Assembly: GCF_000686025.1 (NCBI RefSeq)
Contig: NZ_JMLQ01000005.1
Coordinates: 124,001-188,000, forward strand
Reading direction: 5' to 3'
DNA: 64,000 nt
Source of the DNA: Rhodococcus sp. UNC23MFCrub1.1
Lineage (GTDB): Bacteria; Actinomycetota; Actinomycetes; Mycobacteriales; Mycobacteriaceae
Shown here: piece by piece, positions 1 through 64,000 of the stretch
How the letters are laid out: every line of letters starts with the position of its first letter
How positions within the stretch are numbered: position 1 is the stretch's first letter
Position numbers and translations under genes: made by a program
Notes under the pieces: model-generated
What the model saw: the letters and a program-made list of their open reading frames with translations, nothing else
What the model was told of the DNA's origin: nothing
Databases searched by the model: none

Positions 1-554
1 CTCGTTCCGCGGATCAGCAACACGGCGCACAGCGCGACGAGAACGATGGCGGGCAGGTTGACGCCGAAACCGGCGCCGTCTCCGGGTGCATGCGACAGCA
101 CGTCCGGAATGCGTAGTCCGACAGTACGATCGAGCAGGTCGTTGAGATACTGGGACCACAGCACCGACACCGCGGCCGTCGACACGCCGTACTCGAGAAT
201 GAGGCAGGCGCCGACGAGGATCGCGACGAACTCGCCGATGGTGGTGTACGTGTAGGTGTAGGTAGACCCGGAGGCCGGGATCGACGACGCCAGCTCGGCG
301 TAGCAGAGCGCCGTCAGGCCGGCCGTGACGGCGGCGATGACGAACGAGAAGATGACCGCGGGGCCCGCCACCGGGACGGCGGACGAGAAGATGAAGAAGA
401 TGCCGGTGCCCACGGTCGAGCCGACGCCGATGCACGTCAGCTGGAACGTGGTGATCGACCGCTTCAGCCGACCTTCGCCCGTCGTTTCCAGTGCCGCGAT
501 GTCGCTGATCGACTTGCGTCGCAGCAATCCCGAACCGTTGCTCGGATCGCTCAT
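1..554 (-). CDS. APC-family amino acid permease, partial (C-terminus off window)
   Basis: Inner-membrane amino acid transporter of the amino acid-polyamine-organocation superfamily, probably the cationic amino acid (CAT) subgroup. Only about 184 N-terminal residues are present; the gene runs off the left edge. A short hydrophilic start is followed by GVGSTVGTGIFF, the glycine-rich unwound first helix that binds substrate in APC carriers, and then several hydrophobic helices with ELASSIPASGSTY, another typical APC stretch. ATG at 554 has a GGAGGA ribosome site just upstream. It starts 23 nt after the stop of the universal stress protein gene, so the two are probably cotranscribed. Substrate cannot be told from the fragment. 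Confidence 0.85.
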   Translation of the reverse strand, partial: MSDPSNGSGLLRRKSISDIAALETTGEGRLKRSITTFQLTCIGVGSTVGTGIFFIFSSAVPVAGPAVIFSFVIAAVTAGLTALCYAELASSIPASGSTYTYTYTTIGEFVAILVGACLILEYGVSTAAVSVLWSQYLNDLLDRTVGLRIPDVLSHAPGDGAGFGVNLPAIVLVALCAVLLIRGT

Positions 555-577
555 GTTTCCTCCACTATCGGCGTGGT

Positions 578-1504
578 TCACCGAGCGAATCGGCTTCCAC
601 GGGGAACGACCAGAATCGGAACAGGGCTGTGCCGCAAAATCTTCGACGCGGTGGATCCGAGGAACACCCGTGCGAGAGGTCCGAGGCGGGACGAACCGAG
701 CACCAGCAGGTCCTCGGGCCCCAGCTCGACCGAGTCCACCACGTGCTGCCAGTCCCCGCCGGATCCCACCGCGCACGTAGGGGACAGGGCCGGGTAGGCG
801 GACGTGACGTCCGACGCCGCGGAGTGCAGCATCTCGGTGGCCTGCTCGCGCCACTGCGACGTCACCAGATCCTCCGCGTCGTAGCCACCGAAGGGGGGAT
901 ACGTCGTCGAGCGTCGTGGTGCGAACGCCACCAGGCGCAGCGCGATGTTCCAGCGCACCGCGAGAGCCGCCGCGGAGTACAGAGCATCCTTGGCTTCCGG
1001 GGTCCCGGTGTAGGCGCAGGAGATGCGGGAGACGGCGTCGGTGCGGCGGCGCGCGCCGCGCGGCGCCAGTGCCAGCGGAACAGCCGACGAGTGCAGCAGC
1101 GTCTCGCTCGTGCTCCCCGGCGTGAAGCGATCGTCGGGACCGTCGGAGCTCCCCAGCACCACCAGGTCGGCATGGTGAGTGGCCGCCGCCGCGGTGAGTG
1201 CGGCCGACTCGGCGGCGTTCTCGGCGAAGAAGGCGGAGGGCGATCCCAGATCGGCCGGAGTGAGCAGGTCCGCCATCGCCGCATCGGCCCGAGCGGCCGC
1301 ATCCGTGCCGCGCTCCTCGAGCCAGCGTCGGTACTCCGCGTCCACGTGCGCCATCGACGGGAACGGCCACGTCCGCGGCAGGACGGTGCACGTGCGGACC
1401 GTCATCGCGCCGCCCGCGGCCCGAGCGGTGGTCGCCATGCGCGCGGCCAGACCCAGCGCATCGTGACCGGAGTCGTCCGGCAGCCACCCGACCAGCGCGG
1501 ACAT
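578..1504 (-). CDS. Universal stress protein, tandem two-domain
   Basis: Cytoplasmic universal stress protein of 308 residues, the length expected for two fused USP domains. The first domain ends with DLVVLGSSDG and a GSTSE loop followed by VPLALAPRG. The second ends with DLLVLGSSRLG, LGSTASKIL and VPILVVPRG. These are the nucleotide-loop and last-strand signatures of the family. The open frame extends upstream to 1597, but that extension is arginine-rich and unlike USP sequence, so I chose the ATG at 1504; a GTG at 1519 is the alternative. It lies directly upstream of the APC permease in the same direction. The specific stress role is not deducible. Confidence 0.85.
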   Translation of the reverse strand: MSALVGWLPDDSGHDALGLAARMATTARAAGGAMTVRTCTVLPRTWPFPSMAHVDAEYRRWLEERGTDAAARADAAMADLLTPADLGSPSAFFAENAAESAALTAAAATHHADLVVLGSSDGPDDRFTPGSTSETLLHSSAVPLALAPRGARRRTDAVSRISCAYTGTPEAKDALYSAAALAVRWNIALRLVAFAPRRSTTYPPFGGYDAEDLVTSQWREQATEMLHSAASDVTSAYPALSPTCAVGSGGDWQHVVDSVELGPEDLLVLGSSRLGPLARVFLGSTASKILRHSPVPILVVPRGSRFAR

Positions 1505-1652
1505 CGACGCGGTCGACACACCCACCACCCCCGACCAGTTGCCCCGGCGCGTTCGACGCCGATGGCTCAGTATGCGACCGACGCGCCGGGCCCGCACCCC
1601 GACTCACCGGCGCGTCCTGCAGGATCGCGCCGTCCGACGGATGATGTCTCCC

Positions 1653-2990
1653 ATGGCCGCCCCCGGATTCACCCCGACTCAGCTCGCGGCACGGGCCGCC
1701 TATCTCCTGCGCGGCAACGATCTGGGCACCATGACCAGCGCGGCTCCGCGTCTGTACCCACACATGTGGAGCTGGGACGCCGCCTTCGTGTCGGTCGGGC
1801 TCGCCCCGTTGAGTGTCGAGCGGGCCGTCGTCGAGCTCGACACCCTGTTGTCCGCTCAGTGGTCCAACGGCATGATCCCGCACATCGTCTTCGCCAGCGG
1901 TGTCGACGGATACTTCCCCGGGCCCGCCCGCTGGCAGGTGAACGAACTCGCCGGGCACGCACCCGTCGGCGTCCACACCTCGGGCATCACCCAGCCCCCC
2001 GTGCACGCGATCGCCGTGCAGCGCATTCTCGATCACGCCCGTCGACGTGGGCGGACCACGCGGCAGGTCGCCGGTGAGTTCCTCGATCGGCGATGGCCGG
2101 ATCTGGTGCGGTGGCACCGCTGGCTGGCACACGCACGCGATCAGAACCACACGGGGCGCATCACGCTGTACCACGGGTGGGAATCGGGCATGGACAACTC
2201 GCCGCGCTGGGACGCGGCGTACGCGAAGGTGATTCCGGGGGCGGTGCCGCCGTACATCCGGGAAGACACGTCCATCGTCACCGACTCGTCGCAGCGCCCG
2301 AGCAACATCGAGTACGACCGCTATCTCTGGCTGCTCGAGGAGATGAAGCTCGCGCGGTACGACGATCTCGCGCTGAACAGCGCCATGAGCTTCGCGGTGG
2401 AGGACGTGTTCGTCAGCGCGATCTTCGCTGTCGCCTGTGACGTGCTGGCCACCATCGGCGAGGACCATTCCCGGCCTCATGCGGACGTGCGGGACCTGCG
2501 CGCCTGGGCCGACCGGTTCCGGAGCGGCGTCGTCGCCACCACCGACGCGCGTTCCGGCGCGGCTCGGGATCGCGACGTGCGGTCCGGGGAGTGGATCAAG
2601 ACCGACACGATGGCGATGTTCGCGCCGCTGCTGTGCGGTGGGTTGCCTCGTGACACCGAGCGGGCGCTGCTGCGACTCTTCGAGGGTCCGCGCTTCTGCG
2701 GGCACCCGGACTTCAAGTACGCCGTTCCCCCGTCGACGTCGCCGATCTCGAGGGACTTCCGACCTCGCGAGTACTGGCGCGGTCCCGTGTGGCCGGTGGT
2801 GACGTGGCTGTTCTCGTGGGCCTTCGCCCGACGCGGGTGGTCGGAGCGGTCGGCGATGTTGCGCGAGGAGGGGTTGCGGCAGGCGAGCGACGGCAGCTTC
2901 GCCGAGTACTACGAGCCGTTCACCGGAGAGCCGTTGGGAAGCATGCAGCAATCGTGGACCGCGGCCAGCGTGCTCGACTGGCTGGGCTGA
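1653..2990 (+). CDS. ggh: Glucosylglycerate hydrolase (GH63-type)
   Basis: Hydrolyses glucosylglycerate (and probably mannosylglycerate) to the sugar and glycerate, recovering the compatible solute made under nitrogen limitation. The 445-residue protein closely resembles, from memory, the structurally solved Mycolicibacterium hassiacum enzyme: it opens with FTPTQLAARAAYLLRGND, followed by PHMWSWDAAF. The general acid is D181 in SGMDNSPRWD and the base is E418 in FAEYYEPF, one residue off the published D182/E419. ATG at 1653 gives the expected N-terminus; in-frame ATGs at 1641 and 1644 are possible. It is transcribed divergently from the stress protein gene and converges on the phosphatase gene. 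No glucosylglycerate synthesis genes are visible nearby. Confidence 0.9.
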   Translation: MAAPGFTPTQLAARAAYLLRGNDLGTMTSAAPRLYPHMWSWDAAFVSVGLAPLSVERAVVELDTLLSAQWSNGMIPHIVFASGVDGYFPGPARWQVNELAGHAPVGVHTSGITQPPVHAIAVQRILDHARRRGRTTRQVAGEFLDRRWPDLVRWHRWLAHARDQNHTGRITLYHGWESGMDNSPRWDAAYAKVIPGAVPPYIREDTSIVTDSSQRPSNIEYDRYLWLLEEMKLARYDDLALNSAMSFAVEDVFVSAIFAVACDVLATIGEDHSRPHADVRDLRAWADRFRSGVVATTDARSGAARDRDVRSGEWIKTDTMAMFAPLLCGGLPRDTERALLRLFEGPRFCGHPDFKYAVPPSTSPISRDFRPREYWRGPVWPVVTWLFSWAFARRGWSERSAMLREEGLRQASDGSFAEYYEPFTGEPLGSMQQSWTAASVLDWLG

Positions 2991-3003
2991 CCGCGGTCCA
3001 CGA
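2952..3003. terminator. Hairpin at convergent ggh/PhoX gene ends
   Basis: A perfect 13-bp inverted repeat: TCGTGGACCGCGG at 2952-2964 and its complement at 2991-3003. The 26-nt loop contains a further short CCAGC/GCTGG pairing. It spans the ggh stop codon and lies just before the end of the opposite gene at 3018, so it could terminate both directions. There is no clear U-tract. Confidence 0.5.
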
Positions 3004-3017
3004 CGGCAGGGAGAAGG

Positions 3018-5072
3018 TCAGACCTTCCACACCGCGACGACCGACGGACGGGGCTGCGAGTCGCCACCGTCGGGCCAGTGCGAGGCGGGGGCGTCGGCAC
3101 TGGCGTCGTCCTCCTCGCCCGGGTGCTGCACGCTCACGACGACACGCTGCTCCTGCACGATCGGACCGCAGGTCTCGGCGCCCTTCGGCACGGTGAGGAA
3201 CTGCTTCGTCTGGCCGCGGCGGTCACCGTCGAGAACCACCGAGAACAGGCCGTCGTTGGAGTCGAGGGCGTTACCGTCCGTCGACACCCACAGGTTGCCG
3301 TCGGCGTCGAACGCCAGGTTGTCCGGGCACGAGATCGGGCTGACCTGCGACTTGTCGAAGCCACCGAAGTAGGTGTCGGCGGCTGCGGGATCGCCACAGA
3401 CGAGCAGAAGGTTCCACGTGAAACTGGTCCCGGCGTGGTCGTCGTCGAGCTCGAGGACCTGGCCGTTCTTGTTCTTGTCCCGCGGATTCGCCTCGTCGGC
3501 GGCAGCCTTGCCCTCGGTGCCTCGGTTCGAGTTGTTGGTCAGCGCCACGTACACCTTGCCGGTGACGGGGTTCGGCTCGAAGTCCTCCGGCCGGTCCATC
3601 TTGGTGGCGCCGACCTTGTCACCGGCGAGGCGCGTGAAGACGGCGACCTCCTCGGCGGACATGCCGTCGACCAGGGACTCGCCGCGGCCGTCCTCGCCGG
3701 TACGCAACAACGGGATCCACTCGCCCTTGCCGGCGAACTGTCCCGTCGTCGGGAGCTTTCCGGAGCCGTCGATCTGGTCGGGCGCGTCACCGGAGAGCGT
3801 CGCGACGTAGAGGGTTCCGGCGTCGAGAAGCGTCACGTTGGACCGCAGTGCCGCAGCGCCGGTGCCCTGCATCATCTTCCGGCTGGAGACGAACTTGTAC
3901 ATGTAGTCGAAACGCTCGTCGTCACCGCTGTAGGCGACCACGGTGCCGTCGTCGGTCACGTGGATGGTCGCGGCCTCGTGCTTGAACCGGCCGAGTGCCG
4001 TGTGCTTGATCGGCGCTGCGGTGGGATCCCACGGGTTCACCTCGACGACCCAGCCGAAGCGATTCACCTCGTTCGGCTCCTGCGCCAGATCGAAGCGCTT
4101 GTCGAATCGCTCCCATTTGCGCTCGGACGCAGCACCTTCCACGCCGTAGCGCGCCAGACGCTCGGCGACCACGGGGTCGGTCACACTCTCGGCGTTGGCG
4201 AAGTACTGGTTGATGTTCTCCTCGCCGGACAACACGGTGCCCCACGGGGTGACGCCACCGGAGCAGTTGTTGAACGTGCCGAACACCCTGGTGCCGGTGG
4301 GATCGGCGGAGGTCTTGAGGAAGTCACTGCCGGCCGCGGGTCCGGTGAGGACGAACTCGGTCGATCCGGTGATGCGACGGTTGTAGCGGCCCATCTGCGG
4401 GGTGAGCTTGCCCGAGCCGTTCTCACCGGCCACCTGGACCACCGAGAGACCATGGGCGGCAAGGCCGATGGCGACCTGCTCCGCGGTGGGGTTCTCCGCG
4501 TCGTACCCCTTGAAGAGGAACGGTTCCGTCGTGTACTCGTGGTTGACCACCAGCAGGTACTCGGTGGACGACCCGTCGATCGGCAGCAGACCCGCGAAGT
4601 CGTTGTTGAATCCGAACTGCTTCTCCTGGGCCGCCGAGGTCTGGTTGTCGAAGTCGAAGGCAGGCGCACCCTCGACCACCGGGTCGCCCCACCGGATGAC
4701 GACGGCCTGCTCGTACCCCTCCGGGACGACGACCGCGTCCTCGGTGTTGGGCGCGACGGCGGCGAAGTCGAGTCCACGCGGCTCCGGGGTCGGGGTGGCC
4801 GACGCGGTGGTGGCCGTGCCCGAGTCCTCTGTGCCGCACGCGGCGAGGGCGCTGGTGGCGCCGACGGCCAGCACGGCCATCGCACTACCGCGCAGGATGC
4901 CGCGGCGCGTCATCGCCGTCTTGACGATGTCGCCGAAGTACTCGCTCGACGACGTGTTGGGCACCTCGTGGAAGCAGGCGTCGCCGCACTTGTACTTGCA
5001 CGTCAGCGACGACCGCGAGGAGCTGCCGTCGTGCTGATGGGAGACGATCAGGGGAAGCGGAATCGTGGTCAC
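3018..5072 (-). CDS. PhoX-family (DUF839) phosphatase, exported
   Basis: Predicted exported phosphatase of the PhoX/DUF839 family, a beta-propeller class that in characterised members uses iron and calcium to release phosphate from esters. The GTG start at 5072 gives 684 residues. Residues 20-45 contain TCKYKCGDACFH and lead to EYFGDI; a twin-arginine segment (TRRGILRG, residues 55-62) then precedes a hydrophobic stretch and LAAC at 76-79, which looks like a lipobox. The body has propeller-type strands, including NNCSGGVTPWGT, HEAATIHVTDDG and CPDNLAFDADGNLWVSTDG. ATG at 4913 (residue 54) would be a conventional Tat start, but the Cys-rich leader is, as I recall, conserved in this family. It may be a Tat-exported lipoprotein. 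Confidence 0.85.
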   Translation of the reverse strand: MTTIPLPLIVSHQHDGSSSRSSLTCKYKCGDACFHEVPNTSSSEYFGDIVKTAMTRRGILRGSAMAVLAVGATSALAACGTEDSGTATTASATPTPEPRGLDFAAVAPNTEDAVVVPEGYEQAVVIRWGDPVVEGAPAFDFDNQTSAAQEKQFGFNNDFAGLLPIDGSSTEYLLVVNHEYTTEPFLFKGYDAENPTAEQVAIGLAAHGLSVVQVAGENGSGKLTPQMGRYNRRITGSTEFVLTGPAAGSDFLKTSADPTGTRVFGTFNNCSGGVTPWGTVLSGEENINQYFANAESVTDPVVAERLARYGVEGAASERKWERFDKRFDLAQEPNEVNRFGWVVEVNPWDPTAAPIKHTALGRFKHEAATIHVTDDGTVVAYSGDDERFDYMYKFVSSRKMMQGTGAAALRSNVTLLDAGTLYVATLSGDAPDQIDGSGKLPTTGQFAGKGEWIPLLRTGEDGRGESLVDGMSAEEVAVFTRLAGDKVGATKMDRPEDFEPNPVTGKVYVALTNNSNRGTEGKAAADEANPRDKNKNGQVLELDDDHAGTSFTWNLLLVCGDPAAADTYFGGFDKSQVSPISCPDNLAFDADGNLWVSTDGNALDSNDGLFSVVLDGDRRGQTKQFLTVPKGAETCGPIVQEQRVVVSVQHPGEEDDASADAPASHWPDGGDSQPRPSVVAVWKV

Positions 5073-5225
5073 CGGTCGACCGTAGAAGTGCCGGGCAAAA
5101 GGCAAAGGGAAGGTAAGCAACTCCCCGGGTGCAGGAAGGTGAACGGTGGGCGAACGTGTGTCGTCGGGGCACGCTCCGGGTAGACCGAGAGCGACGCGGA
5201 GACACCGCGACGAAGGAGGCACGAC

Positions 5226-6056
5226 ATGCCGATGCTCTCGGTGGGAGTCGAGAACGACGCCCCGATCGACCTGCACTATCAGGACCGAGGCGAGGGCGCG
5301 CCGGTGGTGTTGATCCACGGCTGGCCGCTCAACGAGCGGTCGTGGGAGCCCCAGATCGTCGCACTGCTCGACGCGGGCCACCGCGTCGTCACGTACGACC
5401 GGCGTGGATTCGGCAGCTCGTCGCAGCCCGAGTCCGGTTACGACTACGACACGTTCGCCGCGGACCTGTCGGTCCTGCTGGAGACGCTCGACCTGCGGGA
5501 CGTGACGCTGGTGGGTTTCTCCATGGGCGGCGGCGAGGTGGTGCGCTACCTCGCGAAGTACGGCAGCGACCGCATCGCGAAGGCGGTGCTCGCCGGTGCT
5601 GTTCCCCCGTACCTCTACAAGTCCGAGGACAACCCCGACGGCGGCTTGGACGACGAGACGATCGCGGGTTTCGAGAACGGCGTCGAGGAGGACCGCAACG
5701 CCTTCCTCGACGGCTTCGCCACCAACTTCTTCAGCGCGAACGGCGAGCTGAAGGTCTCGGAGGAGGATCGTCAGTACGCGGTGGACATGGCGGCCGAAGC
5801 GTCGACACCGGCGATCCTCGGGTGCATCGAGACGTTCGCGCGCACCGACTTCCGTGAGGACATGCCGAAGATCGACGTCCCCACCCTCGTCATCCACGGC
5901 GACGCGGACGCCATCGTTCCGTTCGAGGTGAGCGGCAAGCGCTCACACGAGGCGATCGCGAACAGCACCCTGGTACTCGTCGAGGGCGGCCCGCACGGGT
6001 TCAACACCTCGCACCCGGATCGGTTCAACCAGGAACTGCTCGCGTTCCTGGGCTGA
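5226..6056 (+). CDS. Alpha/beta hydrolase, non-heme chloroperoxidase type
   Basis: Alpha/beta-hydrolase fold protein of 276 residues in the bacterial non-heme (cofactor-free) haloperoxidase/esterase group. The oxyanion segment is VVLIHGWPLNERSWE. The nucleophile elbow is GFSMGGGE, the acid lies in HGDADAIVP and the histidine in GGPHGFN, so the Ser-Asp-His triad is complete. It begins 153 nt from the divergent PhoX-type gene and carries GAAGGAGG just upstream of the ATG. A strong hairpin follows. Natural substrate is unknown; perhydrolase or esterase activity is as likely as halogenation. Confidence 0.85.
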   Translation: MPMLSVGVENDAPIDLHYQDRGEGAPVVLIHGWPLNERSWEPQIVALLDAGHRVVTYDRRGFGSSSQPESGYDYDTFAADLSVLLETLDLRDVTLVGFSMGGGEVVRYLAKYGSDRIAKAVLAGAVPPYLYKSEDNPDGGLDDETIAGFENGVEEDRNAFLDGFATNFFSANGELKVSEEDRQYAVDMAAEASTPAILGCIETFARTDFREDMPKIDVPTLVIHGDADAIVPFEVSGKRSHEAIANSTLVLVEGGPHGFNTSHPDRFNQELLAFLG

Positions 6057-6062
6057 CGCGCA

Positions 6063-6096
6063 CTCGCGAGGTGGGCGCCACAGCCCACCTCGCGAG
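6063..6096. terminator. Bidirectional terminator hairpin
   Basis: A perfect 14-bp stem, CTCGCGAGGTGGGC at 6063-6076 and its complement at 6083-6096, closed by a 6-nt loop. It lies between the convergent hydrolase (ends 6056) and formaldehyde dehydrogenase (ends 6103) genes. The stem is very GC-rich, with no U-tract on either side, as is usual in actinobacteria. Confidence 0.75.
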
Positions 6097-6102
6097 AGTC
6101 GG

Positions 6103-7323
6103 TCAGGCCGCGCCGAGGAGCCCGTGGGGGTCGAGCACGAACTTCGTGGCCTCACCGGAGTCGAAGTCGGCGTAGCCCTGCGGAGCCTGCTCGAGCGAGA
6201 TGGCGCGTGCGTTGACGGCCTTCGCGATCTGCACGCGATCGTGCAGGATCGCCATCATCAGCCCGCGGTGGTACTGCATCGTCGGGCACTGTCCGGTGGC
6301 GAAGGACAACGACTTGGCCCACCCGGTGCCGAGGCTCAGCGACAACGCGCCGACCTTGGCGGCTTCGTCGGATGCGCCGGGATCGCCGGTGACGTACAAC
6401 CCCGGAATTCCGAGCGAACCACCCGCCGTCGTGATGTCCATCAGCGAATTCAGCACGGTGGCCGGCGCTTCCGTCGCCGACCCGTCACCGTGGCCGCGTG
6501 CCTCGAAACCGACGGCGTCGACGCCGCAGTCGACTTCCGGTACCCCGAGCAGCTGCTCGATCTGATCCTTCGGATCGCCCTTGCTGACGTCGACGGTCTC
6601 GCAACCGAAGCTTCGGGCCTGCGCGAGCCGGCTCTCGTTGAGGTCGCCCACGATGACGACGGCGGCGCCGAGCAGTTGCGCGCTGGCCGCCGCGGCGAGT
6701 CCGACGGGTCCGGCGCCGGCGATGTAGACCGTCGACCCGACTCCTACTCCGGCCGTCACGCAGCCGTGGAAGCCGGTGGGGAAGATGTCCGACAGCATCG
6801 TCAGGTCGAGGATCTTCTCCATGGCCTGATCGCGGTCGGGGAACTTCAGCAGGTTCCAGTCCGCGTACGGCACCATGACGTATTCGGCCTGGCCGCCGAC
6901 CCAGCCGCCCATGTCGACGTAGCCGTAGGCGGCGCCGGGACGATCAGGATTGACGTTCAGGCAGATGCCGGTCTTGCGTTCCTTGCAGTTCTTGCAGCGA
7001 CCGCACGCGATGTTGAACGGCACCGAGCACAGATCACCCTGCTTGATGAACTCCACGTCGCGGCCCACCTCGATGACCTCGCCCGTGATCTCGTGCCCGA
7101 GCACCAGGCCCTCGGGTGCCGTCGTGCGGCCGCGAACCATGTGCTGATCGCTGCCGCAGATGTTGGTGGACACCACCTTCAGGATCACTCCGTGCGGGCA
7201 CTCGCGGCCCACACTCGCCGGGTTCACGCCGGGCCCGTCTTGCAAGGTGAAGCTGGGGAAGTCGATGTCGACGACCTCGACCTTCCCGGCTCCGGCGTAG
7301 GCGACGGCTCTGTTGTCGGCCAT
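6103..7323 (-). CDS. fdhA: Glutathione-independent formaldehyde dehydrogenase
   Basis: Zinc-dependent medium-chain dehydrogenase of 406 residues that oxidises formaldehyde to formate with bound NAD, without glutathione or mycothiol. Catalytic zinc ligands lie in NICGSDQHMVRGRTT and LGHEITGEV. The structural-zinc lobe is ACGRCKNCKERKTGIC, the Rossmann motif is AGAGPVGLAAA, and the family-typical GVDAVGFEARGHG follows. The length matches Pseudomonas putida FDH (about 398). The frame is open upstream to 7419, but the ATG at 7323 has GGGAG upstream and begins with the family's usual residues. It is a single-gene unit on this strand. Formaldehyde dismutases are close relatives and cannot be excluded. 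Confidence 0.9.
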   Translation of the reverse strand: MADNRAVAYAGAGKVEVVDIDFPSFTLQDGPGVNPASVGRECPHGVILKVVSTNICGSDQHMVRGRTTAPEGLVLGHEITGEVIEVGRDVEFIKQGDLCSVPFNIACGRCKNCKERKTGICLNVNPDRPGAAYGYVDMGGWVGGQAEYVMVPYADWNLLKFPDRDQAMEKILDLTMLSDIFPTGFHGCVTAGVGVGSTVYIAGAGPVGLAAAASAQLLGAAVVIVGDLNESRLAQARSFGCETVDVSKGDPKDQIEQLLGVPEVDCGVDAVGFEARGHGDGSATEAPATVLNSLMDITTAGGSLGIPGLYVTGDPGASDEAAKVGALSLSLGTGWAKSLSFATGQCPTMQYHRGLMMAILHDRVQIAKAVNARAISLEQAPQGYADFDSGEATKFVLDPHGLLGAA

Positions 7324-7435
7324 GTTTTCAGCTCCCGTTCGAGGTAGAGCGCCGACATTCTCGAGTGCGAATGTCGGCATCTCTCTCGACCGTACGCGAG
7401 ATGCTGTGCGCCGCGTCACATTCGCGGCTCGGGGA

Positions 7436-8191
7436 TCAGAGCACTTCGGACAGGAACCTCCGCAGTCGCTCGGTCTGCGGGTCGTCGAACAGCGCTGCGG
7501 GCGGGCCCACCTCGACGGCGCTGCCGTGGTCCATGAACAGCACGCGGTCGGACACCGAGCGGGCGAAGCCCATCTCGTGCGTGACGACGACCATCGTCAT
7601 GCCGCCGGTCGCGAGGTCCGCCATGAGGGCGAGCACGCCCTTGACGAGCTCCGGGTCGAGGGCGGACGTGGCCTCGTCGAAGAACATCACCTGCGGTTCC
7701 ATGGCGAGTGCTCGCGCGATGGCCACGCGCTGCTGCTGACCGCCGGAGAGGTTGCCGGGGCGCGAGCCCGCTTTCTCCTTCAGGCCCACCTTGTCGAGCT
7801 GGGCGAGCGCGGCGGCGTGTGCGTCGTCCTTGCTCAGTCCCTTCAACTTCCACGGACCGAGCGCGACGTTGTCGAGGACGGTCCGGTGCGGGAACAGGTT
7901 GAACTGCTGGAACACCATGCCGATGCGCTGGCGCAGCGCGTCGGGATCGTCCTTCAGCACCGAGCGTCCGTCGAGCAGGATGTCGCCCTGCTCGGGCTCG
8001 TGCAGTCGGTTGAGCACGCGCAGGAGCGTGGACTTGCCCGACCCGGACGGTCCGATGACAGTGGTGGTGGCTCCTGCGGCGACGTCGATGTCGACGCCGC
8101 GCAGGACCTTGTTGGTGCCGAAGGACAGGTGCAGGTCACGGCCGGCGAGTGAGACGCCGGTCAACGGCTCGGTCGAGGGTGCGGTGGTCAT
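7436..8191 (-). CDS. Polar amino acid ABC transporter, ATP-binding protein
   Basis: ATPase subunit (251 residues) of a polar amino acid uptake ABC transporter, GlnQ/GltL type. Visible motifs in order are Walker [11 protein letters not shown]-loop FQQFNLFPH, signature LSGGQQQR, Walker [13 protein letters not shown] and the switch histidine in VVTHEMGFA. It starts 3 nt after the stop of the fused binding-protein/permease gene, so the two are translated from one message and form the complete importer. The likely substrate is glutamate, glutamine or another polar amino acid; the sequence does not say which. Confidence 0.93.
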
Positions 8192-8194
8192 GTG

Positions 8195-10018
8195 TCAGCC
8201 TCTTTCCACGACGATGGCCTGCTCGACCGGGTCGAGTGTCTGCTCGGCCTTGCCGACGCGCAGACGCTTGTCGATGTAGTTGACCAGGTGGGTCAGCGGG
8301 ACGGTCATCGCGAGATAGACGAGTCCGGCCGCCACCAGGGGTGACAGGTTTCCGGTCTGCGCGTTGAGGTCTCGGCCGACGGCGAACAGTTCGCGCTGCG
8401 TCGCCAGCAGACCCAGGAAGTAGATCAGCGACGAGTCCTTGATCAGCGAGATGAACTGGTTGACGAGTGCGGGAAGCACGCGCCGGACACCCTGCGGCAC
8501 CACGACCAGGCGCATCGAGCGTCGGTAGCTGAACCCGAGAGCACGCGCTGCCTCGATCTGCCCCTTCTCGACGCTCTGGATGCCGGATCGGAAGATCTCG
8601 CCGATGTACGCGGCCGCGAGCAGCGACAACGCCACCGCACCGAGCCAGTACGGGTTGTTGCCGGTGAGCCCACTGACGACGGGTCCGATGCCGAGACCGA
8701 TGACGAGGATGATCACGACGGCGGGCAGTCCGCGGAAGATGTCGGTGTAGACGCGTGCCGGCCAGCGCAGCCAGCGGGTGCGGGACAGGCCCGCCAGTGC
8801 GAGCAGCATGCCGAGAACCGTGCCGATGATGCCCGATGCCAGCGCCAGGATCAGTGTGTTCGGCAGGCCGGTCTTCAGCAGGTCCGGCAGCGCCTGCTTG
8901 TAGAGGTTCCAGTCGAAGAACGTGTCGCCGAGCTGCTCGAACGTCGACTTCGGTGCGACGGCCTGCGCGGCGGGAGCGTTCGCGTCGTTCTCGGCGGCGA
9001 TGGCCGCGAAGTCGGGAAGCTCGGGCTGCGGCGCTGCCTTGCTACCGGGCTTGAATCCCTCCGGGAGTTCGCGCGGCACCCAGTCGGAGTACAGCTGGGC
9101 CCAGGTCCCGTCCTCGATGATCGCGTCGAGGCCGGAGTTCAACGCGTCGATCAGCGGCTGGTTGTCCCGCGCGACGGCCCACCCGACGAAGTTGTTGAGG
9201 CTGAACGTGTTCTGCGTGATCGCGGTCCCGTCCTCCGGCTTCACCAGGCCCTCGGCCTGCTGCGACGGTGCGACCCAGGCGTCGATCTGTCCGGTGCGGA
9301 GATTTGCGTACGCGGTGTTGTAGTCGGGGAACTTCACCGGGTCCAGGCCCAGGGTGTTGACGACGTAGTCGTCCTGCACCGTTCCCTGCACGACGCCGAT
9401 ACGGGTGTCCGGCCCCAGGTTCTCGAAGGCGGTGATCGGTCCGCCGGCCTTCGCGACCAGGGAGAAGTAGCCGAAATCGTAGCCGTTGGTGAAGCCGACC
9501 GTGTTGCGCCGCTCGTCGGTGGTGGTGATGGACGACGACCCGACGTCGAAGCGTCGGCCGGCGACCTGCGCGAGCAGACCCGAGAACTCGGTGCCCGAGA
9601 AGTTGATCTGCAGGCCGAGCTTCGCGGCGACGGCCTTCAGCAGCTCGTTGTCGTAGCCGGTGTAGGTGCCGGAGCCGTCGACGCAGATGCTCGGCGGCGC
9701 GTCGGAGAGCGTGCCGACGGTGAGCTGGCCGGGCGTGATCAGTCCGAGCTGCGAGGTGTCGATGCGATCGAGCGGCGTGACCGACGGCGTCGTGTACCGA
9801 TCCTCGGTCGCGGCGGCGGCCGCGGCGTCGAAGTTGGTCGGCGTTGACGACGCGCTGTCCACACCGGGAGGTGAGCACAGTTCGGTCGGTGCCGCGGCAG
9901 CGGACGAGGAGCCGTCCGACGAGCCGCCGTCCGAGGTGCCGCAGGACGCGAGGAGGACGGCGAGGAGAAGTGTGGAGACGAGGACGATGAGTTTCCGTCC
10001 CACGCGGTGCGCAAGCAT
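8195..10018 (-). CDS. Fused substrate-binding lipoprotein and permease of amino acid ABC transporter
   Basis: One polypeptide of 607 residues combining the two remaining importer parts. A lipoprotein signal (hydrophobic LIVLVSTLLLAVLLASC, with Cys as the acylation site) is followed by a Ser/Ala-rich linker and a family-3 solute-binding domain (about residues 60-330: LTVGTLSDAPPSICVDG, then DVGSSSITTTDERR). The C-terminal half is a GlnP/HisM-type permease with several membrane helices, YIGEIFRSGIQSV and the EAARALGFS coupling loop. Fusion tethers the binding protein to its own channel, as in some GlnPQ systems. ATG at 10018 puts the signal at the N-terminus; a GTG at 10039 is the alternative start. 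The ATPase follows after 3 nt. Confidence 0.9.
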   Translation of the reverse strand: MLAHRVGRKLIVLVSTLLLAVLLASCGTSDGGSSDGSSSAAAAPTELCSPPGVDSASSTPTNFDAAAAAATEDRYTTPSVTPLDRIDTSQLGLITPGQLTVGTLSDAPPSICVDGSGTYTGYDNELLKAVAAKLGLQINFSGTEFSGLLAQVAGRRFDVGSSSITTTDERRNTVGFTNGYDFGYFSLVAKAGGPITAFENLGPDTRIGVVQGTVQDDYVVNTLGLDPVKFPDYNTAYANLRTGQIDAWVAPSQQAEGLVKPEDGTAITQNTFSLNNFVGWAVARDNQPLIDALNSGLDAIIEDGTWAQLYSDWVPRELPEGFKPGSKAAPQPELPDFAAIAAENDANAPAAQAVAPKSTFEQLGDTFFDWNLYKQALPDLLKTGLPNTLILALASGIIGTVLGMLLALAGLSRTRWLRWPARVYTDIFRGLPAVVIILVIGLGIGPVVSGLTGNNPYWLGAVALSLLAAAYIGEIFRSGIQSVEKGQIEAARALGFSYRRSMRLVVVPQGVRRVLPALVNQFISLIKDSSLIYFLGLLATQRELFAVGRDLNAQTGNLSPLVAAGLVYLAMTVPLTHLVNYIDKRLRVGKAEQTLDPVEQAIVVERG

Positions 10019-10208
10019 GAGATGAACACTAGGGCTCACGTGCCGGGATCACCGAAACGTCGAACGCGCAATGGTTGTGCTCAGTGATCTGTTGCCGGTG
10101 ATCGCCGTGGGGACCGCTCCGACCAGGGGTCTAGTCTCCGTCGGGGCGCACGTCACCGACTATCCAGGACGCCTGGAGGGTGTGCGCCGGGGGACGGAAG
10201 GTGTTCGT

Positions 10209-11573
10209 ATGTACTCCAGTCTCGAGTACCCGTTGACGGGCGCTCCGGATGCCGGCAACACGGCGTGGGTTCTGGCCAGTGCCGCGATGGTGCTGTTGAT
10301 GACTCCGGGGCTCGCGTTCTTCTACGGCGGCATGGTGCGCGTGAAGAGCGTGCTGAACATGATGATGATGAGCCTGTCGGCCATCGGGGTCGTGTGGGTC
10401 CTGTGGGTCCTGTTCGGATACTCGATGGTGTTCGGCGACGACAGCGTCGGTGGGTGGATCGGGGACCCGACGCAGTTCGCCGGCCTCACCTCGTTGATCG
10501 GCGGCAGCTTCGGAGCCGGGGGCGGCGCGGTCGAGATCCCGCTGGTGGGAACCGTTCCGGCGCTCGCCTTCGTGGCCTTCCAGGCAGGCTTCGCGATGGT
10601 CACCGTGGCGCTCGTGTCCGGCGCCGTCGCCGACCGGATGCGTTTCATGCCGTGGGTGATCTTCGCCGGCCTCTGGGCGACACTCGTCTACTTCCCCGTC
10701 GCACACTGGGTGTTCGCGTTCGACGGTGTCACCGCGGAGACCGGGGGCTGGATCGCCAACCAGCTGAAGGCCATCGACTTCGCCGGGGGCACCGCGGTGG
10801 AGATCAATGCGGGCGCGGCCGGACTGGCGCTCGCCCTGGTCGTCGGCAAGCGTCGTGGGTGGCCCCGGGAGGCGATGCGGCCGCACAACCTGCCCGCCGT
10901 CATGGTGGGTGCCGGGCTGCTGTGGTTCGGCTGGTTCGGCTTCAACGCCGGATCGTCGCTCGCGGCGGACGGCGTCGCCGCGGTCGCGTTGGTCAACACG
11001 ATGGGCGCGGGCGCGATGTCGATGGTGGCGTGGCTGGTGGTCGAGAAGATCCGCGACGGGAAGGCCACATCCTTCGGCGCGGCGTCGGGTGTCGTCGCCG
11101 GTCTGGTGGCCATCACGCCGTCGTGCACGGCCGTCACCCCGATCGGCGCTCTGGGCGTCGGCGCTGCCGCCGGTGTCGCCTGCGCCCTGGCGATCGGCCT
11201 CAAGTACCGCTTCCGGTACGACGACTCGCTCGACGTGGTCGGAGTGCACCTGGTCGGTGGCATCGTCGGCACGCTCATGATCGGCCTCCTCGCGAGCAGC
11301 GACATGCCGCCCGGTGTCGACGGCCTGTTCTACGGCGGCGGCGTCACGCAGCTGGGTCGACAGGTGGTCGCCGTCGTCGTCGTTCTCGCCTATGCGTTCC
11401 TGGTCACCGCGGCCATCGCCACGGTGCTGAAGCTGACCATCGGGATCAGAGCGGATCCGCAGCACGAGACGGACGGCATCGACGAACACGAGCATGCCGA
11501 GTCCGCGTACGAGTTCGCCTCCTCGCACGGCGGACACGGCAGCTCGGGGCTGTTCGGAAAGCAGTCCGGCTGA
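10209..11573 (+). CDS. amt: Ammonium transporter (Amt family)
   Basis: Membrane channel of 454 residues that takes up ammonium. Family signatures include NTAWVLASAAMVLLMTPGLA, FFYGGMVRVKSVLNMMMMS, DFAGGTAVEINAGAAGLAL and FGWFGFNAGSS, followed by the helix ending GVHLVGGIVGT. The hydrophobicity pattern fits the usual 11 helices, and the tail is a His/Glu-rich cytoplasmic segment (HEHAESAYEF). An upstream frame reaches 10071, but the ATG at 10209, preceded by GGAAGG, matches the family start. No glnK or glnD follows; the gene ends 3 nt before the convergent LLM oxidoreductase. It is divergent from the amino-acid ABC operon, so a 190-nt region serves both promoters. Confidence 0.93.
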   Translation: MYSSLEYPLTGAPDAGNTAWVLASAAMVLLMTPGLAFFYGGMVRVKSVLNMMMMSLSAIGVVWVLWVLFGYSMVFGDDSVGGWIGDPTQFAGLTSLIGGSFGAGGGAVEIPLVGTVPALAFVAFQAGFAMVTVALVSGAVADRMRFMPWVIFAGLWATLVYFPVAHWVFAFDGVTAETGGWIANQLKAIDFAGGTAVEINAGAAGLALALVVGKRRGWPREAMRPHNLPAVMVGAGLLWFGWFGFNAGSSLAADGVAAVALVNTMGAGAMSMVAWLVVEKIRDGKATSFGAASGVVAGLVAITPSCTAVTPIGALGVGAAAGVACALAIGLKYRFRYDDSLDVVGVHLVGGIVGTLMIGLLASSDMPPGVDGLFYGGGVTQLGRQVVAVVVVLAYAFLVTAAIATVLKLTIGIRADPQHETDGIDEHEHAESAYEFASSHGGHGSSGLFGKQSG

Positions 11574-11576
11574 CTG

Positions 11577-12344
11577 TCAACCCTGGTGCGACCGCGCCCA
11601 GGAGATCGCGCCGGTCAGCTCGGTGAGGTCGTAGTCGGGGCCGTTGACGCCGACGGTGAAGAGGGTGGCTCCGGCGTCGACGAAGGCCTGCGCGTCGTCC
11701 GCGCCCGGCCACGCCACCGATCGCTCGATCTGCGACACGTCGCGGCCGACGGTCTCACCGTGTCCGGCCAGGACCTCGGACTTGTGCTTCAGCGCGTCCA
11801 GGTCGGCGAAGCTGTGCCAGACGTCGGCGTAGCGGGCGACCATCTTGAGCGTCTTCTTCTCACCGCCACCGCCGATGAGAATCGGGATGTGGCGAGTGGG
11901 CGCCGGATTGCCGACGGCGAGACGCGAGGTGATGCGGGCGAGACTCTCGTCGAGCAGTGCCAGGCGTGAGCCGGCGGTACCGAAGTCGTAGCCGAAGTTG
12001 TCGTAGTCCTTCTGGTTCCACCCGGCGCCGATGCCCAGGATCAGCCGTCCTCCACTGATGTGGTCCACGGTGCGCGCCATGTCGGCCAGCAGGTCGGGAT
12101 TGCGGTAGCCGCCGCCGGTGACGAGCGCGCCGATCTCGACGTTCGAGGTCTGCTCGGCCCAGGCGCCCAGCATCGTCCAGCACTCGAAGTGGGCGCCGTC
12201 GAGGTCGCCGTACAACGGGTAGAAGTGATCCCAGTTGAAGACGATGTCCACGCCGGCGTCCTCGGACCGCAACACCGCGTCGCGGATGAGGCCGTAATCG
12301 GGGGCGTGTTGGGGCTGAAGCTGAACTCCGATGCGAACGGACAT
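11577..12344 (-). CDS. LLM-class F420-dependent oxidoreductase
   Basis: Luciferase-like monooxygenase-fold oxidoreductase (255 residues) of the group that in actinobacteria normally uses the deazaflavin F420. It begins MSVRIGVQLQPQHAPDY, continues with FNWDHFYPLYGD, and has GRLILGIGAGWNQKDYDNFG and PILIGGGGEKKTLKMVARYAD, segments typical of F420-binding LLM enzymes. ATG at 12344 is preceded by GAAGGAT; the longer frame to 12416 has no family support. It lies 52 nt downstream of the metallohydrolase gene on the same strand. The substrate is unknown; cofactor choice is a family inference. Confidence 0.85.
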   Translation of the reverse strand: MSVRIGVQLQPQHAPDYGLIRDAVLRSEDAGVDIVFNWDHFYPLYGDLDGAHFECWTMLGAWAEQTSNVEIGALVTGGGYRNPDLLADMARTVDHISGGRLILGIGAGWNQKDYDNFGYDFGTAGSRLALLDESLARITSRLAVGNPAPTRHIPILIGGGGEKKTLKMVARYADVWHSFADLDALKHKSEVLAGHGETVGRDVSQIERSVAWPGADDAQAFVDAGATLFTVGVNGPDYDLTELTGAISWARSHQG

Positions 12345-12396
12345 GTGTGATCCTTCGGTGAGTGCGCTGGCTGTCGCTTCCATGGTGCCCGGCCTG

Positions 12397-12915
12397 TCAA
12401 CCGATGCGCACTCCACACGCGTGCATCGTCGCGCGGAGGACGAAACCTGCCTCGGCGCCGATGATCTCCGAGACCAGGGTGAGATAGCGATCGACGAACG
12501 CGCCGCCGTGGGCCGGTTCGGGGTGGTCGTCCGGATCGCCGGGTTCCAGATGGTGCGCGATCTCGTGCAGCACCACCATCTCGCGCAGGGCCCAGGCGCG
12601 TCCCCGTACGTGGAGTGGGACAGCGATGGTGGCGGTGTCGACCTCGTAGTGCGCGGCGCCCGCGCCCGAGCGGGCCCGGACCCGTACCGGGACCGCCGCG
12701 CGTGGCCACTCGCTGCGCACCCAGTCCAGAGCGGTGACGCCGTCGACGTAGGTCTGGACCGAGTCGAGCGAGGCGAAGCGCCGCTCGATCGGCAGGGTGA
12801 CCGTGGACCCGAGGAGCTCGACGGTGCGCAGGCCCCGTTCGTCCGCGCGGTCGAACATGGTGCGGACCTGATGCTCGGCGTCGTAGACGCGGGAGCGCTG
12901 GCTGTCGCGGGTCAC
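12397..12915 (-). CDS. TIGR04338-family putative metallohydrolase
   Basis: Small putative zinc hydrolase (172 residues) of a family restricted to actinobacteria. The metal site is HEIAHH (residues 117-122, HExxH) in the middle of the protein, followed by HGGAFVDRYLTLV, which probably supplies a third ligand as in other short HExxH proteins. There is no signal peptide, so it should be cytoplasmic. Its start overlaps the stop of the upstream DUF2786 gene by 4 nt, so the pair is translationally coupled and probably works together. The biochemical activity has not, to my knowledge, been defined. Confidence 0.75.
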   Translation of the reverse strand: MTRDSQRSRVYDAEHQVRTMFDRADERGLRTVELLGSTVTLPIERRFASLDSVQTYVDGVTALDWVRSEWPRAAVPVRVRARSGAGAAHYEVDTATIAVPLHVRGRAWALREMVVLHEIAHHLEPGDPDDHPEPAHGGAFVDRYLTLVSEIIGAEAGFVLRATMHACGVRIG

Positions 12916-13727
12916 CGTTCGAGTTGTCCTCGGGGGCCGCCGATCTCGCTCTGATTGCCCAGGCGTGCACGTCGACCGGCGTGGTCTCCGGCTCGCCGAG
13001 CCTCCGACGAGTACGAGCGACCCGAGCTGCCGCGCCAGGTACCCCGGGCGGTGGAGGCGGACCGGTAGAAGTCGCGCAGCTCGATCTCCTTGTCACGCAA
13101 CACCAGTGAGGTGCCGGCCTCGGGAGCTTCCGTGGCGACCGCCTCGGCCTCGGCCTCCTTCTTGACGGCGGCCAGGCGCTCGCCGACCCGGTGCGCGAAC
13201 GCGGTCTGGAACTCGATCCTGGCAGTGACGCCGGCGAGCGGCGCCCGCTCGACCGTGCGATAGCGCCGGCGTCCTCGGACGACGGTGACCTCACGGTCCA
13301 CGGTGGCGTCCCGGTACGCACCCGACGAGATGTACGTGTCGCTCGCGCGCACCATCTGCACGAGCAGGCTCGCGTACAGGGCCTCGCACGTGTCGATGTC
13401 GCTCTCGAACCCGTACGCGAAGACCTGCGTCGACGACTGCGCCACGTCGCACTGCACGTCGTTCGCGCGGGCGATGGCCACGAACAGCAGGACGTAGGTG
13501 CGCAGGCCCTTCTTGCCGTGCTCCCCGATGTGGACGACGCGCTGCACCGGCGTCGCCCGCTTCTCGCGCGAGGCGGTGTGCGAGCGTGCCACGGCCAGAT
13601 CGACCGAGGCGGCGGTCGCGAGACGCTGCGCGGCCTCCATGAACGCCTCGGCCTCGTGGGGATTGTCCGTGGACTCGGCCTGACGCAGAAGCCCACCGAT
13701 GCGGGCCACCATCCTGTCTGAACTCAC
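12912..13727 (-). CDS. DUF2786 domain-containing protein
   Basis: Protein of unknown function (271 residues). The first 45 or so residues (RMVARIGGLLRQAESTDNPH and EAEAFMEAAQRLA) are the DUF2786 helical domain, found in proteins of phage-like and stress contexts. The rest contains GKKGLRTYVLLFVAIARAND and GFESDIDTCEALY, and ends in a Ser/Gly/Arg-rich basic tail. GTG at 13727 is chosen because it is followed by SSDRMVARIGG; ATG at 13712 is an equally possible start. The frame is open far upstream, but that sequence is the shadow of the regulator gene. The stop overlaps the TIGR04338 gene (ATGA), indicating coupled translation. Confidence 0.7.
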   Translation of the reverse strand: MSSDRMVARIGGLLRQAESTDNPHEAEAFMEAAQRLATAASVDLAVARSHTASREKRATPVQRVVHIGEHGKKGLRTYVLLFVAIARANDVQCDVAQSSTQVFAYGFESDIDTCEALYASLLVQMVRASDTYISSGAYRDATVDREVTVVRGRRRYRTVERAPLAGVTARIEFQTAFAHRVGERLAAVKKEAEAEAVATEAPEAGTSLVLRDKEIELRDFYRSASTARGTWRGSSGRSYSSEARRAGDHAGRRARLGNQSEIGGPRGQLER

Positions 13728-13840
13728 GGGCCGAGAGTACGCCCGGACCAGCCGTGAGCCGGGCCCACCGAGCGTCCCCGGGGACGGCCGTCCACAGGCG
13801 CTCGCAGGGTCTTGCGGACGACCGCGTCGGCGAGTAGCAG

Positions 13841-16800
13841 TCAGCGCTCGGAGTTCTCCACCAAGGCCGCGACGGCGTCGATGCGCCGCCGGACCGCCGA
13901 GGCTCCGATGACGTCCGCACGGGTGCGGGCCGACGCCAGAGCGCGGGCCGTGAGCCGTCCGGTGCGGGCGTGCTCGATGCGGAGACCGAGATACGCGTCC
14001 TCCGCGCTCCATCCCTCGAAGCCGCGGGCGACGTGCAGGCGCCGCGCGGCGTGCAGATGGCGACCCGCTCGCTCGACGTGACCGGTGGCCAGGGACGCGT
14101 CGGCCAGGTGGTGGTGCACCACGCCGAAGACGCTCGGGGCGACCGACACGGTCTGCTCCGCGTAGGGCAGCAACCGTTCGTACACGTCGGTGCACACCAG
14201 TGTGTTGCCCACCGTGGCACCGGCACGGGCGATGAAGGTCATCGACATCAGCCAGAGCATGTCCGGGGCGATCGCCGCGAGCCGTTGCTCGTCGTACCAG
14301 TCCATCAGCTCGCGCGCCTCGTCCATGCGTCCGACGTCGGCGAGCGAGGACGCCACGACCGGGCGGAACGCCGGGATCAGGTCGAACATCGTGGCCATCT
14401 CGTCGCGCCGATCCGCGAAGTGCCGGAGATCTCCGCGCATCGTCCGGAGGGTGAGGATCGACGTGTGTTCGCGGCCGTAGGTGTGGCTGCCGAGCGCGGC
14501 GTCGGGCGTCTCGCAGATCCGTGCCAGCACGGTCTCCGCGCGCACCAGTCGTCCTGCCGACACGTCCACGCCGAACTTGGAACACACCATGGCCCAGGTC
14601 ATCTCGGGGTCGTCCGCGAGATCGGCCCGGGTCACCGCCGCGAGTGTCGAGTCGGCGCCGCCGAGGTCGCCGAACGCCTGCTGGGTCCTGGCCAGGATGG
14701 TGGCGGCGGACGGATCGCGATGCCGCCGAGACGATGTCGACTCCAGCTCGACGAGGCGCGTCATCGCCTCCTGGCGCAGATCCCAGCACTGGGGCACCAG
14801 GAGGCACCACAGCATCGCGCGCAGCGCCGACTCGAGGGCACTGCGGTCTCCCACCGAATGCGCCAGCGTCACAGCCTGTTCGAGAAGGTCGCGGCGTTCC
14901 TTCCAGTCATCGGTCCAGCTCAGCTCCATGGCCAGCAGTACCAGGACCTTGGCCGTGGCGGCGCTGTTCGAGCGGCCGGAGTCCTCGAGGACGTGCAGTG
15001 CGTCGTGCAGGCTGTCGAGTCGTTCCGGCAACGGGTCGAACATCTGGAACAGGCCCGCACCACTGATCGTGTCCGCCAGCGTCGCGTCGACCTGCAGGTC
15101 GACGTCGCCCAGTCTCCGCGCCATGGCGATCGCGTCGAAGAGAGTGGCCCGGTAGGACCGGTCGATGCACTTACGCTGCGCCCGGCCGAGGTCGATCAGC
15201 AGTCGGCACCGCTCTCGGGAGTCGCCGTGCGGCACCATCTTCCGAAGCGCGGTCCGGTACCCCACCACCGCGTCCTCGTACGCGGACACCGCGTAGGCGG
15301 CGTCGCCGGCACGCCGCGCGTAGAGCGCGGCCTCGGAGCGGTCGGAGTCCAGCGCCCTGCCGAAGTGGTACGCGATGCGCGCGAGTTCGTCGGCGGTGGT
15401 GTCGGCACCGAGATCGACCAGGGCCCGAGCCACGTCGGAGTGCATCTGCGCTCGCCGCGCCCCGGGTATCGCGTCGTACAGAGTCGACTGCACGAGAGCG
15501 TGTCTCATCACCAGCTCGTCGTCGGTGTCGCCGGCGACCAGGAAGTTCACGGCCAGCAGTTCGTCGAGGGTCTCGGCGAAACGGAGATCGGACGGGATCG
15601 TCGAGGCGGCCCGCAGCAGCGGGCGCGAGACCGTCACCCCGGTCACCGCGCAGAGTTCGAGCAGAGTGACTGCGTCACAGCTGAGTTCGCGACTCGCGAG
15701 ACGCACCGCGTCCGTGACCGTGAAGGGGAGCGAGCCGCCGGGTTCGCGCTCGTGTGCCGCGATGACGGCTGCGACCAGCAGGGCGGAGCCACCCGTCCGT
15801 GCCACGATGGCCTCGGGGTCGAGGGTCGAGTTCTGCTCGCGAAGGAGGTCGTGCACCGCGGCCAGAGACAGTCCGCCCAGGGTGATCTCGCGGAACCCCG
15901 CCGACAACCGGATGACGTCGAGGGTCGCCTGGAGTTCCGGGGACACGAGGTTCTCGTCCCGCATTGTCGCGAGGATGCAGAGTCGGTCGTTCTGCGTCGA
16001 CCGCGCGAGATGGCGGACCAGGGCGGCCGTCGCGCCGGAGGCCCACTGCAGGTCGTCGATCACGAGCAGGGTCGGGGCCTGTCGAGCGGGCCCGACGAGC
16101 CACCGCTGCACCGCGTCGGACGCCCCTGTGCGGTCGTCGTCCACGTGCGGGGGGATGAGGTCCCCGAATCGACGTGCGGCCCCGGGGATGATGCCGAGGA
16201 TGTCGGCGCCGTTGGTCCGCAGCCACTGACGCGCTCCGATGACGCCGCGCGAGTCGAGGTCGCGGGTGACTGCCTCCACGAACGGTTCGTACGGGATGGT
16301 CGAGTGTTCGCTGCAGCGACCCGACACGACGTCCGTGCCGGCGGCGCGGGCACGCTGCATCACGGCGCGGGCGAGTGACGTCTTCCCTGCCCCCGGCGGA
16401 CCCGAGACCAGGAGAAACCGTCCATGACCGGCAGCGGCCGCCTCGAGGTCCTCGACGATGCGGCTCATCTCGACATCGCGTCCGACGAAGGCGGATCCCA
16501 CCGGCGGCTCCTCGCGCTGCGCTGGGGTGGTCTCGGTATCGTCCTCCAACAACTCCAGGTACAACGACTGGGTCTCGCGTGAGGGGCTCACCCCGAGCCG
16601 GTCCGCCAGCACCGCTCGGCATCGCGCCGCCGCCCCGAGAGCCTGTCCGCGGTCGCCCAGTGCCACGTAGCCACGCATGGCGATGCGGTACGCGCTCTCG
16701 CGCAGGGGGTCGGCTGCCAGCAGGGACTCCGCGGAGGACACGGCGTTCTCGAACGCACCGAGATCCATCGACGCGGTGGCGTCCGCTTCGAGGGCCGTGA

Positions 16801-17290
16801 GCCGCAGGTCGTCGAACTCTCGCCGGACGTCGTCCGCCCACGCGCCGTTGGCTCCGACGAGCACGGGTTCGGCGAGCAGACGCAACGCCGTCCGGGCATC
16901 GCGGGCACGGTCCGCGGGTGATCCCTCCGTGCGGCGGCACGCGTCCCGGATCTCCTCGAGATCGACCGTGGTGTCCGGCGGAAGAGTCAGACGCACCATG
17001 CCGGTACGGGACACGATCGACGTACCCGCGATGTCCGCGGCGTCGAGAACGTCCCGCACCTTCGAGATCACCCCACGCAGCACAGAATTCCAGGTGCGCG
17101 GCCGCTCCTCGGGCCAGAGCAGGTCCGCCAACTCGTCGTGCGAGACCTCTCGATGGCGATTGAGCGTCAGATACGACAGCAGTTCGACGCAGCGCGGCCC
17201 ACCGATGATGCGGGGATCGACCACCCGAGAGCCACGCTCGACGGTGACGGCACCGACGAGTCGGACGGAAGCGGGTGAGTCACTCGTCAC
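13841..17290 (-). CDS. AfsR/SARP-like transcriptional regulator with BTAD and STAND ATPase domains
   Basis: Very large cytoplasmic regulator (1149 residues). Residues about 8-105 form an OmpR-like winged helix (ELLSYLTLNRHREVSHDELA, DLLWPEERP). About 108-250 is the bacterial transcriptional activator domain (ADPLRESAYRIAMRGYVALG). After FVGRD (268-272) comes a STAND-type AAA domain with Walker A GPPGAGKTS (297-305) and Walker B LLVIDDLQWA (408-417). The remaining ~650 residues are all-helical TPR-like repeats. There is no C-terminal LuxR helix-turn-helix, so DNA binding must come from the N-terminal domain. This is the AfsR architecture used to switch on secondary metabolism. Start is a GTG. 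No biosynthetic cluster adjoins it; the target is unknown. Confidence 0.85.
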   Translation of the reverse strand: MTSDSPASVRLVGAVTVERGSRVVDPRIIGGPRCVELLSYLTLNRHREVSHDELADLLWPEERPRTWNSVLRGVISKVRDVLDAADIAGTSIVSRTGMVRLTLPPDTTVDLEEIRDACRRTEGSPADRARDARTALRLLAEPVLVGANGAWADDVRREFDDLRLTALEADATASMDLGAFENAVSSAESLLAADPLRESAYRIAMRGYVALGDRGQALGAAARCRAVLADRLGVSPSRETQSLYLELLEDDTETTPAQREEPPVGSAFVGRDVEMSRIVEDLEAAAAGHGRFLLVSGPPGAGKTSLARAVMQRARAAGTDVVSGRCSEHSTIPYEPFVEAVTRDLDSRGVIGARQWLRTNGADILGIIPGAARRFGDLIPPHVDDDRTGASDAVQRWLVGPARQAPTLLVIDDLQWASGATAALVRHLARSTQNDRLCILATMRDENLVSPELQATLDVIRLSAGFREITLGGLSLAAVHDLLREQNSTLDPEAIVARTGGSALLVAAVIAAHEREPGGSLPFTVTDAVRLASRELSCDAVTLLELCAVTGVTVSRPLLRAASTIPSDLRFAETLDELLAVNFLVAGDTDDELVMRHALVQSTLYDAIPGARRAQMHSDVARALVDLGADTTADELARIAYHFGRALDSDRSEAALYARRAGDAAYAVSAYEDAVVGYRTALRKMVPHGDSRERCRLLIDLGRAQRKCIDRSYRATLFDAIAMARRLGDVDLQVDATLADTISGAGLFQMFDPLPERLDSLHDALHVLEDSGRSNSAATAKVLVLLAMELSWTDDWKERRDLLEQAVTLAHSVGDRSALESALRAMLWCLLVPQCWDLRQEAMTRLVELESTSSRRHRDPSAATILARTQQAFGDLGGADSTLAAVTRADLADDPEMTWAMVCSKFGVDVSAGRLVRAETVLARICETPDAALGSHTYGREHTSILTLRTMRGDLRHFADRRDEMATMFDLIPAFRPVVASSLADVGRMDEARELMDWYDEQRLAAIAPDMLWLMSMTFIARAGATVGNTLVCTDVYERLLPYAEQTVSVAPSVFGVVHHHLADASLATGHVERAGRHLHAARRLHVARGFEGWSAEDAYLGLRIEHARTGRLTARALASARTRADVIGASAVRRRIDAVAALVENSER

Positions 17291-17424
17291 CTGACAAGTC
17301 TAGTCAGCTGTGCGTATTCGCGCCGCACGCAGGCACTTTTGCACTTCTTGTGCACGCGTCGGGCACGGTGAGTACAGGAGAATCCGGCCGACCCGGCCGG
17401 CGCACGACCCTCAGGAGCGACCCC

Positions 17425-17967
17425 ATGCCTCGAACCTCCGTCACGGCCTGCCTGCTGGCGGGGTCCGTCGCCTCGCCCCTGTGCACACAGCGGAGCCACC
17501 GACTGGGTTCCGGCCCGTCCTGCGGTACCGCGGACGTCGCGTCCGACGGGATGTTCACCTACTCGCGTACGGCGTCCGTGGACCGGTGGGAGGACGACCC
17601 GTCGTCCTTCGGCTCCGATCGCTTCACCATCGTCGTCACCGACGGGGACCACGAGGTGGGGGAGATCGTGATCACGCCGGTGTTGTCCACGAGTGCGACG
17701 GAACCGATCACGGCCGTCGGCGTGGTCACCACCGAGGGCACCGTCGTGACGTACGAGCACGACGCGGCGGCGTCCGCACGTCGCCGGCCGCTCACGGAAT
17801 CGTCTCCTCCGCGGGGGCCGCGCGTGACGGGTGCGCATCATCGACTCGCCGTCGTCCGCTTCGGTACCGAGACCTGCGATCAGACGTTCCAGGTGTTCGT
17901 GTCCGACGGTGTCCGCGGCACCACGTCGTACCTGCTCGGCGTCCCCGACGGCCCGCTCGACCGGTGA
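17425..17967 (+). CDS. Small uncharacterised protein with a VCBS-like strand pattern
   Basis: Weakly supported gene (180 residues). ATG at 17425 has AGGAG nine nucleotides upstream; the frame is open further upstream to 17275. The N-terminus (TSVTACLLAGSVASPLC) might be a poor signal peptide. The middle reads DGMFTYSRTASV, then SDRFTIVVTDGDHEVGEI, which resembles a single VCBS/cadherin-like repeat from actinobacterial surface proteins (FTYTPT ... DxFTVTVxDG), but the ordinary calcium-binding residues are not obvious. It is divergent from the AfsR-like gene and is followed by a hairpin. It may be a decayed fragment of a larger surface protein. Confidence 0.4.
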   Translation: MPRTSVTACLLAGSVASPLCTQRSHRLGSGPSCGTADVASDGMFTYSRTASVDRWEDDPSSFGSDRFTIVVTDGDHEVGEIVITPVLSTSATEPITAVGVVTTEGTVVTYEHDAAASARRRPLTESSPPRGPRVTGAHHRLAVVRFGTETCDQTFQVFVSDGVRGTTSYLLGVPDGPLDR

Positions 17968-17971
17968 GACG

Positions 17972-18019
17972 CCGACGGGGTCGCCGCGGCCGAGTGATCG
18001 ACCGTGACGACCCCGTCGG
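17972..18019. terminator. Hairpin between convergent genes upstream of ino1 end
   Basis: A 12-bp perfect inverted repeat, CCGACGGGGTCG at 17972-17983 and its complement at 18008-18019, with a 24-nt GC-rich loop. It lies between the end of the small plus-strand gene (17967) and the end of ino1 on the other strand (18035), where a bidirectional terminator is expected. Confidence 0.6.
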
Positions 18020-18034
18020 GACGTTCGCGAGTGG

Positions 18035-19126
18035 CTACTGCTCGTCGGAGCCGATGATGAACGCCTCGAGCTGCTGACGAGCGATGTCGTCGGCGAGCTG
18101 CTTCGGCGGGCTCTTCATCAGGTACGCGGACGCGGGCACGACAGGTCCGCCGATTCCGCGGTCCTGAGCGATCTTCGCGGCGCGCACGGCGTCGATGATG
18201 ACGCCGGCGGAGTTCGGGGAGTCCCAGACCTCGAGCTTGTACTCGAGGTTCAGCGGGACGTCACCGAACGCGCGACCCTCGAGGCGGACGTAGGCCCACT
18301 TGCGGTCGTCGAGCCAGCCGACGTGATCGGACGGGCCGATGTGCACGTCCTTCGCATTGAACTCACGCTGCAGGTTGGACGTGACGGCCTGCGTCTTCGA
18401 GATCTTCTTCGACTCGAGGCGCGTGCGCTCGAGCATGTTGAGGAAGTCCATGTTGCCGCCGACGTTCAGCTGCATCGTGCGATCGAGCTGGACGCCGCGA
18501 TCCTCGAACAGCTTGGCCATGACGCGGTGGGTGATGGTGGCACCGACCTGGCTCTTGATGTCGTCGCCGACGATGGGCACACCGGCGTCGGTGAACTTCT
18601 TGGCCCAGACCGGATCGGACGCGATGAAGACGGGCAGCGCGTTGACGAACGCGACCTTCGCGTCGATGCAGGCCTGAGCGTAGAACTTGTCGGCTTCTTC
18701 GGATCCGACGGGCAGGTAGGAGACGAGCACGTCGACCTTCGCGTCACGCAGTGCCTGCGCCACGTCGACCGGCTCCGCGTCGGAGATCTCGATGGTCTCC
18801 GAGTAGTACTTGCCGATGCCGTCGAGTGTCGGGCCGCGCTGGACGCTGACGTCGCTCGGGGGCACGTCGGCGATCTTGATGGTGTTGTTCTCGCTGTTGA
18901 AGATGGCTTCGGACAGATCGAAGCCGACCTTCTTGGCGTCCACGTCGAACGCGGCGACGAACTCGACGTCGCGGACGTGGTACTTGCCGAACTTCACGTG
19001 CATGAGGCCGGGAACGGTGGTGTTCTCGTCGGCGTCCTTGTAGTACTGCACGCCCTGAACCAGGGACGACGCGCAGTTACCCACGCCCACAATGGCCACG
19101 CGCACCGCAGTGCTGTTGTCACTCAT
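18035..19126 (-). CDS. ino1: Inositol-3-phosphate synthase
   Basis: Cytoplasmic NAD-dependent enzyme (363 residues) that converts glucose-6-phosphate to myo-inositol-3-phosphate, the first step towards phosphatidylinositol, mycothiol and lipoarabinomannan in actinobacteria. The N-terminal NAD motif is [17 protein letters not shown], with other family blocks at [32 protein letters not shown] and [20 protein letters not shown]. Length matches the short archaeal/actinobacterial type. The ATG at 19126 has AAGGAG upstream and overlaps the end of the PadR gene by 8 nt, so both are in one transcript. In M. tuberculosis ino1 (Rv0046c) sits beside the same kind of regulator. Confidence 0.96.
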
Positions 19127-19757
19127 GGTCGGGTTCTCCTTCTTTTCCGTATCGGGTGGCCGGAGCCGACGTGCTCTCCGGGTGTGCCACGGCCGAGGTG
19201 TCGGTCGTGGGTGCGGGCGGTGGACTCTCCGAAGTGATCGCCATTGCCTCGGCAGCGATCAATTCGTTGAGCCACCGCACTTCGCGCTCGCTCGACTCGA
19301 GGCCGAGCTGATGCAATCCGCGCGTGTACCTGTCCAACGACCCACTTGCTCGGCCGATGGCGTCGCGGAGCCCCTCACGGCGCTCCTCGACCTGGCGACG
19401 CCGACCTTCGAGTATCCGCATCCGCGCCTCAGCGGGGGTGCGCCCGAAAAAGGCCAGGTGTACGCCGAATCCATCATCTGTGTAGTTCTGCGGACCCGTG
19501 TCCGCGACCAGCTCGGTGAACCGAGCTCGGCCGGCCGGCGTGAGTTCGTAGACACGACGTGCCCGACGCTTGACGGCGCCCTGGACTCCGGGGTTCTCGA
19601 CGATGAGCCCGTCCGCCTGCATACGACGCAAGGTGGGGTAGAGCGAACCGTACGAGAAGGCCCGGAAGGCACCGAGAAGTCCGGTGAGTCGCTTACGAAG
19701 CTCGTAACCGTGCATGGGTGTCTCCAGGAGCAGGCCGAGGATCGCCAGTTCGAGCAT
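19119..19757 (-). CDS. PadR-family transcriptional regulator
   Basis: Transcription factor of 212 residues. The N-terminal winged helix starts [20 protein letters not shown] and has [16 protein letters not shown] with the basic [10 protein letters not shown] wing, the PadR signature. The C-terminal half ([19 protein letters not shown] and onwards) is the helical dimerisation region of the larger PadR-s1-type proteins. ATG at 19757 has AGGAAGGGG upstream. The gene lies immediately upstream of ino1 with an 8-nt overlap, so it probably controls its own operon, including inositol synthesis. Palindromes lie 65-100 nt upstream of its start. The effector is unknown. Confidence 0.92.
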
Positions 19758-19822
19758 GTGCGGTCCCCTTCCTGTTCCGACCCGAGTCCGCGTCGAGATG
19801 ACGCTCGCTCACTATAACCGCC

Positions 19823-19856
19823 ACATGTATCGGGCCGATATATGGGGGTACATGTA
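19823..19856 (-). promoter_or_regulatory. Candidate PadR operator/promoter region
   Basis: Clustered palindromes upstream of padR-ino1: ACATGT at 19823-19828, the odd-centred palindrome TATCGGGCCGATA at 19829-19841, and TACATGTA at 19849-19856. The two ACATGT cores are 27 nt apart. PadR regulators commonly bind ATGT/ACAT-type inverted repeats, so autoregulation through these sites is plausible. The stretch is AT-richer than its surroundings, consistent with a promoter. Confidence 0.5.
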
Positions 19857-19884
19857 ACTGTCGAGAACATGAACACGGGCCCCG

Positions 19885-20724
19885 TCAGGGATGGTGGGGG
19901 CTGACCCGCGTGACCTCACCGGCCAGGGTGGCCTGCAGGTATCCACCGCGGCCGTCCGCATCCGCGGCGTAGACCAGTACCTCCGGCACTCCCTCGTTGC
20001 GCACGATCACGTGGGTGACCGACGCGTCCGGTACCTCGACGAACGACGCGGACCCCGCCATCAGGCCCGCCAGTGCCGCGACGTCGAGCGCGGTGAGGTC
20101 GAAGGGCAGCTCGTCCGTCTCCCTCGGGCTCGTGTCGGTGGACTCCTCGAAGCCGCCGCGGACCGACACGTCGCGCACGCGGTTGCTCTCGGCGAGGCGG
20201 GTCAGAGAGGCGCGATCGTCCGACGGGTACAGCACCAACTCGGTGACCTCGGGGTCGCCGAATCGTGTGATCCACCGGTCGCGGAAGTCGGCCAGGCCCT
20301 CCGGGGTGTCGAACACGAAGGGTCGCGCGACGATCGGCGTCACGGTGCCCGCGGCCGTCGCTCCCGGGCCGACGGACGACGACGGAGCCGCGACGCTCGG
20401 CGACGACGGCGCATCGGATCCGCGGACCGCCAGCACGACGGCGAGTCCGAGGACGAGGACCACGACGAGCAGACCCACGATCACCGGGCGCCGGGACGGT
20501 CCGGGTGCGGGCCGTATCGCCTCGGGCAGCGGTACGTCCGCCTGCAGATCGGCGGCCAACGCGTGGAGATCGCCCAGTGTCGTCGCCGTTCTCGCCGCCG
20601 CCACCCGTGACCGGTGCTCGTCGAATGTCAGCTGCCCGTCCGCGTACGCGGTGTCGAGAGCGGTCGCGACCACGGCGCGATCGATGTCACGGGCGCGCAG
20701 TCGTCGATCCTGTCCGGTCGCCAT
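19885..20724 (-). CDS. DUF1707 membrane-anchored protein (paralogue A)
   Basis: Single-pass membrane protein of unknown function (279 residues). The N-terminal ~55 residues (RARDIDRAVVATALDTAYAD, GQLTFDEHRSRV, LGDLHALAADLQ) form a DUF1707 helical-hairpin domain facing the cytoplasm. A membrane helix follows at about residues 80-100 (VIVGLLVVVLVLGLAVVLAV), then a Ser/Pro linker and an exported domain of about 150 residues. It has AGGAG before the ATG and starts 9 nt after the paralogue's stop. Its position beside padR-ino1 matches the Rv0048c membrane protein of M. tuberculosis. The outside domain has no motif I recognise. Confidence 0.8.
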   Translation of the reverse strand: MATGQDRRLRARDIDRAVVATALDTAYADGQLTFDEHRSRVAAARTATTLGDLHALAADLQADVPLPEAIRPAPGPSRRPVIVGLLVVVLVLGLAVVLAVRGSDAPSSPSVAAPSSSVGPGATAAGTVTPIVARPFVFDTPEGLADFRDRWITRFGDPEVTELVLYPSDDRASLTRLAESNRVRDVSVRGGFEESTDTSPRETDELPFDLTALDVAALAGLMAGSASFVEVPDASVTHVIVRNEGVPEVLVYAADADGRGGYLQATLAGEVTRVSPHHP

Positions 20725-20733
20725 CGTCGTCTC

Positions 20734-21549
20734 CTACGCGGTCGGATCGAACGGGGTGACGCTGAGGAAGTCGCCCGACAGGGACGCCTCGAGGTATCCG
20801 TCCTCGTTCGCGGCCTCGTTGCTCGCGTGCAGGCTGATCGCGGGGCCGGCGCCGGTGTTCCGGACGAACAGGTACAGCGAGTCGATCTCGGCGATGTTCA
20901 GGCTCGCGCCGGCGCCCAGGACCAATCCGCCGAGCACGCCGGGGCCCAGGTCGGCGAGGTCGACGATCGCCGTCTCTCGGTCCCTGTCCGCGTCGTCCGA
21001 CTGTCTCCACTCGCCGTCGCGGTACTGATAACGCCTCTCCCGGCCCGGATCGTCGGGACTCGGCGCCCTCAGCAGCGCGTACTCGGAGTAGAACATCAGC
21101 TCGTCGACGACGGTGGTTCCCAGCAGGATGCCCGTCGACGCCACGATGTCGTCCATCGCGCGCGGTTCGAGGTAGCCGGCCGAGCCGTAGGTGCCGGTCG
21201 CGCTGTCGTCGGACGCACAGGCGCGGACACCGAGGAACAGGAGTGCGGCGACGACCAGGAGAACGGCCCACCGGATCACCGCGCTCAGCACGCTCGGCCG
21301 ACCCCGACGGGAGAGCCCCGCGGCTGCCGTCCCGGGCGACGCCATCGGAGCCAAATCCGACTCGCCCTGCAGATCGCCGATCAGATCGTGGAGGTCCTCG
21401 AGCGCACGTGCATCGGTGGCGAGGGCGATACGGGTGGCGTGCTCCTCGGCGTCGATCTGGCCGTCCGCGAGCGCACGGTCCAGCGCGGCGCACGCGTGCA
21501 CTCTGTCCTGGTCACGCGCTCTGACACCCACAGATCGGACCGTCGGCAT
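20734..21549 (-). CDS. DUF1707 membrane-anchored protein (paralogue B)
   Basis: Protein of 271 residues with the same plan as the next gene. It has an N-terminal DUF1707 domain (GVRARDQDRVHACAALDRAL, DGQIDAEEHATRI, LEDLHDLIGDLQGES), one membrane helix at about residues 88-106 (VIRWAVLLVVAALLFLGVRA), and an exported domain ending in DGYLEASLSGDFLSVTPF. The last part aligns by eye with GGYLQATLAGEVTRVSP of paralogue A, so the two arose by tandem duplication. ATG at 21549 is preferred over the longer frame to 21642 because the DUF1707 domain begins directly after it. Function unknown; it probably shares a transcript with A. Confidence 0.78.
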   Translation of the reverse strand: MPTVRSVGVRARDQDRVHACAALDRALADGQIDAEEHATRIALATDARALEDLHDLIGDLQGESDLAPMASPGTAAAGLSRRGRPSVLSAVIRWAVLLVVAALLFLGVRACASDDSATGTYGSAGYLEPRAMDDIVASTGILLGTTVVDELMFYSEYALLRAPSPDDPGRERRYQYRDGEWRQSDDADRDRETAIVDLADLGPGVLGGLVLGAGASLNIAEIDSLYLFVRNTGAGPAISLHASNEAANEDGYLEASLSGDFLSVTPFDPTA

Positions 21550-21669
21550 CGCCAGATGGTAGGCCCGTGGACCGGGTCCCTCAAGTGCTCCGGCTCCACG
21601 GCTCCGCTCCAGCGCACGGGACGGGGTCGAGCACCACCCCACCTCGACGGCGCACGTACTCTGGTCACC

Positions 21670-22089
21670 GTGAGATCACAGCGGCAGGTGGTGGACTACG
21701 CGTTGCAGCGCAAGTCGCTGCTCGCCGAGGTCTACTCCGGACGAACGGCGATGGCCCAGGTCTGCGACGCCGATCCCTACCTCCTCCGAGCGGCGAAGTT
21801 CCACGGTCGGCCGTCCACCGTGGCGTGCCCCATCTGCCGGAAGGAGCAGCTCACGCTGGTCTCCTGGGTGTTCGGGGAGAAGCTCGGGACGATGAACGGC
21901 TCGGCCCGGACCGCGGACGAGCTCACCCGCCTCGCCGGCACGCAGGAGGAGTTCTCCGTGCACGTCGTCGAGGTCTGCCGAACCTGCAGTTGGAACCACC
22001 TCGTGCAGTCGTACGTCCTGGGCGCCGTTCCGGCGCCCAGGAGCCCCCGCACACGCTCCGCCTCCCGCCGACGCACGGCCAGTGAGTGA
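21670..22089 (+). CDS. DUF5318 family protein
   Basis: Conserved actinobacterial protein of 139 residues corresponding in position to Rv0049 of M. tuberculosis, next to ponA. It begins VRSQRQVVDYALQRKSLLAE and contains two CxxC pairs, CPICRKEQ and CRTCSWNHL, which should bind one zinc ion as a ribbon. A basic Arg/Ser-rich tail follows. GTG at 21670 is chosen as the family start; no strong ribosome site is visible. It is divergent from the DUF1707 pair and 124 nt upstream of ponA. A role in envelope biology is only suggested by synteny. Confidence 0.8.
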   Translation: MRSQRQVVDYALQRKSLLAEVYSGRTAMAQVCDADPYLLRAAKFHGRPSTVACPICRKEQLTLVSWVFGEKLGTMNGSARTADELTRLAGTQEEFSVHVVEVCRTCSWNHLVQSYVLGAVPAPRSPRTRSASRRRTASE

Positions 22090-22213
22090 CGGACGCAGGT
22101 CGTCGGCGGTACCGTCCGTCGGTGGTCCCCCGCGCAACCGAGTCGAACGAGCCCGACGCACACGTGACCGTCGCCACCTGGTCACACGTGCGTCCTGACA
22201 GTGGAGTACGTGA

Positions 22214-24835
22214 GTGAGTTCCCCCTACGACAGTTCCGGTGACGATCGCGGGCGTCCGTCCGGCCGCCACGGTCGACCCGACGGGCCCGGGGAACCACCG
22301 CGTCACGGGCGCCCGAGCCACGAGCCGGTCCGCGATCCCCAGCAGCGGCCGTCGGGCCCACCCCCACCGCGTGCGCCTCGCCGGGACGGCCCCGGTGGTC
22401 CCCCGCCGAGCTGGCCGCCGGCCGATCACCCGCGGCGCCCGGCCTACGGTCCGCCGTCCTACGACGATCGTGGACCGGACACCACCCAAATTCCCCCGAC
22501 CGCGCCTCCGCCGCGGTCGCAGGCGTTCTCGCAGCCGCGCCCGTACTCGGACGATCCACGGGCGACCGACGTTCCACCCTCCCGGCCCGTGACGTCCCAC
22601 TCGCGTGGCGACGCCGACGGTGACCGGGACCGGTTCGGTGGAGGACCCACCGAACCGCCATCAGGAGGTACTGCCACGAAGACGAAGAAGAAGTCGAAGT
22701 GGAAGGTCCTGCGGCGCACGCTGTACGGCTTGATCGCGCTGGGCATGGTCGTTCCGGTCCTGGTGTTCATGGTCGCGTACGTCGTCGAGGACGTTCCGCG
22801 CCCCGGTGACATCAAGACCAACCAGGTCGCCACCGTCCTCGCGTCGGACGGAACGTCCGTCCTCGGCACGGTGGTCCCTCCCGAGGGCAACCGCACCGAC
22901 GTCGAGATCGGACAGATCCCCGAGCACGTCCGCAACGCGGTGTTGTCGGCCGAGGATCGCGACTTCTACTCCAACCCCGGATTCTCGGTCACCGGCTTCG
23001 CACGCGCCGCTCGCGACAATGTGCTCGGGCGCGACAGCGCCGGTGGTGGATCCACCATCACGCAGCAGTACGTGAAGAACGCGCTCGTGGGGTCCGAGCG
23101 GACGCTCACCCGCAAGATGCGCGAGCTGGTCATCTCCTCGAAGATGGCGCGTCAGTGGACCAAGGACGACATCCTCGCCGCGTACCTCAACACCATCTAC
23201 TTCGGCCGCGGCGCGTACGGCATCGCGGCGGCGTCGAAGGCGTACTTCGACAAGCCCGTCGAGCAGTTGAGCGTCGAGGAGGGTGCCGTGCTCGCGGCCA
23301 CCATCCAGCAGCCCTCCGGACTCGATCCGGAGAACAACCCGACGGGTGCGCAGAGCCGCTGGAACTACGTCCTCGACGGCATGGTCACGATGGGTGCGCT
23401 CGATCAGACCCAGCGTCAGGCGATGCAGTACCCGCAGTGGCGACCGCTCGCCTCGGTGGACAGCGGCGACGCCGCCGACGCCGGCCCGAACGGACTGATC
23501 AAGAACCAGGTGCTCAAGGAGCTCACCGCGTCGGGCATCAGTGAGCAGGACCTGAACACCGCCGGACTGCAGATCACCACGACGATCGATCCGCAGGATC
23601 AGCAGGCCGCCATCGACGCCGTGAACTCCAACATGGAGGGTGAACCGTCCGAGCTGCGCACGGCGTCGGTGTCGATCGACCCCCGCACCGGTGCGGTGCG
23701 CTCGTACTACGGCGGTGTCGACGGCCGCGGCTTCGACTTCGCGCAGTCCGGCCTGCAGACCGGTTCGTCGTTCAAGGTCTTCGGCCTGGCGGCGGCTCTG
23801 GATCAGGGCATCCCGCTGTCGCAGATGTACGACAGCTCGCCGCTGACGGTCAACGGCATCTCCATCGGCAACGTCGAGGGCGAGTCCTGCGGCACCTGCA
23901 CCATTGCCGAGGCGCTCAAGCGGTCGCTCAACACGAGCTTCTACCGGTTGCAGCTCAGCCTCGACGGCGGCCCGCAGGCAGTGGCCGACATGGCCCACCG
24001 ACTCGGTATCCCGACCGAGGTCGAGGGCATCGGCGAGACCCTGACCGAGCCGAACGGCGCCGGCCCCAACAACGGCATCGTGCTCGGGCAGTACCAGTCT
24101 CGTGTCATCGACATGGCCAGCGCGTACGCGACGCTCGCCGCATCGGGTACCTACCACGCACCGCACTTCGTGCAGAAGGTCGTGACGGCCGACGGCACCG
24201 TGTTGCTCGATCGCGGAGCGGACCCCGGCGAGCAGCGGGTCGACCCTGCCGTCGCGGACAACGTCACGGCGGCCATGCGTCCCATCGCGGGCTACTCGAA
24301 CGGCCACAACCTGGCCGAGGGACGCGCCTCCGCCGCGAAGACCGGCACCGCGCAGCTCGGTGACACCGGCGAGAACAAGGACGCCTGGATGGTCGGGTAC
24401 ACGCCGTCTCTGGCGACGGCCGTGTGGGTCGGTACCGAGCAGGGCCTCCCGCTGGAGAACAGCTACGGGGGACCCATCTACGGCTCCGGACTTCCGTCGG
24501 ACATCTGGAAGGACACGCTCGACGCGTCCCTCGAGGGCTCGCCCGTCGAGTCGTTCCCTGCACCGGGTGCGATCGCCGGCCAGGCCGGTGTGCCGCAGTA
24601 CTCGGCACCCGCGCCGACACGGACCGCGGCGCCGCCCACATCCTCTTCCGCAGCGCCGGAGCCCACGACGCCGGAGCCCGTCGCTCCGCCGGTCGTCGTC
24701 CCGTCGCAGGTCGAGATCTTGCCGGGCATCACCATTCCGGTTCCCGGTCTGGCCCCGGCGCCGGCGGAACCTTCCGCCGTCACCCCGCCCGACGACGGGG
24801 CGGCTCCGGAGCCGGCCACGCCGCCCGGCGGCTAG
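22214..24835 (+). CDS. ponA: Bifunctional penicillin-binding protein (class A PBP)
   Basis: Peptidoglycan synthase of 873 residues joining glycosyltransferase (GT51) and transpeptidase activities. A Pro/Arg-rich cytoplasmic tail of about 160 residues is followed by one membrane helix (about 172-195). In the GT51 domain the catalytic glutamate is E247 (LSAEDRDFYSNPG), followed by GGGSTITQQYVKN. The transpeptidase has S518 in SSFK, S571-L-N and K709-T-G. The last ~80 residues are an exported Pro/Ala/Thr-rich tail. The start is GTG. The gene corresponds to ponA1 (Rv0050), and the GT87 gene starts 2 nt after its stop, so they are co-translated. Confidence 0.95.
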   Translation: MSSPYDSSGDDRGRPSGRHGRPDGPGEPPRHGRPSHEPVRDPQQRPSGPPPPRAPRRDGPGGPPPSWPPADHPRRPAYGPPSYDDRGPDTTQIPPTAPPPRSQAFSQPRPYSDDPRATDVPPSRPVTSHSRGDADGDRDRFGGGPTEPPSGGTATKTKKKSKWKVLRRTLYGLIALGMVVPVLVFMVAYVVEDVPRPGDIKTNQVATVLASDGTSVLGTVVPPEGNRTDVEIGQIPEHVRNAVLSAEDRDFYSNPGFSVTGFARAARDNVLGRDSAGGGSTITQQYVKNALVGSERTLTRKMRELVISSKMARQWTKDDILAAYLNTIYFGRGAYGIAAASKAYFDKPVEQLSVEEGAVLAATIQQPSGLDPENNPTGAQSRWNYVLDGMVTMGALDQTQRQAMQYPQWRPLASVDSGDAADAGPNGLIKNQVLKELTASGISEQDLNTAGLQITTTIDPQDQQAAIDAVNSNMEGEPSELRTASVSIDPRTGAVRSYYGGVDGRGFDFAQSGLQTGSSFKVFGLAAALDQGIPLSQMYDSSPLTVNGISIGNVEGESCGTCTIAEALKRSLNTSFYRLQLSLDGGPQAVADMAHRLGIPTEVEGIGETLTEPNGAGPNNGIVLGQYQSRVIDMASAYATLAASGTYHAPHFVQKVVTADGTVLLDRGADPGEQRVDPAVADNVTAAMRPIAGYSNGHNLAEGRASAAKTGTAQLGDTGENKDAWMVGYTPSLATAVWVGTEQGLPLENSYGGPIYGSGLPSDIWKDTLDASLEGSPVESFPAPGAIAGQAGVPQYSAPAPTRTAAPPTSSSAAPEPTTPEPVAPPVVVPSQVEILPGITIPVPGLAPAPAEPSAVTPPDDGAAPEPATPPGG

Positions 24836-24837
24836 GG

Positions 24838-26478
24838 GTGACGGGCAGGCCGGAGGCCGGTCGGGACGACTCGTCCGACGAGTTGTTGGCGAGTCCGGGT
24901 GAGTTGGCGACGGATCGACGCTCCGCTCGTCGGCGCGATCGGCCGAGTCTGACCGACCCCATGGTTGCGGAGTTGTCGACGGTGGTCGGCGGCCCCGTCG
25001 GCAAGCACGCATTGGTGGGGCGGCAGCGCCACATCACGCCACTGCGCGTGATCTTCGCGTTCACGGTCGTGTTTCTCGCGCTGGGCTGGTTCGGCAAGGC
25101 CGCGTGCATCCAGCAGGCCCCGAACGGCCCCGGCGGCGAGCTGGGACTCGACTGGAGCGGGAGCCGTCAGTACGTCGCGATGTGCTACTCCGACGTGGTC
25201 CCCCTCTACGGCGCGGAGCGCCTCGATCAGGGCGCGTTCCCGTACAAGAAGTCGTGGGAGGAAACGGGTTCCGACGGTTCCACGATCACCCGGTACATGG
25301 AGTATCCGGTGGTGGCGGGGCTGTACCAGTACGTGTCGATGCAGGTGGCCCACGCGTGGTCTGCGGTCCCGTGGTTGCCGCAGGCGCTCACGGTCGCGCT
25401 GTATTTCAACGTGGTGGCGTTCGGCTCCGCCCTCGCCTGGATCGTGACGATCTGGGCGACCACGATGTTGGCGGGACGTCGGGTGTGGGACGCCGCGCTG
25501 GCCGCGTGTTCCCCTCTGGTGATCGTGCACGTCTTCACCAACTTCGACGCCCTCGCAACGGCATTCGCCTCCGGTGGGTTGCTGGCGTGGGCGCGACGCA
25601 GGCCGGTGCTGGCCGGTGTCCTGCTCGGCATCGGGGGCGCGACGAAGCTCTACCCGCTGTTCCTGCTCGGTCCGCTCCTCGTGCTGTGCATCCGCACGGG
25701 GAACATCAGGGACTGGTCGCGGACCACGGCGGCGGCGCTCTCGGCGTGGGTTCTGGTCAATCTGCCCATCGCACTGCTGTTTCCGCGTGGCTGGTCGGAG
25801 TTCTTCCGACTGAACTCCGACCGCGGCGCCGATCCGGACTCGCTCTACAACGTGGCCCGGTCGTTCACCGGCTGGGCCGGATTCGACGGCCCGCTCGGTC
25901 CCGGCGAGAAGCCGGTGATCCTCAATCTCGTGACGGCGCTGCTCTTCGTGGTCGTGTGCCTCGCCATCGGCTGGGTGGCGCTGACGGCTCCGCGGCGTCC
26001 TCGCCTGATGCAGCTGTGTTTCCTCGTGGTCGCCGGTTTCCTGCTGACGAACAAGGTGTGGAGTCCGCAGTACTCCTTGTGGCTGGTGCCGCTCGCGGTC
26101 CTGGCTCTGCCGCACCGGCGAATCCTGTTGGCGTGGATGACCATCGACGCACTCGTCTGGGTTCCGCGGATGATGTACTACCTGGGCGTGGCCGACAAGG
26201 GTCTGCCCGAGCAGTACTTCACGGCGACCGTCCTGGTGCGCGATCTCGCCGTCGTCGGATTGTGTGTCCTGGTGGTGCGGCAGATCTACCGGCCGGTGGA
26301 CGATCTGGTGCGTCGCAGCGGCGACGACGATCCGGCCGGTGGTGTGCTCGACGGAGCACCCGACGCGTACCCGTCGTGGGTGCCGGCGATGGTGCGTCCG
26401 CGGCCCGTCGAGGTTCCGATCGCGGATGCGGCGCCACCGCCTAGGGCACCACGGTCACCGGCCACCGACCCAGCTTGA
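24838..26478 (+). CDS. GT87-type membrane glycosyltransferase
   Basis: Polytopic membrane protein (546 residues) that looks like a GT87 polyprenyl-phosphate-sugar-dependent glycosyltransferase of the mycobacterial mannan/arabinan family, corresponding in position to Rv0051. After a hydrophilic N-terminus come many hydrophobic helices, a loop with MCYSDVVPLYGAERLD, MEYPVVAGLYQY, GIGGATKLYPLFLLGPLL and VWSPQYSLWLVPL, the recurrent motifs of these enzymes. GTG at 24838 lies 2 nt after the ponA stop; ATG at 24961 is an alternative. The 3' end overlaps the convergent stress-protein gene by 38 nt. Acceptor and donor are unknown; co-translation with ponA suggests a cell-envelope product. Confidence 0.78.
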   Translation: MTGRPEAGRDDSSDELLASPGELATDRRSARRRDRPSLTDPMVAELSTVVGGPVGKHALVGRQRHITPLRVIFAFTVVFLALGWFGKAACIQQAPNGPGGELGLDWSGSRQYVAMCYSDVVPLYGAERLDQGAFPYKKSWEETGSDGSTITRYMEYPVVAGLYQYVSMQVAHAWSAVPWLPQALTVALYFNVVAFGSALAWIVTIWATTMLAGRRVWDAALAACSPLVIVHVFTNFDALATAFASGGLLAWARRRPVLAGVLLGIGGATKLYPLFLLGPLLVLCIRTGNIRDWSRTTAAALSAWVLVNLPIALLFPRGWSEFFRLNSDRGADPDSLYNVARSFTGWAGFDGPLGPGEKPVILNLVTALLFVVVCLAIGWVALTAPRRPRLMQLCFLVVAGFLLTNKVWSPQYSLWLVPLAVLALPHRRILLAWMTIDALVWVPRMMYYLGVADKGLPEQYFTATVLVRDLAVVGLCVLVVRQIYRPVDDLVRRSGDDDPAGGVLDGAPDAYPSWVPAMVRPRPVEVPIADAAPPPRAPRSPATDPA

Positions 26479-26908
26479 CCAGTCGGACGGCGACGGAGCC
26501 GAAGATGCGGTGCCCGGCAGACTCGGACGTGCCCACGACGATCGCGTCGGCACGCAGTTCGTCGCCGACGGCGGCGAGTCCCATCGCCGGGTCGCCGCGG
26601 AACGTCCGGAACTCCCAGTTCACGTGCTGGTGCTCGCCGAAACGCACCACGTGGTCGCGGATCTCGGTGAGCAGCTGGTCCGCCACCTGGCTCCCCGAGT
26701 CGTAGACCACGCCGCTCGCCTGCGCGAAGGCGCCGGCCGCCAGCGTCTGCACGTAGACCAGCACGAGCTTGGAGTGCTGCCGGCGCGCCAGTCCGGCGGC
26801 GTACGCGGCCGCCCGCCAGGAGGAGTCGGAGCCGTCGAGGCCCACGACGATCAGCTTGGGGCCGTCCACTCCGTACTCGAAGACGGAGGGATCGTTCGAC
26901 GAGGTCAC
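26441..26908 (-). CDS. Universal stress protein, single domain
   Basis: Cytoplasmic USP of 155 residues. The N-terminus reads LIVVGLDGSDSSWRAAAYAA, the nucleotide-binding aspartate strand. The C-terminus has ADAIVVGTSESAGHRIFGSV and VTVVP, a variant of the usual GxxG-x9-GS loop, so ATP binding is likely but the loop is not textbook. It is the last minus-strand gene after the ter cluster, starting 23 nt downstream of the two-domain TerD gene, and may be part of that stress transcript. Its end overlaps the GT87 gene on the other strand. Confidence 0.85.
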   Translation of the reverse strand: MTSSNDPSVFEYGVDGPKLIVVGLDGSDSSWRAAAYAAGLARRQHSKLVLVYVQTLAAGAFAQASGVVYDSGSQVADQLLTEIRDHVVRFGEHQHVNWEFRTFRGDPAMGLAAVGDELRADAIVVGTSESAGHRIFGSVAVRLVKLGRWPVTVVP

Positions 26909-26930
26909 GACCCGAGCCTACGACTCCTCG

Positions 26931-28160
26931 TCAGGAGAGGTACGGACGGAGCTGCGGCAACGCTTCGCCCGCGTGCTTGGCGTTGATGCCGTCGCCGATC
27001 GCCTGCAGCTTCCACTCGCTCCCGGCTCGGTACACCTTGGCCATGACCAGCCCGGTGAACGGCATGCCGCCCTGCAGCGTGAAGCGTGCCAGCTCGGTGT
27101 TGATCGTGTTGTCGACCAGGCGGGTGAAGGCGTTCGCCACCTGCTCGAAGGTCTGCCCGCGGTACGAGGTCACGATGAAGACGATCGAACTCACATGGGC
27201 GGGCACCCGCGTCAGGTCCACCGTGATCACCTCGTCGTCGCCCTCGCCCTCGCCGGTGAGGTTGTCGCCCTGGTGGACGATCGACCCGTCCTTCGACCGC
27301 AGCTGGCCGAAGTAGACGACGTCGGCGTGCTTGTCGCCGGAGAACATCAGCGCCGAGGCGTCGAGATCGACGTCCGCGCTGCGCCCGCCTCCGAAGAAGC
27401 CGGCCTTCTTGATGGGGTCCCAACCGAGGCCCATGCGGATGGTGGTCAGTGCGACGCCACCGTCCTTCTTCAGCGTCACCTTCTGACCCTTGGTGAGGCT
27501 GACGGGCCGAGCCTTCGTCAGGCTCACCTCGGCGGGGGCCGCGGGCGCAGAAGGTGCCGGGGGTGCCGCGGGCGGCGGCGTGGGGGCCGGCGGAGGTGTG
27601 GGAGCGGCAGGCGGAGGTGTGGGTGCAGCAGGCGCAGGCGCCGCTGCGGGAGCGTCGTCCACCGAGACCCCGTGGTCACCGACGAGAGCGGCGAACCCGC
27701 CCGCGTAACCCTGGCCCACGGCACGGACCTTCCAGCCGTCGCCGCGCCGGTACAGCTCGAGCGCGATGACGATGGACTCCGTCGTGAGGCCGTCCACGGT
27801 GTACGAGTAGAGCGTCGCACCGGTGCCGCCGTCGATCACGTGGGCGGTGGGCGCGGAGACGCGTCCGAAGCTGCTCGACGAGTCGTCGAGCGTGACGACG
27901 ACTCGGATCTGCGTGATGTCGGCCGGGACCGCGGCGAGGGTCACGGCGACTTCCTGCGGCCCACCCTGGCCCGGAACCAGCTGCACACCGGGGCCGGAGG
28001 GCTGGTTGAAGAAGACGAAGTCGGCGTCGGAGCGAACCTTGCCGCTGTCGGTGACGAGCAGGGCGGAGATGTCCGCCGGTGCGGTCAGCTCGAGACCGAT
28101 GCGAACGGTGGCGGTGGACAGAGGAGCATTCTGTCCCTTGGTCAACGGCTGTGCAGCCAC
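26931..28160 (-). CDS. TerD-family protein with two TerD domains and a proline-rich linker
   Basis: Stress/tellurium-resistance protein (409 residues). The C-terminal TerD domain (about 225-409) carries the calcium-binding DVDLDASALMF and GDNLTGEGEGDDEV acidic motifs. The N-terminal TerD-like domain (about 1-180; VRIGLELTAPADISALLV, DFVFFNQPSGPG) has the same strand order but lacks both acidic motifs. A linker of about 45 residues of Ala-Pro repeats joins them. GTG at 28160 has GAAGAGGACGA upstream. It lies at the downstream end of the ter operon on this strand. The degenerate half probably serves in assembly rather than metal binding. Confidence 0.88.
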   Translation of the reverse strand: MAAQPLTKGQNAPLSTATVRIGLELTAPADISALLVTDSGKVRSDADFVFFNQPSGPGVQLVPGQGGPQEVAVTLAAVPADITQIRVVVTLDDSSSSFGRVSAPTAHVIDGGTGATLYSYTVDGLTTESIVIALELYRRGDGWKVRAVGQGYAGGFAALVGDHGVSVDDAPAAAPAPAAPTPPPAAPTPPPAPTPPPAAPPAPSAPAAPAEVSLTKARPVSLTKGQKVTLKKDGGVALTTIRMGLGWDPIKKAGFFGGGRSADVDLDASALMFSGDKHADVVYFGQLRSKDGSIVHQGDNLTGEGEGDDEVITVDLTRVPAHVSSIVFIVTSYRGQTFEQVANAFTRLVDNTINTELARFTLQGGMPFTGLVMAKVYRAGSEWKLQAIGDGINAKHAGEALPQLRPYLS

Positions 28161-28198
28161 GTCTCGTCCTCTTCCGGGGTGGTCGGGTACGTCCGAAT

Positions 28199-29074
28199 TC
28201 AGCGTACGTGTGTCGGCGGGGCAGCGGCGGAGCCCGACGTGCCGGCCGTTGCCCGGAACCAGTGCAGGATCTCCTCGCTCGCAGCACCGCCGGACCGTTC
28301 GGTGACCACGAGCCCGGGGGCGTCCCACTGCAGCAGTTCCAGTTCACCGTGCCGCGGACGGATGGCGGCGGTCGCGGCACGAAGCATCTCCGCGTCGAGG
28401 GCGCCGTCCCCGGCGGCGAGCACCGGGGCGTCGGCCTCCAGCGTTCCCGCGTTCACGCACCGTCGGCGCACCTCGGCGACGGCATGCGACTTGCACACCG
28501 CGTCGGGCATCGCATAGACCTTGCGGCCCTGCCGGGACACGCCCCAGCCGCGCTCGGTGCACCAGTGTGCGAATTCGTCGACGAAACCCTCGGGCATCGT
28601 CTCCACGTTCACGACGAGGTAGCAGAACAGTTCGTCCGCCGTCCTTTGCGTGAGCACCCACGAGTCGTCGCCCCGCCGTGTCATCTCCGCGGTCACCTCC
28701 GCGAGCGGCACCGCGGACCCGGCGACGGCGTCCTCGACGGCGCGGCGCCAGTCGAGATCCGGCTCACCGTCGACGAGGATGGTGGCCCCGTTGGTCGTGA
28801 TCGCGTGCCGCCAGGGTGCTCCCGGCAGGGCGATGCGTCGGAACTGCTCGACGGTGCGCGTCGTGGTCGGCACCACCACCACCTCGGACGCGAGGCTGGT
28901 GAGCAGGTCCGCGGCGCGTGTGGTCATGTACGACAGCGGAGCGCCCTCGTAGTACTCGACGCAGCGCACGTCGTCGTCCTGTCCGTCCGTGCGACCCTCC
29001 GCCAAGGCGGCGGCGCTGTAGATCATCGTGCGGTCGAGATCGGTCGCGACCAGTGCGGTCCTCGCCTCGGTCAC
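28199..29074 (-). CDS. HAD-superfamily hydrolase of ter cluster
   Basis: HAD-fold phosphatase (291 residues). The nucleophile motif is VATDLDRTM with D12 and D14; the late motif AAGDGALDAEML supplies the magnesium-binding aspartates, and VCKSHAVAEV gives the lysine region. A cap region with YYEGAPLSYMT and TTNGATILVDGE places it in the Cof/sucrose-phosphatase-like subgroup. GTG at 29074 overlaps the stop of the StiP-type gene by 4 nt. In published comparative genomics of ter loci a HAD phosphatase is a standard member of the proposed metabolite pathway; the phosphate ester it cleaves is unknown. Confidence 0.85.
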   Translation of the reverse strand: MTEARTALVATDLDRTMIYSAAALAEGRTDGQDDDVRCVEYYEGAPLSYMTTRAADLLTSLASEVVVVPTTTRTVEQFRRIALPGAPWRHAITTNGATILVDGEPDLDWRRAVEDAVAGSAVPLAEVTAEMTRRGDDSWVLTQRTADELFCYLVVNVETMPEGFVDEFAHWCTERGWGVSRQGRKVYAMPDAVCKSHAVAEVRRRCVNAGTLEADAPVLAAGDGALDAEMLRAATAAIRPRHGELELLQWDAPGLVVTERSGGAASEEILHWFRATAGTSGSAAAPPTHVR

Positions 29075-30180
29075 GAGACGTCCCGGACGAGACCCATGCA
29101 GGAGTAGGCGAGATCGGGAACGACGTCCACGGGCACTCCCCTCGCCTCGGCGAGCATCCGGATGTGGCGGTGCTCCGGCGCCCGCGCGTCGCGCACGAGA
29201 ACGCGCCACGGGACCCGGCGGAGCAGCACGCGGGTGGTCTCTCCCACTCCGGGTTTGACGAAGTTGACCGTGCTGATGCCGTACTCCTCCCGTACACGCT
29301 CGACCGAGGCCCAGCCACTCCACGTCGGTGTCCGGTCGGCGGACCGTACCGTCGACAGTCCCTCTGCCACGGCGTCCGCGACATCGTCGAATCTGGCGGA
29401 CACGCTGTCCAGCAACAGGTTCGACACGTCCACCGCGGCGAGGTCGGCGTAGAACTTGGCGCCGTGGAACTCACCGGGCCCGATGAGCGTGTCGTTGAGC
29501 ACGGTGCGGGAGATCAGGCCCGACACCGTCGAGTTGAGGCATGCCGACGCGATGAGGAAGTCGTCGCGGGTGCCGTAGGTGGTCACACAGTGCCCGGGGT
29601 CCGCCAGTACCGCGAGCCGGTCGTCGAAGCGGGGGCCTCCCGCCCGGTGCACCGCGTCGAGGGCGGCGGTCAATTCCCGAGTGATGGCGCCCTTGCCGGT
29701 CCACCCGTCCACGAAGACGACGTCGGCCGGGTCGTGGTGACGGGCGAGATGATCCAGTGCGGCCGAGTCGATTCCGCGATCGCGCACGATGGACACGGCG
29801 TAGTGCGGCCACGTCAGACCGCGCACGTCCCGCGCCCAGCGGCGCATCAGGATGCCGATGGGGGTGCCGGCGCGGGCGAGAGAGGCGAGCACCAGGTTCT
29901 CACCGCGCTCGGCGATCACCAGATCGGTGACGACGCCGACCGCGGTGGCGAGGCGCGTCGCGCTCTCCTCCAGGACGGTGGCGAACAGGTCGCGGTAGGC
30001 GGCATCGGGTTGATACTCGACGGGCAGGCTCTCGGCGTAGTGCGCTGCGCCCGATTGGATCTGCTGCTCCCGCGACGCGGTGTCCGCCTCCAGCGAGACG
30101 TGCGAGAGATCCTTCAGGAGCCAGGACACCTCGCCCGCCGCGTAGGACCCGAATGCCGGACCGTGCAGCGGTGCCGTCAT
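29071..30180 (-). CDS. StiP-family protein (PRTase_1-like domain plus PELOTA-type domain)
   Basis: Protein of 369 residues of the family annotated as 'cysteine protease StiP' but interpreted in ter-locus analyses as a phosphoribosyltransferase-like domain fused to a PELOTA RNA-binding domain. The N-terminal ~270 residues contain DVVFVDGWTGKGAI (153-166), a PRPP-loop-like motif, and SIVRDRGID. The last ~75 residues (VPWRVLVRDARAPEHRHIRM, LAEARGVPVDVVPDL) look like the L7Ae/PELOTA fold. ATG at 30180 overlaps the upstream PRTase stop by 4 nt, and its own stop overlaps the HAD start by 4 nt. Protease activity is not supported by anything I can see. Confidence 0.75.
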   Translation of the reverse strand: MTAPLHGPAFGSYAAGEVSWLLKDLSHVSLEADTASREQQIQSGAAHYAESLPVEYQPDAAYRDLFATVLEESATRLATAVGVVTDLVIAERGENLVLASLARAGTPIGILMRRWARDVRGLTWPHYAVSIVRDRGIDSAALDHLARHHDPADVVFVDGWTGKGAITRELTAALDAVHRAGGPRFDDRLAVLADPGHCVTTYGTRDDFLIASACLNSTVSGLISRTVLNDTLIGPGEFHGAKFYADLAAVDVSNLLLDSVSARFDDVADAVAEGLSTVRSADRTPTWSGWASVERVREEYGISTVNFVKPGVGETTRVLLRRVPWRVLVRDARAPEHRHIRMLAEARGVPVDVVPDLAYSCMGLVRDVS

Positions 30181-31451
30181 CGAGACCCCGTCCGCAGCGA
30201 GTGCGGATCCGCCGCCACCACGGCGACGGTGACGTCGATACCGGTGCGGGTGAGGGCGTCCACGAGACCGTCCGGACCCGTCAACGCCTCGGTGTCCGCG
30301 GGCGGATCCACGACGAGAAGAACGGGGCTCGGCGCCGCCTCGTCCGGTACCCGAGCGTTGTAGAGATGACGTCGGCCACCCGCCGCGGGTTCCGGCGCGA
30401 CGAACGAGAAGCCGCGCCGCAGTGGGTAACCCGGCTCGTCGAGCACATGAGCGGGTGAGCGGGTGGTGGTCTGGAACAGTGTCGGCGTTCCGCGGTCCGA
30501 CAGTGCGCGGGCGATGCGGAGCGGGAGGTACATCAGTTCCTCGTGCCCGATCACGACGGTGGTGCCCGAGCCGAGGTGCGGTCGCAGCAGATCGGCCGAC
30601 TCCTCGACCGCGGCGTCGAAGGCGGCGACGTCCTCGGCCCGGAAACCGTGGCGACCGCCGTCGGGCACTCCGGCCGGCCAGGGCACGTCGACCCTGGTGA
30701 CGGTCCCTCGGTGTGGAGCATCCACCGGTGCAGGTGCAGCGGGTAGCGCTTCCACGACGGCGATGATGTCGTCGGGCAGATGCACGGTGCCCGTCGCGAG
30801 CGACACCGAGTCGATGACCACCCCGAGTTCCGCAGCGACGCGGTCGGTCTCGCGGCGCTGATCCGCCGAGCGCATGTCGACGAGCGAGGCGATCACGTAG
30901 CGCGCCCGCGGCGCGAGTGCGTGCACCGCGCGAATGGCACCGAGGGCCGTCGTTCCTGTGGAGATCTCGTCGTCGACCAGAACCATCGGGAGGTAAGAGG
31001 GCAGGTCGCGCTCCGGATCGGTGGGTAGGAGGCGATGATCCGTCGCGTGCGAGTGGCCCTCCTCGAACTCGCCGTGCACGGCGAATCCCTCGACGGGTCG
31101 ACGGGTCGAGTGGATGTAGGACCGTGCGCCGAGGCGCGTCGCCACGCAGTGGCCGAGTCCCGTCGCGGTCTCGGCGAATCCGAGTACCACCACGCCGTCG
31201 TCGTGCCCGGCGAGCACGTCGGCGCACAGGGAGCCCAGGAGCTCACCTGCTCGGATCACCTCGGCCGGGTCCTGCGGGATGTGTTTGCCCAGAACGGTCG
31301 ACACCAGCAGGTGTGCTCGGCGTGGGTTGCGCCGCAGCCCCGGCTGCACCAGGTCGCCCACCCGCCGGCCCACCGACGAGGTGCCGTGCTCGAGGACGAG
31401 CCCCAGTTCCGCTGTCGCCCAGGGCAGTCGCCGGTCCATCGCGCGGCTCAT
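30177..31451 (-). CDS. Phosphoribosyltransferase with TRSP domain (ter cluster)
   Basis: Protein of 424 residues. The N-terminal domain is an orotate-type phosphoribosyltransferase: the PRPP loop is MVLVDDEISTGTTA (156-169), and VVVLGFAETATGLGHCVA supplies the opposing loop. The C-terminal domain has the namesake TTRSP (329-333) within LFQTTTRSPAHVL, plus GHEELMYLPLRIA, typical of TRSP domains fused to these enzymes. ATG at 31451 overlaps the HpcH-like gene's stop by 4 nt. Published analysis of ter operons proposes that these enzymes attach a ribose-phosphate to an unknown base-like compound; the substrate here is unknown. Confidence 0.82.
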   Translation of the reverse strand: MSRAMDRRLPWATAELGLVLEHGTSSVGRRVGDLVQPGLRRNPRRAHLLVSTVLGKHIPQDPAEVIRAGELLGSLCADVLAGHDDGVVVLGFAETATGLGHCVATRLGARSYIHSTRRPVEGFAVHGEFEEGHSHATDHRLLPTDPERDLPSYLPMVLVDDEISTGTTALGAIRAVHALAPRARYVIASLVDMRSADQRRETDRVAAELGVVIDSVSLATGTVHLPDDIIAVVEALPAAPAPVDAPHRGTVTRVDVPWPAGVPDGGRHGFRAEDVAAFDAAVEESADLLRPHLGSGTTVVIGHEELMYLPLRIARALSDRGTPTLFQTTTRSPAHVLDEPGYPLRRGFSFVAPEPAAGGRRHLYNARVPDEAAPSPVLLVVDPPADTEALTGPDGLVDALTRTGIDVTVAVVAADPHSLRTGSR

Positions 31452-32632
31452 CGTGCAGTGCCGGTCGTGGACGCGGGACGCCTGGCCAGTGCCTGCATCA
31501 CGTCGACGAACGACACACCCTCGGCGGTGACGCCGAAGACGGCGGCCCGGCGCAGCGTCTGCTCGGCCCACGGCCGGTGCGGGCCGAGTTCGTTCATCTT
31601 GTTGCCGTAGCCGGAGGCGAGGACGCCGCCTCCGTCGGAGGACGACGCGATGGCCTGTGCATCCTGATACTCCTCGTGGGTGACCACCGACAGCGAGTGC
31701 ACGGCGGCGACGTGGGACGGGTGGATGACGGTCTTGCCGTGCAGCCCGTTGGCACGGTCGAGCGCGACCTCACGGAGCAGACCGTCGATGTCGCGGCTGA
31801 CCAGCTGCTGGCGGAAGCGGACGGCGTCGTGCTCGGCGAAGGGCGTGGCTCTCAGCATCGGGCGGAACAGCCGCTCGTGGTCGGCGAAGTACTCCCAGAC
31901 CGGGCCGGTGACGACGAAACCCGTTCCGTCACTGCGCCCGAGGTGGTTGACGATGGCGCCGATGGTGTCCGCGACCACCCGCACGTCGTAGATCGTCAGG
32001 TCGCGGTCGCGTCGGATCCCGAAGGCGCCGCTCATGTCGGTGGCACCGACTCGCACCGCCAGGACGCTGTCGCGGTATCGGTCGAGCACGTCACGTGCAC
32101 CGGCCAACTCGTCGTCACGGGTCTCCCGGTAGACCATCTCGCGGGACTCCATCACGGGCATGACCACCAGGTGTCTGCCCGCTGCGGCCGACCGAGCGGC
32201 CACCTCCTCGAGAAACTTCTCGCCGCTCTCCGGCCGGAACTTGGGAAGAACGAAGCCGTGCAGGACGTCGATGCCGGTGGTGAGACGGTCGCAGACGTGG
32301 TGCATGTCCTCCGCCGTGCGGACGCGGACGAAGACGGCGGCCTCGGGCGGATCGACGGCGAGTGCGTCCAGCGCGGCGACGACGTGTCCGCGCGCCGCTT
32401 CGAGGTCGGCGTCGGCAACGGCGTCCTCGAGATCGAGCACGACGGACCGGGAGCCCTCGGCCGCGCGCTTGCGTACCGTCTCCACCAGGTTTGCCCTGGT
32501 GGCCGGGACGTAGAGCGTGGCGCCCAGGGCGAGCGCCCGCGTCGTGAGGTCGCTCTCCGCGGTCACGGCGACGGGCGGGCGGTGGAACAGGTACTCGAGT
32601 GTGGCGGGTTCCAGGTGAGAGAAGTGCTGCAC
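31448..32632 (-). CDS. HpcH/HpaI aldolase/citrate lyase-like protein (ter cluster)
   Basis: CitE-like TIM-barrel carbon-carbon lyase of 394 residues. Visible family blocks are ATLYVPATRANLVETV, SVVLDLEDAVADADLEAA, VVMPVMESREMVYRETRDD, GATDMSGAFG and KTVIHPSHVAAVHSL; the acidic residues in LDLEDAV and VMES fit the magnesium site. GTG at 32632 has AAAGGGG upstream. The downstream neighbour overlaps by 4 nt, and the all-alpha protein gene ends 16 nt upstream. It belongs to the set of enzymes proposed for ter-linked metabolite synthesis, distinct from ordinary citrate lyase, whose other subunits are absent. Confidence 0.83.
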   Translation of the reverse strand: MQHFSHLEPATLEYLFHRPPVAVTAESDLTTRALALGATLYVPATRANLVETVRKRAAEGSRSVVLDLEDAVADADLEAARGHVVAALDALAVDPPEAAVFVRVRTAEDMHHVCDRLTTGIDVLHGFVLPKFRPESGEKFLEEVAARSAAAGRHLVVMPVMESREMVYRETRDDELAGARDVLDRYRDSVLAVRVGATDMSGAFGIRRDRDLTIYDVRVVADTIGAIVNHLGRSDGTGFVVTGPVWEYFADHERLFRPMLRATPFAEHDAVRFRQQLVSRDIDGLLREVALDRANGLHGKTVIHPSHVAAVHSLSVVTHEEYQDAQAIASSSDGGGVLASGYGNKMNELGPHRPWAEQTLRRAAVFGVTAEGVSFVDVMQALARRPASTTGTAR

Positions 32633-32648
32633 TGCAACCCCTTTCGTA

Positions 32649-33854
32649 TCAGGTCCGACTCTGTCGGCCGCGGATGCGGTCGACCACACCGGAGATGAAG
32701 TCCTCGACGGAATCGAGTTCGCGCAGGTACGCCCAGTAGTCGGGCCGGCCCGTTCCGAGTGCCGCGGCGGCCCTCTCGATCCGTGCGAGCTGAGCATCCA
32801 ACACCGAGCCCCATTCGGCAACCAGTCCCCGGTCGACGGCCAGCAGCTGCGCGTCGCGCAGCCGGAACCGGACGCGCCGATCCACGGCCCCGGGGTCGTC
32901 CCGCACCTCGCGCAGGCGTGCCAGGCGTCCGGTGACGGCCTCGATGTCCGCCTCCGCGTCGGCCAGATGCTGCCGTGCGGCGGTGATCCGGTCGAGTGCC
33001 TCCTCCGGGTCGCCTCGGTCGCGTGCGGTCGCCGCGTCGTCGATGTCGCGGGCCGCCTCGACCATGTGGGTCTCGCAGTTCTCCCGAGCTCGGGAGAGAT
33101 CGTCCGAGCTGGCGGCCACGAACTCGCGCAGCAGGGCGGAGTAGGCGGGCGCGATGTACTCGGCCTTGGTGCCGACCGCCTGGAGCCGGGTGCGGACCGA
33201 TGCCAGGGCGGTGGACGCCGATCCGGCGCGGCCGGGTGCCTCGGCGAGTGCCCTCCGGAGATCGTCCGCGGCGGAGCGCACCTGCGCTGCGCGGCCGGTG
33301 ACCGCGGTGCCGCTGCCACCGGATTCCGCCGCCGCGAGACCGTCCAGTGCACGGTGTACCGCGGCGACGGCGTCACGCACGGAGCGATAGGAGTGGTGCG
33401 GTTCCGATCCGGTGACGGTTGCCAGCACCGAGGTCGCCGCGGTGCGTGCGTCGTTCGCCAGGCGCGGGACCGCGGCGTACTCGAGCGTCGCGTGCTCGAG
33501 CCGGGCCCGATGCGCCTCGTAGAACTGGTCGACCGCGACGCTGGCGGCGGAGAGATGGGCGATGGCGGTGGCGAAGGCGTCGTACGCCTCCTCGCTCGCG
33601 TCGGACTCGGGGCGCTCCGTGGCCGCCAGATACGAGGCACCCGCTGCGAAGCACTGCTCCTCCACCGGCCGCCAGCGCGCTCGCAGACTGTCGTCCGACC
33701 TGCCCAGTCGTTCCAGCGCGTCGACCCCCGCGGATGCGATCGACTGACGCTTGTCCATGTCGAGGAAGGTCCGGACCGTGTCGGCCCGGATGGCGGCGAC
33801 CGCCTCGGTGCGCGCCCGGCCGCGGCTCAGGCGCCCGGGCCAGCGGTGTGTCAC
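32649..33854 (-). CDS. Uncharacterised all-alpha protein of ter cluster
   Basis: Protein of 401 residues with no enzyme motif I recognise. It is Ala-, Arg- and Glu-rich throughout with heptad-like patterns (DDLRRALAEAPGRAG, RENCETHMVEAARDIDD, RLARLREVRDD), so it should be mostly long helices and possibly coiled coil. There is no signal peptide or membrane segment. GTG at 33854 (THRWPGRL follows) is my choice; ATG at 33758 (MDKRQSIAS) is a shorter option. It is the first gene of the minus-strand ter operon, divergent from terD, with 16 nt to the HpcH-like gene. A structural or adaptor role for the Ter complex is only a guess. Confidence 0.65.
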   Translation of the reverse strand: MTHRWPGRLSRGRARTEAVAAIRADTVRTFLDMDKRQSIASAGVDALERLGRSDDSLRARWRPVEEQCFAAGASYLAATERPESDASEEAYDAFATAIAHLSAASVAVDQFYEAHRARLEHATLEYAAVPRLANDARTAATSVLATVTGSEPHHSYRSVRDAVAAVHRALDGLAAAESGGSGTAVTGRAAQVRSAADDLRRALAEAPGRAGSASTALASVRTRLQAVGTKAEYIAPAYSALLREFVAASSDDLSRARENCETHMVEAARDIDDAATARDRGDPEEALDRITAARQHLADAEADIEAVTGRLARLREVRDDPGAVDRRVRFRLRDAQLLAVDRGLVAEWGSVLDAQLARIERAAAALGTGRPDYWAYLRELDSVEDFISGVVDRIRGRQSRT

Positions 33855-34018
33855 CCGCCCGATGGTACTGGCGGCGCCGTTCTCGGACGCGCCGGCGATC
33901 TCGAGTCGCACCGGCTCGCGGGAACGCTGGTGCGATGCCACACGTTGAGGGTATGAACGCGAGTGGACAGCACTTTCCAGCACGCGACCGGTAGCACGCA
34001 ACCGAAAGGACTCGAGCC

Positions 34019-34594
34019 ATGGGCGTCAGCCTGACCAAGGGTGGCAATGTCTCCCTCACGAAAGCCGCACCGAACCTCACGGCCGTCTCGGTGGGTCTCG
34101 GATGGGACATCCGCACGACCACCGGTACCGACTTCGACCTCGATGCCAGCGCCATCGCGCTCGGTACGGACAAGAAGGTGGTCAGCGACCAGCACTTCGT
34201 GTTCTTCAACAACCTGAAGAGCCCCGACGGGTCGATCGAGCACACCGGTGACAACACCACCGGTGAGGGCGACGGCGACGACGAGGTCATCAACGTCGAG
34301 CTCTCCGCCGTGCCGCCGAACATCGACACCATCAACTTCCCGGTGTCCATCTACGAGGCCGACGCACGCTCGCAGTCGTTCGGCCAGGTCCGCAACGCCT
34401 ACATCCGCGTCGTCGACAAGTCAAACGGCACCGAACTCGCCCGCTACGACCTCAGCGAGGACGCCTCGACGGAGACCGCCATGGTGTTCGGCGAGCTCTA
34501 CCGCAACGGTGCGGAGTGGAAGTTCCGCGCCGTGGGCCAGGGCTACGCCTCCGGTCTGGCCGGCATCGCCCGCGACTTCGGAGTGAACGTCTGA
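34019..34594 (+). CDS. terD: TerD-family stress protein
   Basis: Canonical single-domain TerD protein of 191 residues, the usual length. It begins [18 protein letters not shown] and has both calcium-binding elements, [11 protein letters not shown] and [14 protein letters not shown], followed by the typical [13 protein letters not shown] and [18 protein letters not shown]. Ter proteins are cytoplasmic and membrane-associated and give resistance to tellurite and other stresses. ATG at 34019 has AAAGGA upstream. It is divergent from the enzyme operon (164 nt between starts) and is followed by a hairpin and then the DUF475 membrane protein. Confidence 0.93.
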
Positions 34595-34644
34595 CCCCTG
34601 TGAAGGAGTAATGTCCCGCTCGACGGGGCATTCGGTCCGAGTAC

Positions 34645-34694
34645 CGGAGAGTGTTGCGCGTCGTCCTCGTCGGACGGCGCTGCGACACTCTCCG
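34645..34694 (+). terminator. Long hairpin between terD and the DUF475 gene
   Basis: A 10-bp perfect outer stem, CGGAGAGTGT at 34645-34654 and its complement at 34685-34694, with further partial pairing inside (GCGCGTCGTCC facing GGACGGCGC). It lies 50 nt after the terD stop and 70 nt before the DUF475 start. It could terminate terD or act as an attenuator in the leader of the membrane-protein gene. Confidence 0.5.
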
Positions 34695-34764
34695 TTGCAT
34701 GTCGGGGCAACGACGCCCGTCGCCGGAGCCCGCAGGGATCGACACCAGAGAAAGGCCACCACCC

Positions 34765-35880
34765 GTGGTTCTACGCATCTTCGGATGGTCGTTCGCGATC
34801 ACCGCGCTCGCCATCGTGGTGGCCTTCATCTACGGGAGCTGGCAGGCCGTCGCTCTCGTCGTGATCCTCGGCATCCTCGAGGTGTCGCTGTCCTTCGACA
34901 ACGCGGTCATCAACGCGACGGTCCTGCGCCGGATGAGCGAGTTCTGGCAGAAGATCTTCCTGACCATCGGCATCATCATCGCCGTCTTCGGTATGCGGCT
35001 GGTCTTCCCGCTGGTCATCGTCTGGGCCGCGTCCGGCCTGGGCCCCGTGGCGGCGCTCCGTCTCGCGCTCAACCCGCCCGCGGACGATGCCGCCTACTTC
35101 CCCGACGGCAGCCCGTCGTACGAGACGCTGATCACCGACGCGCATCCGCAGATCGCCGCGTTCGGTGGCATGTTCCTGCTCATGCTGTTCCTCGGCTTCA
35201 TCTTCGAGGAGCGCGAGCACACCTGGCTCTCGTGGATCGAGAAGCCGCTGGCCAAGGCCGGCAAGCTCGACATGATGTCCGTGATCGTCGCCGGCATCCT
35301 GCTGGTTCTCGCGGCCGAGTTCATGGCGGAGGACGACAAGATCTCCACGGTCATGGTGTCCGGCGTGCTGGGCATGGTCACCTACATCGCGGTGAACGGC
35401 CTCGGCAATCTGTTCCACGTCCCCGGTGAAGACGAGGAGGAGGAGACCTCCGGCGGGCCGTCGGACCTCGCGAAGGCCACCGGCAAGGCCGGTTTCTTCC
35501 TGTTCCTCTACCTCGAGGTCCTCGACGCGTCCTTCAGCTTCGACGGCGTCATCGGTGCGTTCGCCATCACCGCCGACCCCATCATCATCGCCCTGGGCCT
35601 CGGCTTCATCGGTGCGATGTTCGTGCGGTCGCTCACGGTCTATCTGGTGCGCAAGGGCACGCTCGACGACTACGTGTACCTCGAGCACGGCGCCCACTGG
35701 GCCATCGGCGCACTGTCGATCATCCTGCTGGTCTCGATCGGCGTGCACATCAACGAGATCATCACCGGACTCGTCGGTGTGGTCCTCATCGGACTGTCGT
35801 TCCTGTCCAGCGTGCGCCGTAACCGGCGCCTCGCGGCCGAGGGGCATGCCGACGACGCCAAGGTGCACATCCAGGAGTGA
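34765..35880 (+). CDS. DUF475 (TerC-like) integral membrane protein
   Basis: Membrane protein of 371 residues of the DUF475 family, related to TerC/Alx. It has about nine hydrophobic helices. Two inverted half-repeats carry the diagnostic acidic residues: VSLSFDNAVINATVLRRM in the first half and LDASFSFDGVIGAFAI in the second. TerC relatives are implicated in manganese export and tellurite resistance; the conserved Asp/Asn pairs are thought to line the metal path. GTG at 34765 has AAAGG upstream; an ATG at 34699 would add a Pro/Arg-rich extension. It sits downstream of terD in the same direction and ends 10 nt from the convergent LuxR-type gene. Confidence 0.88.
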   Translation: MVLRIFGWSFAITALAIVVAFIYGSWQAVALVVILGILEVSLSFDNAVINATVLRRMSEFWQKIFLTIGIIIAVFGMRLVFPLVIVWAASGLGPVAALRLALNPPADDAAYFPDGSPSYETLITDAHPQIAAFGGMFLLMLFLGFIFEEREHTWLSWIEKPLAKAGKLDMMSVIVAGILLVLAAEFMAEDDKISTVMVSGVLGMVTYIAVNGLGNLFHVPGEDEEEETSGGPSDLAKATGKAGFFLFLYLEVLDASFSFDGVIGAFAITADPIIIALGLGFIGAMFVRSLTVYLVRKGTLDDYVYLEHGAHWAIGALSIILLVSIGVHINEIITGLVGVVLIGLSFLSSVRRNRRLAAEGHADDAKVHIQE

Positions 35881-35890
35881 CGGGCGGACC

Positions 35891-36202
35891 TCAGAGTTCG
35901 TCGATGTCGATCAGGCCGTCCTGCAGGGCCCGCGCGACCAGGGATGCCTTGGTCGGTGCGGGCCGGCCGACGGCCGCGTACTTCTGACGGATCCGCGTCA
36001 GGTGGGTGTTCACCGTTCCGAGCGAGAGGAACATGCTGGCCGCGACGGCCGGCTTGGAATCGCAGCGGAACCAGCTGATGAGCACCTCGATCTCACGAAC
36101 CGTGAGGTTGGGGCGCTGGTAGGTGGTGCTGTCGGTGTGGCCATGCGTGCGAACGGTGGCCGAGCCGTCCTGATCCGGACGGCGCCATGTCGTGGTCGTC
36201 AC
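35891..36202 (-). CDS. LuxR-type helix-turn-helix regulator (HTH only)
   Basis: Small DNA-binding protein (103 residues) consisting almost entirely of a GerE/LuxR helix-turn-helix. PNLTVREIEVLISWFRCDSK and SLGTVNTHLTRIRQKYAAVG give the recognition helix, followed by TKASLVARALQDGLIDIDEL. There is no receiver or ligand domain in front; the first ~28 residues are polar and probably disordered. Such short LuxR proteins are common in Rhodococcus and relatives. Two near-identical 14-nt repeats lie 37-81 nt upstream of its start. It faces the DUF475 gene and may regulate neighbouring stress genes, but no target is shown. Confidence 0.8.
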   Translation of the reverse strand: MTTTTWRRPDQDGSATVRTHGHTDSTTYQRPNLTVREIEVLISWFRCDSKPAVAASMFLSLGTVNTHLTRIRQKYAAVGRPAPTKASLVARALQDGLIDIDEL

Positions 36203-36238
36203 TGGTGTGCCCTTGTTTCTCGTGTCCCTGGTTTCGGT

Positions 36239-36283
36239 CGAACTGCCGGTTTCTTCAACAGTCTCTCACCGAACAGTCGGTTT
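36239..36283 (-). promoter_or_regulatory. Paired 14-nt repeats upstream of the LuxR-type gene
   Basis: CGAACTGCCGGTTT at 36239-36252 and CGAACAGTCGGTTT at 36270-36283 match at 12 of 14 positions. They are 31 nt apart, about three helical turns. The second copy contains the dyad CCGA-N4-TCGG. The 167-nt region between the LuxR-type start and the GNAT gene end is AT-richer than its surroundings and carries nothing else I recognise, so this is a candidate operator pair. Confidence 0.35.
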
Positions 36284-36369
36284 TGTCATCGTCCCCCGGA
36301 GGATGACTCGTCACGAACTCTGCAGGACGACTGCACACATTCTGTAAAAGGCGCAGGTCGACGGACGGC

Positions 36370-36951
36370 TCAGCTGTCGATGCGGCTGCGCAGAACGTCC
36401 CGGGCCGCCGGCCATTCGTCGTCGGTCATCGAGAACAGTGCCGTGGTGCGCCACGTTCCGTCGACGCGGCGACGATGCTTGCGCAGCAATCCCTCGAACT
36501 GTGCGCCGAGCTTGCCGATCGCCGCACGGGACTGCTCGTTCAGTGCGTCGGTGTGCCACTCCACCCGCACCACGTCGGCGGAGCCGAAGGCGTGCTCGAG
36601 CAGAAGGAACTTCGACTCGGGGTTGATCCTGGTTCCCTGGGCCGAGCGCGAGAGCCAGGTGTATCCGATGGCGACGCTCCGGTTCGAGGCGTCGATCTGG
36701 TAGTAGGACGTGGTGCCGACCGCGACGCCGGTACGCGCGTCCCGCTGCAGGAATGCCCGCCGCGCCGTGTCCGCGAGGGCGGTGTCGATGTACGCGCGGG
36801 CGGTCGTGTCGTCGGACACGACGGATCCGGTCCAGCGGAAGATCGCGGGGTCGTCCGCGGCCGCCGCGAGCTCGCCCGCGTGATCGGGCGTCAGCGGCTC
36901 GAGGTGCACGTGCTCGCCGAGCAGGGGGACGGGATCGAACGGCGTGCTCAC
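36370..36951 (-). CDS. GNAT-family N-acetyltransferase (RimJ/RimL-like)
   Basis: Acetyl-CoA-dependent acyltransferase of 193 residues. It starts VSTPFDPVPLLGEHVHLEPL, the usual RimJ/L-type opening, and has VAVGTTSYYQIDASNRSVAI and GYTWLSRSAQGTRINPESKF, with FGSADVVRVEWHTDALNEQS and RAAIGKLGAQFEGLLRKH completing the acetyl-CoA fold. GTG at 36951 overlaps the stop of the GT87-type gene by 4 nt, so the two are translated together. Substrate is unknown; an amino group on a protein N-terminus or small molecule is typical for this subgroup. Confidence 0.87.
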   Translation of the reverse strand: MSTPFDPVPLLGEHVHLEPLTPDHAGELAAAADDPAIFRWTGSVVSDDTTARAYIDTALADTARRAFLQRDARTGVAVGTTSYYQIDASNRSVAIGYTWLSRSAQGTRINPESKFLLLEHAFGSADVVRVEWHTDALNEQSRAAIGKLGAQFEGLLRKHRRRVDGTWRTTALFSMTDDEWPAARDVLRSRIDS

Positions 36952-38357
36952 ACGGGTACCTCCGCTTCGGCGTCGGTCCGGCGGCGCGGGGACCGGGTGG
37001 GACGGGCGTCGAGAGTGCGGCGACGGGACCGTGCGAACAGGACGACGAGAACGACCAGCAGCACGGCGCGCACCCACACCCCGAACACCACGACGTTCTC
37101 CTCGGTGGTCGCGTCGCTGCCACTCGACAACGCGGCGAAGTACCGGAAGACGCCGACACCGAGTACGACGTCGGTGATCAGGTAAGCCGTCACCACGTGC
37201 CAGGGAACGTGCAACAGGACGAAGAACGGGACGAGCCACAGCGTGTACTGCGGTGAGTGCACTTTGTGGAACAGAAGGAACGCCACGAGCATCACCGCGC
37301 TGGTCTGCACCCAGGGGTAGGTGCCCTCCGCGAGACGTCGACGCCAGCCGAACCACAGCGCGGCGGCGAACGACACCAGCACCAGCAACGGCGAGAGCAC
37401 CGAGACCAGGCTCTGGTACGCCTGGTCGTTGGCGGCGCTCATGTCCGGCGTCGCCGACGGCACGTCGTAGAGGATCCGCAGTCCCCAGTACCAGATCGAG
37501 TTGGTCGTGATGTCGGCCTGCCGCATGCCCTGGAAGGCGAACGACGCCCGCCATCCGTCGTAGCCGAGGATCGCGAAGGGCAGGTTGACGGCGGCCACCA
37601 CGGCAGCGGCGACGGCGATCACTCCGGCCGCCCCGCGCACGTCGAGTCGGCGCGGCGACCGGCGTGCGGACACGGGGGACTCCACCCCGCCCACGCCCCC
37701 GGCCAGGACGTACGACGCGAGCGGGAGAACGAAGGCGCCCGGATAGAGCTTGAGGCAGAAGCCCACCGCCAGGAGTGCCGACGCAAGATACGCCCGACGT
37801 CGGAGCGGCATGCGGGTGGACATCACGTACACGGCGCCGACGGTCGTCGCCACCACGGGGAGTTCCCAGTTGTGGAACGCGTAGAGAACCAGCGCGGGGC
37901 CGGCCGACCAGAGCAGCGCGACGCGGCCGCCGAGGCGTCCCAGCATCCAGGCGGTCACCGCGCCGAACGGCGCGAGCAGGAGCGCCGAGTAGAGGAGGAA
38001 CTGGGCGTCGGTGTGGCTCGCCAGACCGCCGACCCACATGAGGAGACCGCTGAGCACCGGGTACTCGACGGTTCCGCCGGTGAGTGTGCCGTCGGCGGAG
38101 ATACCGCCGGTCAGGTAGGGGAACAGGTGCTGATCGATGCCGCGGTCGAGCCACAGGAACTGGATGTCGGAGTAGCAGACGGACGAGTCCTTGATGCGGT
38201 CGAAGGCCAGACTGCGTCCGGTCTCGTCGAAGGGTGCTCCCGCGCACCGCGCCTTGTTGACGTAGCCGAGCACCATCGTGATCACCGAGATCGCGGTGAC
38301 AGTAGCCGCCGTGGCGACCCCGGCGCGGCCGGAGATCGTCGCGCGGCCGGTGGTCAT
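36948..38357 (-). CDS. GT87-type membrane glycosyltransferase (second copy)
   Basis: Polytopic membrane protein (469 residues) of the same family as the gene after ponA. It shares with that gene an early KAxC element, the VCYSDIQFLWLDRGIDQH loop, GGTVEYPVLSGLLMWVGG, GFCLKLYPGAFVLPLASYV and HKVHSPQYTLWLVPFFVLLH. About ten hydrophobic helices are visible, ending in an Arg-rich cytoplasmic tail. It should transfer a sugar from polyprenyl-phosphate to an envelope glycan or lipid outside the membrane. It is divergent from rpsF (171 nt between starts) and coupled to the GNAT gene by a 4-nt overlap. Donor and acceptor unknown. Confidence 0.78.
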   Translation of the reverse strand: MTTGRATISGRAGVATAATVTAISVITMVLGYVNKARCAGAPFDETGRSLAFDRIKDSSVCYSDIQFLWLDRGIDQHLFPYLTGGISADGTLTGGTVEYPVLSGLLMWVGGLASHTDAQFLLYSALLLAPFGAVTAWMLGRLGGRVALLWSAGPALVLYAFHNWELPVVATTVGAVYVMSTRMPLRRRAYLASALLAVGFCLKLYPGAFVLPLASYVLAGGVGGVESPVSARRSPRRLDVRGAAGVIAVAAAVVAAVNLPFAILGYDGWRASFAFQGMRQADITTNSIWYWGLRILYDVPSATPDMSAANDQAYQSLVSVLSPLLVLVSFAAALWFGWRRRLAEGTYPWVQTSAVMLVAFLLFHKVHSPQYTLWLVPFFVLLHVPWHVVTAYLITDVVLGVGVFRYFAALSSGSDATTEENVVVFGVWVRAVLLVVLVVLFARSRRRTLDARPTRSPRRRTDAEAEVPV

Positions 38358-38510
38358 GAGGACAAGAGTAGGTGCCCCGGACCTCGCGCCGTGCTGTCCG
38401 CACCGTCGATCCGCCGATTTCGTGGTGAGCCGCGGTCCAGGTACCCTGGACAGGTTGCTGACGCAACGACCCTCCTGTCACGGATCGTCCGTGACCGTTT
38501 CACAGTCCAT

Positions 38511-38520
38511 AGGAGGTGAT
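38511..38520 (+). promoter_or_regulatory. Strong Shine-Dalgarno of rpsF
   Basis: AGGAGGTGAT is a full match to the 3' end of 16S rRNA, 8 nt before the rpsF ATG. It fixes the start and fits a highly translated ribosomal protein. It is the strongest ribosome site I noticed in the window. Confidence 0.85.
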
Positions 38521-38528
38521 GAGGTCTT

Positions 38529-38816
38529 ATGCGTCATTACGAACTGATGGTCATCCTCGACCCCAATCTCGACGAGCGCACGGTCGCCCCGTCGCTGGAT
38601 ACGTTCCTGAACGTCATCCGCAAGGACGGCGGCAAGGTCGACAAGGTCGACGTGTGGGGAAAGCGCCGTCTCGCCTACGAGATCGAGAAGCACGCCGAAG
38701 GCATCTACGCGGTGATCGACATCAACGCGGAGCCCGCCACGGTGTCGGAGCTCGATCGCCAGCTCGGCCTGAACGAATCGGTGCTGCGCACCAAGGTTCT
38801 GCGCCGCGGCAAGTGA
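38529..38816 (+). CDS. rpsF: 30S ribosomal protein S6
   Basis: Ribosomal protein bS6 (95 residues), which binds S18 and the central domain of 16S rRNA. The sequence [19 protein letters not shown], then [20 protein letters not shown], is diagnostic. The start is set by a full Shine-Dalgarno match. It is the first gene of the rpsF-ssb-rpsR-rplI unit, which is conserved across bacteria and couples a replication protein to ribosome synthesis. Upstream lies a 171-nt divergent intergenic region shared with the GT87-type gene. Confidence 0.97.
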
Positions 38817-38895
38817 TCCCTCGTGTCACCGTCTCGCCCTAGGCTGACGGCAACCGAGAAGATCATGCGCTGACAAGGCACGAGAAAGAGGAATC

Positions 38896-39447
38896 ATGGC
38901 AGGCGAAACCGTCATCACCGTCGTCGGGAACCTGACGGCCGATCCCGAACTCCGATTCACCCCCGCAGGTGCAGCGGTCGCGAACTTCACCGTCGCGTCC
39001 ACGCCCCGCACGTTCGATCGTCAGTCCAACGAATGGAAGGACGGCGACGCACTCTTCATGCGCTGCAACATCTGGCGCGAGGCTGCGGAGAACGTCGCGG
39101 AGTCGCTCACCCGCGGTGCGCGAGTCGTCGTGACGGGCCGGTTGCGGCAGCGTTCCTACGAGACGCGTGAAGGCGAGAAGCGCACTGTCGTCGAACTCGA
39201 GGTCGACGAGGTCGGTCCCTCTCTGCGGTACGCGACGGCCAAGGTCAACAAGGTCAGTCGTGGCAGCGGCGGAGGCGGCGGCAACAGCGGCGGCGGGTTC
39301 GGTGGTTCCTCCGGTGGATCGGGTGGCTCGTCGAGCCGTTCGTCCGGTGGCAGCTCGGGCGGTGACGATCCGTGGGGCAGTGCCCCGCAGGCATCGGGAT
39401 CGTTCGGTGGCTCCCGTGGCGGCGGCGACGACGAACCGCCGTTCTGA
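38896..39447 (+). CDS. ssb: Single-stranded DNA-binding protein
   Basis: Replication/repair protein (183 residues) that coats single-stranded DNA as a tetramer. The OB fold covers about residues 1-110 ([51 protein letters not shown]). A Gly/Ser-rich disordered linker (about 120-175) follows, and the acidic tip DDEPPF binds partner proteins. Length and tail match the main actinobacterial SSB. It has AAAGAGG upstream of the ATG and sits 79 nt after rpsF, before rpsR. Confidence 0.97.
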
Positions 39448-39494
39448 TCCGGTACGCACCACACATGCAGTGAATCAAGATTCGGAGATTGTCC

Positions 39495-39737
39495 ATGCCT
39501 AAACCGCCGTTGCGCGACAAGGTGATCAAGAAGAAGGTCTGTGCCTTCTGCAAGGAAAAGAACACGTCCATCGACTACAAGGACACGACGTTGCTGCGTA
39601 AGTACGTCAGCGACCGCGGCAAGATCCGCGCTCGTCGTGTCACCGGCAACTGCGTCCAGCACCAGCGGGACATCGCCATCGCAGTCAAGAACTCGCGTGA
39701 GGTAGCACTGCTGCCCTACGCCGCGACTGCGCGATAA
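39495..39737 (+). CDS. rpsR: 30S ribosomal protein S18
   Basis: Ribosomal protein bS18 (80 residues), partner of S6. ATG at 39495 gives [14 protein letters not shown]; a TTG two codons earlier is unlikely. The protein has CAFCKEK and a further Cys in [13 protein letters not shown], so it looks like the zinc-binding C+ form, and a zinc-free paralogue probably lies elsewhere in the genome. [12 protein letters not shown] and [11 protein letters not shown] are family-typical. It lies between ssb and rplI, with a 14-nt gap to rplI. Confidence 0.96.
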
Positions 39738-39751
39738 GGGGAAAGGTAACC

Positions 39752-40204
39752 ATGAAGCTCATCCTCACCGCTGATGTCGACAACCTCGGCGCACCCGGAG
39801 ACACCGTCGAGGTCAAGGACGGCTACGGACGTAACTTCCTGCTGCCCCGTGGACTGGCCATTGCGGCCACCCGCGGAGCACAGAAGCAGGTCGAGGGCAT
39901 CCGTCGTGCCCAGGAAGCTCGCGCCGTGCGCGGGCTGGACCATGCCAACGAGCTCAAGCAGGCCATCGAGGGCCTGACGTCCGTGACGCTGTCGGTGCGA
40001 ACCGGCGGCTCGGGCAAGCTCTTCGGTGCGGTCACCGCAGCCGACGTCGCCGCTGCCGTCAAGAGCGCCGGTGGCCCGGTGCTCGACAAGCGCAGCATCG
40101 AACTGCCGAAGTCGCACGTGAAGTCCACCGGAACGCACCGCATCACCGTGGCGCTGCACCCCGATGTGACGGCGTCGTTCGACCTCGAGGTCACCGCCTC
40201 GTAA
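39752..40204 (+). CDS. rplI: 50S ribosomal protein L9
   Basis: Ribosomal protein bL9 (150 residues), normal length. The N-terminal rRNA-binding domain reads [20 protein letters not shown], then [18 protein letters not shown] long connecting helix and the C-terminal domain ([33 protein letters not shown]) follow. GGGGAAAGG precedes the ATG. It is the last gene of the rpsF operon, and a strong terminator begins 22 nt after its stop. Confidence 0.97.
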
Positions 40205-40225
40205 GCATCACCGACTCGCAGTACC

Positions 40226-40258
40226 GAATGCCCCGGCCGATTCTCGGCCGGGGCATTC
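40226..40258 (+). terminator. Rho-independent terminator of the rpsF-rplI operon
   Basis: A 15-bp perfect stem, GAATGCCCCGGCCGA at 40226-40240 and its complement at 40244-40258, closed by a 3-nt loop. It is followed by a T-rich run (TGCGTTTGCGTTCGTTCTTTT). It is the most classical intrinsic terminator in the window. Confidence 0.9.
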
Positions 40259-40542
40259 TGCGTTTGCGTTCGTTCTTTTCCTGCCCGTCTCGGCCGTCCT
40301 CCGGCGCGGGCGAGGTGGTGATTCTGTGCGCGGCGAGTGTTTCCGGGTGGGTCCACTGGCACCGTCCCCAAACCTCGGAGCAGACGCGGCCCGAGCACCG
40401 TCCGACGCCGAGGGTGCGCCGAAACCTTTACGTACTCTTCGAGATGTCTTGACCAACGATGCGCCCCGAGGAGAGACCGGGCGTTCTGCACCGACGAAAC
40501 CGCACAGACCCACACCATCCGTGTCCGCCTGGAGGCTTCACC
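40259..40542 (+). other. Intergenic region upstream of the SulP/carbonic anhydrase gene
   Basis: These 284 nt between the rplI terminator and the SulP start contain no open frame that I believe; the minus-strand frame at 40208-40513 is Arg/Pro-rich and reads like a shadow. A GGAGG ribosome site at 40530-40534 serves the GTG at 40543. The promoter must lie here, but I cannot place -35 and -10 boxes with confidence. Confidence 0.5.
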
Positions 40543-42816
40543 GTGACTGCACAACTCGATCGCTCGTCCCCCGCCGAACCACCCGTACCCGCCCCGAGCC
40601 CCACACCGCGCGACCGGCTGGCGAGCATCGCCCGGTACGACGTGCCCGCGTCTCTCGTGGTGTTCCTGGTGGCGGTACCGCTCTCCATCGGAATCGCGGT
40701 GGCCTCCGGCGCTCCCGTCATGGCGGGCCTCATCGCGGCCGTCATCGGCGGCATCCTCGCCGGTGCGCTGGGTGGGTCCCCGCTGCAGGTGAGCGGGCCG
40801 GCCGCCGGCCTGACCGTGGTGGTGGCCGAGTTGGTGAACCAGTTCGGTTGGCGCATCACGTGTCTCATCACGGTGTTCGCCGGTGTGCTGCAGGTGGTGC
40901 TGGGTCTGAGCCGTATCGCCCGCCAGGCGCTCGCCATCTCGCCGGTGGTGGTGCACGCGATGCTGGCCGGTATCGGTATCACCATCGCGCTGCAGCAGAT
41001 CCACGTGCTGCTCGGTGGGGAGAGCCGGAGTTCCGCCGTCGCCAACATCACGTCTCTGCCTTCGTCGATCCTGAACGCCGAGGCGGCGCCGGTCGCCATC
41101 GGCGGCGTGGTCGTTGCGCTGATGCTGCTGTGGCCGCGCATCACCGGCCCACTCGGTAAGGTCCCCGGCCCGCTGGTGGCCGTGGTCGCGGGAACCGGCC
41201 TCTCACTGGCCTTCTCGATGAACCTCGAACGAATCGATCTGCCCGGCAACCTGATCGAGGCCGTGGAGTTGCCGGCATTCCCGGACGGGCAGTGGGCAGC
41301 GTTCGCGACCGGTGTGCTGACCATCGCGTTGATCGCGAGCGTCGAGAGTCTGCTCTCCGCCGTCGCCATCGACAAGATGCACTCGGGCAGACGCACCAAC
41401 TTCGATCGCGAACTCATGGGTCAGGGCGCCGCCAACATGGTGTCCGGTGTCGCCGGCGGACTGCCCGTCACCGGCGTCATCGTGCGCAGCGCCACCAACG
41501 TCCGATCCGGCGCCCGATCCCCCGCTTCGGCTGTGCTGCACGGTGTCTGGGTTCTCATCTTCTCGGTCCTGTTCATCGGTGTGGTCGAGCTGGTCCCCTA
41601 CGCCGCACTGGCAGGTCTGCTCGTCATGATCGGTGTGCAGCTGGTCAAGCTCGCGGACATCCGCTCGGCGACGAGGACCGGCGACGTGGTGGTGTACGCG
41701 GCGACGGTCGTCGGTGTCGTCACCCTCAATCTGCTCGAGGGTGTGCTGATCGGGCTCGCCATCTCCGTCCTGCTGGTGTTGCGCCGCGTGCTGTGGGCAC
41801 GGGTGCGTGCCGAGCAGCTCACCGAGGACTCCTGGCGCGTCGTGGTGGAGGGATCGCTCAGCTTCCTGTCGCTTCCTCGCCTCACGCGGGTGCTGCAGTC
41901 CGTTCCTGCCGGCCGATCCGTGACGATCGAGCTGACCGTCGACTTCCTCGACCACGCGGTGTACGACGCGCTGCACGAGTGGACGAAGCAGTACGAGGCG
42001 ACGGGCGGCACCGTCGTCGTCGACGAGGTCGGCGCCGTGGACATGGCGTCGGCCACGGCCGGGCCACCGAGACGCATGCCCCACATGCTGTCCGCGCGCA
42101 CGTTCATGCCGTGGTCGCAATGGCAGACCGTCGACAGCCACTCCGGGCCGTTCACCGCCGACGCCGTCACCCCGGCGGCGCTCCGGCCGGTCCTGGCCGG
42201 TGTCGAGGAATACCACCGTCGCAGCGCGTCGTCCATGCGCCCGCACCTCGAGAAGCTGAGCGAGTTCCAGGACCCGGACACGTTCTTCCTGAGTTGTGTC
42301 GACTCGCGCGTGCTGCCGAACACGATCACCAGCGCCGGACCCGGAGACCTCTTCACCGTCCGCAACATGGGCAATCTGATCCCGGTCGGTGATCCGGACA
42401 CGTCGCTCGAGGCCGCTCTGGAGTACGGCGTGAACACGCTCGCCATCAGTTCCGTCGTGGTCTGCGGGCACTCCGGCTGTGGAGCCATGCGGGGGCTGCT
42501 CGCGGACGCCCACGACGCCGACGGGGTGGTGGGTGAGTGGCTCTCGCACGGCCGGGCGAGCCTCAGTGCGTTCCGGAGTGGCCACCCCGTCGCGCGGGAT
42601 GCCGCGGAGCTGGGGTTCTCCGAGATCGACCAGCTCGCCATGGTGAACGTGGCAGTACAACTGCAGACCCTGTCGCGTCACGCCGTGGTGGGCAAGGCGG
42701 TCGCCGAGGGGAGGCTCAAGGTGGTCGGACTCTTCTTCGACATTCCCACGGCGCGGGTCGTGCTCGTCGACGCGGCCTCGGTCACCGAGCTCGATCAGGA
42801 GCAAGCGCAGAACTGA
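40543..42816 (+). CDS. SulP-family anion transporter fused to beta-carbonic anhydrase
   Basis: Membrane protein of 757 residues. Residues about 25-410 are a SulP transporter (VPLSIGIAVASGAPVMAGLI, GSPLQVSGPAAGLTVVVAEL, ASVESLLSAVAIDKM). About 425-515 is a STAS domain (ELTVDFLDHAVYDALHEW). The C-terminal part (about 545-745) is a beta-carbonic anhydrase with zinc ligands C585, H643 and C646 and the catalytic D587-R589 dyad (CVDSR; CGHSGCGAMRG), so it should be active. The likely job is bicarbonate uptake or export with interconversion to CO2. It resembles Rv3273 of M. tuberculosis in design. The GTG start has GGAGG upstream. It separates rplI from dnaB. Confidence 0.92.
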   Translation: MTAQLDRSSPAEPPVPAPSPTPRDRLASIARYDVPASLVVFLVAVPLSIGIAVASGAPVMAGLIAAVIGGILAGALGGSPLQVSGPAAGLTVVVAELVNQFGWRITCLITVFAGVLQVVLGLSRIARQALAISPVVVHAMLAGIGITIALQQIHVLLGGESRSSAVANITSLPSSILNAEAAPVAIGGVVVALMLLWPRITGPLGKVPGPLVAVVAGTGLSLAFSMNLERIDLPGNLIEAVELPAFPDGQWAAFATGVLTIALIASVESLLSAVAIDKMHSGRRTNFDRELMGQGAANMVSGVAGGLPVTGVIVRSATNVRSGARSPASAVLHGVWVLIFSVLFIGVVELVPYAALAGLLVMIGVQLVKLADIRSATRTGDVVVYAATVVGVVTLNLLEGVLIGLAISVLLVLRRVLWARVRAEQLTEDSWRVVVEGSLSFLSLPRLTRVLQSVPAGRSVTIELTVDFLDHAVYDALHEWTKQYEATGGTVVVDEVGAVDMASATAGPPRRMPHMLSARTFMPWSQWQTVDSHSGPFTADAVTPAALRPVLAGVEEYHRRSASSMRPHLEKLSEFQDPDTFFLSCVDSRVLPNTITSAGPGDLFTVRNMGNLIPVGDPDTSLEAALEYGVNTLAISSVVVCGHSGCGAMRGLLADAHDADGVVGEWLSHGRASLSAFRSGHPVARDAAELGFSEIDQLAMVNVAVQLQTLSRHAVVGKAVAEGRLKVVGLFFDIPTARVVLVDAASVTELDQEQAQN

Positions 42817-42828
42817 CCAGGGCTCCAC

Positions 42829-42861
42829 GGGGCGCCGCGATGCACTGCATCGCGGCGCCCC
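42829..42861 (+). terminator. Strong terminator hairpin after the SulP/CA gene
   Basis: A 14-bp perfect stem, GGGGCGCCGCGATG at 42829-42842 and its complement at 42848-42861, with a 5-nt loop that can pair one step further. It begins 12 nt after the stop codon. There is no U-tract, but the stem stability makes termination very likely. Confidence 0.8.
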
Positions 42862-43386
42862 GTCGCGTGTCCGGCGGCTCTTATCCGGACCGGATCAGAA
42901 TCACTCGGCGGTTTCACCGGCGGATACCGACATGTGACCCAGGTCATGTTGATAACTCCAGCCATGGAGACCTGACACGCCCGACATGTCAAGTCGGCAG
43001 GACACGCCGAGTGCGGATTCATCCACAGAGAGAAAAATTGCGAAATCGCCCTGACGTGCACTGATGGGCTGTGTGATCTTGTTGCTGCACAGGTTCTGCA
43101 CAGGTGGTCAACACGACTCGCCTGCGTTGTCCACACCCCGTCCACAGATTGCTCAACAGGCTCGTTTGGTGCTGGCGGACCGAGCACCTAACGTCCCTCC
43201 GGCACATCATCGACGGGCCTCGTCGACCGCCGGACAGCCGCTCGCGCACGCGCGTGCAGTCACCTGTTCGGACCGTGTCGGAGGCCGGGGGTACAACGTG
43301 GTGAGCACGGACTCGGCCGACACGGCCGAGGACGGACGAGATCTCCGGGGGCGAGCTTCGGTCGAGCGAGAGGGCGGCGAACTTCT
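42862..43386 (+). other. Intergenic region upstream of dnaB
   Basis: A 525-nt region without a believable gene. It is AT-richer than its surroundings and contains the dyad TGACC-CA-GGTCA at 42935-42946, a run of DnaA-box-like nonamers (43019-43146), and many CACAGG/CAACAGG repeats. The far part (43200-43386) is GC-rich leader before the dnaB GTG. The dnaB promoter should lie here. Confidence 0.5.
43019..43146 (+). promoter_or_regulatory. DnaA-box-like cluster upstream of dnaB
   Basis: Three nonamers: TTGTCCACA at 43127-43135 (identical to the actinobacterial DnaA-box consensus as I recall it), CCGTCCACA at 43138-43146 and TCATCCACA at 43019-43027. Looser relatives (CTGCACAGG twice, CAACAGG) lie around and between them. 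The spacing is irregular, and no AT-rich unwinding element comparable to an origin is evident. Confidence 0.45.
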
Positions 43387-46026
43387 GTGGCAGTCGTGGA
43401 CGATCGGGGAACGAACGACTACCAGGGGCCGTCCGAGGCGCCCGGTGAGGACTTCGGTCGTCAGCCCCCTCAGGACATGGCTGCCGAGCAGTCCGTTCTG
43501 GGCGGCATGCTGCTCAGCAAGGACGCCATCGCGGACGTCCTGGAGGTTCTGCGTCCCGGTGACTTCTACCGCCCGGCCCACCAGATGGTCTACGACGCCA
43601 TCCTCGATCTGTACGGCCGCGGCGACCCCGCCGACCCGGTCACCGTCTCCGCGGAGCTCGAACGGCGCGGCGAGCTCAAGCGCATCGGCGGCCCGCCCTA
43701 CCTCGTCACGCTGACGCAGACGGTCCCCACGGCGGCCAACGCGTCGTTCTACGCCGAGATCGTCGTCGAGAAGGCGATCCTGCGTCGCCTCGTCGAGGCC
43801 GGTACGCGCATCGTCCAGTTCGGCTACGCGGGCGCGGACGGTCAGGACGTGTCCGAAGTCGTCGACCGGGCTCAGGCCGAGGTGTACGAGGTCACCGAGC
43901 GGCGTACCGCGGAGGACTTCGTCCAGCTCGAGGAACTGCTGCAGCCCACGATGGACGAGATCGACTCCATCGCCAGCCGCGGCGGCATGTCGAACGGTGT
44001 CCCCACCGGCTTCACCGAGCTCGACGAGGTGACCAACGGTCTGCACCCGGGCCAGATGATCATCGTCGCGGCAAGGCCTGGTGTGGGCAAGGCGCTCGCC
44101 CTCGACACGCCGTTGGCGACGCCCACTGGGTGGACGACGATGGGTGAAGTCGAGGTCGGGGACCATCTCATCGATGCGTCCGGATCTGCGACTCGGGTCG
44201 TCGCTGCGACCGACGTGATGGTCGGTAGGCCGTGTTACGAGGTCGAGTTCTCCGACGGCACGGTCATCGTGGCCGACGCGGAGCATCAGTGGCTCACGGA
44301 TACCCGCGCATCGCGAAAGTCGGCGCAGGCTGCGGCTGCTCGATACAACAGGACCAAGAACCAAGGAACGTTCGCCGAGGTGCGCACCACCGAGCAGATC
44401 GCCGGTTCGGTCAGGTGCGCGACCAAGGACGCTCGACTGAATCACTCGGTGACCAACGCGAAGCCGATCCAGCGTCCGGACGCGGTCCTTTCCGTCCCTC
44501 CCTACACGCTGGGCGCGTGGTTGGGGGACGGCACCAGCGCTTGCGCGCAGATCACCTCCGACGATCCCGAGATCATTGCTCGGATCGAAGGTGAGGGGTT
44601 GGTGGCTGTTCGATCCGCAGCTGCTGAGTTGCGATACTCGATTCAGCTTCCCGCACCCGAACCTGTACCGGCCAAGTTCTGTACGGTGTGCGGAAAACGC
44701 TTCGTGCCGTTCTCTTCTCAGGTGCGTACCTGCGGCCGTTCATGCGGTGGCCGGGCTCGGTTCCAAGATGACGTGGTGGATCAGCCGCTGTGCCCGCTCT
44801 GCGGTGAGCTGTGCACCGGACTTCGGATGTGCCAGAAGTGCCGAAACGCCACGGGGACGGTGCAAGCTCGCCTCCGAACACTCGGTGTGTTGAACAACAA
44901 GCACATTCCCATGGAGTACCTCAGGTCGTCGGAGTCGCAGCGGCGAGCTGTACTCGCCGGCCTGCTGGACACCGACGGGACCGTCACGGCAGGCGGATCC
45001 GCGCAGTTCAGTGTCACCAATGAGCGACTGGCACTCGACGTCGAGGAACTCATCGTCAGTCTGGGGTACCGAGTACATCGATCGACGAAGAGGGTGGCAG
45101 GACGCACCGAGGCGTCGTCGACGGCGTTCACACTCACCTTCTCGACCGATGATGTGGTCTTCGGTCTGCGTCGAAAGCAGTTGCTGCACAAAGAGCGTCG
45201 TGCCTCGTCGAATGTGTCCAGGTCTTCGAGTCGCTTCATCGTCGACGTTCGTCGCGTCGACTCGGTGCCGGTCAGATGTGTCGAGGTCGATAACACGGAC
45301 CACCTCTATCTCGCCGGTCGTTCGATGGTGCCGACACACAACTCCACTCTCGGAATGGATTTCATGCGCTCGTGCTCCATCAAGCACGGCATGGCCAGCG
45401 TCATGTTCTCGCTCGAGATGAGCCGCACCGAGATCGTCATGCGTCTCCTCTCCGCCGAGGCCAAGATCAAGCTCGGCGACATGCGCTCGGGAAAGATGAC
45501 GGACGACGACTGGACCCGCCTCGCCCGCAGGATGAGCGAGATCAGCGAGGCACCACTCTTCGTCGACGACTCCCCCAACCTCACCATGATGGAGATCCGC
45601 GCCAAGGCGCGGCGACTCAAGCAGCGACACGATCTCAAGCTCATCGTCATCGACTACCTGCAGCTGATGTCGTCCGGCAAGAAGGTGGAGTCGCGTCAGC
45701 AGGAGGTCTCGGACTTCTCGCGATCGCTGAAGCTGTTGGCCAAGGAGCTCATGGTTCCGGTGGTCGCCATCTGTCAGCTCAACCGTGGTCCCGAGCAGCG
45801 CACGGACAAGAAGCCGATGGTCTCCGACCTGCGTGAGTCCGGCTCGCTCGAGCAGGACGCCGACATGGTCATCCTGCTCTACCGTCCGGATGCGACCGAG
45901 CGCGACGATCCCCGCGGCGGCGAGGCCGACCTGATCCTCGGCAAGCACCGCAACGGCCCCACGGCCACCATCACGGTGGCGCACCAGTTGCACCTGTCGC
46001 GCTTCGTCGACATGGCGCGCGGCTAG
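43387..46026 (+). CDS. dnaB: Replicative DNA helicase DnaB, interrupted by an intein
   Basis: Replicative helicase that unwinds the fork as a hexamer. The precursor is 879 residues; removal of the intein (residues 236-652) leaves 462 residues, the normal DnaB length. The N-terminal domain has QDMAAEQSVLGGMLLSKDAI and the linker region SNGVPTGFTELDEVTNGLHP. The P-loop is split: AARPGVGK lies before the intein and STLGMDFMRSC after it. Later motifs are VMFSLEMSRTEIVMRLLSAE, LIVIDYLQLMSSGKK (Walker B), VVAICQLNRGPEQR and DLRESGSLEQDADMV. GTG at 43387 is the start. Without splicing the ATPase site cannot form, so replication depends on intein excision. Confidence 0.95.
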   Translation: MAVVDDRGTNDYQGPSEAPGEDFGRQPPQDMAAEQSVLGGMLLSKDAIADVLEVLRPGDFYRPAHQMVYDAILDLYGRGDPADPVTVSAELERRGELKRIGGPPYLVTLTQTVPTAANASFYAEIVVEKAILRRLVEAGTRIVQFGYAGADGQDVSEVVDRAQAEVYEVTERRTAEDFVQLEELLQPTMDEIDSIASRGGMSNGVPTGFTELDEVTNGLHPGQMIIVAARPGVGKALALDTPLATPTGWTTMGEVEVGDHLIDASGSATRVVAATDVMVGRPCYEVEFSDGTVIVADAEHQWLTDTRASRKSAQAAAARYNRTKNQGTFAEVRTTEQIAGSVRCATKDARLNHSVTNAKPIQRPDAVLSVPPYTLGAWLGDGTSACAQITSDDPEIIARIEGEGLVAVRSAAAELRYSIQLPAPEPVPAKFCTVCGKRFVPFSSQVRTCGRSCGGRARFQDDVVDQPLCPLCGELCTGLRMCQKCRNATGTVQARLRTLGVLNNKHIPMEYLRSSESQRRAVLAGLLDTDGTVTAGGSAQFSVTNERLALDVEELIVSLGYRVHRSTKRVAGRTEASSTAFTLTFSTDDVVFGLRRKQLLHKERRASSNVSRSSSRFIVDVRRVDSVPVRCVEVDNTDHLYLAGRSMVPTHNSTLGMDFMRSCSIKHGMASVMFSLEMSRTEIVMRLLSAEAKIKLGDMRSGKMTDDDWTRLARRMSEISEAPLFVDDSPNLTMMEIRAKARRLKQRHDLKLIVIDYLQLMSSGKKVESRQQEVSDFSRSLKLLAKELMVPVVAICQLNRGPEQRTDKKPMVSDLRESGSLEQDADMVILLYRPDATERDDPRGGEADLILGKHRNGPTATITVAHQLHLSRFVDMARG
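44092..45342 (+). mobile_element. Class 3-type intein with LAGLIDADG homing endonuclease in the DnaB P-loop
   Basis: A 417-residue in-frame intein between K235 and S653 of the precursor (GVGK / ST). It starts ALALDTPLATPTGWTTMG, so position 1 is Ala, not Cys or Ser. It carries W302 in block B (EHQWLT), C631 in block F (VRCVEVD) and T650-H651-N652 at the end (VPTHN): the W-C-T set known for class 3 inteins, which use the block F Cys as first nucleophile. Two LAGLIDADG motifs, LGAWLGDG (D381) and LAGLLDTDG (D530), are intact. Between them are two Cys clusters (432-453 and 469-485). Third-codon bases look less GC-rich than in the flanking exteins, suggesting foreign origin. Confidence 0.93.
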
Positions 46027-46583
46027 TCCGCCGAGGCCGGCAAGGAGATCGAGGCGGAGAAGGACACGTCGACGTCGTCGACGACCTTCATCGATCCGAG
46101 CAGCTGGGAGTAGGGCTTCACGCCGAAGTCCGTCTGCGTCACCACCGCGTCGAAGGCGACGTGCGTCGTCCCGTCGGAGGTGGAGACCGAAAGGTCGACG
46201 GTGTGCTCGCGTGTCACGCCGTGGATCGTCAGCGTGCCGTCGAGACGGTAGCCGTCCTTCGTCGACTCGACGGTGGTCGCGTCGTAGCGGATCTCGGGAT
46301 GGTCCGACGCGTCCAGCGTGCCGAGGGCGTTGGACCGCGCGAGCATCTTCTCGGGGCCGAACATCGGTGTGACGCCGCCCTCGCCACTGACGACCTCCAT
46401 GGAGTCGACGCGCACCCGAACCGTGACGGCCGTCGGAGCGCCGTCCGACTCGTCGACGGTGACGCTCCAGTCGCGGAACGCGATGGTCAGCCGGTGCCCC
46501 ATCTTCGACGCTCGACCGGTCACCCCGGTGTGGACGTTCAGCGTGCCGTCCGCCGCGGTCAGGGTCCTGCTCGAGGTGGTCAT
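46023..46583 (-). CDS. YceI-family protein
   Basis: Lipocalin-like YceI protein (186 residues) thought to bind isoprenoid or amphiphilic lipids in an eight-stranded barrel. Typical segments are LTAADGTLNVHTGVTGRASK, MGHRLTIAFRDWSVTVD, DASDHPEIRYDATTVESTKD and GTLTIHGVTREHTVDLSV. There is no signal peptide, so unlike E. coli YceI it should be cytoplasmic. ATG at 46583 is chosen; the longer frame to 46634 has an unrelated basic leader. Its stop shares the CTAG palindrome with the dnaB stop on the other strand, a 4-nt tail-to-tail overlap. Ligand unknown. Confidence 0.87.
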   Translation of the reverse strand: MTTSSRTLTAADGTLNVHTGVTGRASKMGHRLTIAFRDWSVTVDESDGAPTAVTVRVRVDSMEVVSGEGGVTPMFGPEKMLARSNALGTLDASDHPEIRYDATTVESTKDGYRLDGTLTIHGVTREHTVDLSVSTSDGTTHVAFDAVVTQTDFGVKPYSQLLGSMKVVDDVDVSFSASISLPASAD

Positions 46584-46618
46584 CACCCGACTGTATCCGC
46601 GCTGCTGGGGCAGAATGC

Positions 46619-47332
46619 GTGGCCGTGACCACACATGGCTTCTCGGACTACGTCGCGCATCCCCGCCACGGGCCGCTGCCGATGATCCTGCTGGCCGTCA
46701 CGGTCGTCACCGGTGCGATCGACGCGCTCAGCCTGCTGGCTCTCGGTCGAGTGTTCGTGGCCAACATGACGGGCAACGTCGTGTTCATCGGTTTCGCACT
46801 GGGCGGGGCGGCCGGTTTCTCGTTGTGGGGCTCGGTGCTCGCCCTGGTCGGATTCCTGGTGGGCGCGATGGTCGGTGGAACACTGATCACGCGGGCCGGT
46901 GGTCGACGAGATCATCTGCTACGCAACGCACTCGGGGTCGAGTTCGTCCTCGCGCTCGCATCGCTGATTGCCGCGATTCTCATGGTGGACGGTCCCGGCC
47001 GCGGATACGTCATCGTCGTGCTGCTCGCGCTGGGCCTGGGGCTGCAGAACGCGGCGGTGCGACATCTCGCCGTCCCGGACATGACCACCACCGTGCTGAC
47101 GATGGCCCTCACCGGCATCGGGTCCGATCTCCGGAAACGGGACGGGGCGGCTGTACTGCGTCGGCTCTCCTCCGTCGTCGCCATGTTCCTCGGTGCGATC
47201 CTGGGCACCGTGCTGGTGTTGCATTCGGGTGTGGTGGCGACGCTGGTGCTCGTGGCCGCGCTGTTCGCGGCGATCCTCGTGGTCGTGTGGGCGGTGGGGC
47301 GCCGCGAGCGACCATGGCAGGTCGCCGCCTGA
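46619..47332 (+). CDS. DUF1275 (YoaK-like) membrane protein
   Basis: Integral membrane protein of 237 residues of the DUF1275 family. The opening is LLAVTVVTGAIDALSLLALG, then RVFVANMTGNVVFIGFALGG, the family hallmark, followed by LGLQNAAVRHLAVPDMTTT and VLTMALTG. Six or so hydrophobic helices are visible. The GTG at 46619 starts 36 nt from the divergent yceI start, so the two share a very short promoter region. It ends 6 nt before the convergent GGDEF gene. Function is unknown; some relatives are called transporters without direct evidence. Confidence 0.83.
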   Translation: MAVTTHGFSDYVAHPRHGPLPMILLAVTVVTGAIDALSLLALGRVFVANMTGNVVFIGFALGGAAGFSLWGSVLALVGFLVGAMVGGTLITRAGGRRDHLLRNALGVEFVLALASLIAAILMVDGPGRGYVIVVLLALGLGLQNAAVRHLAVPDMTTTVLTMALTGIGSDLRKRDGAAVLRRLSSVVAMFLGAILGTVLVLHSGVVATLVLVAALFAAILVVVWAVGRRERPWQVAA

Positions 47333-47338
47333 CGTCGG

Positions 47339-48769
47339 TCAGTCGAGGCTGACCGCGACCACCGTGTTCCGGCCGCGTCGTTTCGCGTCGTACAGCGCAT
47401 GATCCGCGGACACGAGCAGCGGCGAGACGGACTGCGGGGCGTAGCTCGTCCAGGCCAACCCGATGCTCACCGTCGCCGTGCGCGACGAGAGGACGTGCAG
47501 CCGTTCGTGATCGCGGCGGATCGAGTCGGCGATGGAGGCGGCGTCCTCCTGATCCGCGTGCGGGAGGAGGATCGCGAACTCCTCACCGCCCATGCGCCCG
47601 GCGATCGCGTCGTCCGGTAGGGCACCGAGGATGCAGGCGGCGCTGCGGACCAACGCGATGTCGCCCACGGCGTGGCCGAGCGTGTCGTTGATGGACTTGA
47701 AGTGGTCGAGGTCGAGCATGAGCAGCGCGACCGGCCGCGAGTCGGTGATGAGGGTGTCGAGGCGCTGCTGGCTCCGTCGTAGGAAGGCGGCGCGGGAGAG
47801 GACGCCGGTGAGACTGTCGTACTCGAGGGCCTCACGGAGCTTGTTCTGCACGGCCATCCGGTCCAGCGACACGGCGGCGACCAGCAGCGGTCCGAGTGCG
47901 ACCAACGCGACGGACAGCACCGCGGAGGCGCCGTCCTGGCCGTCCGCGCCCAGCAGCCCACCGGTCTGGAGTTCCCCGCGTCCGAGGAAGAGCAGCGTCC
48001 ACGCGGACCACAGCGCGGTGAGCAGCGCGGTGCCGAAGATGGGGATGCGGGTTGCGCACCAGAGCAGCGCGGGCAGCGGCAGCGCGAGCAGCAACGGGCC
48101 CTGGACGATGAGACCGGCCAGCATCAGCAGGACGGTCAGCGCGATCGGTGCCGTCTCACCCGTGATCAGGCGCCGGAGCGAGGCGGGGCCGGTGCGGCGG
48201 CGCGGCGTCGACGCGCGGAAGGACAGTAGGACGGGGACGATCAGCAGGTAGCTCGTGAGCTCGGATCCGAACCAGCTCAGAGCCTCGACGGCGGGTGCGT
48301 GCGGTCCCAGCCGGCCGCCCGAGAGGGTGGCGACGGTCGTCGACAGGAGGGCGGCGACGACGATGCCGAGGCACATTCTGGCGAAGTCCGCGGATCCCGC
48401 GAGGGTCATCGGCTCGGGGTGCCGCCGCCGGATCACCAGCGTGCCTCCGAGGACCCCGACGATGTTCGCGACATTGAACGCGACCGCAGCGTAGACGTCG
48501 GTACCCGAGACGAGGTCCGCGGTGACGAGGGCGAGCAGCGCTGCGACGGCCGCCGGCGCGGTGAAGGTGCGGGGCCAGCGTACGAAGACGCTCAGCGCCA
48601 CCGCGTTGGCCACCCACACCGAGGCAAGAAGTCCCGGTGGCCGCGAATGGATTCCGATGATCGCCGCGATGAAGACGGCGGCGGTCAGGAGGGCGATGTC
48701 GGTCGCGGCGCGCGCGGCCGGACTGCGCATGTCCGGCTCGGGTGTCGCAGGCAAGGTCGTCCTTCGCAT
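47339..48769 (-). CDS. Diguanylate cyclase with MASE1-like membrane domain
   Basis: Membrane-bound GGDEF protein (476 residues) expected to make cyclic di-GMP. Residues about 20-305 are hydrophobic with roughly eight helices in a MASE1-like arrangement (VWVANAVALSVFVRWPRT, WFGSELTSYLLIVPVLLSFR). The cyclase domain begins at EYDSLTGVLSRAAFLRRS, has LLMLDLDHFKSINDTLGHAV and an intact GRMGGEEFAILLP active site. The RxxD inhibitory site expected just before GGEEF is not visible (LPDDAIAGRM). ATG at 48769 is used; ATG at 48730 (MRSPAARA) is an alternative. No phosphodiesterase domain is attached. Confidence 0.88.
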   Translation of the reverse strand: MRRTTLPATPEPDMRSPAARAATDIALLTAAVFIAAIIGIHSRPPGLLASVWVANAVALSVFVRWPRTFTAPAAVAALLALVTADLVSGTDVYAAVAFNVANIVGVLGGTLVIRRRHPEPMTLAGSADFARMCLGIVVAALLSTTVATLSGGRLGPHAPAVEALSWFGSELTSYLLIVPVLLSFRASTPRRRTGPASLRRLITGETAPIALTVLLMLAGLIVQGPLLLALPLPALLWCATRIPIFGTALLTALWSAWTLLFLGRGELQTGGLLGADGQDGASAVLSVALVALGPLLVAAVSLDRMAVQNKLREALEYDSLTGVLSRAAFLRRSQQRLDTLITDSRPVALLMLDLDHFKSINDTLGHAVGDIALVRSAACILGALPDDAIAGRMGGEEFAILLPHADQEDAASIADSIRRDHERLHVLSSRTATVSIGLAWTSYAPQSVSPLLVSADHALYDAKRRGRNTVVAVSLD

Positions 48770-48996
48770 GGACGGGAACCCCCTGTGACATCTCAGTCGT
48801 CCCCAACGGCTTCGTTGTTATCGAGTGCAGTATCTACTACCGCAACCGCACGTGGCGACCGATGCGACAGACTGCTCACTCGCGCTGAGGCGCCGCGCTC
48901 GCCCACGTCTCCGGTTCCGGTACGGGGACCGATATTCAGTCCACTGCCGGTCGGTGGACTGGACTCGAGCAGCGGACGGGCGGACAGACTCGAGAC

Positions 48997-49692
48997 ATGA
49001 ACGCCCGCGACCTCGCACTCCGGACCACCCTGCTCGTGGGTGGCCTCACGCTCTACGGCACGTCGATGGCCATGATGATCACCGGTGGTCTCGGGCTCAA
49101 CCCGTGGGACGTGTTCCACCAGGGGCTGGCCGCACGGCTCCCGATCAGTTTCGGGGCGATCACGGCGGTGACCGGCGTGATGGTGCTGCTGCTGTGGATC
49201 CCGTTGCGTCAGCGGCCGGGCATCGGAACCGTCGCGAACATCGTCATCATCGCAGTGAGCGTCGACCTCGCGCTGGACTGGTTGCCCGAAGTCGCCTCGA
49301 TCCCGTCACGCGTAGCGCTGCTCACCGGAGGAGTCGTGCTCAACGGTCTCGCCACGGCGGCCTACATCTCGGCCGGCCTGGGCGCGGGTCCGCGCGACGG
49401 CCTGATGACAGGACTCGTCGCGCGGAGCGGACTGTCCGTGCGCCTGGTGCGCACGGCCATCGAACTCGCGGTGCTGGGAACCGGATGGCTCCTCGGCGGC
49501 ACGGCCGGTGTGGGGACGGTGCTGTACGCGCTCGCGATCGGGCCGCTGGTGCACTTCTTCCTCGGCGTGATGCCCCAGAAGTTCACGGCCCAGAAGTTCA
49601 CGGCCCGGAAGTGCGCGGTGCGAGCAGGAGGAGATCACTCCTCGGTGGAGAGCTCCGAACCGGCCGACAGGATCCCGACCGAGACACCGTAG
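48997..49692 (+). CDS. YczE/YyaS/YitT-family membrane protein
   Basis: Membrane protein of 231 residues with about five to six hydrophobic helices. The signature parts are LYGTSMAMMITGGLGLNPWD, VFHQGLAARL, AYISAGLGAGPRDGLMTGL and GTAGVGTVLYALAIGPLVHF. These proteins are widespread and uncharacterised. The tail is odd: after the last helix come QKFTA-QKFTA-RK, encoded by a 15-nt direct repeat, then about 30 polar residues. The last 58 nt overlap the convergent small gene on the other strand. It starts 227 nt from the divergent cyclase gene. Confidence 0.82.
   Translation: MNARDLALRTTLLVGGLTLYGTSMAMMITGGLGLNPWDVFHQGLAARLPISFGAITAVTGVMVLLLWIPLRQRPGIGTVANIVIIAVSVDLALDWLPEVASIPSRVALLTGGVVLNGLATAAYISAGLGAGPRDGLMTGLVARSGLSVRLVRTAIELAVLGTGWLLGGTAGVGTVLYALAIGPLVHFFLGVMPQKFTAQKFTARKCAVRAGGDHSSVESSEPADRIPTETP
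49573..49610 (+). repeat. 15-nt tandem repeat in the 3' end of the YczE-type gene
   Basis: CAGAAGTTCACGGCC occurs twice in a row at 49573-49602 and is followed by a partial CGGAAGT. It encodes QKFTA twice, then RK. The copies are identical, suggesting recent slippage duplication. Confidence 0.7.
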
Positions 49693-50027
49693 GGAAGGAA
49701 GCGGACCTTGCGATTCGGATCCACGTTGTCCCGGTGGGCACGCAGAGCATCGAGTTCGGTCGCGAAGACCTGATCGACGCTCGCCGACCCGTCGGAGTCG
49801 ACGGAGTAGACGGCCCACACCCCGTCGCCCTTCTGACCCGTGGTCTCCGGCTCCGGGGTGGACTTGGTCGCGGCGGGCGTGAACATGCCGACCCACGGAG
49901 CGCCTCCGCCCGACTGATCGGCCATCTTCATGGCCTGGCCCAGCATGTCCCGCAGGCCCTCGCCCGCTTCGCGAGCGACGCGCTCGAAGTCCTCGGGATC
50001 GAAACCGAACTGTCCTTTACCGCTCAT
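49635..50027 (-). CDS. Uncharacterised conserved-type small protein
   Basis: Protein of 130 residues that I do not recognise. The first ~45 residues are amphipathic helix (FDPEDFERVAREAGEGLRDM, LGQAMKMADQ). The C-terminal ~60 (GVWAVYSVDSDGSASVDQVF, ATELDALRAHRDNVDPNRKV, RFLPYGVSVG) look like a compact alpha/beta domain. Its acidic composition and coherent pattern support a real gene. There is no signal or membrane segment. It overlaps the YczE-type gene tail-to-tail by 58 nt and is divergent from the PfpI-type gene. Confidence 0.6.
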   Translation of the reverse strand: MSGKGQFGFDPEDFERVAREAGEGLRDMLGQAMKMADQSGGGAPWVGMFTPAATKSTPEPETTGQKGDGVWAVYSVDSDGSASVDQVFATELDALRAHRDNVDPNRKVRFLPYGVSVGILSAGSELSTEE

Positions 50028-50162
50028 GGTGTACCTCGCAGAGTGTGGTGTGACGGGCTTTACTCCCCCAACGACCGGTGAGCTTCATCCGTTCCCGGGT
50101 CAGTACGGCGCGGACGGGTACACCATGAAAGCAAGTACCCCTCGACGAACGGACATCACCGC

Positions 50163-50864
50163 ATGACGAAGCTTCTGTACGTGGTCACCGGATCGGATCA
50201 CTGGACGCTGAAGGACGGAACCGCGCACCCCACCGGGTACTGGGCGGAGGAGCTCGTCGAGTCGCACCGGACCTTCACCGAGGCCGGCTGGGACATCGTC
50301 GTCGCGACGCCCGGTGGTGTGACCCCGACCGTCGACGAGGGATCGCTGGCCGTCGAGGCGAACGGCGGCGACGAGGCCAAGGTCGCCGACCTGAAGTCGT
50401 ACCTGGAGTCGGTGAAGGACGTGCTCGCGTCACCCGCGCGCCTCGAGGACCAGACGGCGTCGTCCTTCGACGCGGTCTTCGTCCCCGGTGGCCACGGTCC
50501 GATGGAAGACCTCGCGGTGTCGGACGACTTCGGCGCCCTGGTCACCGAGTTCCTCGACTCGGGCAAGATCGTGTCGGCCGTGTGCCACGCACCCGCCGCG
50601 CTGCTGTCGGCGAAGCGCGACGACGGCAGCTGGCCCTTCTCCGGCTACCAGCTCACGGGCTTCACCAACCAGGAGGAGGAGCAGGCCGGACTGGCCGACA
50701 ACGCGCCCTGGCTGCTCGAGACCCGTCTGCGCGACGGTGGAGCGAGCTTCTCGGCGGCGGATGCCTGGTCGCCCCACGTCATCGTCGACCGCACCGTCTA
50801 CACCGGCCAGAACCCGGCATCGACCAAGGCATTGGCGGATCGGCTCGTCGCTGCTCTGAGCTGA
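50163..50864 (+). CDS. DJ-1/PfpI-family protein (type 1 glutamine amidotransferase fold)
   Basis: DJ-1/PfpI superfamily protein of 233 residues, in the Hsp31/glyoxalase III-like group. It starts KLLYVVTGSDHWTLKDGTAH and has VFVPGGHGPMEDLAVSDDFG with the supporting Glu/Asp region, and the nucleophile elbow VSAVCHAPAALLSA, where Cys is followed by His. GFTNQEEEQAGLADNAPWLL and TVYTGQNPASTKALADRL are typical of the deglycase/glyoxalase group. It probably handles methylglyoxal or damaged proteins. ATG at 50163 lies 135 nt from the divergent small gene. A repetitive, hairpin-forming stretch follows its stop. Confidence 0.87.
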   Translation: MTKLLYVVTGSDHWTLKDGTAHPTGYWAEELVESHRTFTEAGWDIVVATPGGVTPTVDEGSLAVEANGGDEAKVADLKSYLESVKDVLASPARLEDQTASSFDAVFVPGGHGPMEDLAVSDDFGALVTEFLDSGKIVSAVCHAPAALLSAKRDDGSWPFSGYQLTGFTNQEEEQAGLADNAPWLLETRLRDGGASFSAADAWSPHVIVDRTVYTGQNPASTKALADRLVAALS

Positions 50865-50945
50865 CGGCACCCTCGCTGACTCCCGGCGCCCGCTGACCCT
50901 CCCTGCCGCCCCCGCTGACCCTCACTGATCCCCGCTGATCCCCCC

Positions 50946-51005
50946 GCGAGTACGTCCATACTGTCGCGATTCCGCGCCGGTTCACGACGCTTCGGACGTA
51001 CTCGC
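50946..51005. terminator. Long imperfect palindrome between the PfpI-type gene and nuoN
   Basis: A 12-bp perfect outer stem, GCGAGTACGTCC at 50946-50957 and its complement at 50994-51005. The interior also pairs imperfectly (GTCGCGATTCCG facing CGGTTCACGAC), making nearly the whole 60 nt a single hairpin. It lies between convergent genes and can serve as a bidirectional terminator. Its length and regular interior also resemble a dispersed REP-like element. Confidence 0.6.
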
Positions 51006-51045
51006 CGGGAGCGGGCGGGCCGGGAGCGGGCGGGGGGGAAGGGGG

Positions 51046-52575
51046 TCAGACCATCGCGGCTGCAGCCCGCTCGGCGAGGTCGAGCAGCGGTTGCGGGAAG
51101 ACCCCGAGCACCACGGTGGCGACGGCCGACACGGCGACGGCCACGGTCGCGCCCGTTCCGTGGGTGATCGTCGCCGAGGGTCCCTCCGTTTCGGTGAAGA
51201 ACAGCACCACGATGACGCGGATGTAGAACGACGCGGCGATGGCACTGCTGACGACGCCGACGATCACCAGCGCGGCACCGCCGTCCTCGAGTGCGGCCTG
51301 GAAGACGGCGAACTTGCTTGTGAAGCCGCTCGTCAGCGGGATGCCGGCGAAGGCGAGCAGGAACAGCGCGAAGGCCGCCGCGGTCAGGGGCGACGATCGT
51401 CCGAGGCCCGCCCACCGGGACAGTTCGGTGACCTCGCCGCCCTGATCCCGCACGAGGGACACCACGGCGAAGGCGCCGAGTGTGCTGAAGGCGTAGGCCG
51501 CGAGATAGAACAGCGTGGCGGACACGCCCGCCGCTCCCGCGGAGACACCCGTGAGGATGAAGCCCGCGTGGGCGATCGACGAGTACGCCAGCATCCGCGT
51601 GACGTCGGTCTGCGTCACCGCGATCACGGCTCCCACGAGCATGGTGACGATGGCGACGGCCCACAGCATCGGCCGCCACGCGTCCTGGAGATCGGGCACG
51701 CCCACGACGAGAATGCGCAGCAGCGCGCCGAAGGCCGCCACCTTCGTGGCCGAGGCCATGAACGCGGTCACGGGCGTGGGTGCGCCCTGGTACACGTCGG
51801 GGATCCACGAATGAAACGGCACCGCACCGACTTTGAACAGCAGGCCGACGGCCACGAGACCGACCCCCAGCACGCCGAGAACCTGGTCCCCGTCGGCCAC
51901 GTCGGCGATGTCGTCGAGTCGGACGCTGCCCGCGTAGCCGTAGAGCAGCGCCGTGCCGAACAGGAAGAAGGCCGACGAGAACGCTCCGAGGAGGAAGTAC
52001 TTGAGCGACGCCTCCTGGGACAGCAGACGCCGACGACGCGCGAGACCGCACAGCAGGTACAGCGGGAGCGAGAGCACCTCCAGCGCGACGAACATGCTCA
52101 GCAGATCGTTCGAGGCCGGCAACACCATCATGCCGCCGACGGCGAACAGGGTGAGCGGGTAGATCTCGGTACGGGTGACCCGGGCAGTGACGGCACGGGC
52201 CTCGGCGACCGTGCCCGGCACCGTGGACGCCGCGGGCGTGAAGGCATCGACCGCAGCCACTTCGGGATGGTCGGACGAGCGATGCGCCATCAGTACGACC
52301 GACGCCGCGGACACCGCGACGATGACCCCCTGCAGGAACAGTGTGGGCCCGTCCACGGCCACCGACCCCACCGCGGCGACGGTGCTGGTTCCGGCCAGCG
52401 CGACGACGGCGGCGAACGCTGCCGCGAGTGCGCCGAGGGCGAGCACGAGATGGGTGACGCGGCGCCGATCGGCGGGAACGAACGCCTCGACCAGGACGCC
52501 GATCACCGCGGCCGCCAGCACGATGATCATGGGCGACAGCAGGCTGTACTCGAGGGACGGGGTGTCGATGGTCAT
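51046..52575 (-). CDS. nuoN: NADH-quinone oxidoreductase subunit N
   Basis: Antiporter-like membrane subunit (509 residues) of complex I, one of the three proton-pumping modules. Hallmarks are SMFVALEVLSLPLYLLCGLA, LKYFLLGAFSSAFFLFGTAL, LFKVGAVPFHSWIPDVYQGA with the channel lysine, and MLAYSSIAHAGFILTG. ATG at 52575 overlaps the nuoM stop by 4 nt. It is the last gene of the nuo operon, followed by the long palindrome. An insertion of about 30 hydrophilic residues near position 115 (TPAASTVPGTVAEARAVTAR) separates two helices. Confidence 0.95.
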   Translation of the reverse strand: MTIDTPSLEYSLLSPMIIVLAAAVIGVLVEAFVPADRRRVTHLVLALGALAAAFAAVVALAGTSTVAAVGSVAVDGPTLFLQGVIVAVSAASVVLMAHRSSDHPEVAAVDAFTPAASTVPGTVAEARAVTARVTRTEIYPLTLFAVGGMMVLPASNDLLSMFVALEVLSLPLYLLCGLARRRRLLSQEASLKYFLLGAFSSAFFLFGTALLYGYAGSVRLDDIADVADGDQVLGVLGVGLVAVGLLFKVGAVPFHSWIPDVYQGAPTPVTAFMASATKVAAFGALLRILVVGVPDLQDAWRPMLWAVAIVTMLVGAVIAVTQTDVTRMLAYSSIAHAGFILTGVSAGAAGVSATLFYLAAYAFSTLGAFAVVSLVRDQGGEVTELSRWAGLGRSSPLTAAAFALFLLAFAGIPLTSGFTSKFAVFQAALEDGGAALVIVGVVSSAIAASFYIRVIVVLFFTETEGPSATITHGTGATVAVAVSAVATVVLGVFPQPLLDLAERAAAAMV

Positions 52576-54119
52576 GGCGCGGCCACTCCTGTCTCGAGTT
52601 GCTCGACCGATGTGCGTTCGACGGCCGGCGTGAGGATGTCCAGCGCGGGTCTCGGGTACACGCCCAGCGCGATGACGAGCACGAGAAGTGGAGCGACGAC
52701 GGCGATCTCGCGCGGCACGAGATCGCGGATCCGTTCCGAGCCGGCGGCGACGGGCCCGGTCATCACCCGTTGATACAGCCACAGCACGTAGATCGCCGAG
52801 AGCACCAGCGCCGACGCCGCGATCACCGCCGCGACGCCGTAGCGCGGGAACGTTCCCACGAGGACCAGAAATTCGCTGACGAACGGGGCGAGTCCGGGAA
52901 GCGACAGAGTGGCCAGTCCGGCGACGAGGAACGTGCCGGCGAGCACGGGCGCCACCTTCTGCACACCCCCGTGGTCGGCGATGACCGCGCTCCCGCGCCG
53001 GGTGACGAGGAACCCTGCGACGAGGAACAGTGCGGCCGTGGCGATCCCGTGGTTCACCATGTACAGCGCGGACCCCGCCTGCGACTGGCTCGTCATGGCG
53101 AAGATGCCGAGGATGATGAACCCGAAGTGCGAGATGGAGGTGTACGCGATGAGGCGCATGATGTCGGTCGCGCCGATCGCCAGCACCGCGCCGTAGACGA
53201 TCCCGACGACGGCGAGCGTGATCACCGCCGGCGCGAAGGTCGCCGACGACTCCGGGAACAGCTGCAGGCAGTACCGCAGCATCCCGAAGGTGCCCACCTT
53301 GTCGACGACGGCCATCATCAGTACCGCGGTCGCCGGGGTGCTCTCGGTCGCCGCGCCGGGCAACCAGGTGTGCAGCGGCCACAGCGGCGCCTTCACGGCG
53401 AAGGCCACGAGGAATCCCAGGAACAGCGCGTTCAGCACGCCGGGCGAGGCGCCGAGTTCGCCGGCCGCCGCGGCGTCCGCGATGGCGCGCAGGTCGAACG
53501 TGCCCGCCGAGAAGGGACTCGCATCCGAGGCGGTGACGACGTACAGGCCGATGACGGCCGCCAGCATGACGAGCCCGCCCGCGAGGTTGTAAAGCAGGAA
53601 GGTCACCGCGGCGGAACGCGCTCGTCCGGCATCACGGCCGAAGCCGCCGATGAGGAAGTACATCGGCACGAGCATGGCCTCGAAGAAGAGGTAGAAGAGC
53701 AGGATGTCGAGGGAGACGAACGAGACCATGACCATCGACTCGACGACGAGGATCAACGCGACGTAGGTGTGGGTGCGGCGTGAGCGCGACGCGGGCGGGG
53801 TGTCGTTCCACCCGGCCAGCAGGAGGATCGGGACCAGGACAGCGGTCAGCAGTACGAGAGTCAGTGCGATGCCGTCGATCCCGAGTGTGTAGCCCGCACC
53901 GAAGCTGGGGATCCACTCGTGCTCCTCCACGAACTGGTATCCCGGCGCGCCCGCCTCGAACCCGATCGCACACAGCACGGCGAGGATGAGCACGACGCAC
54001 GATGTCGTGAGTCCCACCGCGCGGGCGGCCGCAGACCGGGTGGGCGGCACGGCGATCACTGCCAGCGCTCCGATCAGCGGGAGGAGCCAGAGCGCGCTCA
54101 GCACGGGAAGGTCGGTCAT
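52572..54119 (-). CDS. nuoM: NADH-quinone oxidoreductase subunit M
   Basis: Antiporter-like proton-pumping subunit (515 residues). Recognisable blocks are [40 protein letters not shown] with the key glutamate, [20 protein letters not shown] with the lysine and [23 protein letters not shown] at 54119 overlaps the nuoL stop by 4 nt, and its own stop overlaps nuoN by 4 nt. In the assembled membrane arm it lies between NuoL and NuoN. Confidence 0.96.
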
Positions 54120-56002
54120 CGCGTCACTCCCAGTGCCACGGTCAGGGCGACGACCACCAGGACGGCCCCGGCGAACATCGAGAGGGCGTACGACCGGACG
54201 AACCCGTTCTGCCACCGGCGTAGTCGTGTGGAGGACTCCCGGACCGCGGTGGCGACGGCACCCACCACTCCCTCGACGCCGACGCGGTCGGCGGTGACCA
54301 CCGCGGCGGTCGCCCGCTGACCCGGCCGCATGAAGACGGCCTCGTTCACCGCGTCTCCGTACAGATCTCGGCGGGCGGCCGCGGTGAGGACCGACCCCGT
54401 GGGTGCGGTCATCGGGATCGCCGATCGGCCGTACATGCGCACGGCCACGCCCACTCCCGAGGCGACGGTCACCAGCACCGCGAGGGTGACGGCCCACGCG
54501 GGTACGAGGTGTGCGGGGTCGTGTTCACCGACGACCGGGGCGAGCCATCCCTCCAATCGGGCGCCGATCGCGAGAAGCGCACCGGCACCGACGGATCCGA
54601 CGGCCAGCACGATCATCGGGCCGGTCATGCTCGCGGGTGCCTCGTGCGGGTGGACTCCGCTCCGCCACCGCCGCTCGCCGAAGAACGTGAGGATCATGAC
54701 CCGCGTCATGTAGAACGCTGTCAGTCCCGCGCCGACCAAGGTGGCCGCGCCGAGCGCCGCACCCTTCGCACCGCCGGCGTCGATCGCGGCCTCGATGATG
54801 CCGTCCTTCGAGAAGAACCCCGAGAACGGTGGGACACCGATGATGGCGAGATAGGCCAGCCCGAACGTCACGTAGGTGATCGGCAGGACGGTGCGCAGTC
54901 CGCCGTACCGCCGCATGTCCGTCTCGTCGTTCGTCGCGTGCATCACGGACCCCGCGCCGAGGAACAGGCCGGCCTTGAAGAATCCGTGCGTGAGCAGGTG
55001 CAGGATCGCGACCGCGTACCCGGCGGGGCCGAGACCGGCCGCGAGCACCATGTACCCGATCTGGCTCATCGTCGACGCTGCCAGAGCCTTCTTGATGTCG
55101 TCCTTCGCGCAGCCGATGACGGCCCCGAAGAGCAGCGTCACGGCGCCGACCAGCACGACGACGTTCTGGGCGGCCGGGGACGCCTCGAAGACGGGCCCGG
55201 ACCGGACGACGAGGTACACACCGGCGGTGACCATCGTCGCGGCGTGGATGAGCGCCGAGACGGGCGTCGGGCCCTCCATCGCGTCGCCCAGCCACGATTG
55301 CAGCGGCACCTGCGCCGACTTGCCGCACGCGGCGAGCAGGAGGACGAGGCCGAGGGCGGTCGCGGTGCCATCGCCCATGCCGTCGACCCCGGCGAACACG
55401 TCGTCGTACGAGACGGATCCGACGGACGAGATCATGATCATCAGCGCGACGGCCAGTCCGATGTCGCCGACACGATTGACGACGAACGCCTTGCGTGCGG
55501 CCGAGGCCGCCGACGGCCGGGTGGACCAGAATCCGATCAACAGGTACGACGCGAGGCCCACGCCCTCCCATCCGACGTACAGGCCGAGGAAGTTGTCCGC
55601 CATGACCAGCAGCAGCATCGCGGCCACGAACAGATTGAGGTACGCGAAGAATCGGCGGCGCGCGGGATCGTCCCGCATGTACCCGATCGAGTACACGTGG
55701 ATGAGGGTTCCGACGCCGGTGATGAGCAGGACGAAGCACACCGACAGCTGGTCGAGGCGGAGACCGAACTCGATCTGCAGCGACTCGACCGGAACGTAGG
55801 TGAAGACCGTCTGCGAGAGCGCGCGGTCCTCCGCCGCCCGCCCGGCCATGTCGACGAAGGCGACGACGGCCAGCGCGAACGACGCGAGCATCGCCGCGCA
55901 CGCGAGGAGGTGGCCCCACGCATCGCTCCGGCGTCCACCCAGCAGCAGCACGACGGCTCCGGCGAGGGGAATGAGCGGCAGCAGAACCAGAGTCGTCGCC
56001 AT
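54116..56002 (-). CDS. nuoL: NADH-quinone oxidoreductase subunit L
   Basis: Distal proton-pumping subunit (628 residues). Family blocks are [77 protein letters not shown] and [15 protein letters not shown]. The C-terminal part holds the long lateral helix expected of NuoL and ends with a hydrophobic anchor. The start follows nuoK after 1 nt and the stop overlaps nuoM by 4 nt. Confidence 0.96.
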
Positions 56003-56003
56003 G

Positions 56004-56303
56004 TCAGTACTTCAACAGACTGTCGTCGTCGACCGAGACCGATCGACGAGAGCGGAAGATCGCCATGATGACGGCCAGACCCACCACCACCTCGGCGGCG
56101 GCGACGACCATCGTGAAGAACGCGAAGACCTGTCCGTCCAGGCTTCCGTGCATCCGCGAGAACGTCACGAAGGCCAGGTTCGCGGCGTTGAGCATCAGCT
56201 CGATGCACATGAAGACGACGATGGCGTTGCGGCGCAGGAGGACACCGGCGGCGCCGATGGTGAACAGGGCCGCGGACAGGTACAGGTAGTACTCCGGGTT
56301 CAT
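56004..56303 (-). CDS. nuoK: NADH-quinone oxidoreductase subunit K
   Basis: Small three-helix membrane subunit (99 residues) of complex [21 protein letters not shown] is followed by [20 protein letters not shown], with the conserved membrane glutamate in [11 protein letters not shown], and [20 protein letters not shown] with the second glutamate. ATG at 56303 overlaps the nuoJ stop by 4 nt. Confidence 0.97.
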
Positions 56304-56998
56304 CGGCTCGGCCCGTCGCGGAACTGCCGACTGACCGACGACTCGGCGTCGCTGCCGTCGGGGAGACGAGCGGGCCGGTCCACACCGTTGTGGCGTGCGT
56401 AGACACCCGGGCTCGGCAGCGGTGTCACGCGGTCTCCGAAGCGGAACCTGTCCTGCGACAGCTCCTTCTGGGTTCTGGTCCGGCCGACGGCGTCCCGGTG
56501 GGTCAGCACCATGGCACCGATCGTGGCAGTGATGAGCAGCGCTCCGGTGAGCTCGAAGGCCCACACGTAGCGCACGAACACCAGCTCGGCGAGCCCCTCG
56601 ACGTTCGCCGGCGACTGCGCGGTGAAGCCGCGGAAGTCGCTCAGCGCGGCATTGCCGAGCCCCCCGATCAGCAGGACACCGAATCCGAGACCCACGACGA
56701 TGGCCGCGATGCGGTGCCCCCGTAGCGATTCGACGAGCGAGTCCGACGAGTCCACCCCCACGAGCATGAGTACGAAGAGGAAGAGCATCATCACGGCGCC
56801 GGTGTAGACCACGATCTGGACGACACCGAGGAAGACGGCACCCTGGACGATGTAGAAGATCGCGAGCACCACCATCGTCGATGCCAGGAACAGAGCCGAG
56901 TACACGGCTTTCGCCGACGCCACGACGCCCAGCGCGCCGATGAGAGCGAGCGGGGCGAGGATCCAGAAGGCGATGGCCTCGGAGGTCGAGACGATCAT
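56300..56998 (-). CDS. nuoJ: NADH-quinone oxidoreductase subunit J
   Basis: Membrane subunit (232 residues) with five helices in its first ~170 residues. [20 protein letters not shown] and [20 protein letters not shown] give the conserved helix 3 that undergoes rotation during coupling. A hydrophilic cytoplasmic tail of about 60 residues ([36 protein letters not shown]) is typical of actinobacterial NuoJ. ATG at 56998 overlaps nuoI by 4 nt; its stop overlaps nuoK by 4 nt. Confidence 0.96.
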
Positions 56999-57519
56999 CG
57001 GTCCGCCTCCCGCCGGGCGATGACGGCCCCGCGGTAGTAGTCCTCGTCGGTGGCGCCGTCGGCCATGGCGTGCGGGGGCGCGTCCATCCCCTCGGCGAGC
57101 GAGGCCAACAGATCGGTCTTCTCGTAGATCAGATCGGCGCGGTTGTCGTCGGCCATCTCGTACTCGTTGGTCATGGTCAGGGCGCGGGTGGGGCACGCCT
57201 CGATGCACAGACCGCACCCGATGCACCGCAGGTAGTTGATCTGGTAGACGCGCCCGTACCGTTCGCCGGGCGAGTACCGCTCGGTCTCCGTGTTGTCGGC
57301 GCCCTCGACGTAGATGGCGTCGGCGGGGCACGCCCACGCGCACAGTTCGCAGCCGATGCACTTCTCCAGGCCGTCCGCGTAGCGATTCAGCTGGTGACGG
57401 CCGTGGTACCGCGTCGCCGTCGGTACCTTCTCCTCCGGATACGACTCGGTCTCCGGCTTCTTGAACATGGTGGCGAAGGTGACGCCGAAACCCGCGACAG
57501 GTCCCAGGAATTCAGGCAT
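56995..57519 (-). CDS. nuoI: NADH-quinone oxidoreductase subunit I
   Basis: Ferredoxin-like subunit (174 residues) carrying clusters N6a and N6b that pass electrons towards quinone. Two complete 4Fe-4S motifs are visible: [20 protein letters not shown] and [20 protein letters not shown]. An N-terminal amphipathic stretch ([20 protein letters not shown]) anchors it to the membrane arm. ATG at 57519 overlaps the nuoH 3' end by 8 nt; its stop overlaps nuoJ by 4 nt. Confidence 0.97.
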
Positions 57520-58786
57520 CGGTCGTCTCCTTGGTGATGGGTCGAGGGCGTGCCGGACCGGGTGAGCGGTCCGGCATCGGAGGCACGGGGAACCCGCCCG
57601 CCGCGGCATCGACCCCCTGCTGGTCCGCCGTCGCACCGGAGTGGGTCCGTTCCAGGCGCCCACGCCGTAGCGTCCGGGCGAGCACGGCGATCAGGGCGGC
57701 GGTGTAGACCAGTGACACCACCACGGTGACCGGGCGGACGTGCGGGGAGTCGAGGAGGAGGACGCGCACGGCCGCGATGACCATGATCCACAGCAGCGCA
57801 GCGGGAATGAGCACCTTCCACCCGAAGTTCATGAACTGGTCGTAGCGCAGGCGTGGCAGGGTGCTGCGGAGCCAGACGAAGACGAACAGGAAGCCCCACA
57901 CCTTGATCGTGAACCAGAGAACGGGCCACCAGCCCTGATTGGCGCCGTCCCACAGGCTGATCGGGAAGGGGGCGCGCCAGCCGCCGAGAAAAAGCGTGGT
58001 CGCGAGCGCCGAGACGGTGACCATGTTCACGTACTCCGCGAGCATGAACATGGCGAACCGGAGCGAGGAGTACTCGGTGTGGAATCCGCCGACCAGTTCG
58101 CCCTCCGCCTCGGGGAGATCGAACGGCGCACGGTTGGTCTCGCCCACCATCGAGGTGATGTAGACGAGGAACGACGGCAGCAGCATCACGACGAACCACA
58201 GGCGCTCCTGCGAGGCGACGATGCCGGACGTCGACATGGTGCCCGCGTAGAGGAACACGGCCGCGAAGCTCAGGCCCATGGCCACCTCGTACGAGATCAC
58301 CTGCGCGGTCGAGCGCAGTGCTCCCAGAAGCGGATACGTGGAACCGGACGACCACCCGGCCAGGACGATGCCGTACACACCGATCGAGGTCACGGCCAGG
58401 ATGTAGAGCACCGCGACGGGCATGTCGGTCAGCTGGAGCGGGGTGATGTGCCCGAACACCGACACGGTGGGGCCGAACGGGATCACGGCGAAGGCCATGA
58501 AGGCGGGGACGACCGAGATGATCGGTGCCAGCAGGTAGATCGGACGGTCCACGCCCCTCGGGACGATCCCCTCCTTCAGGGCGAGCTTCACACCGTCAGC
58601 GAGGCTCTGCAGGATGCCCCACGGCCCGACCCTGTTGGGGCCGATGCGCATCTGCATCCAGGCCATGACCTTGCGCTCGGCGTAGATCGCGATGAGCGGT
58701 GTCAGCACGAGGAAGCCGAAGACGGCGAGCGCCTTGGCGACGACCAGCCACAGTGGGTCGATCCCGAAGACGGAGAGGTCGGTCAT
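57512..58786 (-). CDS. nuoH: NADH-quinone oxidoreductase subunit H
   Basis: Membrane subunit (424 residues) that forms most of the quinone chamber. Diagnostic runs are [60 protein letters not shown], and [20 protein letters not shown] with the conserved glutamates. After the last helix is a Pro/Arg-rich tail of about 55 residues, longer than in E. coli but usual in actinobacteria. ATG at 58786 overlaps nuoG by 4 nt. Confidence 0.97.
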
Positions 58787-61158
58787 GACGGTGCTCCTGC
58801 CGAGAGACGCACGGCGGCACCGGGTGCGACGTGGAGGGTCGCACTCACTCGGGACGGTGCCGAGTTCCACGGCAGCCACACCACGTGGTCCGGCATGGCG
58901 GTGACGCGGAGCGGGAGCGTGATCGACCCCGAGTCGGTGGAGACGGTCAGTGGCTCACCGTCGGACACCCCGGTGTCGGCCGCGGTCGCGGGCGACAGCC
59001 GGGCGACGGGGGTCCGCGCCGTGCCGGCGAGATCGGTCTCCCCGTCCTGCATCCGCCCGGCGTCGAGCAGCATCCGCCAGCCGGCCAGTACGGCGGTTCC
59101 TGCGCCGAGGGCGGTCGGTGCCGCGCTGCCGCGGTCCGGAACGTCGGGGGATCCGGGTGCCGACCCGGCCGCGTCGAGTTCGCGGCGTGCCGCGTCGGCG
59201 TCCGGCAGTCGGAGGCGGTGACCCATCTCGGTGGCGATCGCGTCGAGGACCCGCAGGTCGGCCATCATGGACGGCGTCGGGAGTGCTGCTCCGAACGTGC
59301 GCCGGCGGCCTTCCCAGGTGGTGAACGATCCGGCTTTCTGCGCGACGGCGGCGACCGGGAACACGACGTCGGCCCGGTCGGTCACCTCGCTGCTGCGCAG
59401 ATCCAGTGCGACGACGAAGGGGGCTCGGTCGAGCGCGGCGCGGGCCGCGTCGGGATCGGGGAGGTCGTCGAGCTCGACACCGGCCACGACGAGCGCGCGG
59501 AGGTCGGCGCCGAGGATGCCGACCGTGTCCCGGCCCGGTGTCGCCGGCAGATCGTCGACACCCCACGCCGCGGCCACCGCGTGCCGAGCCGCGGGGTCGC
59601 CCACCCGGCGACCTCCGTGCAGGAGGGTGGGGAACGCACCCGAGTCGAGGGCGCCGCGGTCACCGGCACGGCGGGGGATCCACGCGACGCGGGCGCCGGT
59701 GTTGTCGGCGGTGCGCGCGACCGCGGCGAGGGTGCCGGGGCTCGACGCCGCGCGCTCGCCGACGAGGATCACCGCGCCCGGCACGCGCAGCTGGTCGAGC
59801 ACGTCCGGGTCCGCCAGCCCCGCGGCCTCCGTCCCCGGCACCGTGGGACGCACGTCGGCTCTCAGCTTCGTGCTGCCGGGCGACGCGAAGGGCGCCAGTG
59901 TCAGTACGCGAGTGTGTCCCCCGCGCACTGCCTTCCGCAGGCGGAGGAAGACGATGGGGCTCTCCTCCTCCGGTTCGAAGGACACGAGGACGACGATCGG
60001 TGCGGCCTCGAGTGCGGCGTACGTGACGTCGATCCCGCGGCCGGCCACCCGAGCGGACAGGAAGTCGGTCTCCTCCTCGGACGTCGGGCGGGCTCGGAAG
60101 TCGATGTCGTTGGTACCCAGCGCGATCCGCGCGAACTTGCTGTAGGCGTACGCGTCCTCGACGGTGAGACGGCCCCCGGTGAGCACGCCGGCGTGTCCGC
60201 GAGCCTCCGCCAGGCCCCGAGCGGCCACCGCCAGGGCCTCCGACCACGACGCGGGCTCGAGGGTGGTTCCGCGTCGGACCAGCGGGGTGTCGAGGCGATC
60301 GGGCAGCGTGCCGTACGCGAACGCCCAGCGGCCCTTGTCGCAGCTCCATTCCTCGTTGACCTCGGGATCGTCGCCGGCCAACCGACGCAACACCTTTCCG
60401 CGGCGATGGTCCGTGCGCTGGGCGCACCCACTGGAGCAGTGCTCGCAGACGCTGGGAGTCGACACCAGGTCGAAGGGCCGCGCGCGGAATCGGTAGGCGG
60501 TGTTGGTGAGTGCACCCACCGGACAGATCTGCACGGTGTTGCCGGAGAAGTACGACTCGAACGGCTCGGCGCCGTAGATGCCGACCTGTTGCAGCGCACC
60601 GCGTTCGAGCAGATCGATGAACGGGTCACCGGCGATCTGCTCGGAGAAGCGCGTGCACCGGGCGCAGAGGACGCACCGCTCCCGGTCGAGCAGGACCTCG
60701 GTCGACAGGGGGATCGGCTTGGGATACGTGCGTTTGGTCTCCGTGAAGCGCGACTCGGTGCGGCCGGTGGACATGGCCTGGTTCTGCAGCGGGCACTCGC
60801 CACCCTTGTCGCACACCGGGCAGTCCAGCGGATGGTTGATCAGGAGCAGTTCCATCACTCCGCGCTGCGCCTTCTCGGCGATTTCCGAGCTGTGCTGCGT
60901 CCGGATCACCATGCCGTCGGACACCGTGGTGGTGCACGACGCCAGGGGCTTGCGTTGACCCTCGACGTCGACCAGGCACTGCCGGCACGCGCCGACCGGG
61001 TCGAGCAGCGGGTGGTCGCAGAACCGCGGGATCTGCACACCGAGCATCTCGGCCGCCCGGATCACCAGGGTGCCTTTCGGGACCGACATCGGGACGCCGT
61101 CGAGGGTGATGTCCACCGTCGTCTCGGCGCGCGCGCCGTCGTTCTGCACCGTGGTCAT
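58783..61158 (-). CDS. nuoG: NADH-quinone oxidoreductase subunit G
   Basis: Large peripheral iron-sulphur subunit (791 residues). The N-terminal part holds the 2Fe-2S site ([20 protein letters not shown]), the His/Cys 4Fe-4S site ([17 protein letters not shown]) and the pair [10 protein letters not shown] with CPVGALT. A further C-x2-C-x3-C-x27-C set starting at CEHCSSGC matches the off-pathway N7 cluster. The remainder is a degenerate molybdopterin-oxidoreductase fold. ATG at 61158 is preferred over the frame to 61206. Start and stop overlap nuoF and nuoH by 4 nt. Confidence 0.96.
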
Positions 61159-62471
61159 GTCAGTTGTCCTGCCATCAGGGTGGAGAGGTGCGGATCGAAG
61201 GGGCATCCACCCTGCTCCACGTGCGCCACGTACTCGTCCCGGAAGTGGGCGATCGACGAGACGATGGGGCTGGCCGCCCCGTCTCCCAACGCGCAGAACG
61301 ACTTTCCCAGGATGCTGTCGGCGACGTCGAGCAGCTTCTGCAGGTCACCCTCCGATCCGGTACCGTTCTCGAGGCGCGCGAGTATCTGCACCAGCCAGTA
61401 GGTGCCCTCGCGGCAGGGGGTGCATTTCCCGCACGATTCGTGCGCGTAGAACTCGCTCCAGCGACGGACCGCGCGGACCACGCAGGTCGTCTCGTCGAAG
61501 ATCTGGAGTGCTTTCGTGCCGAGCATCGATCCCGCGGCGCTCACACCCTCGTAGTCGAGCGGGACGTCGAGGTGCTCGGCCGTGAAGATCGGGGTGGAGG
61601 ATCCGCCGGGTGTCCAGAACTTCAGCGTGTGCCCGGCGCGGACACCGCCCGCGTGCTCGAGCAACTCGCGCAACGTGATGCCGAGCGGCGCCTCGTACTG
61701 TCCGGGGCGGATGACGTGGCCGGAGAGGGAGTACAGCGTGAAGCCGGGTGACTTCTCACTGCCCATCGAGCGGAACCACTGCGTCCCGCGCGCCAGGACC
61801 GTCGGCACACTCGCGATGGACTCGACGTTGTTGACGACGGTGGGGCTCGCGTAGAGGCCCGCCACGGCGGGGAACGGTGGCCGCAGCCGGGGCTGGCCGC
61901 GGCGCCCCTCGAGAGAGTCGAGCAGTGCGGTCTCCTCGCCGCAGATGTAGGCGCCCGCCCCCGCATGGACGACGAGGTCCAGATCGAACCCGGAGCCCTG
62001 GATGTCCGTGCCCAGGTACCCCGCGGCGTAGGCCTCGGCGACCGCGGCCTGCAGCCGCCGCAGCGCCGGCACCACCTCACCGCGGAGGTAGACGAACGCG
62101 TGCGACGAGCGGATGGCGTACGCCGCGATCACGATGCCCTCGACCAGCGCGTGGGGTGTGGCCATCAGCAGCGGCATGTCCTTGCACGTGCCCGGCTCCG
62201 ATTCGTCGGCGTTCACCACCAGGTAGTGCGGCACGGTCTGGTCCGCGGGTGTCGGGCCGTCCTGGGGGATGAAGCTCCACTTCGTGCCGGTGGGGAAGCC
62301 GGCGCCGCCGCGACCACGCAGGCCGGAGTCCTTGACCGTGCCGATCACCTCGTCGGGTGTCATCGCCAGGGCTGCGGCGAGACCGTCGTACCCGCCGTGG
62401 CGGCGGTAGGTGTCCAGAGTCCAGGACTCGGGCTCGTCCCAGTAGCGGCTCAGAACCGGGGTGAGTGTCAC
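61155..62471 (-). CDS. nuoF: NADH-quinone oxidoreductase subunit F
   Basis: NADH-binding subunit (438 residues) holding FMN and cluster N3. The FMN/NADH motifs are [19 protein letters not shown] and [20 protein letters not shown], and the 4Fe-4S ligands are in [15 protein letters not shown] plus the later Cys of [16 protein letters not shown] at 62471 is the start and overlaps the nuoE stop by 4 nt; the stop overlaps nuoG by 4 nt. Confidence 0.97.
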
Positions 62472-63316
62472 GGCCGGGCCTCCTTCGCTGCAGTGCCGTC
62501 CGGGCGGGGCACATCGGCCGACGGGGCGGGCGCGGGCTTGTCCGGGGTGGAGTCCGTCGGTGGCTCGGCTGCCGCCGCCGCGTCGGGTTCCGCGTGATCG
62601 GGGGCGCGCATGTCCTTCTCCCGCGCGACACGCAGGCCTGCCAGCGTCGCCTCGCCTGCGGTCGGTGCGTCGAGCGCGCCGGGCCGGGTGTCAGGGAAGC
62701 CCGCCAGGATGCGCGAGGTCTCGCGGAAGGTGCACAGGGTCGCACCGCGCGTCGGGGTGACCGGGCGCCCGGCGCGGAGTTCGTCGACCAGCGTGCGCGC
62801 CGACTCGGGAGTCTGGTTGTCGAAGAACTCCCAGTTCACCATCACCACCGGTGCGTAGTCGCAGGCGGCGTTGCACTCGATGTGTTCGAGCGTCACGGTG
62901 CCGTCCGTGACGCCGTCGAGGTGGTCGACGAGGGCCTCGTGAATGGCGTCCCCGCCCATCACGGCGCAGAGAGTGTTGGTGCACACGCCGACGAGGTAGT
63001 CGCCTGTCGGCTCGCGGCGGTACATCGAGTAGAACGTCGCCACCGCAGCGACCTCGGCACCCGTGAGGTCGAGTGTGTGCGAACAGAAGTCGATCCCGGC
63101 GGGGGTGAGGTACCCGTCCTCGGCCTGGAGCAGATGAAGGATCGGGATGATCGCGGACCGGGCGCGCGGGTAGCGGGCCACGATGGTGGCGGCGTCCGCC
63201 TCGAGGCGAGCCAGCACGTCCTCGGGGTAGGTCCGCCGGGCGCCTGGTCGCACGAGTTGGACGCGTTCCTCCGGACGGGGTCCGAAGGGTATCGCCACCG
63301 GTTCCCGTGCGCTCAT
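62468..63316 (-). CDS. nuoE: NADH-quinone oxidoreductase subunit E
   Basis: Thioredoxin-like 2Fe-2S subunit (282 residues), carrying cluster N1a beside NuoF. The four ligands are the Cys residues of [12 protein letters not shown] and [31 protein letters not shown] and [15 protein letters not shown] are family-typical. A Pro/Ala/Asp-rich tail of roughly 60 residues extends beyond the usual fold. ATG at 63316 overlaps nuoD by 4 nt; the stop overlaps nuoF by 4 nt. Confidence 0.96.
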
Positions 63317-64000
63317 CGGTCCACCCCACCCATCACGGGATCGATGCTCGCCACGGACGCGATCACGTCGGACACCATGCCGCCCTCGCACATCGCCGCG
63401 ACGGCCTGCAGATTGGTGAACGACGGGTCCCGGAAGTGCACCCGGTAGGGCCGGGATCCACCGTCGGAGACCATGTGCACACCCAGCTCGCCGCGGGGTG
63501 ACTCCACCGCGACGTAGACCTGTCCCTCGGGCACGCGGATGCCCTCGGTGACGAGCTTGAAATGGTGGATCAGCGATTCCATCGATCCGTCCATGATCTT
63601 CTGCACGTGCTCGCGGGAGTTGCCCAGTCCGTCGGGGCCCGAGACCAGGTCCGCAGGCCACGCGATCTTCTTGTCCGACACCATCACGGGCCCCGGCGCC
63701 AGTCGGTCGAGGCACTGTTCGACGATCTTCAGCGACTCGCTCATCTCGTCGACACGGATGAGATACCGCGCGTAGCAGTCACTCTCCTGTTCGGTGATCA
63801 CGTCGAACTCGTAGGTCTCGTAGCCGCAGTAGGGCTCCGCGCGACGGAGATCGTGGGGCAAGCCCGTGGCACGCAGCACCGGACCGGTGATCCCGAGTGC
63901 CATGCACCCGGTGAGATCGAGGTACCCGATGCCGCGGGTCCGACCCTTCCAGATGGGGTTGTCGTCCAGCATCGCGCTCATGTCGCGCAGGCGGATCGGC
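63313..64000 (-). CDS. nuoD: NADH-quinone oxidoreductase subunit D, partial (N-terminus off window)
   Basis: C-terminal ~228 residues of the 49-kDa-type quinone-site subunit; the frame is open through the right edge. Visible blocks are [58 protein letters not shown] and [20 protein letters not shown], with the family ending [12 protein letters not shown]. This is the former hydrogenase large-subunit fold without nickel ligands. Its stop overlaps nuoE by 4 nt. nuoA-C are expected beyond the window on this strand. Confidence 0.96.

Follow-up and report, generated by a model that had tools for sequence, protein, structure and literature searches.

The dnaB gene in the window, by which we mean the whole 64,000-nucleotide stretch of DNA analysed, is interrupted in its P-loop by an insert (positions 44092-45342) that is very probably a class 3 intein of chromosomal DnaB and that houses a LAGLIDADG endonuclease region with a Cys-rich cassette between its two motifs. 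The host frame (43387-46026, + strand) translates into 879 aa, matches TIGR00665 over residues 27-877 (E 2.3e-155) and is also matched by both Pfam DnaB and DnaB_C. After GVGK (residue 235), an in-frame insert of 417 residues begins (Ala236-Asn652); it ends in HN (651-652), Ser653 follows, and the Walker A motif is completed on the 3' side by STLGMDF. The frame of the insert is open, which was the case for none of 2000 codon-position shuffles, and its third-position G+C is 0.74 versus 0.89 and 0.91 in the exteins. The genome holds a single full DnaB; a second frame gave a 64-position DnaB_C match only (E 3.2e-5). The neighbouring upstream gene (40459-42816, + strand) encodes what we take to be a SulP-type anion transporter fused to a beta carbonic anhydrase.

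The limits of the intein can be read from genes that lack it. In 12 of the 37 genus genomes, dnaB is present without an intein match, and all 13 intein-free dnaB loci fetched (12 genomes, one with two loci) read GVGK/STL without interruption at the insertion point. Thus, Ala1 and Asn417 are the true intein ends, exact to the residue. The first-pass annotation had described the P-loop as split GVGK / ST by 417 residues, which the translation confirms exactly, and the residues it had named (Ala first, THN last, and W302, C631 and T650 of the DnaB frame, i.e. W67, C396 and T415 of the intein) are all in place; a Cys or Ser as the true first residue was sought through the alignment with intein-free dnaB and none was found, so Ala1 stands. 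In contig G025:C1, two intein-free dnaB genes (L101 and L102) lie about 59 kb apart on opposite strands with identical 120-base P-loop regions, and this pair represents either a duplication or an assembly artefact. The features of the interrupted gene are presented in Table 1.

Table 1 Positions in the window of the exteins, the intein and its parts, with the basis of each assignment
Feature	Position	Strand	Basis
N-extein, DnaB residues 1-235, ending ...ARPGVGK	43387..44091	+	Pfam DnaB N-terminal domain, 9.4e-35
Class 3 intein (very probable), 417 aa, A1 ... THN	44092..45342	+	translation, phmmer, alignment, structural fit
Splicing domain, N-terminal half, intein residues 1-75, blocks A and B	44092..44316	+	phmmer to 6bs8/6rix; structural fit
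Cys48 codon, corresponding to the redox partner in M. smegmatis DnaBi1	44233..44235	+	alignments; function from PMC6195587 (in excerpt)
Block B, D62-x-x-H65-x-W67 (W67 = DnaB W302)	44275..44292	+	alignment
First LAGLIDADG motif, PYTLGAWLGDG, residues 137-147	44500..44532	+	sequence parsing, alignment
Cys-rich cassette between the LAGLIDADG motifs, residues 175-259	44614..44868	+	alignment; weak double-zinc-ribbon matches below cut-off
Second LAGLIDADG motif, AVLAGLLDTDGTV, residues 286-298	44947..44985	+	alignment; Pfam LAGLIDADG_3 match
Splicing domain, C-terminal half, residues 381-417, blocks F and G	45232..45342	+	phmmer, structural fit
Cys396 codon (DnaB C631), block F nucleophile	45277..45279	+	alignment
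T415-H416-N417, block G	45334..45342	+	alignment
C-extein, Ser+1 to DnaB end, stop included	45343..46026	+	translation, Pfam

Sequence, modelled fold and published definition all support the description of the insert as a class 3-type intein. Position 1 is Ala, so no Cys, Ser or Thr nucleophile is available there, as is typical of class 3 inteins, which are defined by Trp B:12, Cys F:4 and Thr G:5 (PMC3196547, in excerpt); the corresponding W67, C396 and T415 align with the triplet of the solved class 3 inteins. The phmmer search places three PDB chains closest to it, 6rix and 6riy (DnaB intein of Mycobacterium chimaera) and 6bs8 (that of M. smegmatis), at E 3e-42 to 1e-44, and the modelled splicing domain superposes on the M. 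smegmatis DnaB intein at 1.1 Å over 125 residues. By homology, splicing would begin when Cys396 attacks the bond between Lys(-1) and Ala1; transfer of the N-extein to Ser+1 and cyclisation of Asn417 with His416 would follow, leaving a ligated GVGKST loop able to bind ATP. It is reasonable to suppose that the host helicase would be inactive until splicing, since 417 residues separate the Lys and Ser of the Walker A motif and since M. smegmatis offers a precedent: with the block F Cys of DnaBi1 mutated, its DnaB stays unspliced and is non-functional (PMC7360933, in excerpt).

M. smegmatis DnaBi1 (PDB 6bs8, 6own) has in common with the window intein the host protein, the P-loop site, A1, C48, D62, H65, W67, the block F Cys, THN and Ser+1, and the two are 66% identical over 125 structurally aligned residues; however, DnaBi1 comprises 139 residues without an endonuclease, whereas the window intein has the LAGLIDADG endonuclease and the Cys-rich cassette. 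The best phmmer match to the window (E 1e-44) is the M. chimaera DnaB-1 intein (PDB 6rix, 6riy), a class 3 intein (PMC7664689, in excerpt) whose solved chains of 145-146 residues are, unlike the window intein, too short for an endonuclease. DnaB P-loop inteins of other Actinomycetota, for example those of L004 and L007 (Rhodococcus), L009 (Nocardia) and L012 (Mycolicibacterium), are 416-417 aa long, occupy the same site, carry the cassette and differ from the window only in sequence (70-97% identity over 417 residues). PI-SceI is also a two-motif LAGLIDADG intein endonuclease, but with class 1 splicing and a DNA-recognition region that differs from that of the window intein. The splicing part is an ordinary, precisely bounded representative of the known class 3 DnaB intein type, which adds a well-bounded example and not a new mechanism.

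One residue of the splicing domain deserves separate mention. In M. smegmatis DnaBi1, splicing halts upon oxidation, which links Cys48 with the catalytic Cys, and this partner is described as non-conserved in the portion of PMC6195587 drawn on here. Among the DnaB P-loop relatives that we examined, Cys48 is conserved: it is present in 92 of 92 parsed inteins, in all 46 rows of one alignment (A1) and, beyond these, in 14 of the 18 further relatives that we checked. By analogy, we infer that Cys48 could give the window intein the same potential oxidation switch as DnaBi1.

The splicing route had been called uncommon in the first-pass annotation, which is misleading, as the family is frequent: within the order, an intein match is present in 170 of 397 genomes (E 1e-10; not necessarily full-length or in DnaB), and within the genus in 25 of 37 genomes, including the window's own genome and one of the same species; the match in one of the 25 (G017) covers 20 residues only, near a contig end and without a C-extein match. 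The named genomes yielded 47 loci, found with patterns that included splicing-block and cassette peptides, and 46 of them parse as A1...PTHN inteins, one of these (L037) outside DnaB. Our comparative set of 92 consists of the window together with 46 of the 47 named loci, 19 loci from the genus and 26 of the 28 loci from the order-level search. Overlaps, duplicates and a cut-off contig were dropped (L001-L003, L051, L053-L055, L065, L075-L080, L104-L111), and viral loci and empty alleles (L081-L103) were excluded by design; L050, which is not DnaB and has G1 and Ser at 48, and L118, which the parser missed and which reads GK/ALSLKT...PTHN/STLA by eye, also stand outside the set. L037 is counted in the 92 and was left out of the 91-row tree of DnaB inteins. 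In eight loci (L015, L022, L025, L032, L039, L042, L046 and L048), the C-extein has 652-653 residues versus about 227 for the usual DnaB end, and the extra of about 426 aa is probably a second DnaB intein.

Both LAGLIDADG motifs of the window intein are intact with their acidic residues (GAWLGDG and LAGLLDTDG), and the endonuclease fold was recognised in it. Searched alone, the intein matches Pfam LAGLIDADG_3 (4.8e-5, 24 bits versus a cut-off of 22.5) and falls just below the cut-off for Hom_end (20.5 versus 21.1 bits). The cassette contains eight conserved Cys (197, 200, 214, 218, 234, 237, 247 and 250) and a variable ninth (241), and in the window the spacing is C-x2-C-x13-C-x3-C followed by C-x2-C-x9-C-x2-C; because of this spacing, it probably binds zinc. 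The Pfam search returned no named family for it above a curated cut-off, only weak double-zinc-ribbon matches; the cassette alone had no match among phage records at E 0.05, and fold searches with it alone gave no informative match. Nor did we find a description of it in the open-licence literature on zinc, zinc-ribbon, LAGLIDADG, intein, DnaB and Rhodococcus topics; no other part of the intein has a chance of being new, and the cassette might be.

Among the 91 DnaB inteins, both fingers are present in 52 (at least 7 of the 8 Cys), a single finger in 7 (3 to 6 Cys) and no finger in 32, a split that is not a frequency, since the order-level loci are the best-scoring of the 170 genomes and the sample thus favours full-length forms. 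On the 91-row tree (quick method, long branches, unrooted), the finger states require 21 changes. In places, the absence is recent: L029 (333 aa) falls beside L005 and L006, which are 417 aa long, and L066-L069 (334-335 aa) cluster with L061 (416 aa), while the cassette of L064 resembles one merged finger. Intein forms at the same DnaB site shorten down to 141 residues. Outside chromosomal DnaB, all 18 relatives checked (6 in dCTP deaminase genes, 10 phage or viral, namely 5 of the 10 IMG/VR loci and 5 named phages, plus L037 and L050) have at most one Cys in the cassette region. The simplest reading of this distribution is that the cassette was gained within the DnaB lineage and then repeatedly lost.

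These data raise the question of what the cassette does. In the mechanism that we propose, the endonuclease with its putative zinc cassette would cut intein-free dnaB at the P-loop codons, and the intein would then be copied in. Alternatively, the cassette might have no role in homing and instead adjust splicing as a sensor of zinc or redox state, a possibility that its eight conserved Cys and the inhibition of M. smegmatis DnaBi1 by zinc at the catalytic Cys (PMC7360933, in excerpt) could favour. However, the cassette is located between the LAGLIDADG motifs, the splicing residues are kept in forms without it, and both LAGLIDADG acidic residues persist in 51 of 52 inteins that have the two-finger cassette versus 16 of 39 that do not (Fisher 3e-10, a test that ignores relatedness); we regard a pure sensor as quite improbable.

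Another question is whether the endonuclease of the window intein is still active, which we consider likely. The competing view is that the splicing domain works while the endonuclease is already dead, the intein being inherited only vertically like the mini-intein forms. It is true that one or both acidic residues, or the whole domain, have been lost in 24 of the 91 DnaB inteins examined, and that intein and extein third-position differences are correlated among 19 genus members (Mantel r 0.90). This correlation indicates a history mostly of long co-inheritance with loss, and most of the intein's history may therefore have been vertical with loss. The window intein itself, however, keeps both acidic residues, its dN/dS against L004 (Rhodococcus sp. 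Leaf247) is 0.10 in the endonuclease and 0.03 in the cassette, and it shares with L004 a local tract of low divergence. We consequently hold a dead endonuclease to be unlikely here.

In some near pairs, including window/L004, the inteins are more alike than the exteins (ratio 0.34-0.61 versus a median of 1.46). For window/L004, the block between intein codon 151 and C-extein codon 30 has a synonymous divergence of 0.11, against 0.35 in the remaining codons, and divergence climbs stepwise along the C-extein; none of 5000 permutations gave an equally low block, the block having been picked after the data were seen. This shape fits that expected of recent homing or recombination, and homologous recombination without cleavage could produce the same tract. 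Against this reading, the pair window/L005, whose inteins are far apart, is also low in the first 30 C-extein codons (0.17) and the last 60 N-extein codons (0.20-0.26). Among eight other pairs, divergence rises in a similar way along the C-extein in L114/L116 and is low at the intein start in L058/L064, and no other comparable tract was found. A general co-conversion footprint around the insertion was not seen in the genus, nor was reduced flank divergence general among intein-bearing pairs: relative pS in the first 30 C-extein codons was 1.06 for 275 +/+, 0.97 for 66 -/- and 1.24 for 288 +/- pairs, which are non-independent.

The first-pass annotation had further suggested a phage helicase gene as the source of the element. 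In its favour, Brevibacterium phage Rousseau, the first-ranked phage record, has, at GK/T of a DnaB-like gene, a class 3-type intein of the form A1...THN, and the mycobacterial DnaB-b has been grouped in print with the phage TerL1-c/e inteins (PMC5050341, in excerpt). Over the full length, however, the Rousseau intein shows only 34.7% identity, each of the 356 phage records that match the first 77 residues stays below 60% there (best among the phage matches listed, 56.8%), and the best segments of ten IMG/VR loci are 28-41% identical. Moreover, in a tree of 37 selected rows (careful method, unsettled bootstrap, long branches, TerL1-c/e not included), a branch (91/88) parts 21 chromosomal DnaB inteins from every one of the 10 rows of phage or viral origin, with L037 inside the chromosomal DnaB group. 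A recent acquisition from a phage DnaB-type helicase gene thus appears most unlikely on these comparisons. Tori and Perler hypothesised that class 3 inteins arose in phages at a deep level (PMC3196547, in excerpt, which recounts their work), and the present data neither show nor exclude this. Of the earlier interpretation as a whole, the class 3 part has held, a phage source is not supported as a recent event, and the 'uncommon' label is misleading.

Related inteins also occur in other genes. In Pseudonocardia acaciae (L037:3001-4185), a near relative of the DnaB intein sits in the P-loop (GSGK/S) of another ATPase (Pfam AAA_10), which implies that the family has moved between P-loop genes. 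Six order-level loci (L144-L149) hold class 3-type inteins, 35-38% identical to the window intein, at LEGK/SSLG of apparent dCTP deaminase genes (intein starts, for example, at L148:1243 on the + strand and L144:1589 on the - strand); Pfam DCD was found in both loci scanned, L144 and L148. LEGK/SSLG resembles the DnaB junction GVGK/STLG, and homing-site mimicry is possible.

The window intein and its relatives keep an endonuclease that the mycobacterial counterparts are described as lacking, at least in the available portions of the accounts of M. smegmatis DnaBi1 (PMC7360933) and DnaB-b (PMC5050341). As a tentative proposal, which we think more likely wrong than right, the LAGLIDADG endonuclease of the class 3 DnaB P-loop inteins of Actinomycetota could be of a kind not described before: a twin Cys4 zinc module, gained in this lineage and placed between the catalytic motifs, would contribute to DNA recognition, and repeated loss of that module would be an early step of decay toward the mycobacterial mini-inteins. 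Full, finger-deleted and empty alleles exist within one genus, which makes the role of the cassette in homing directly testable.
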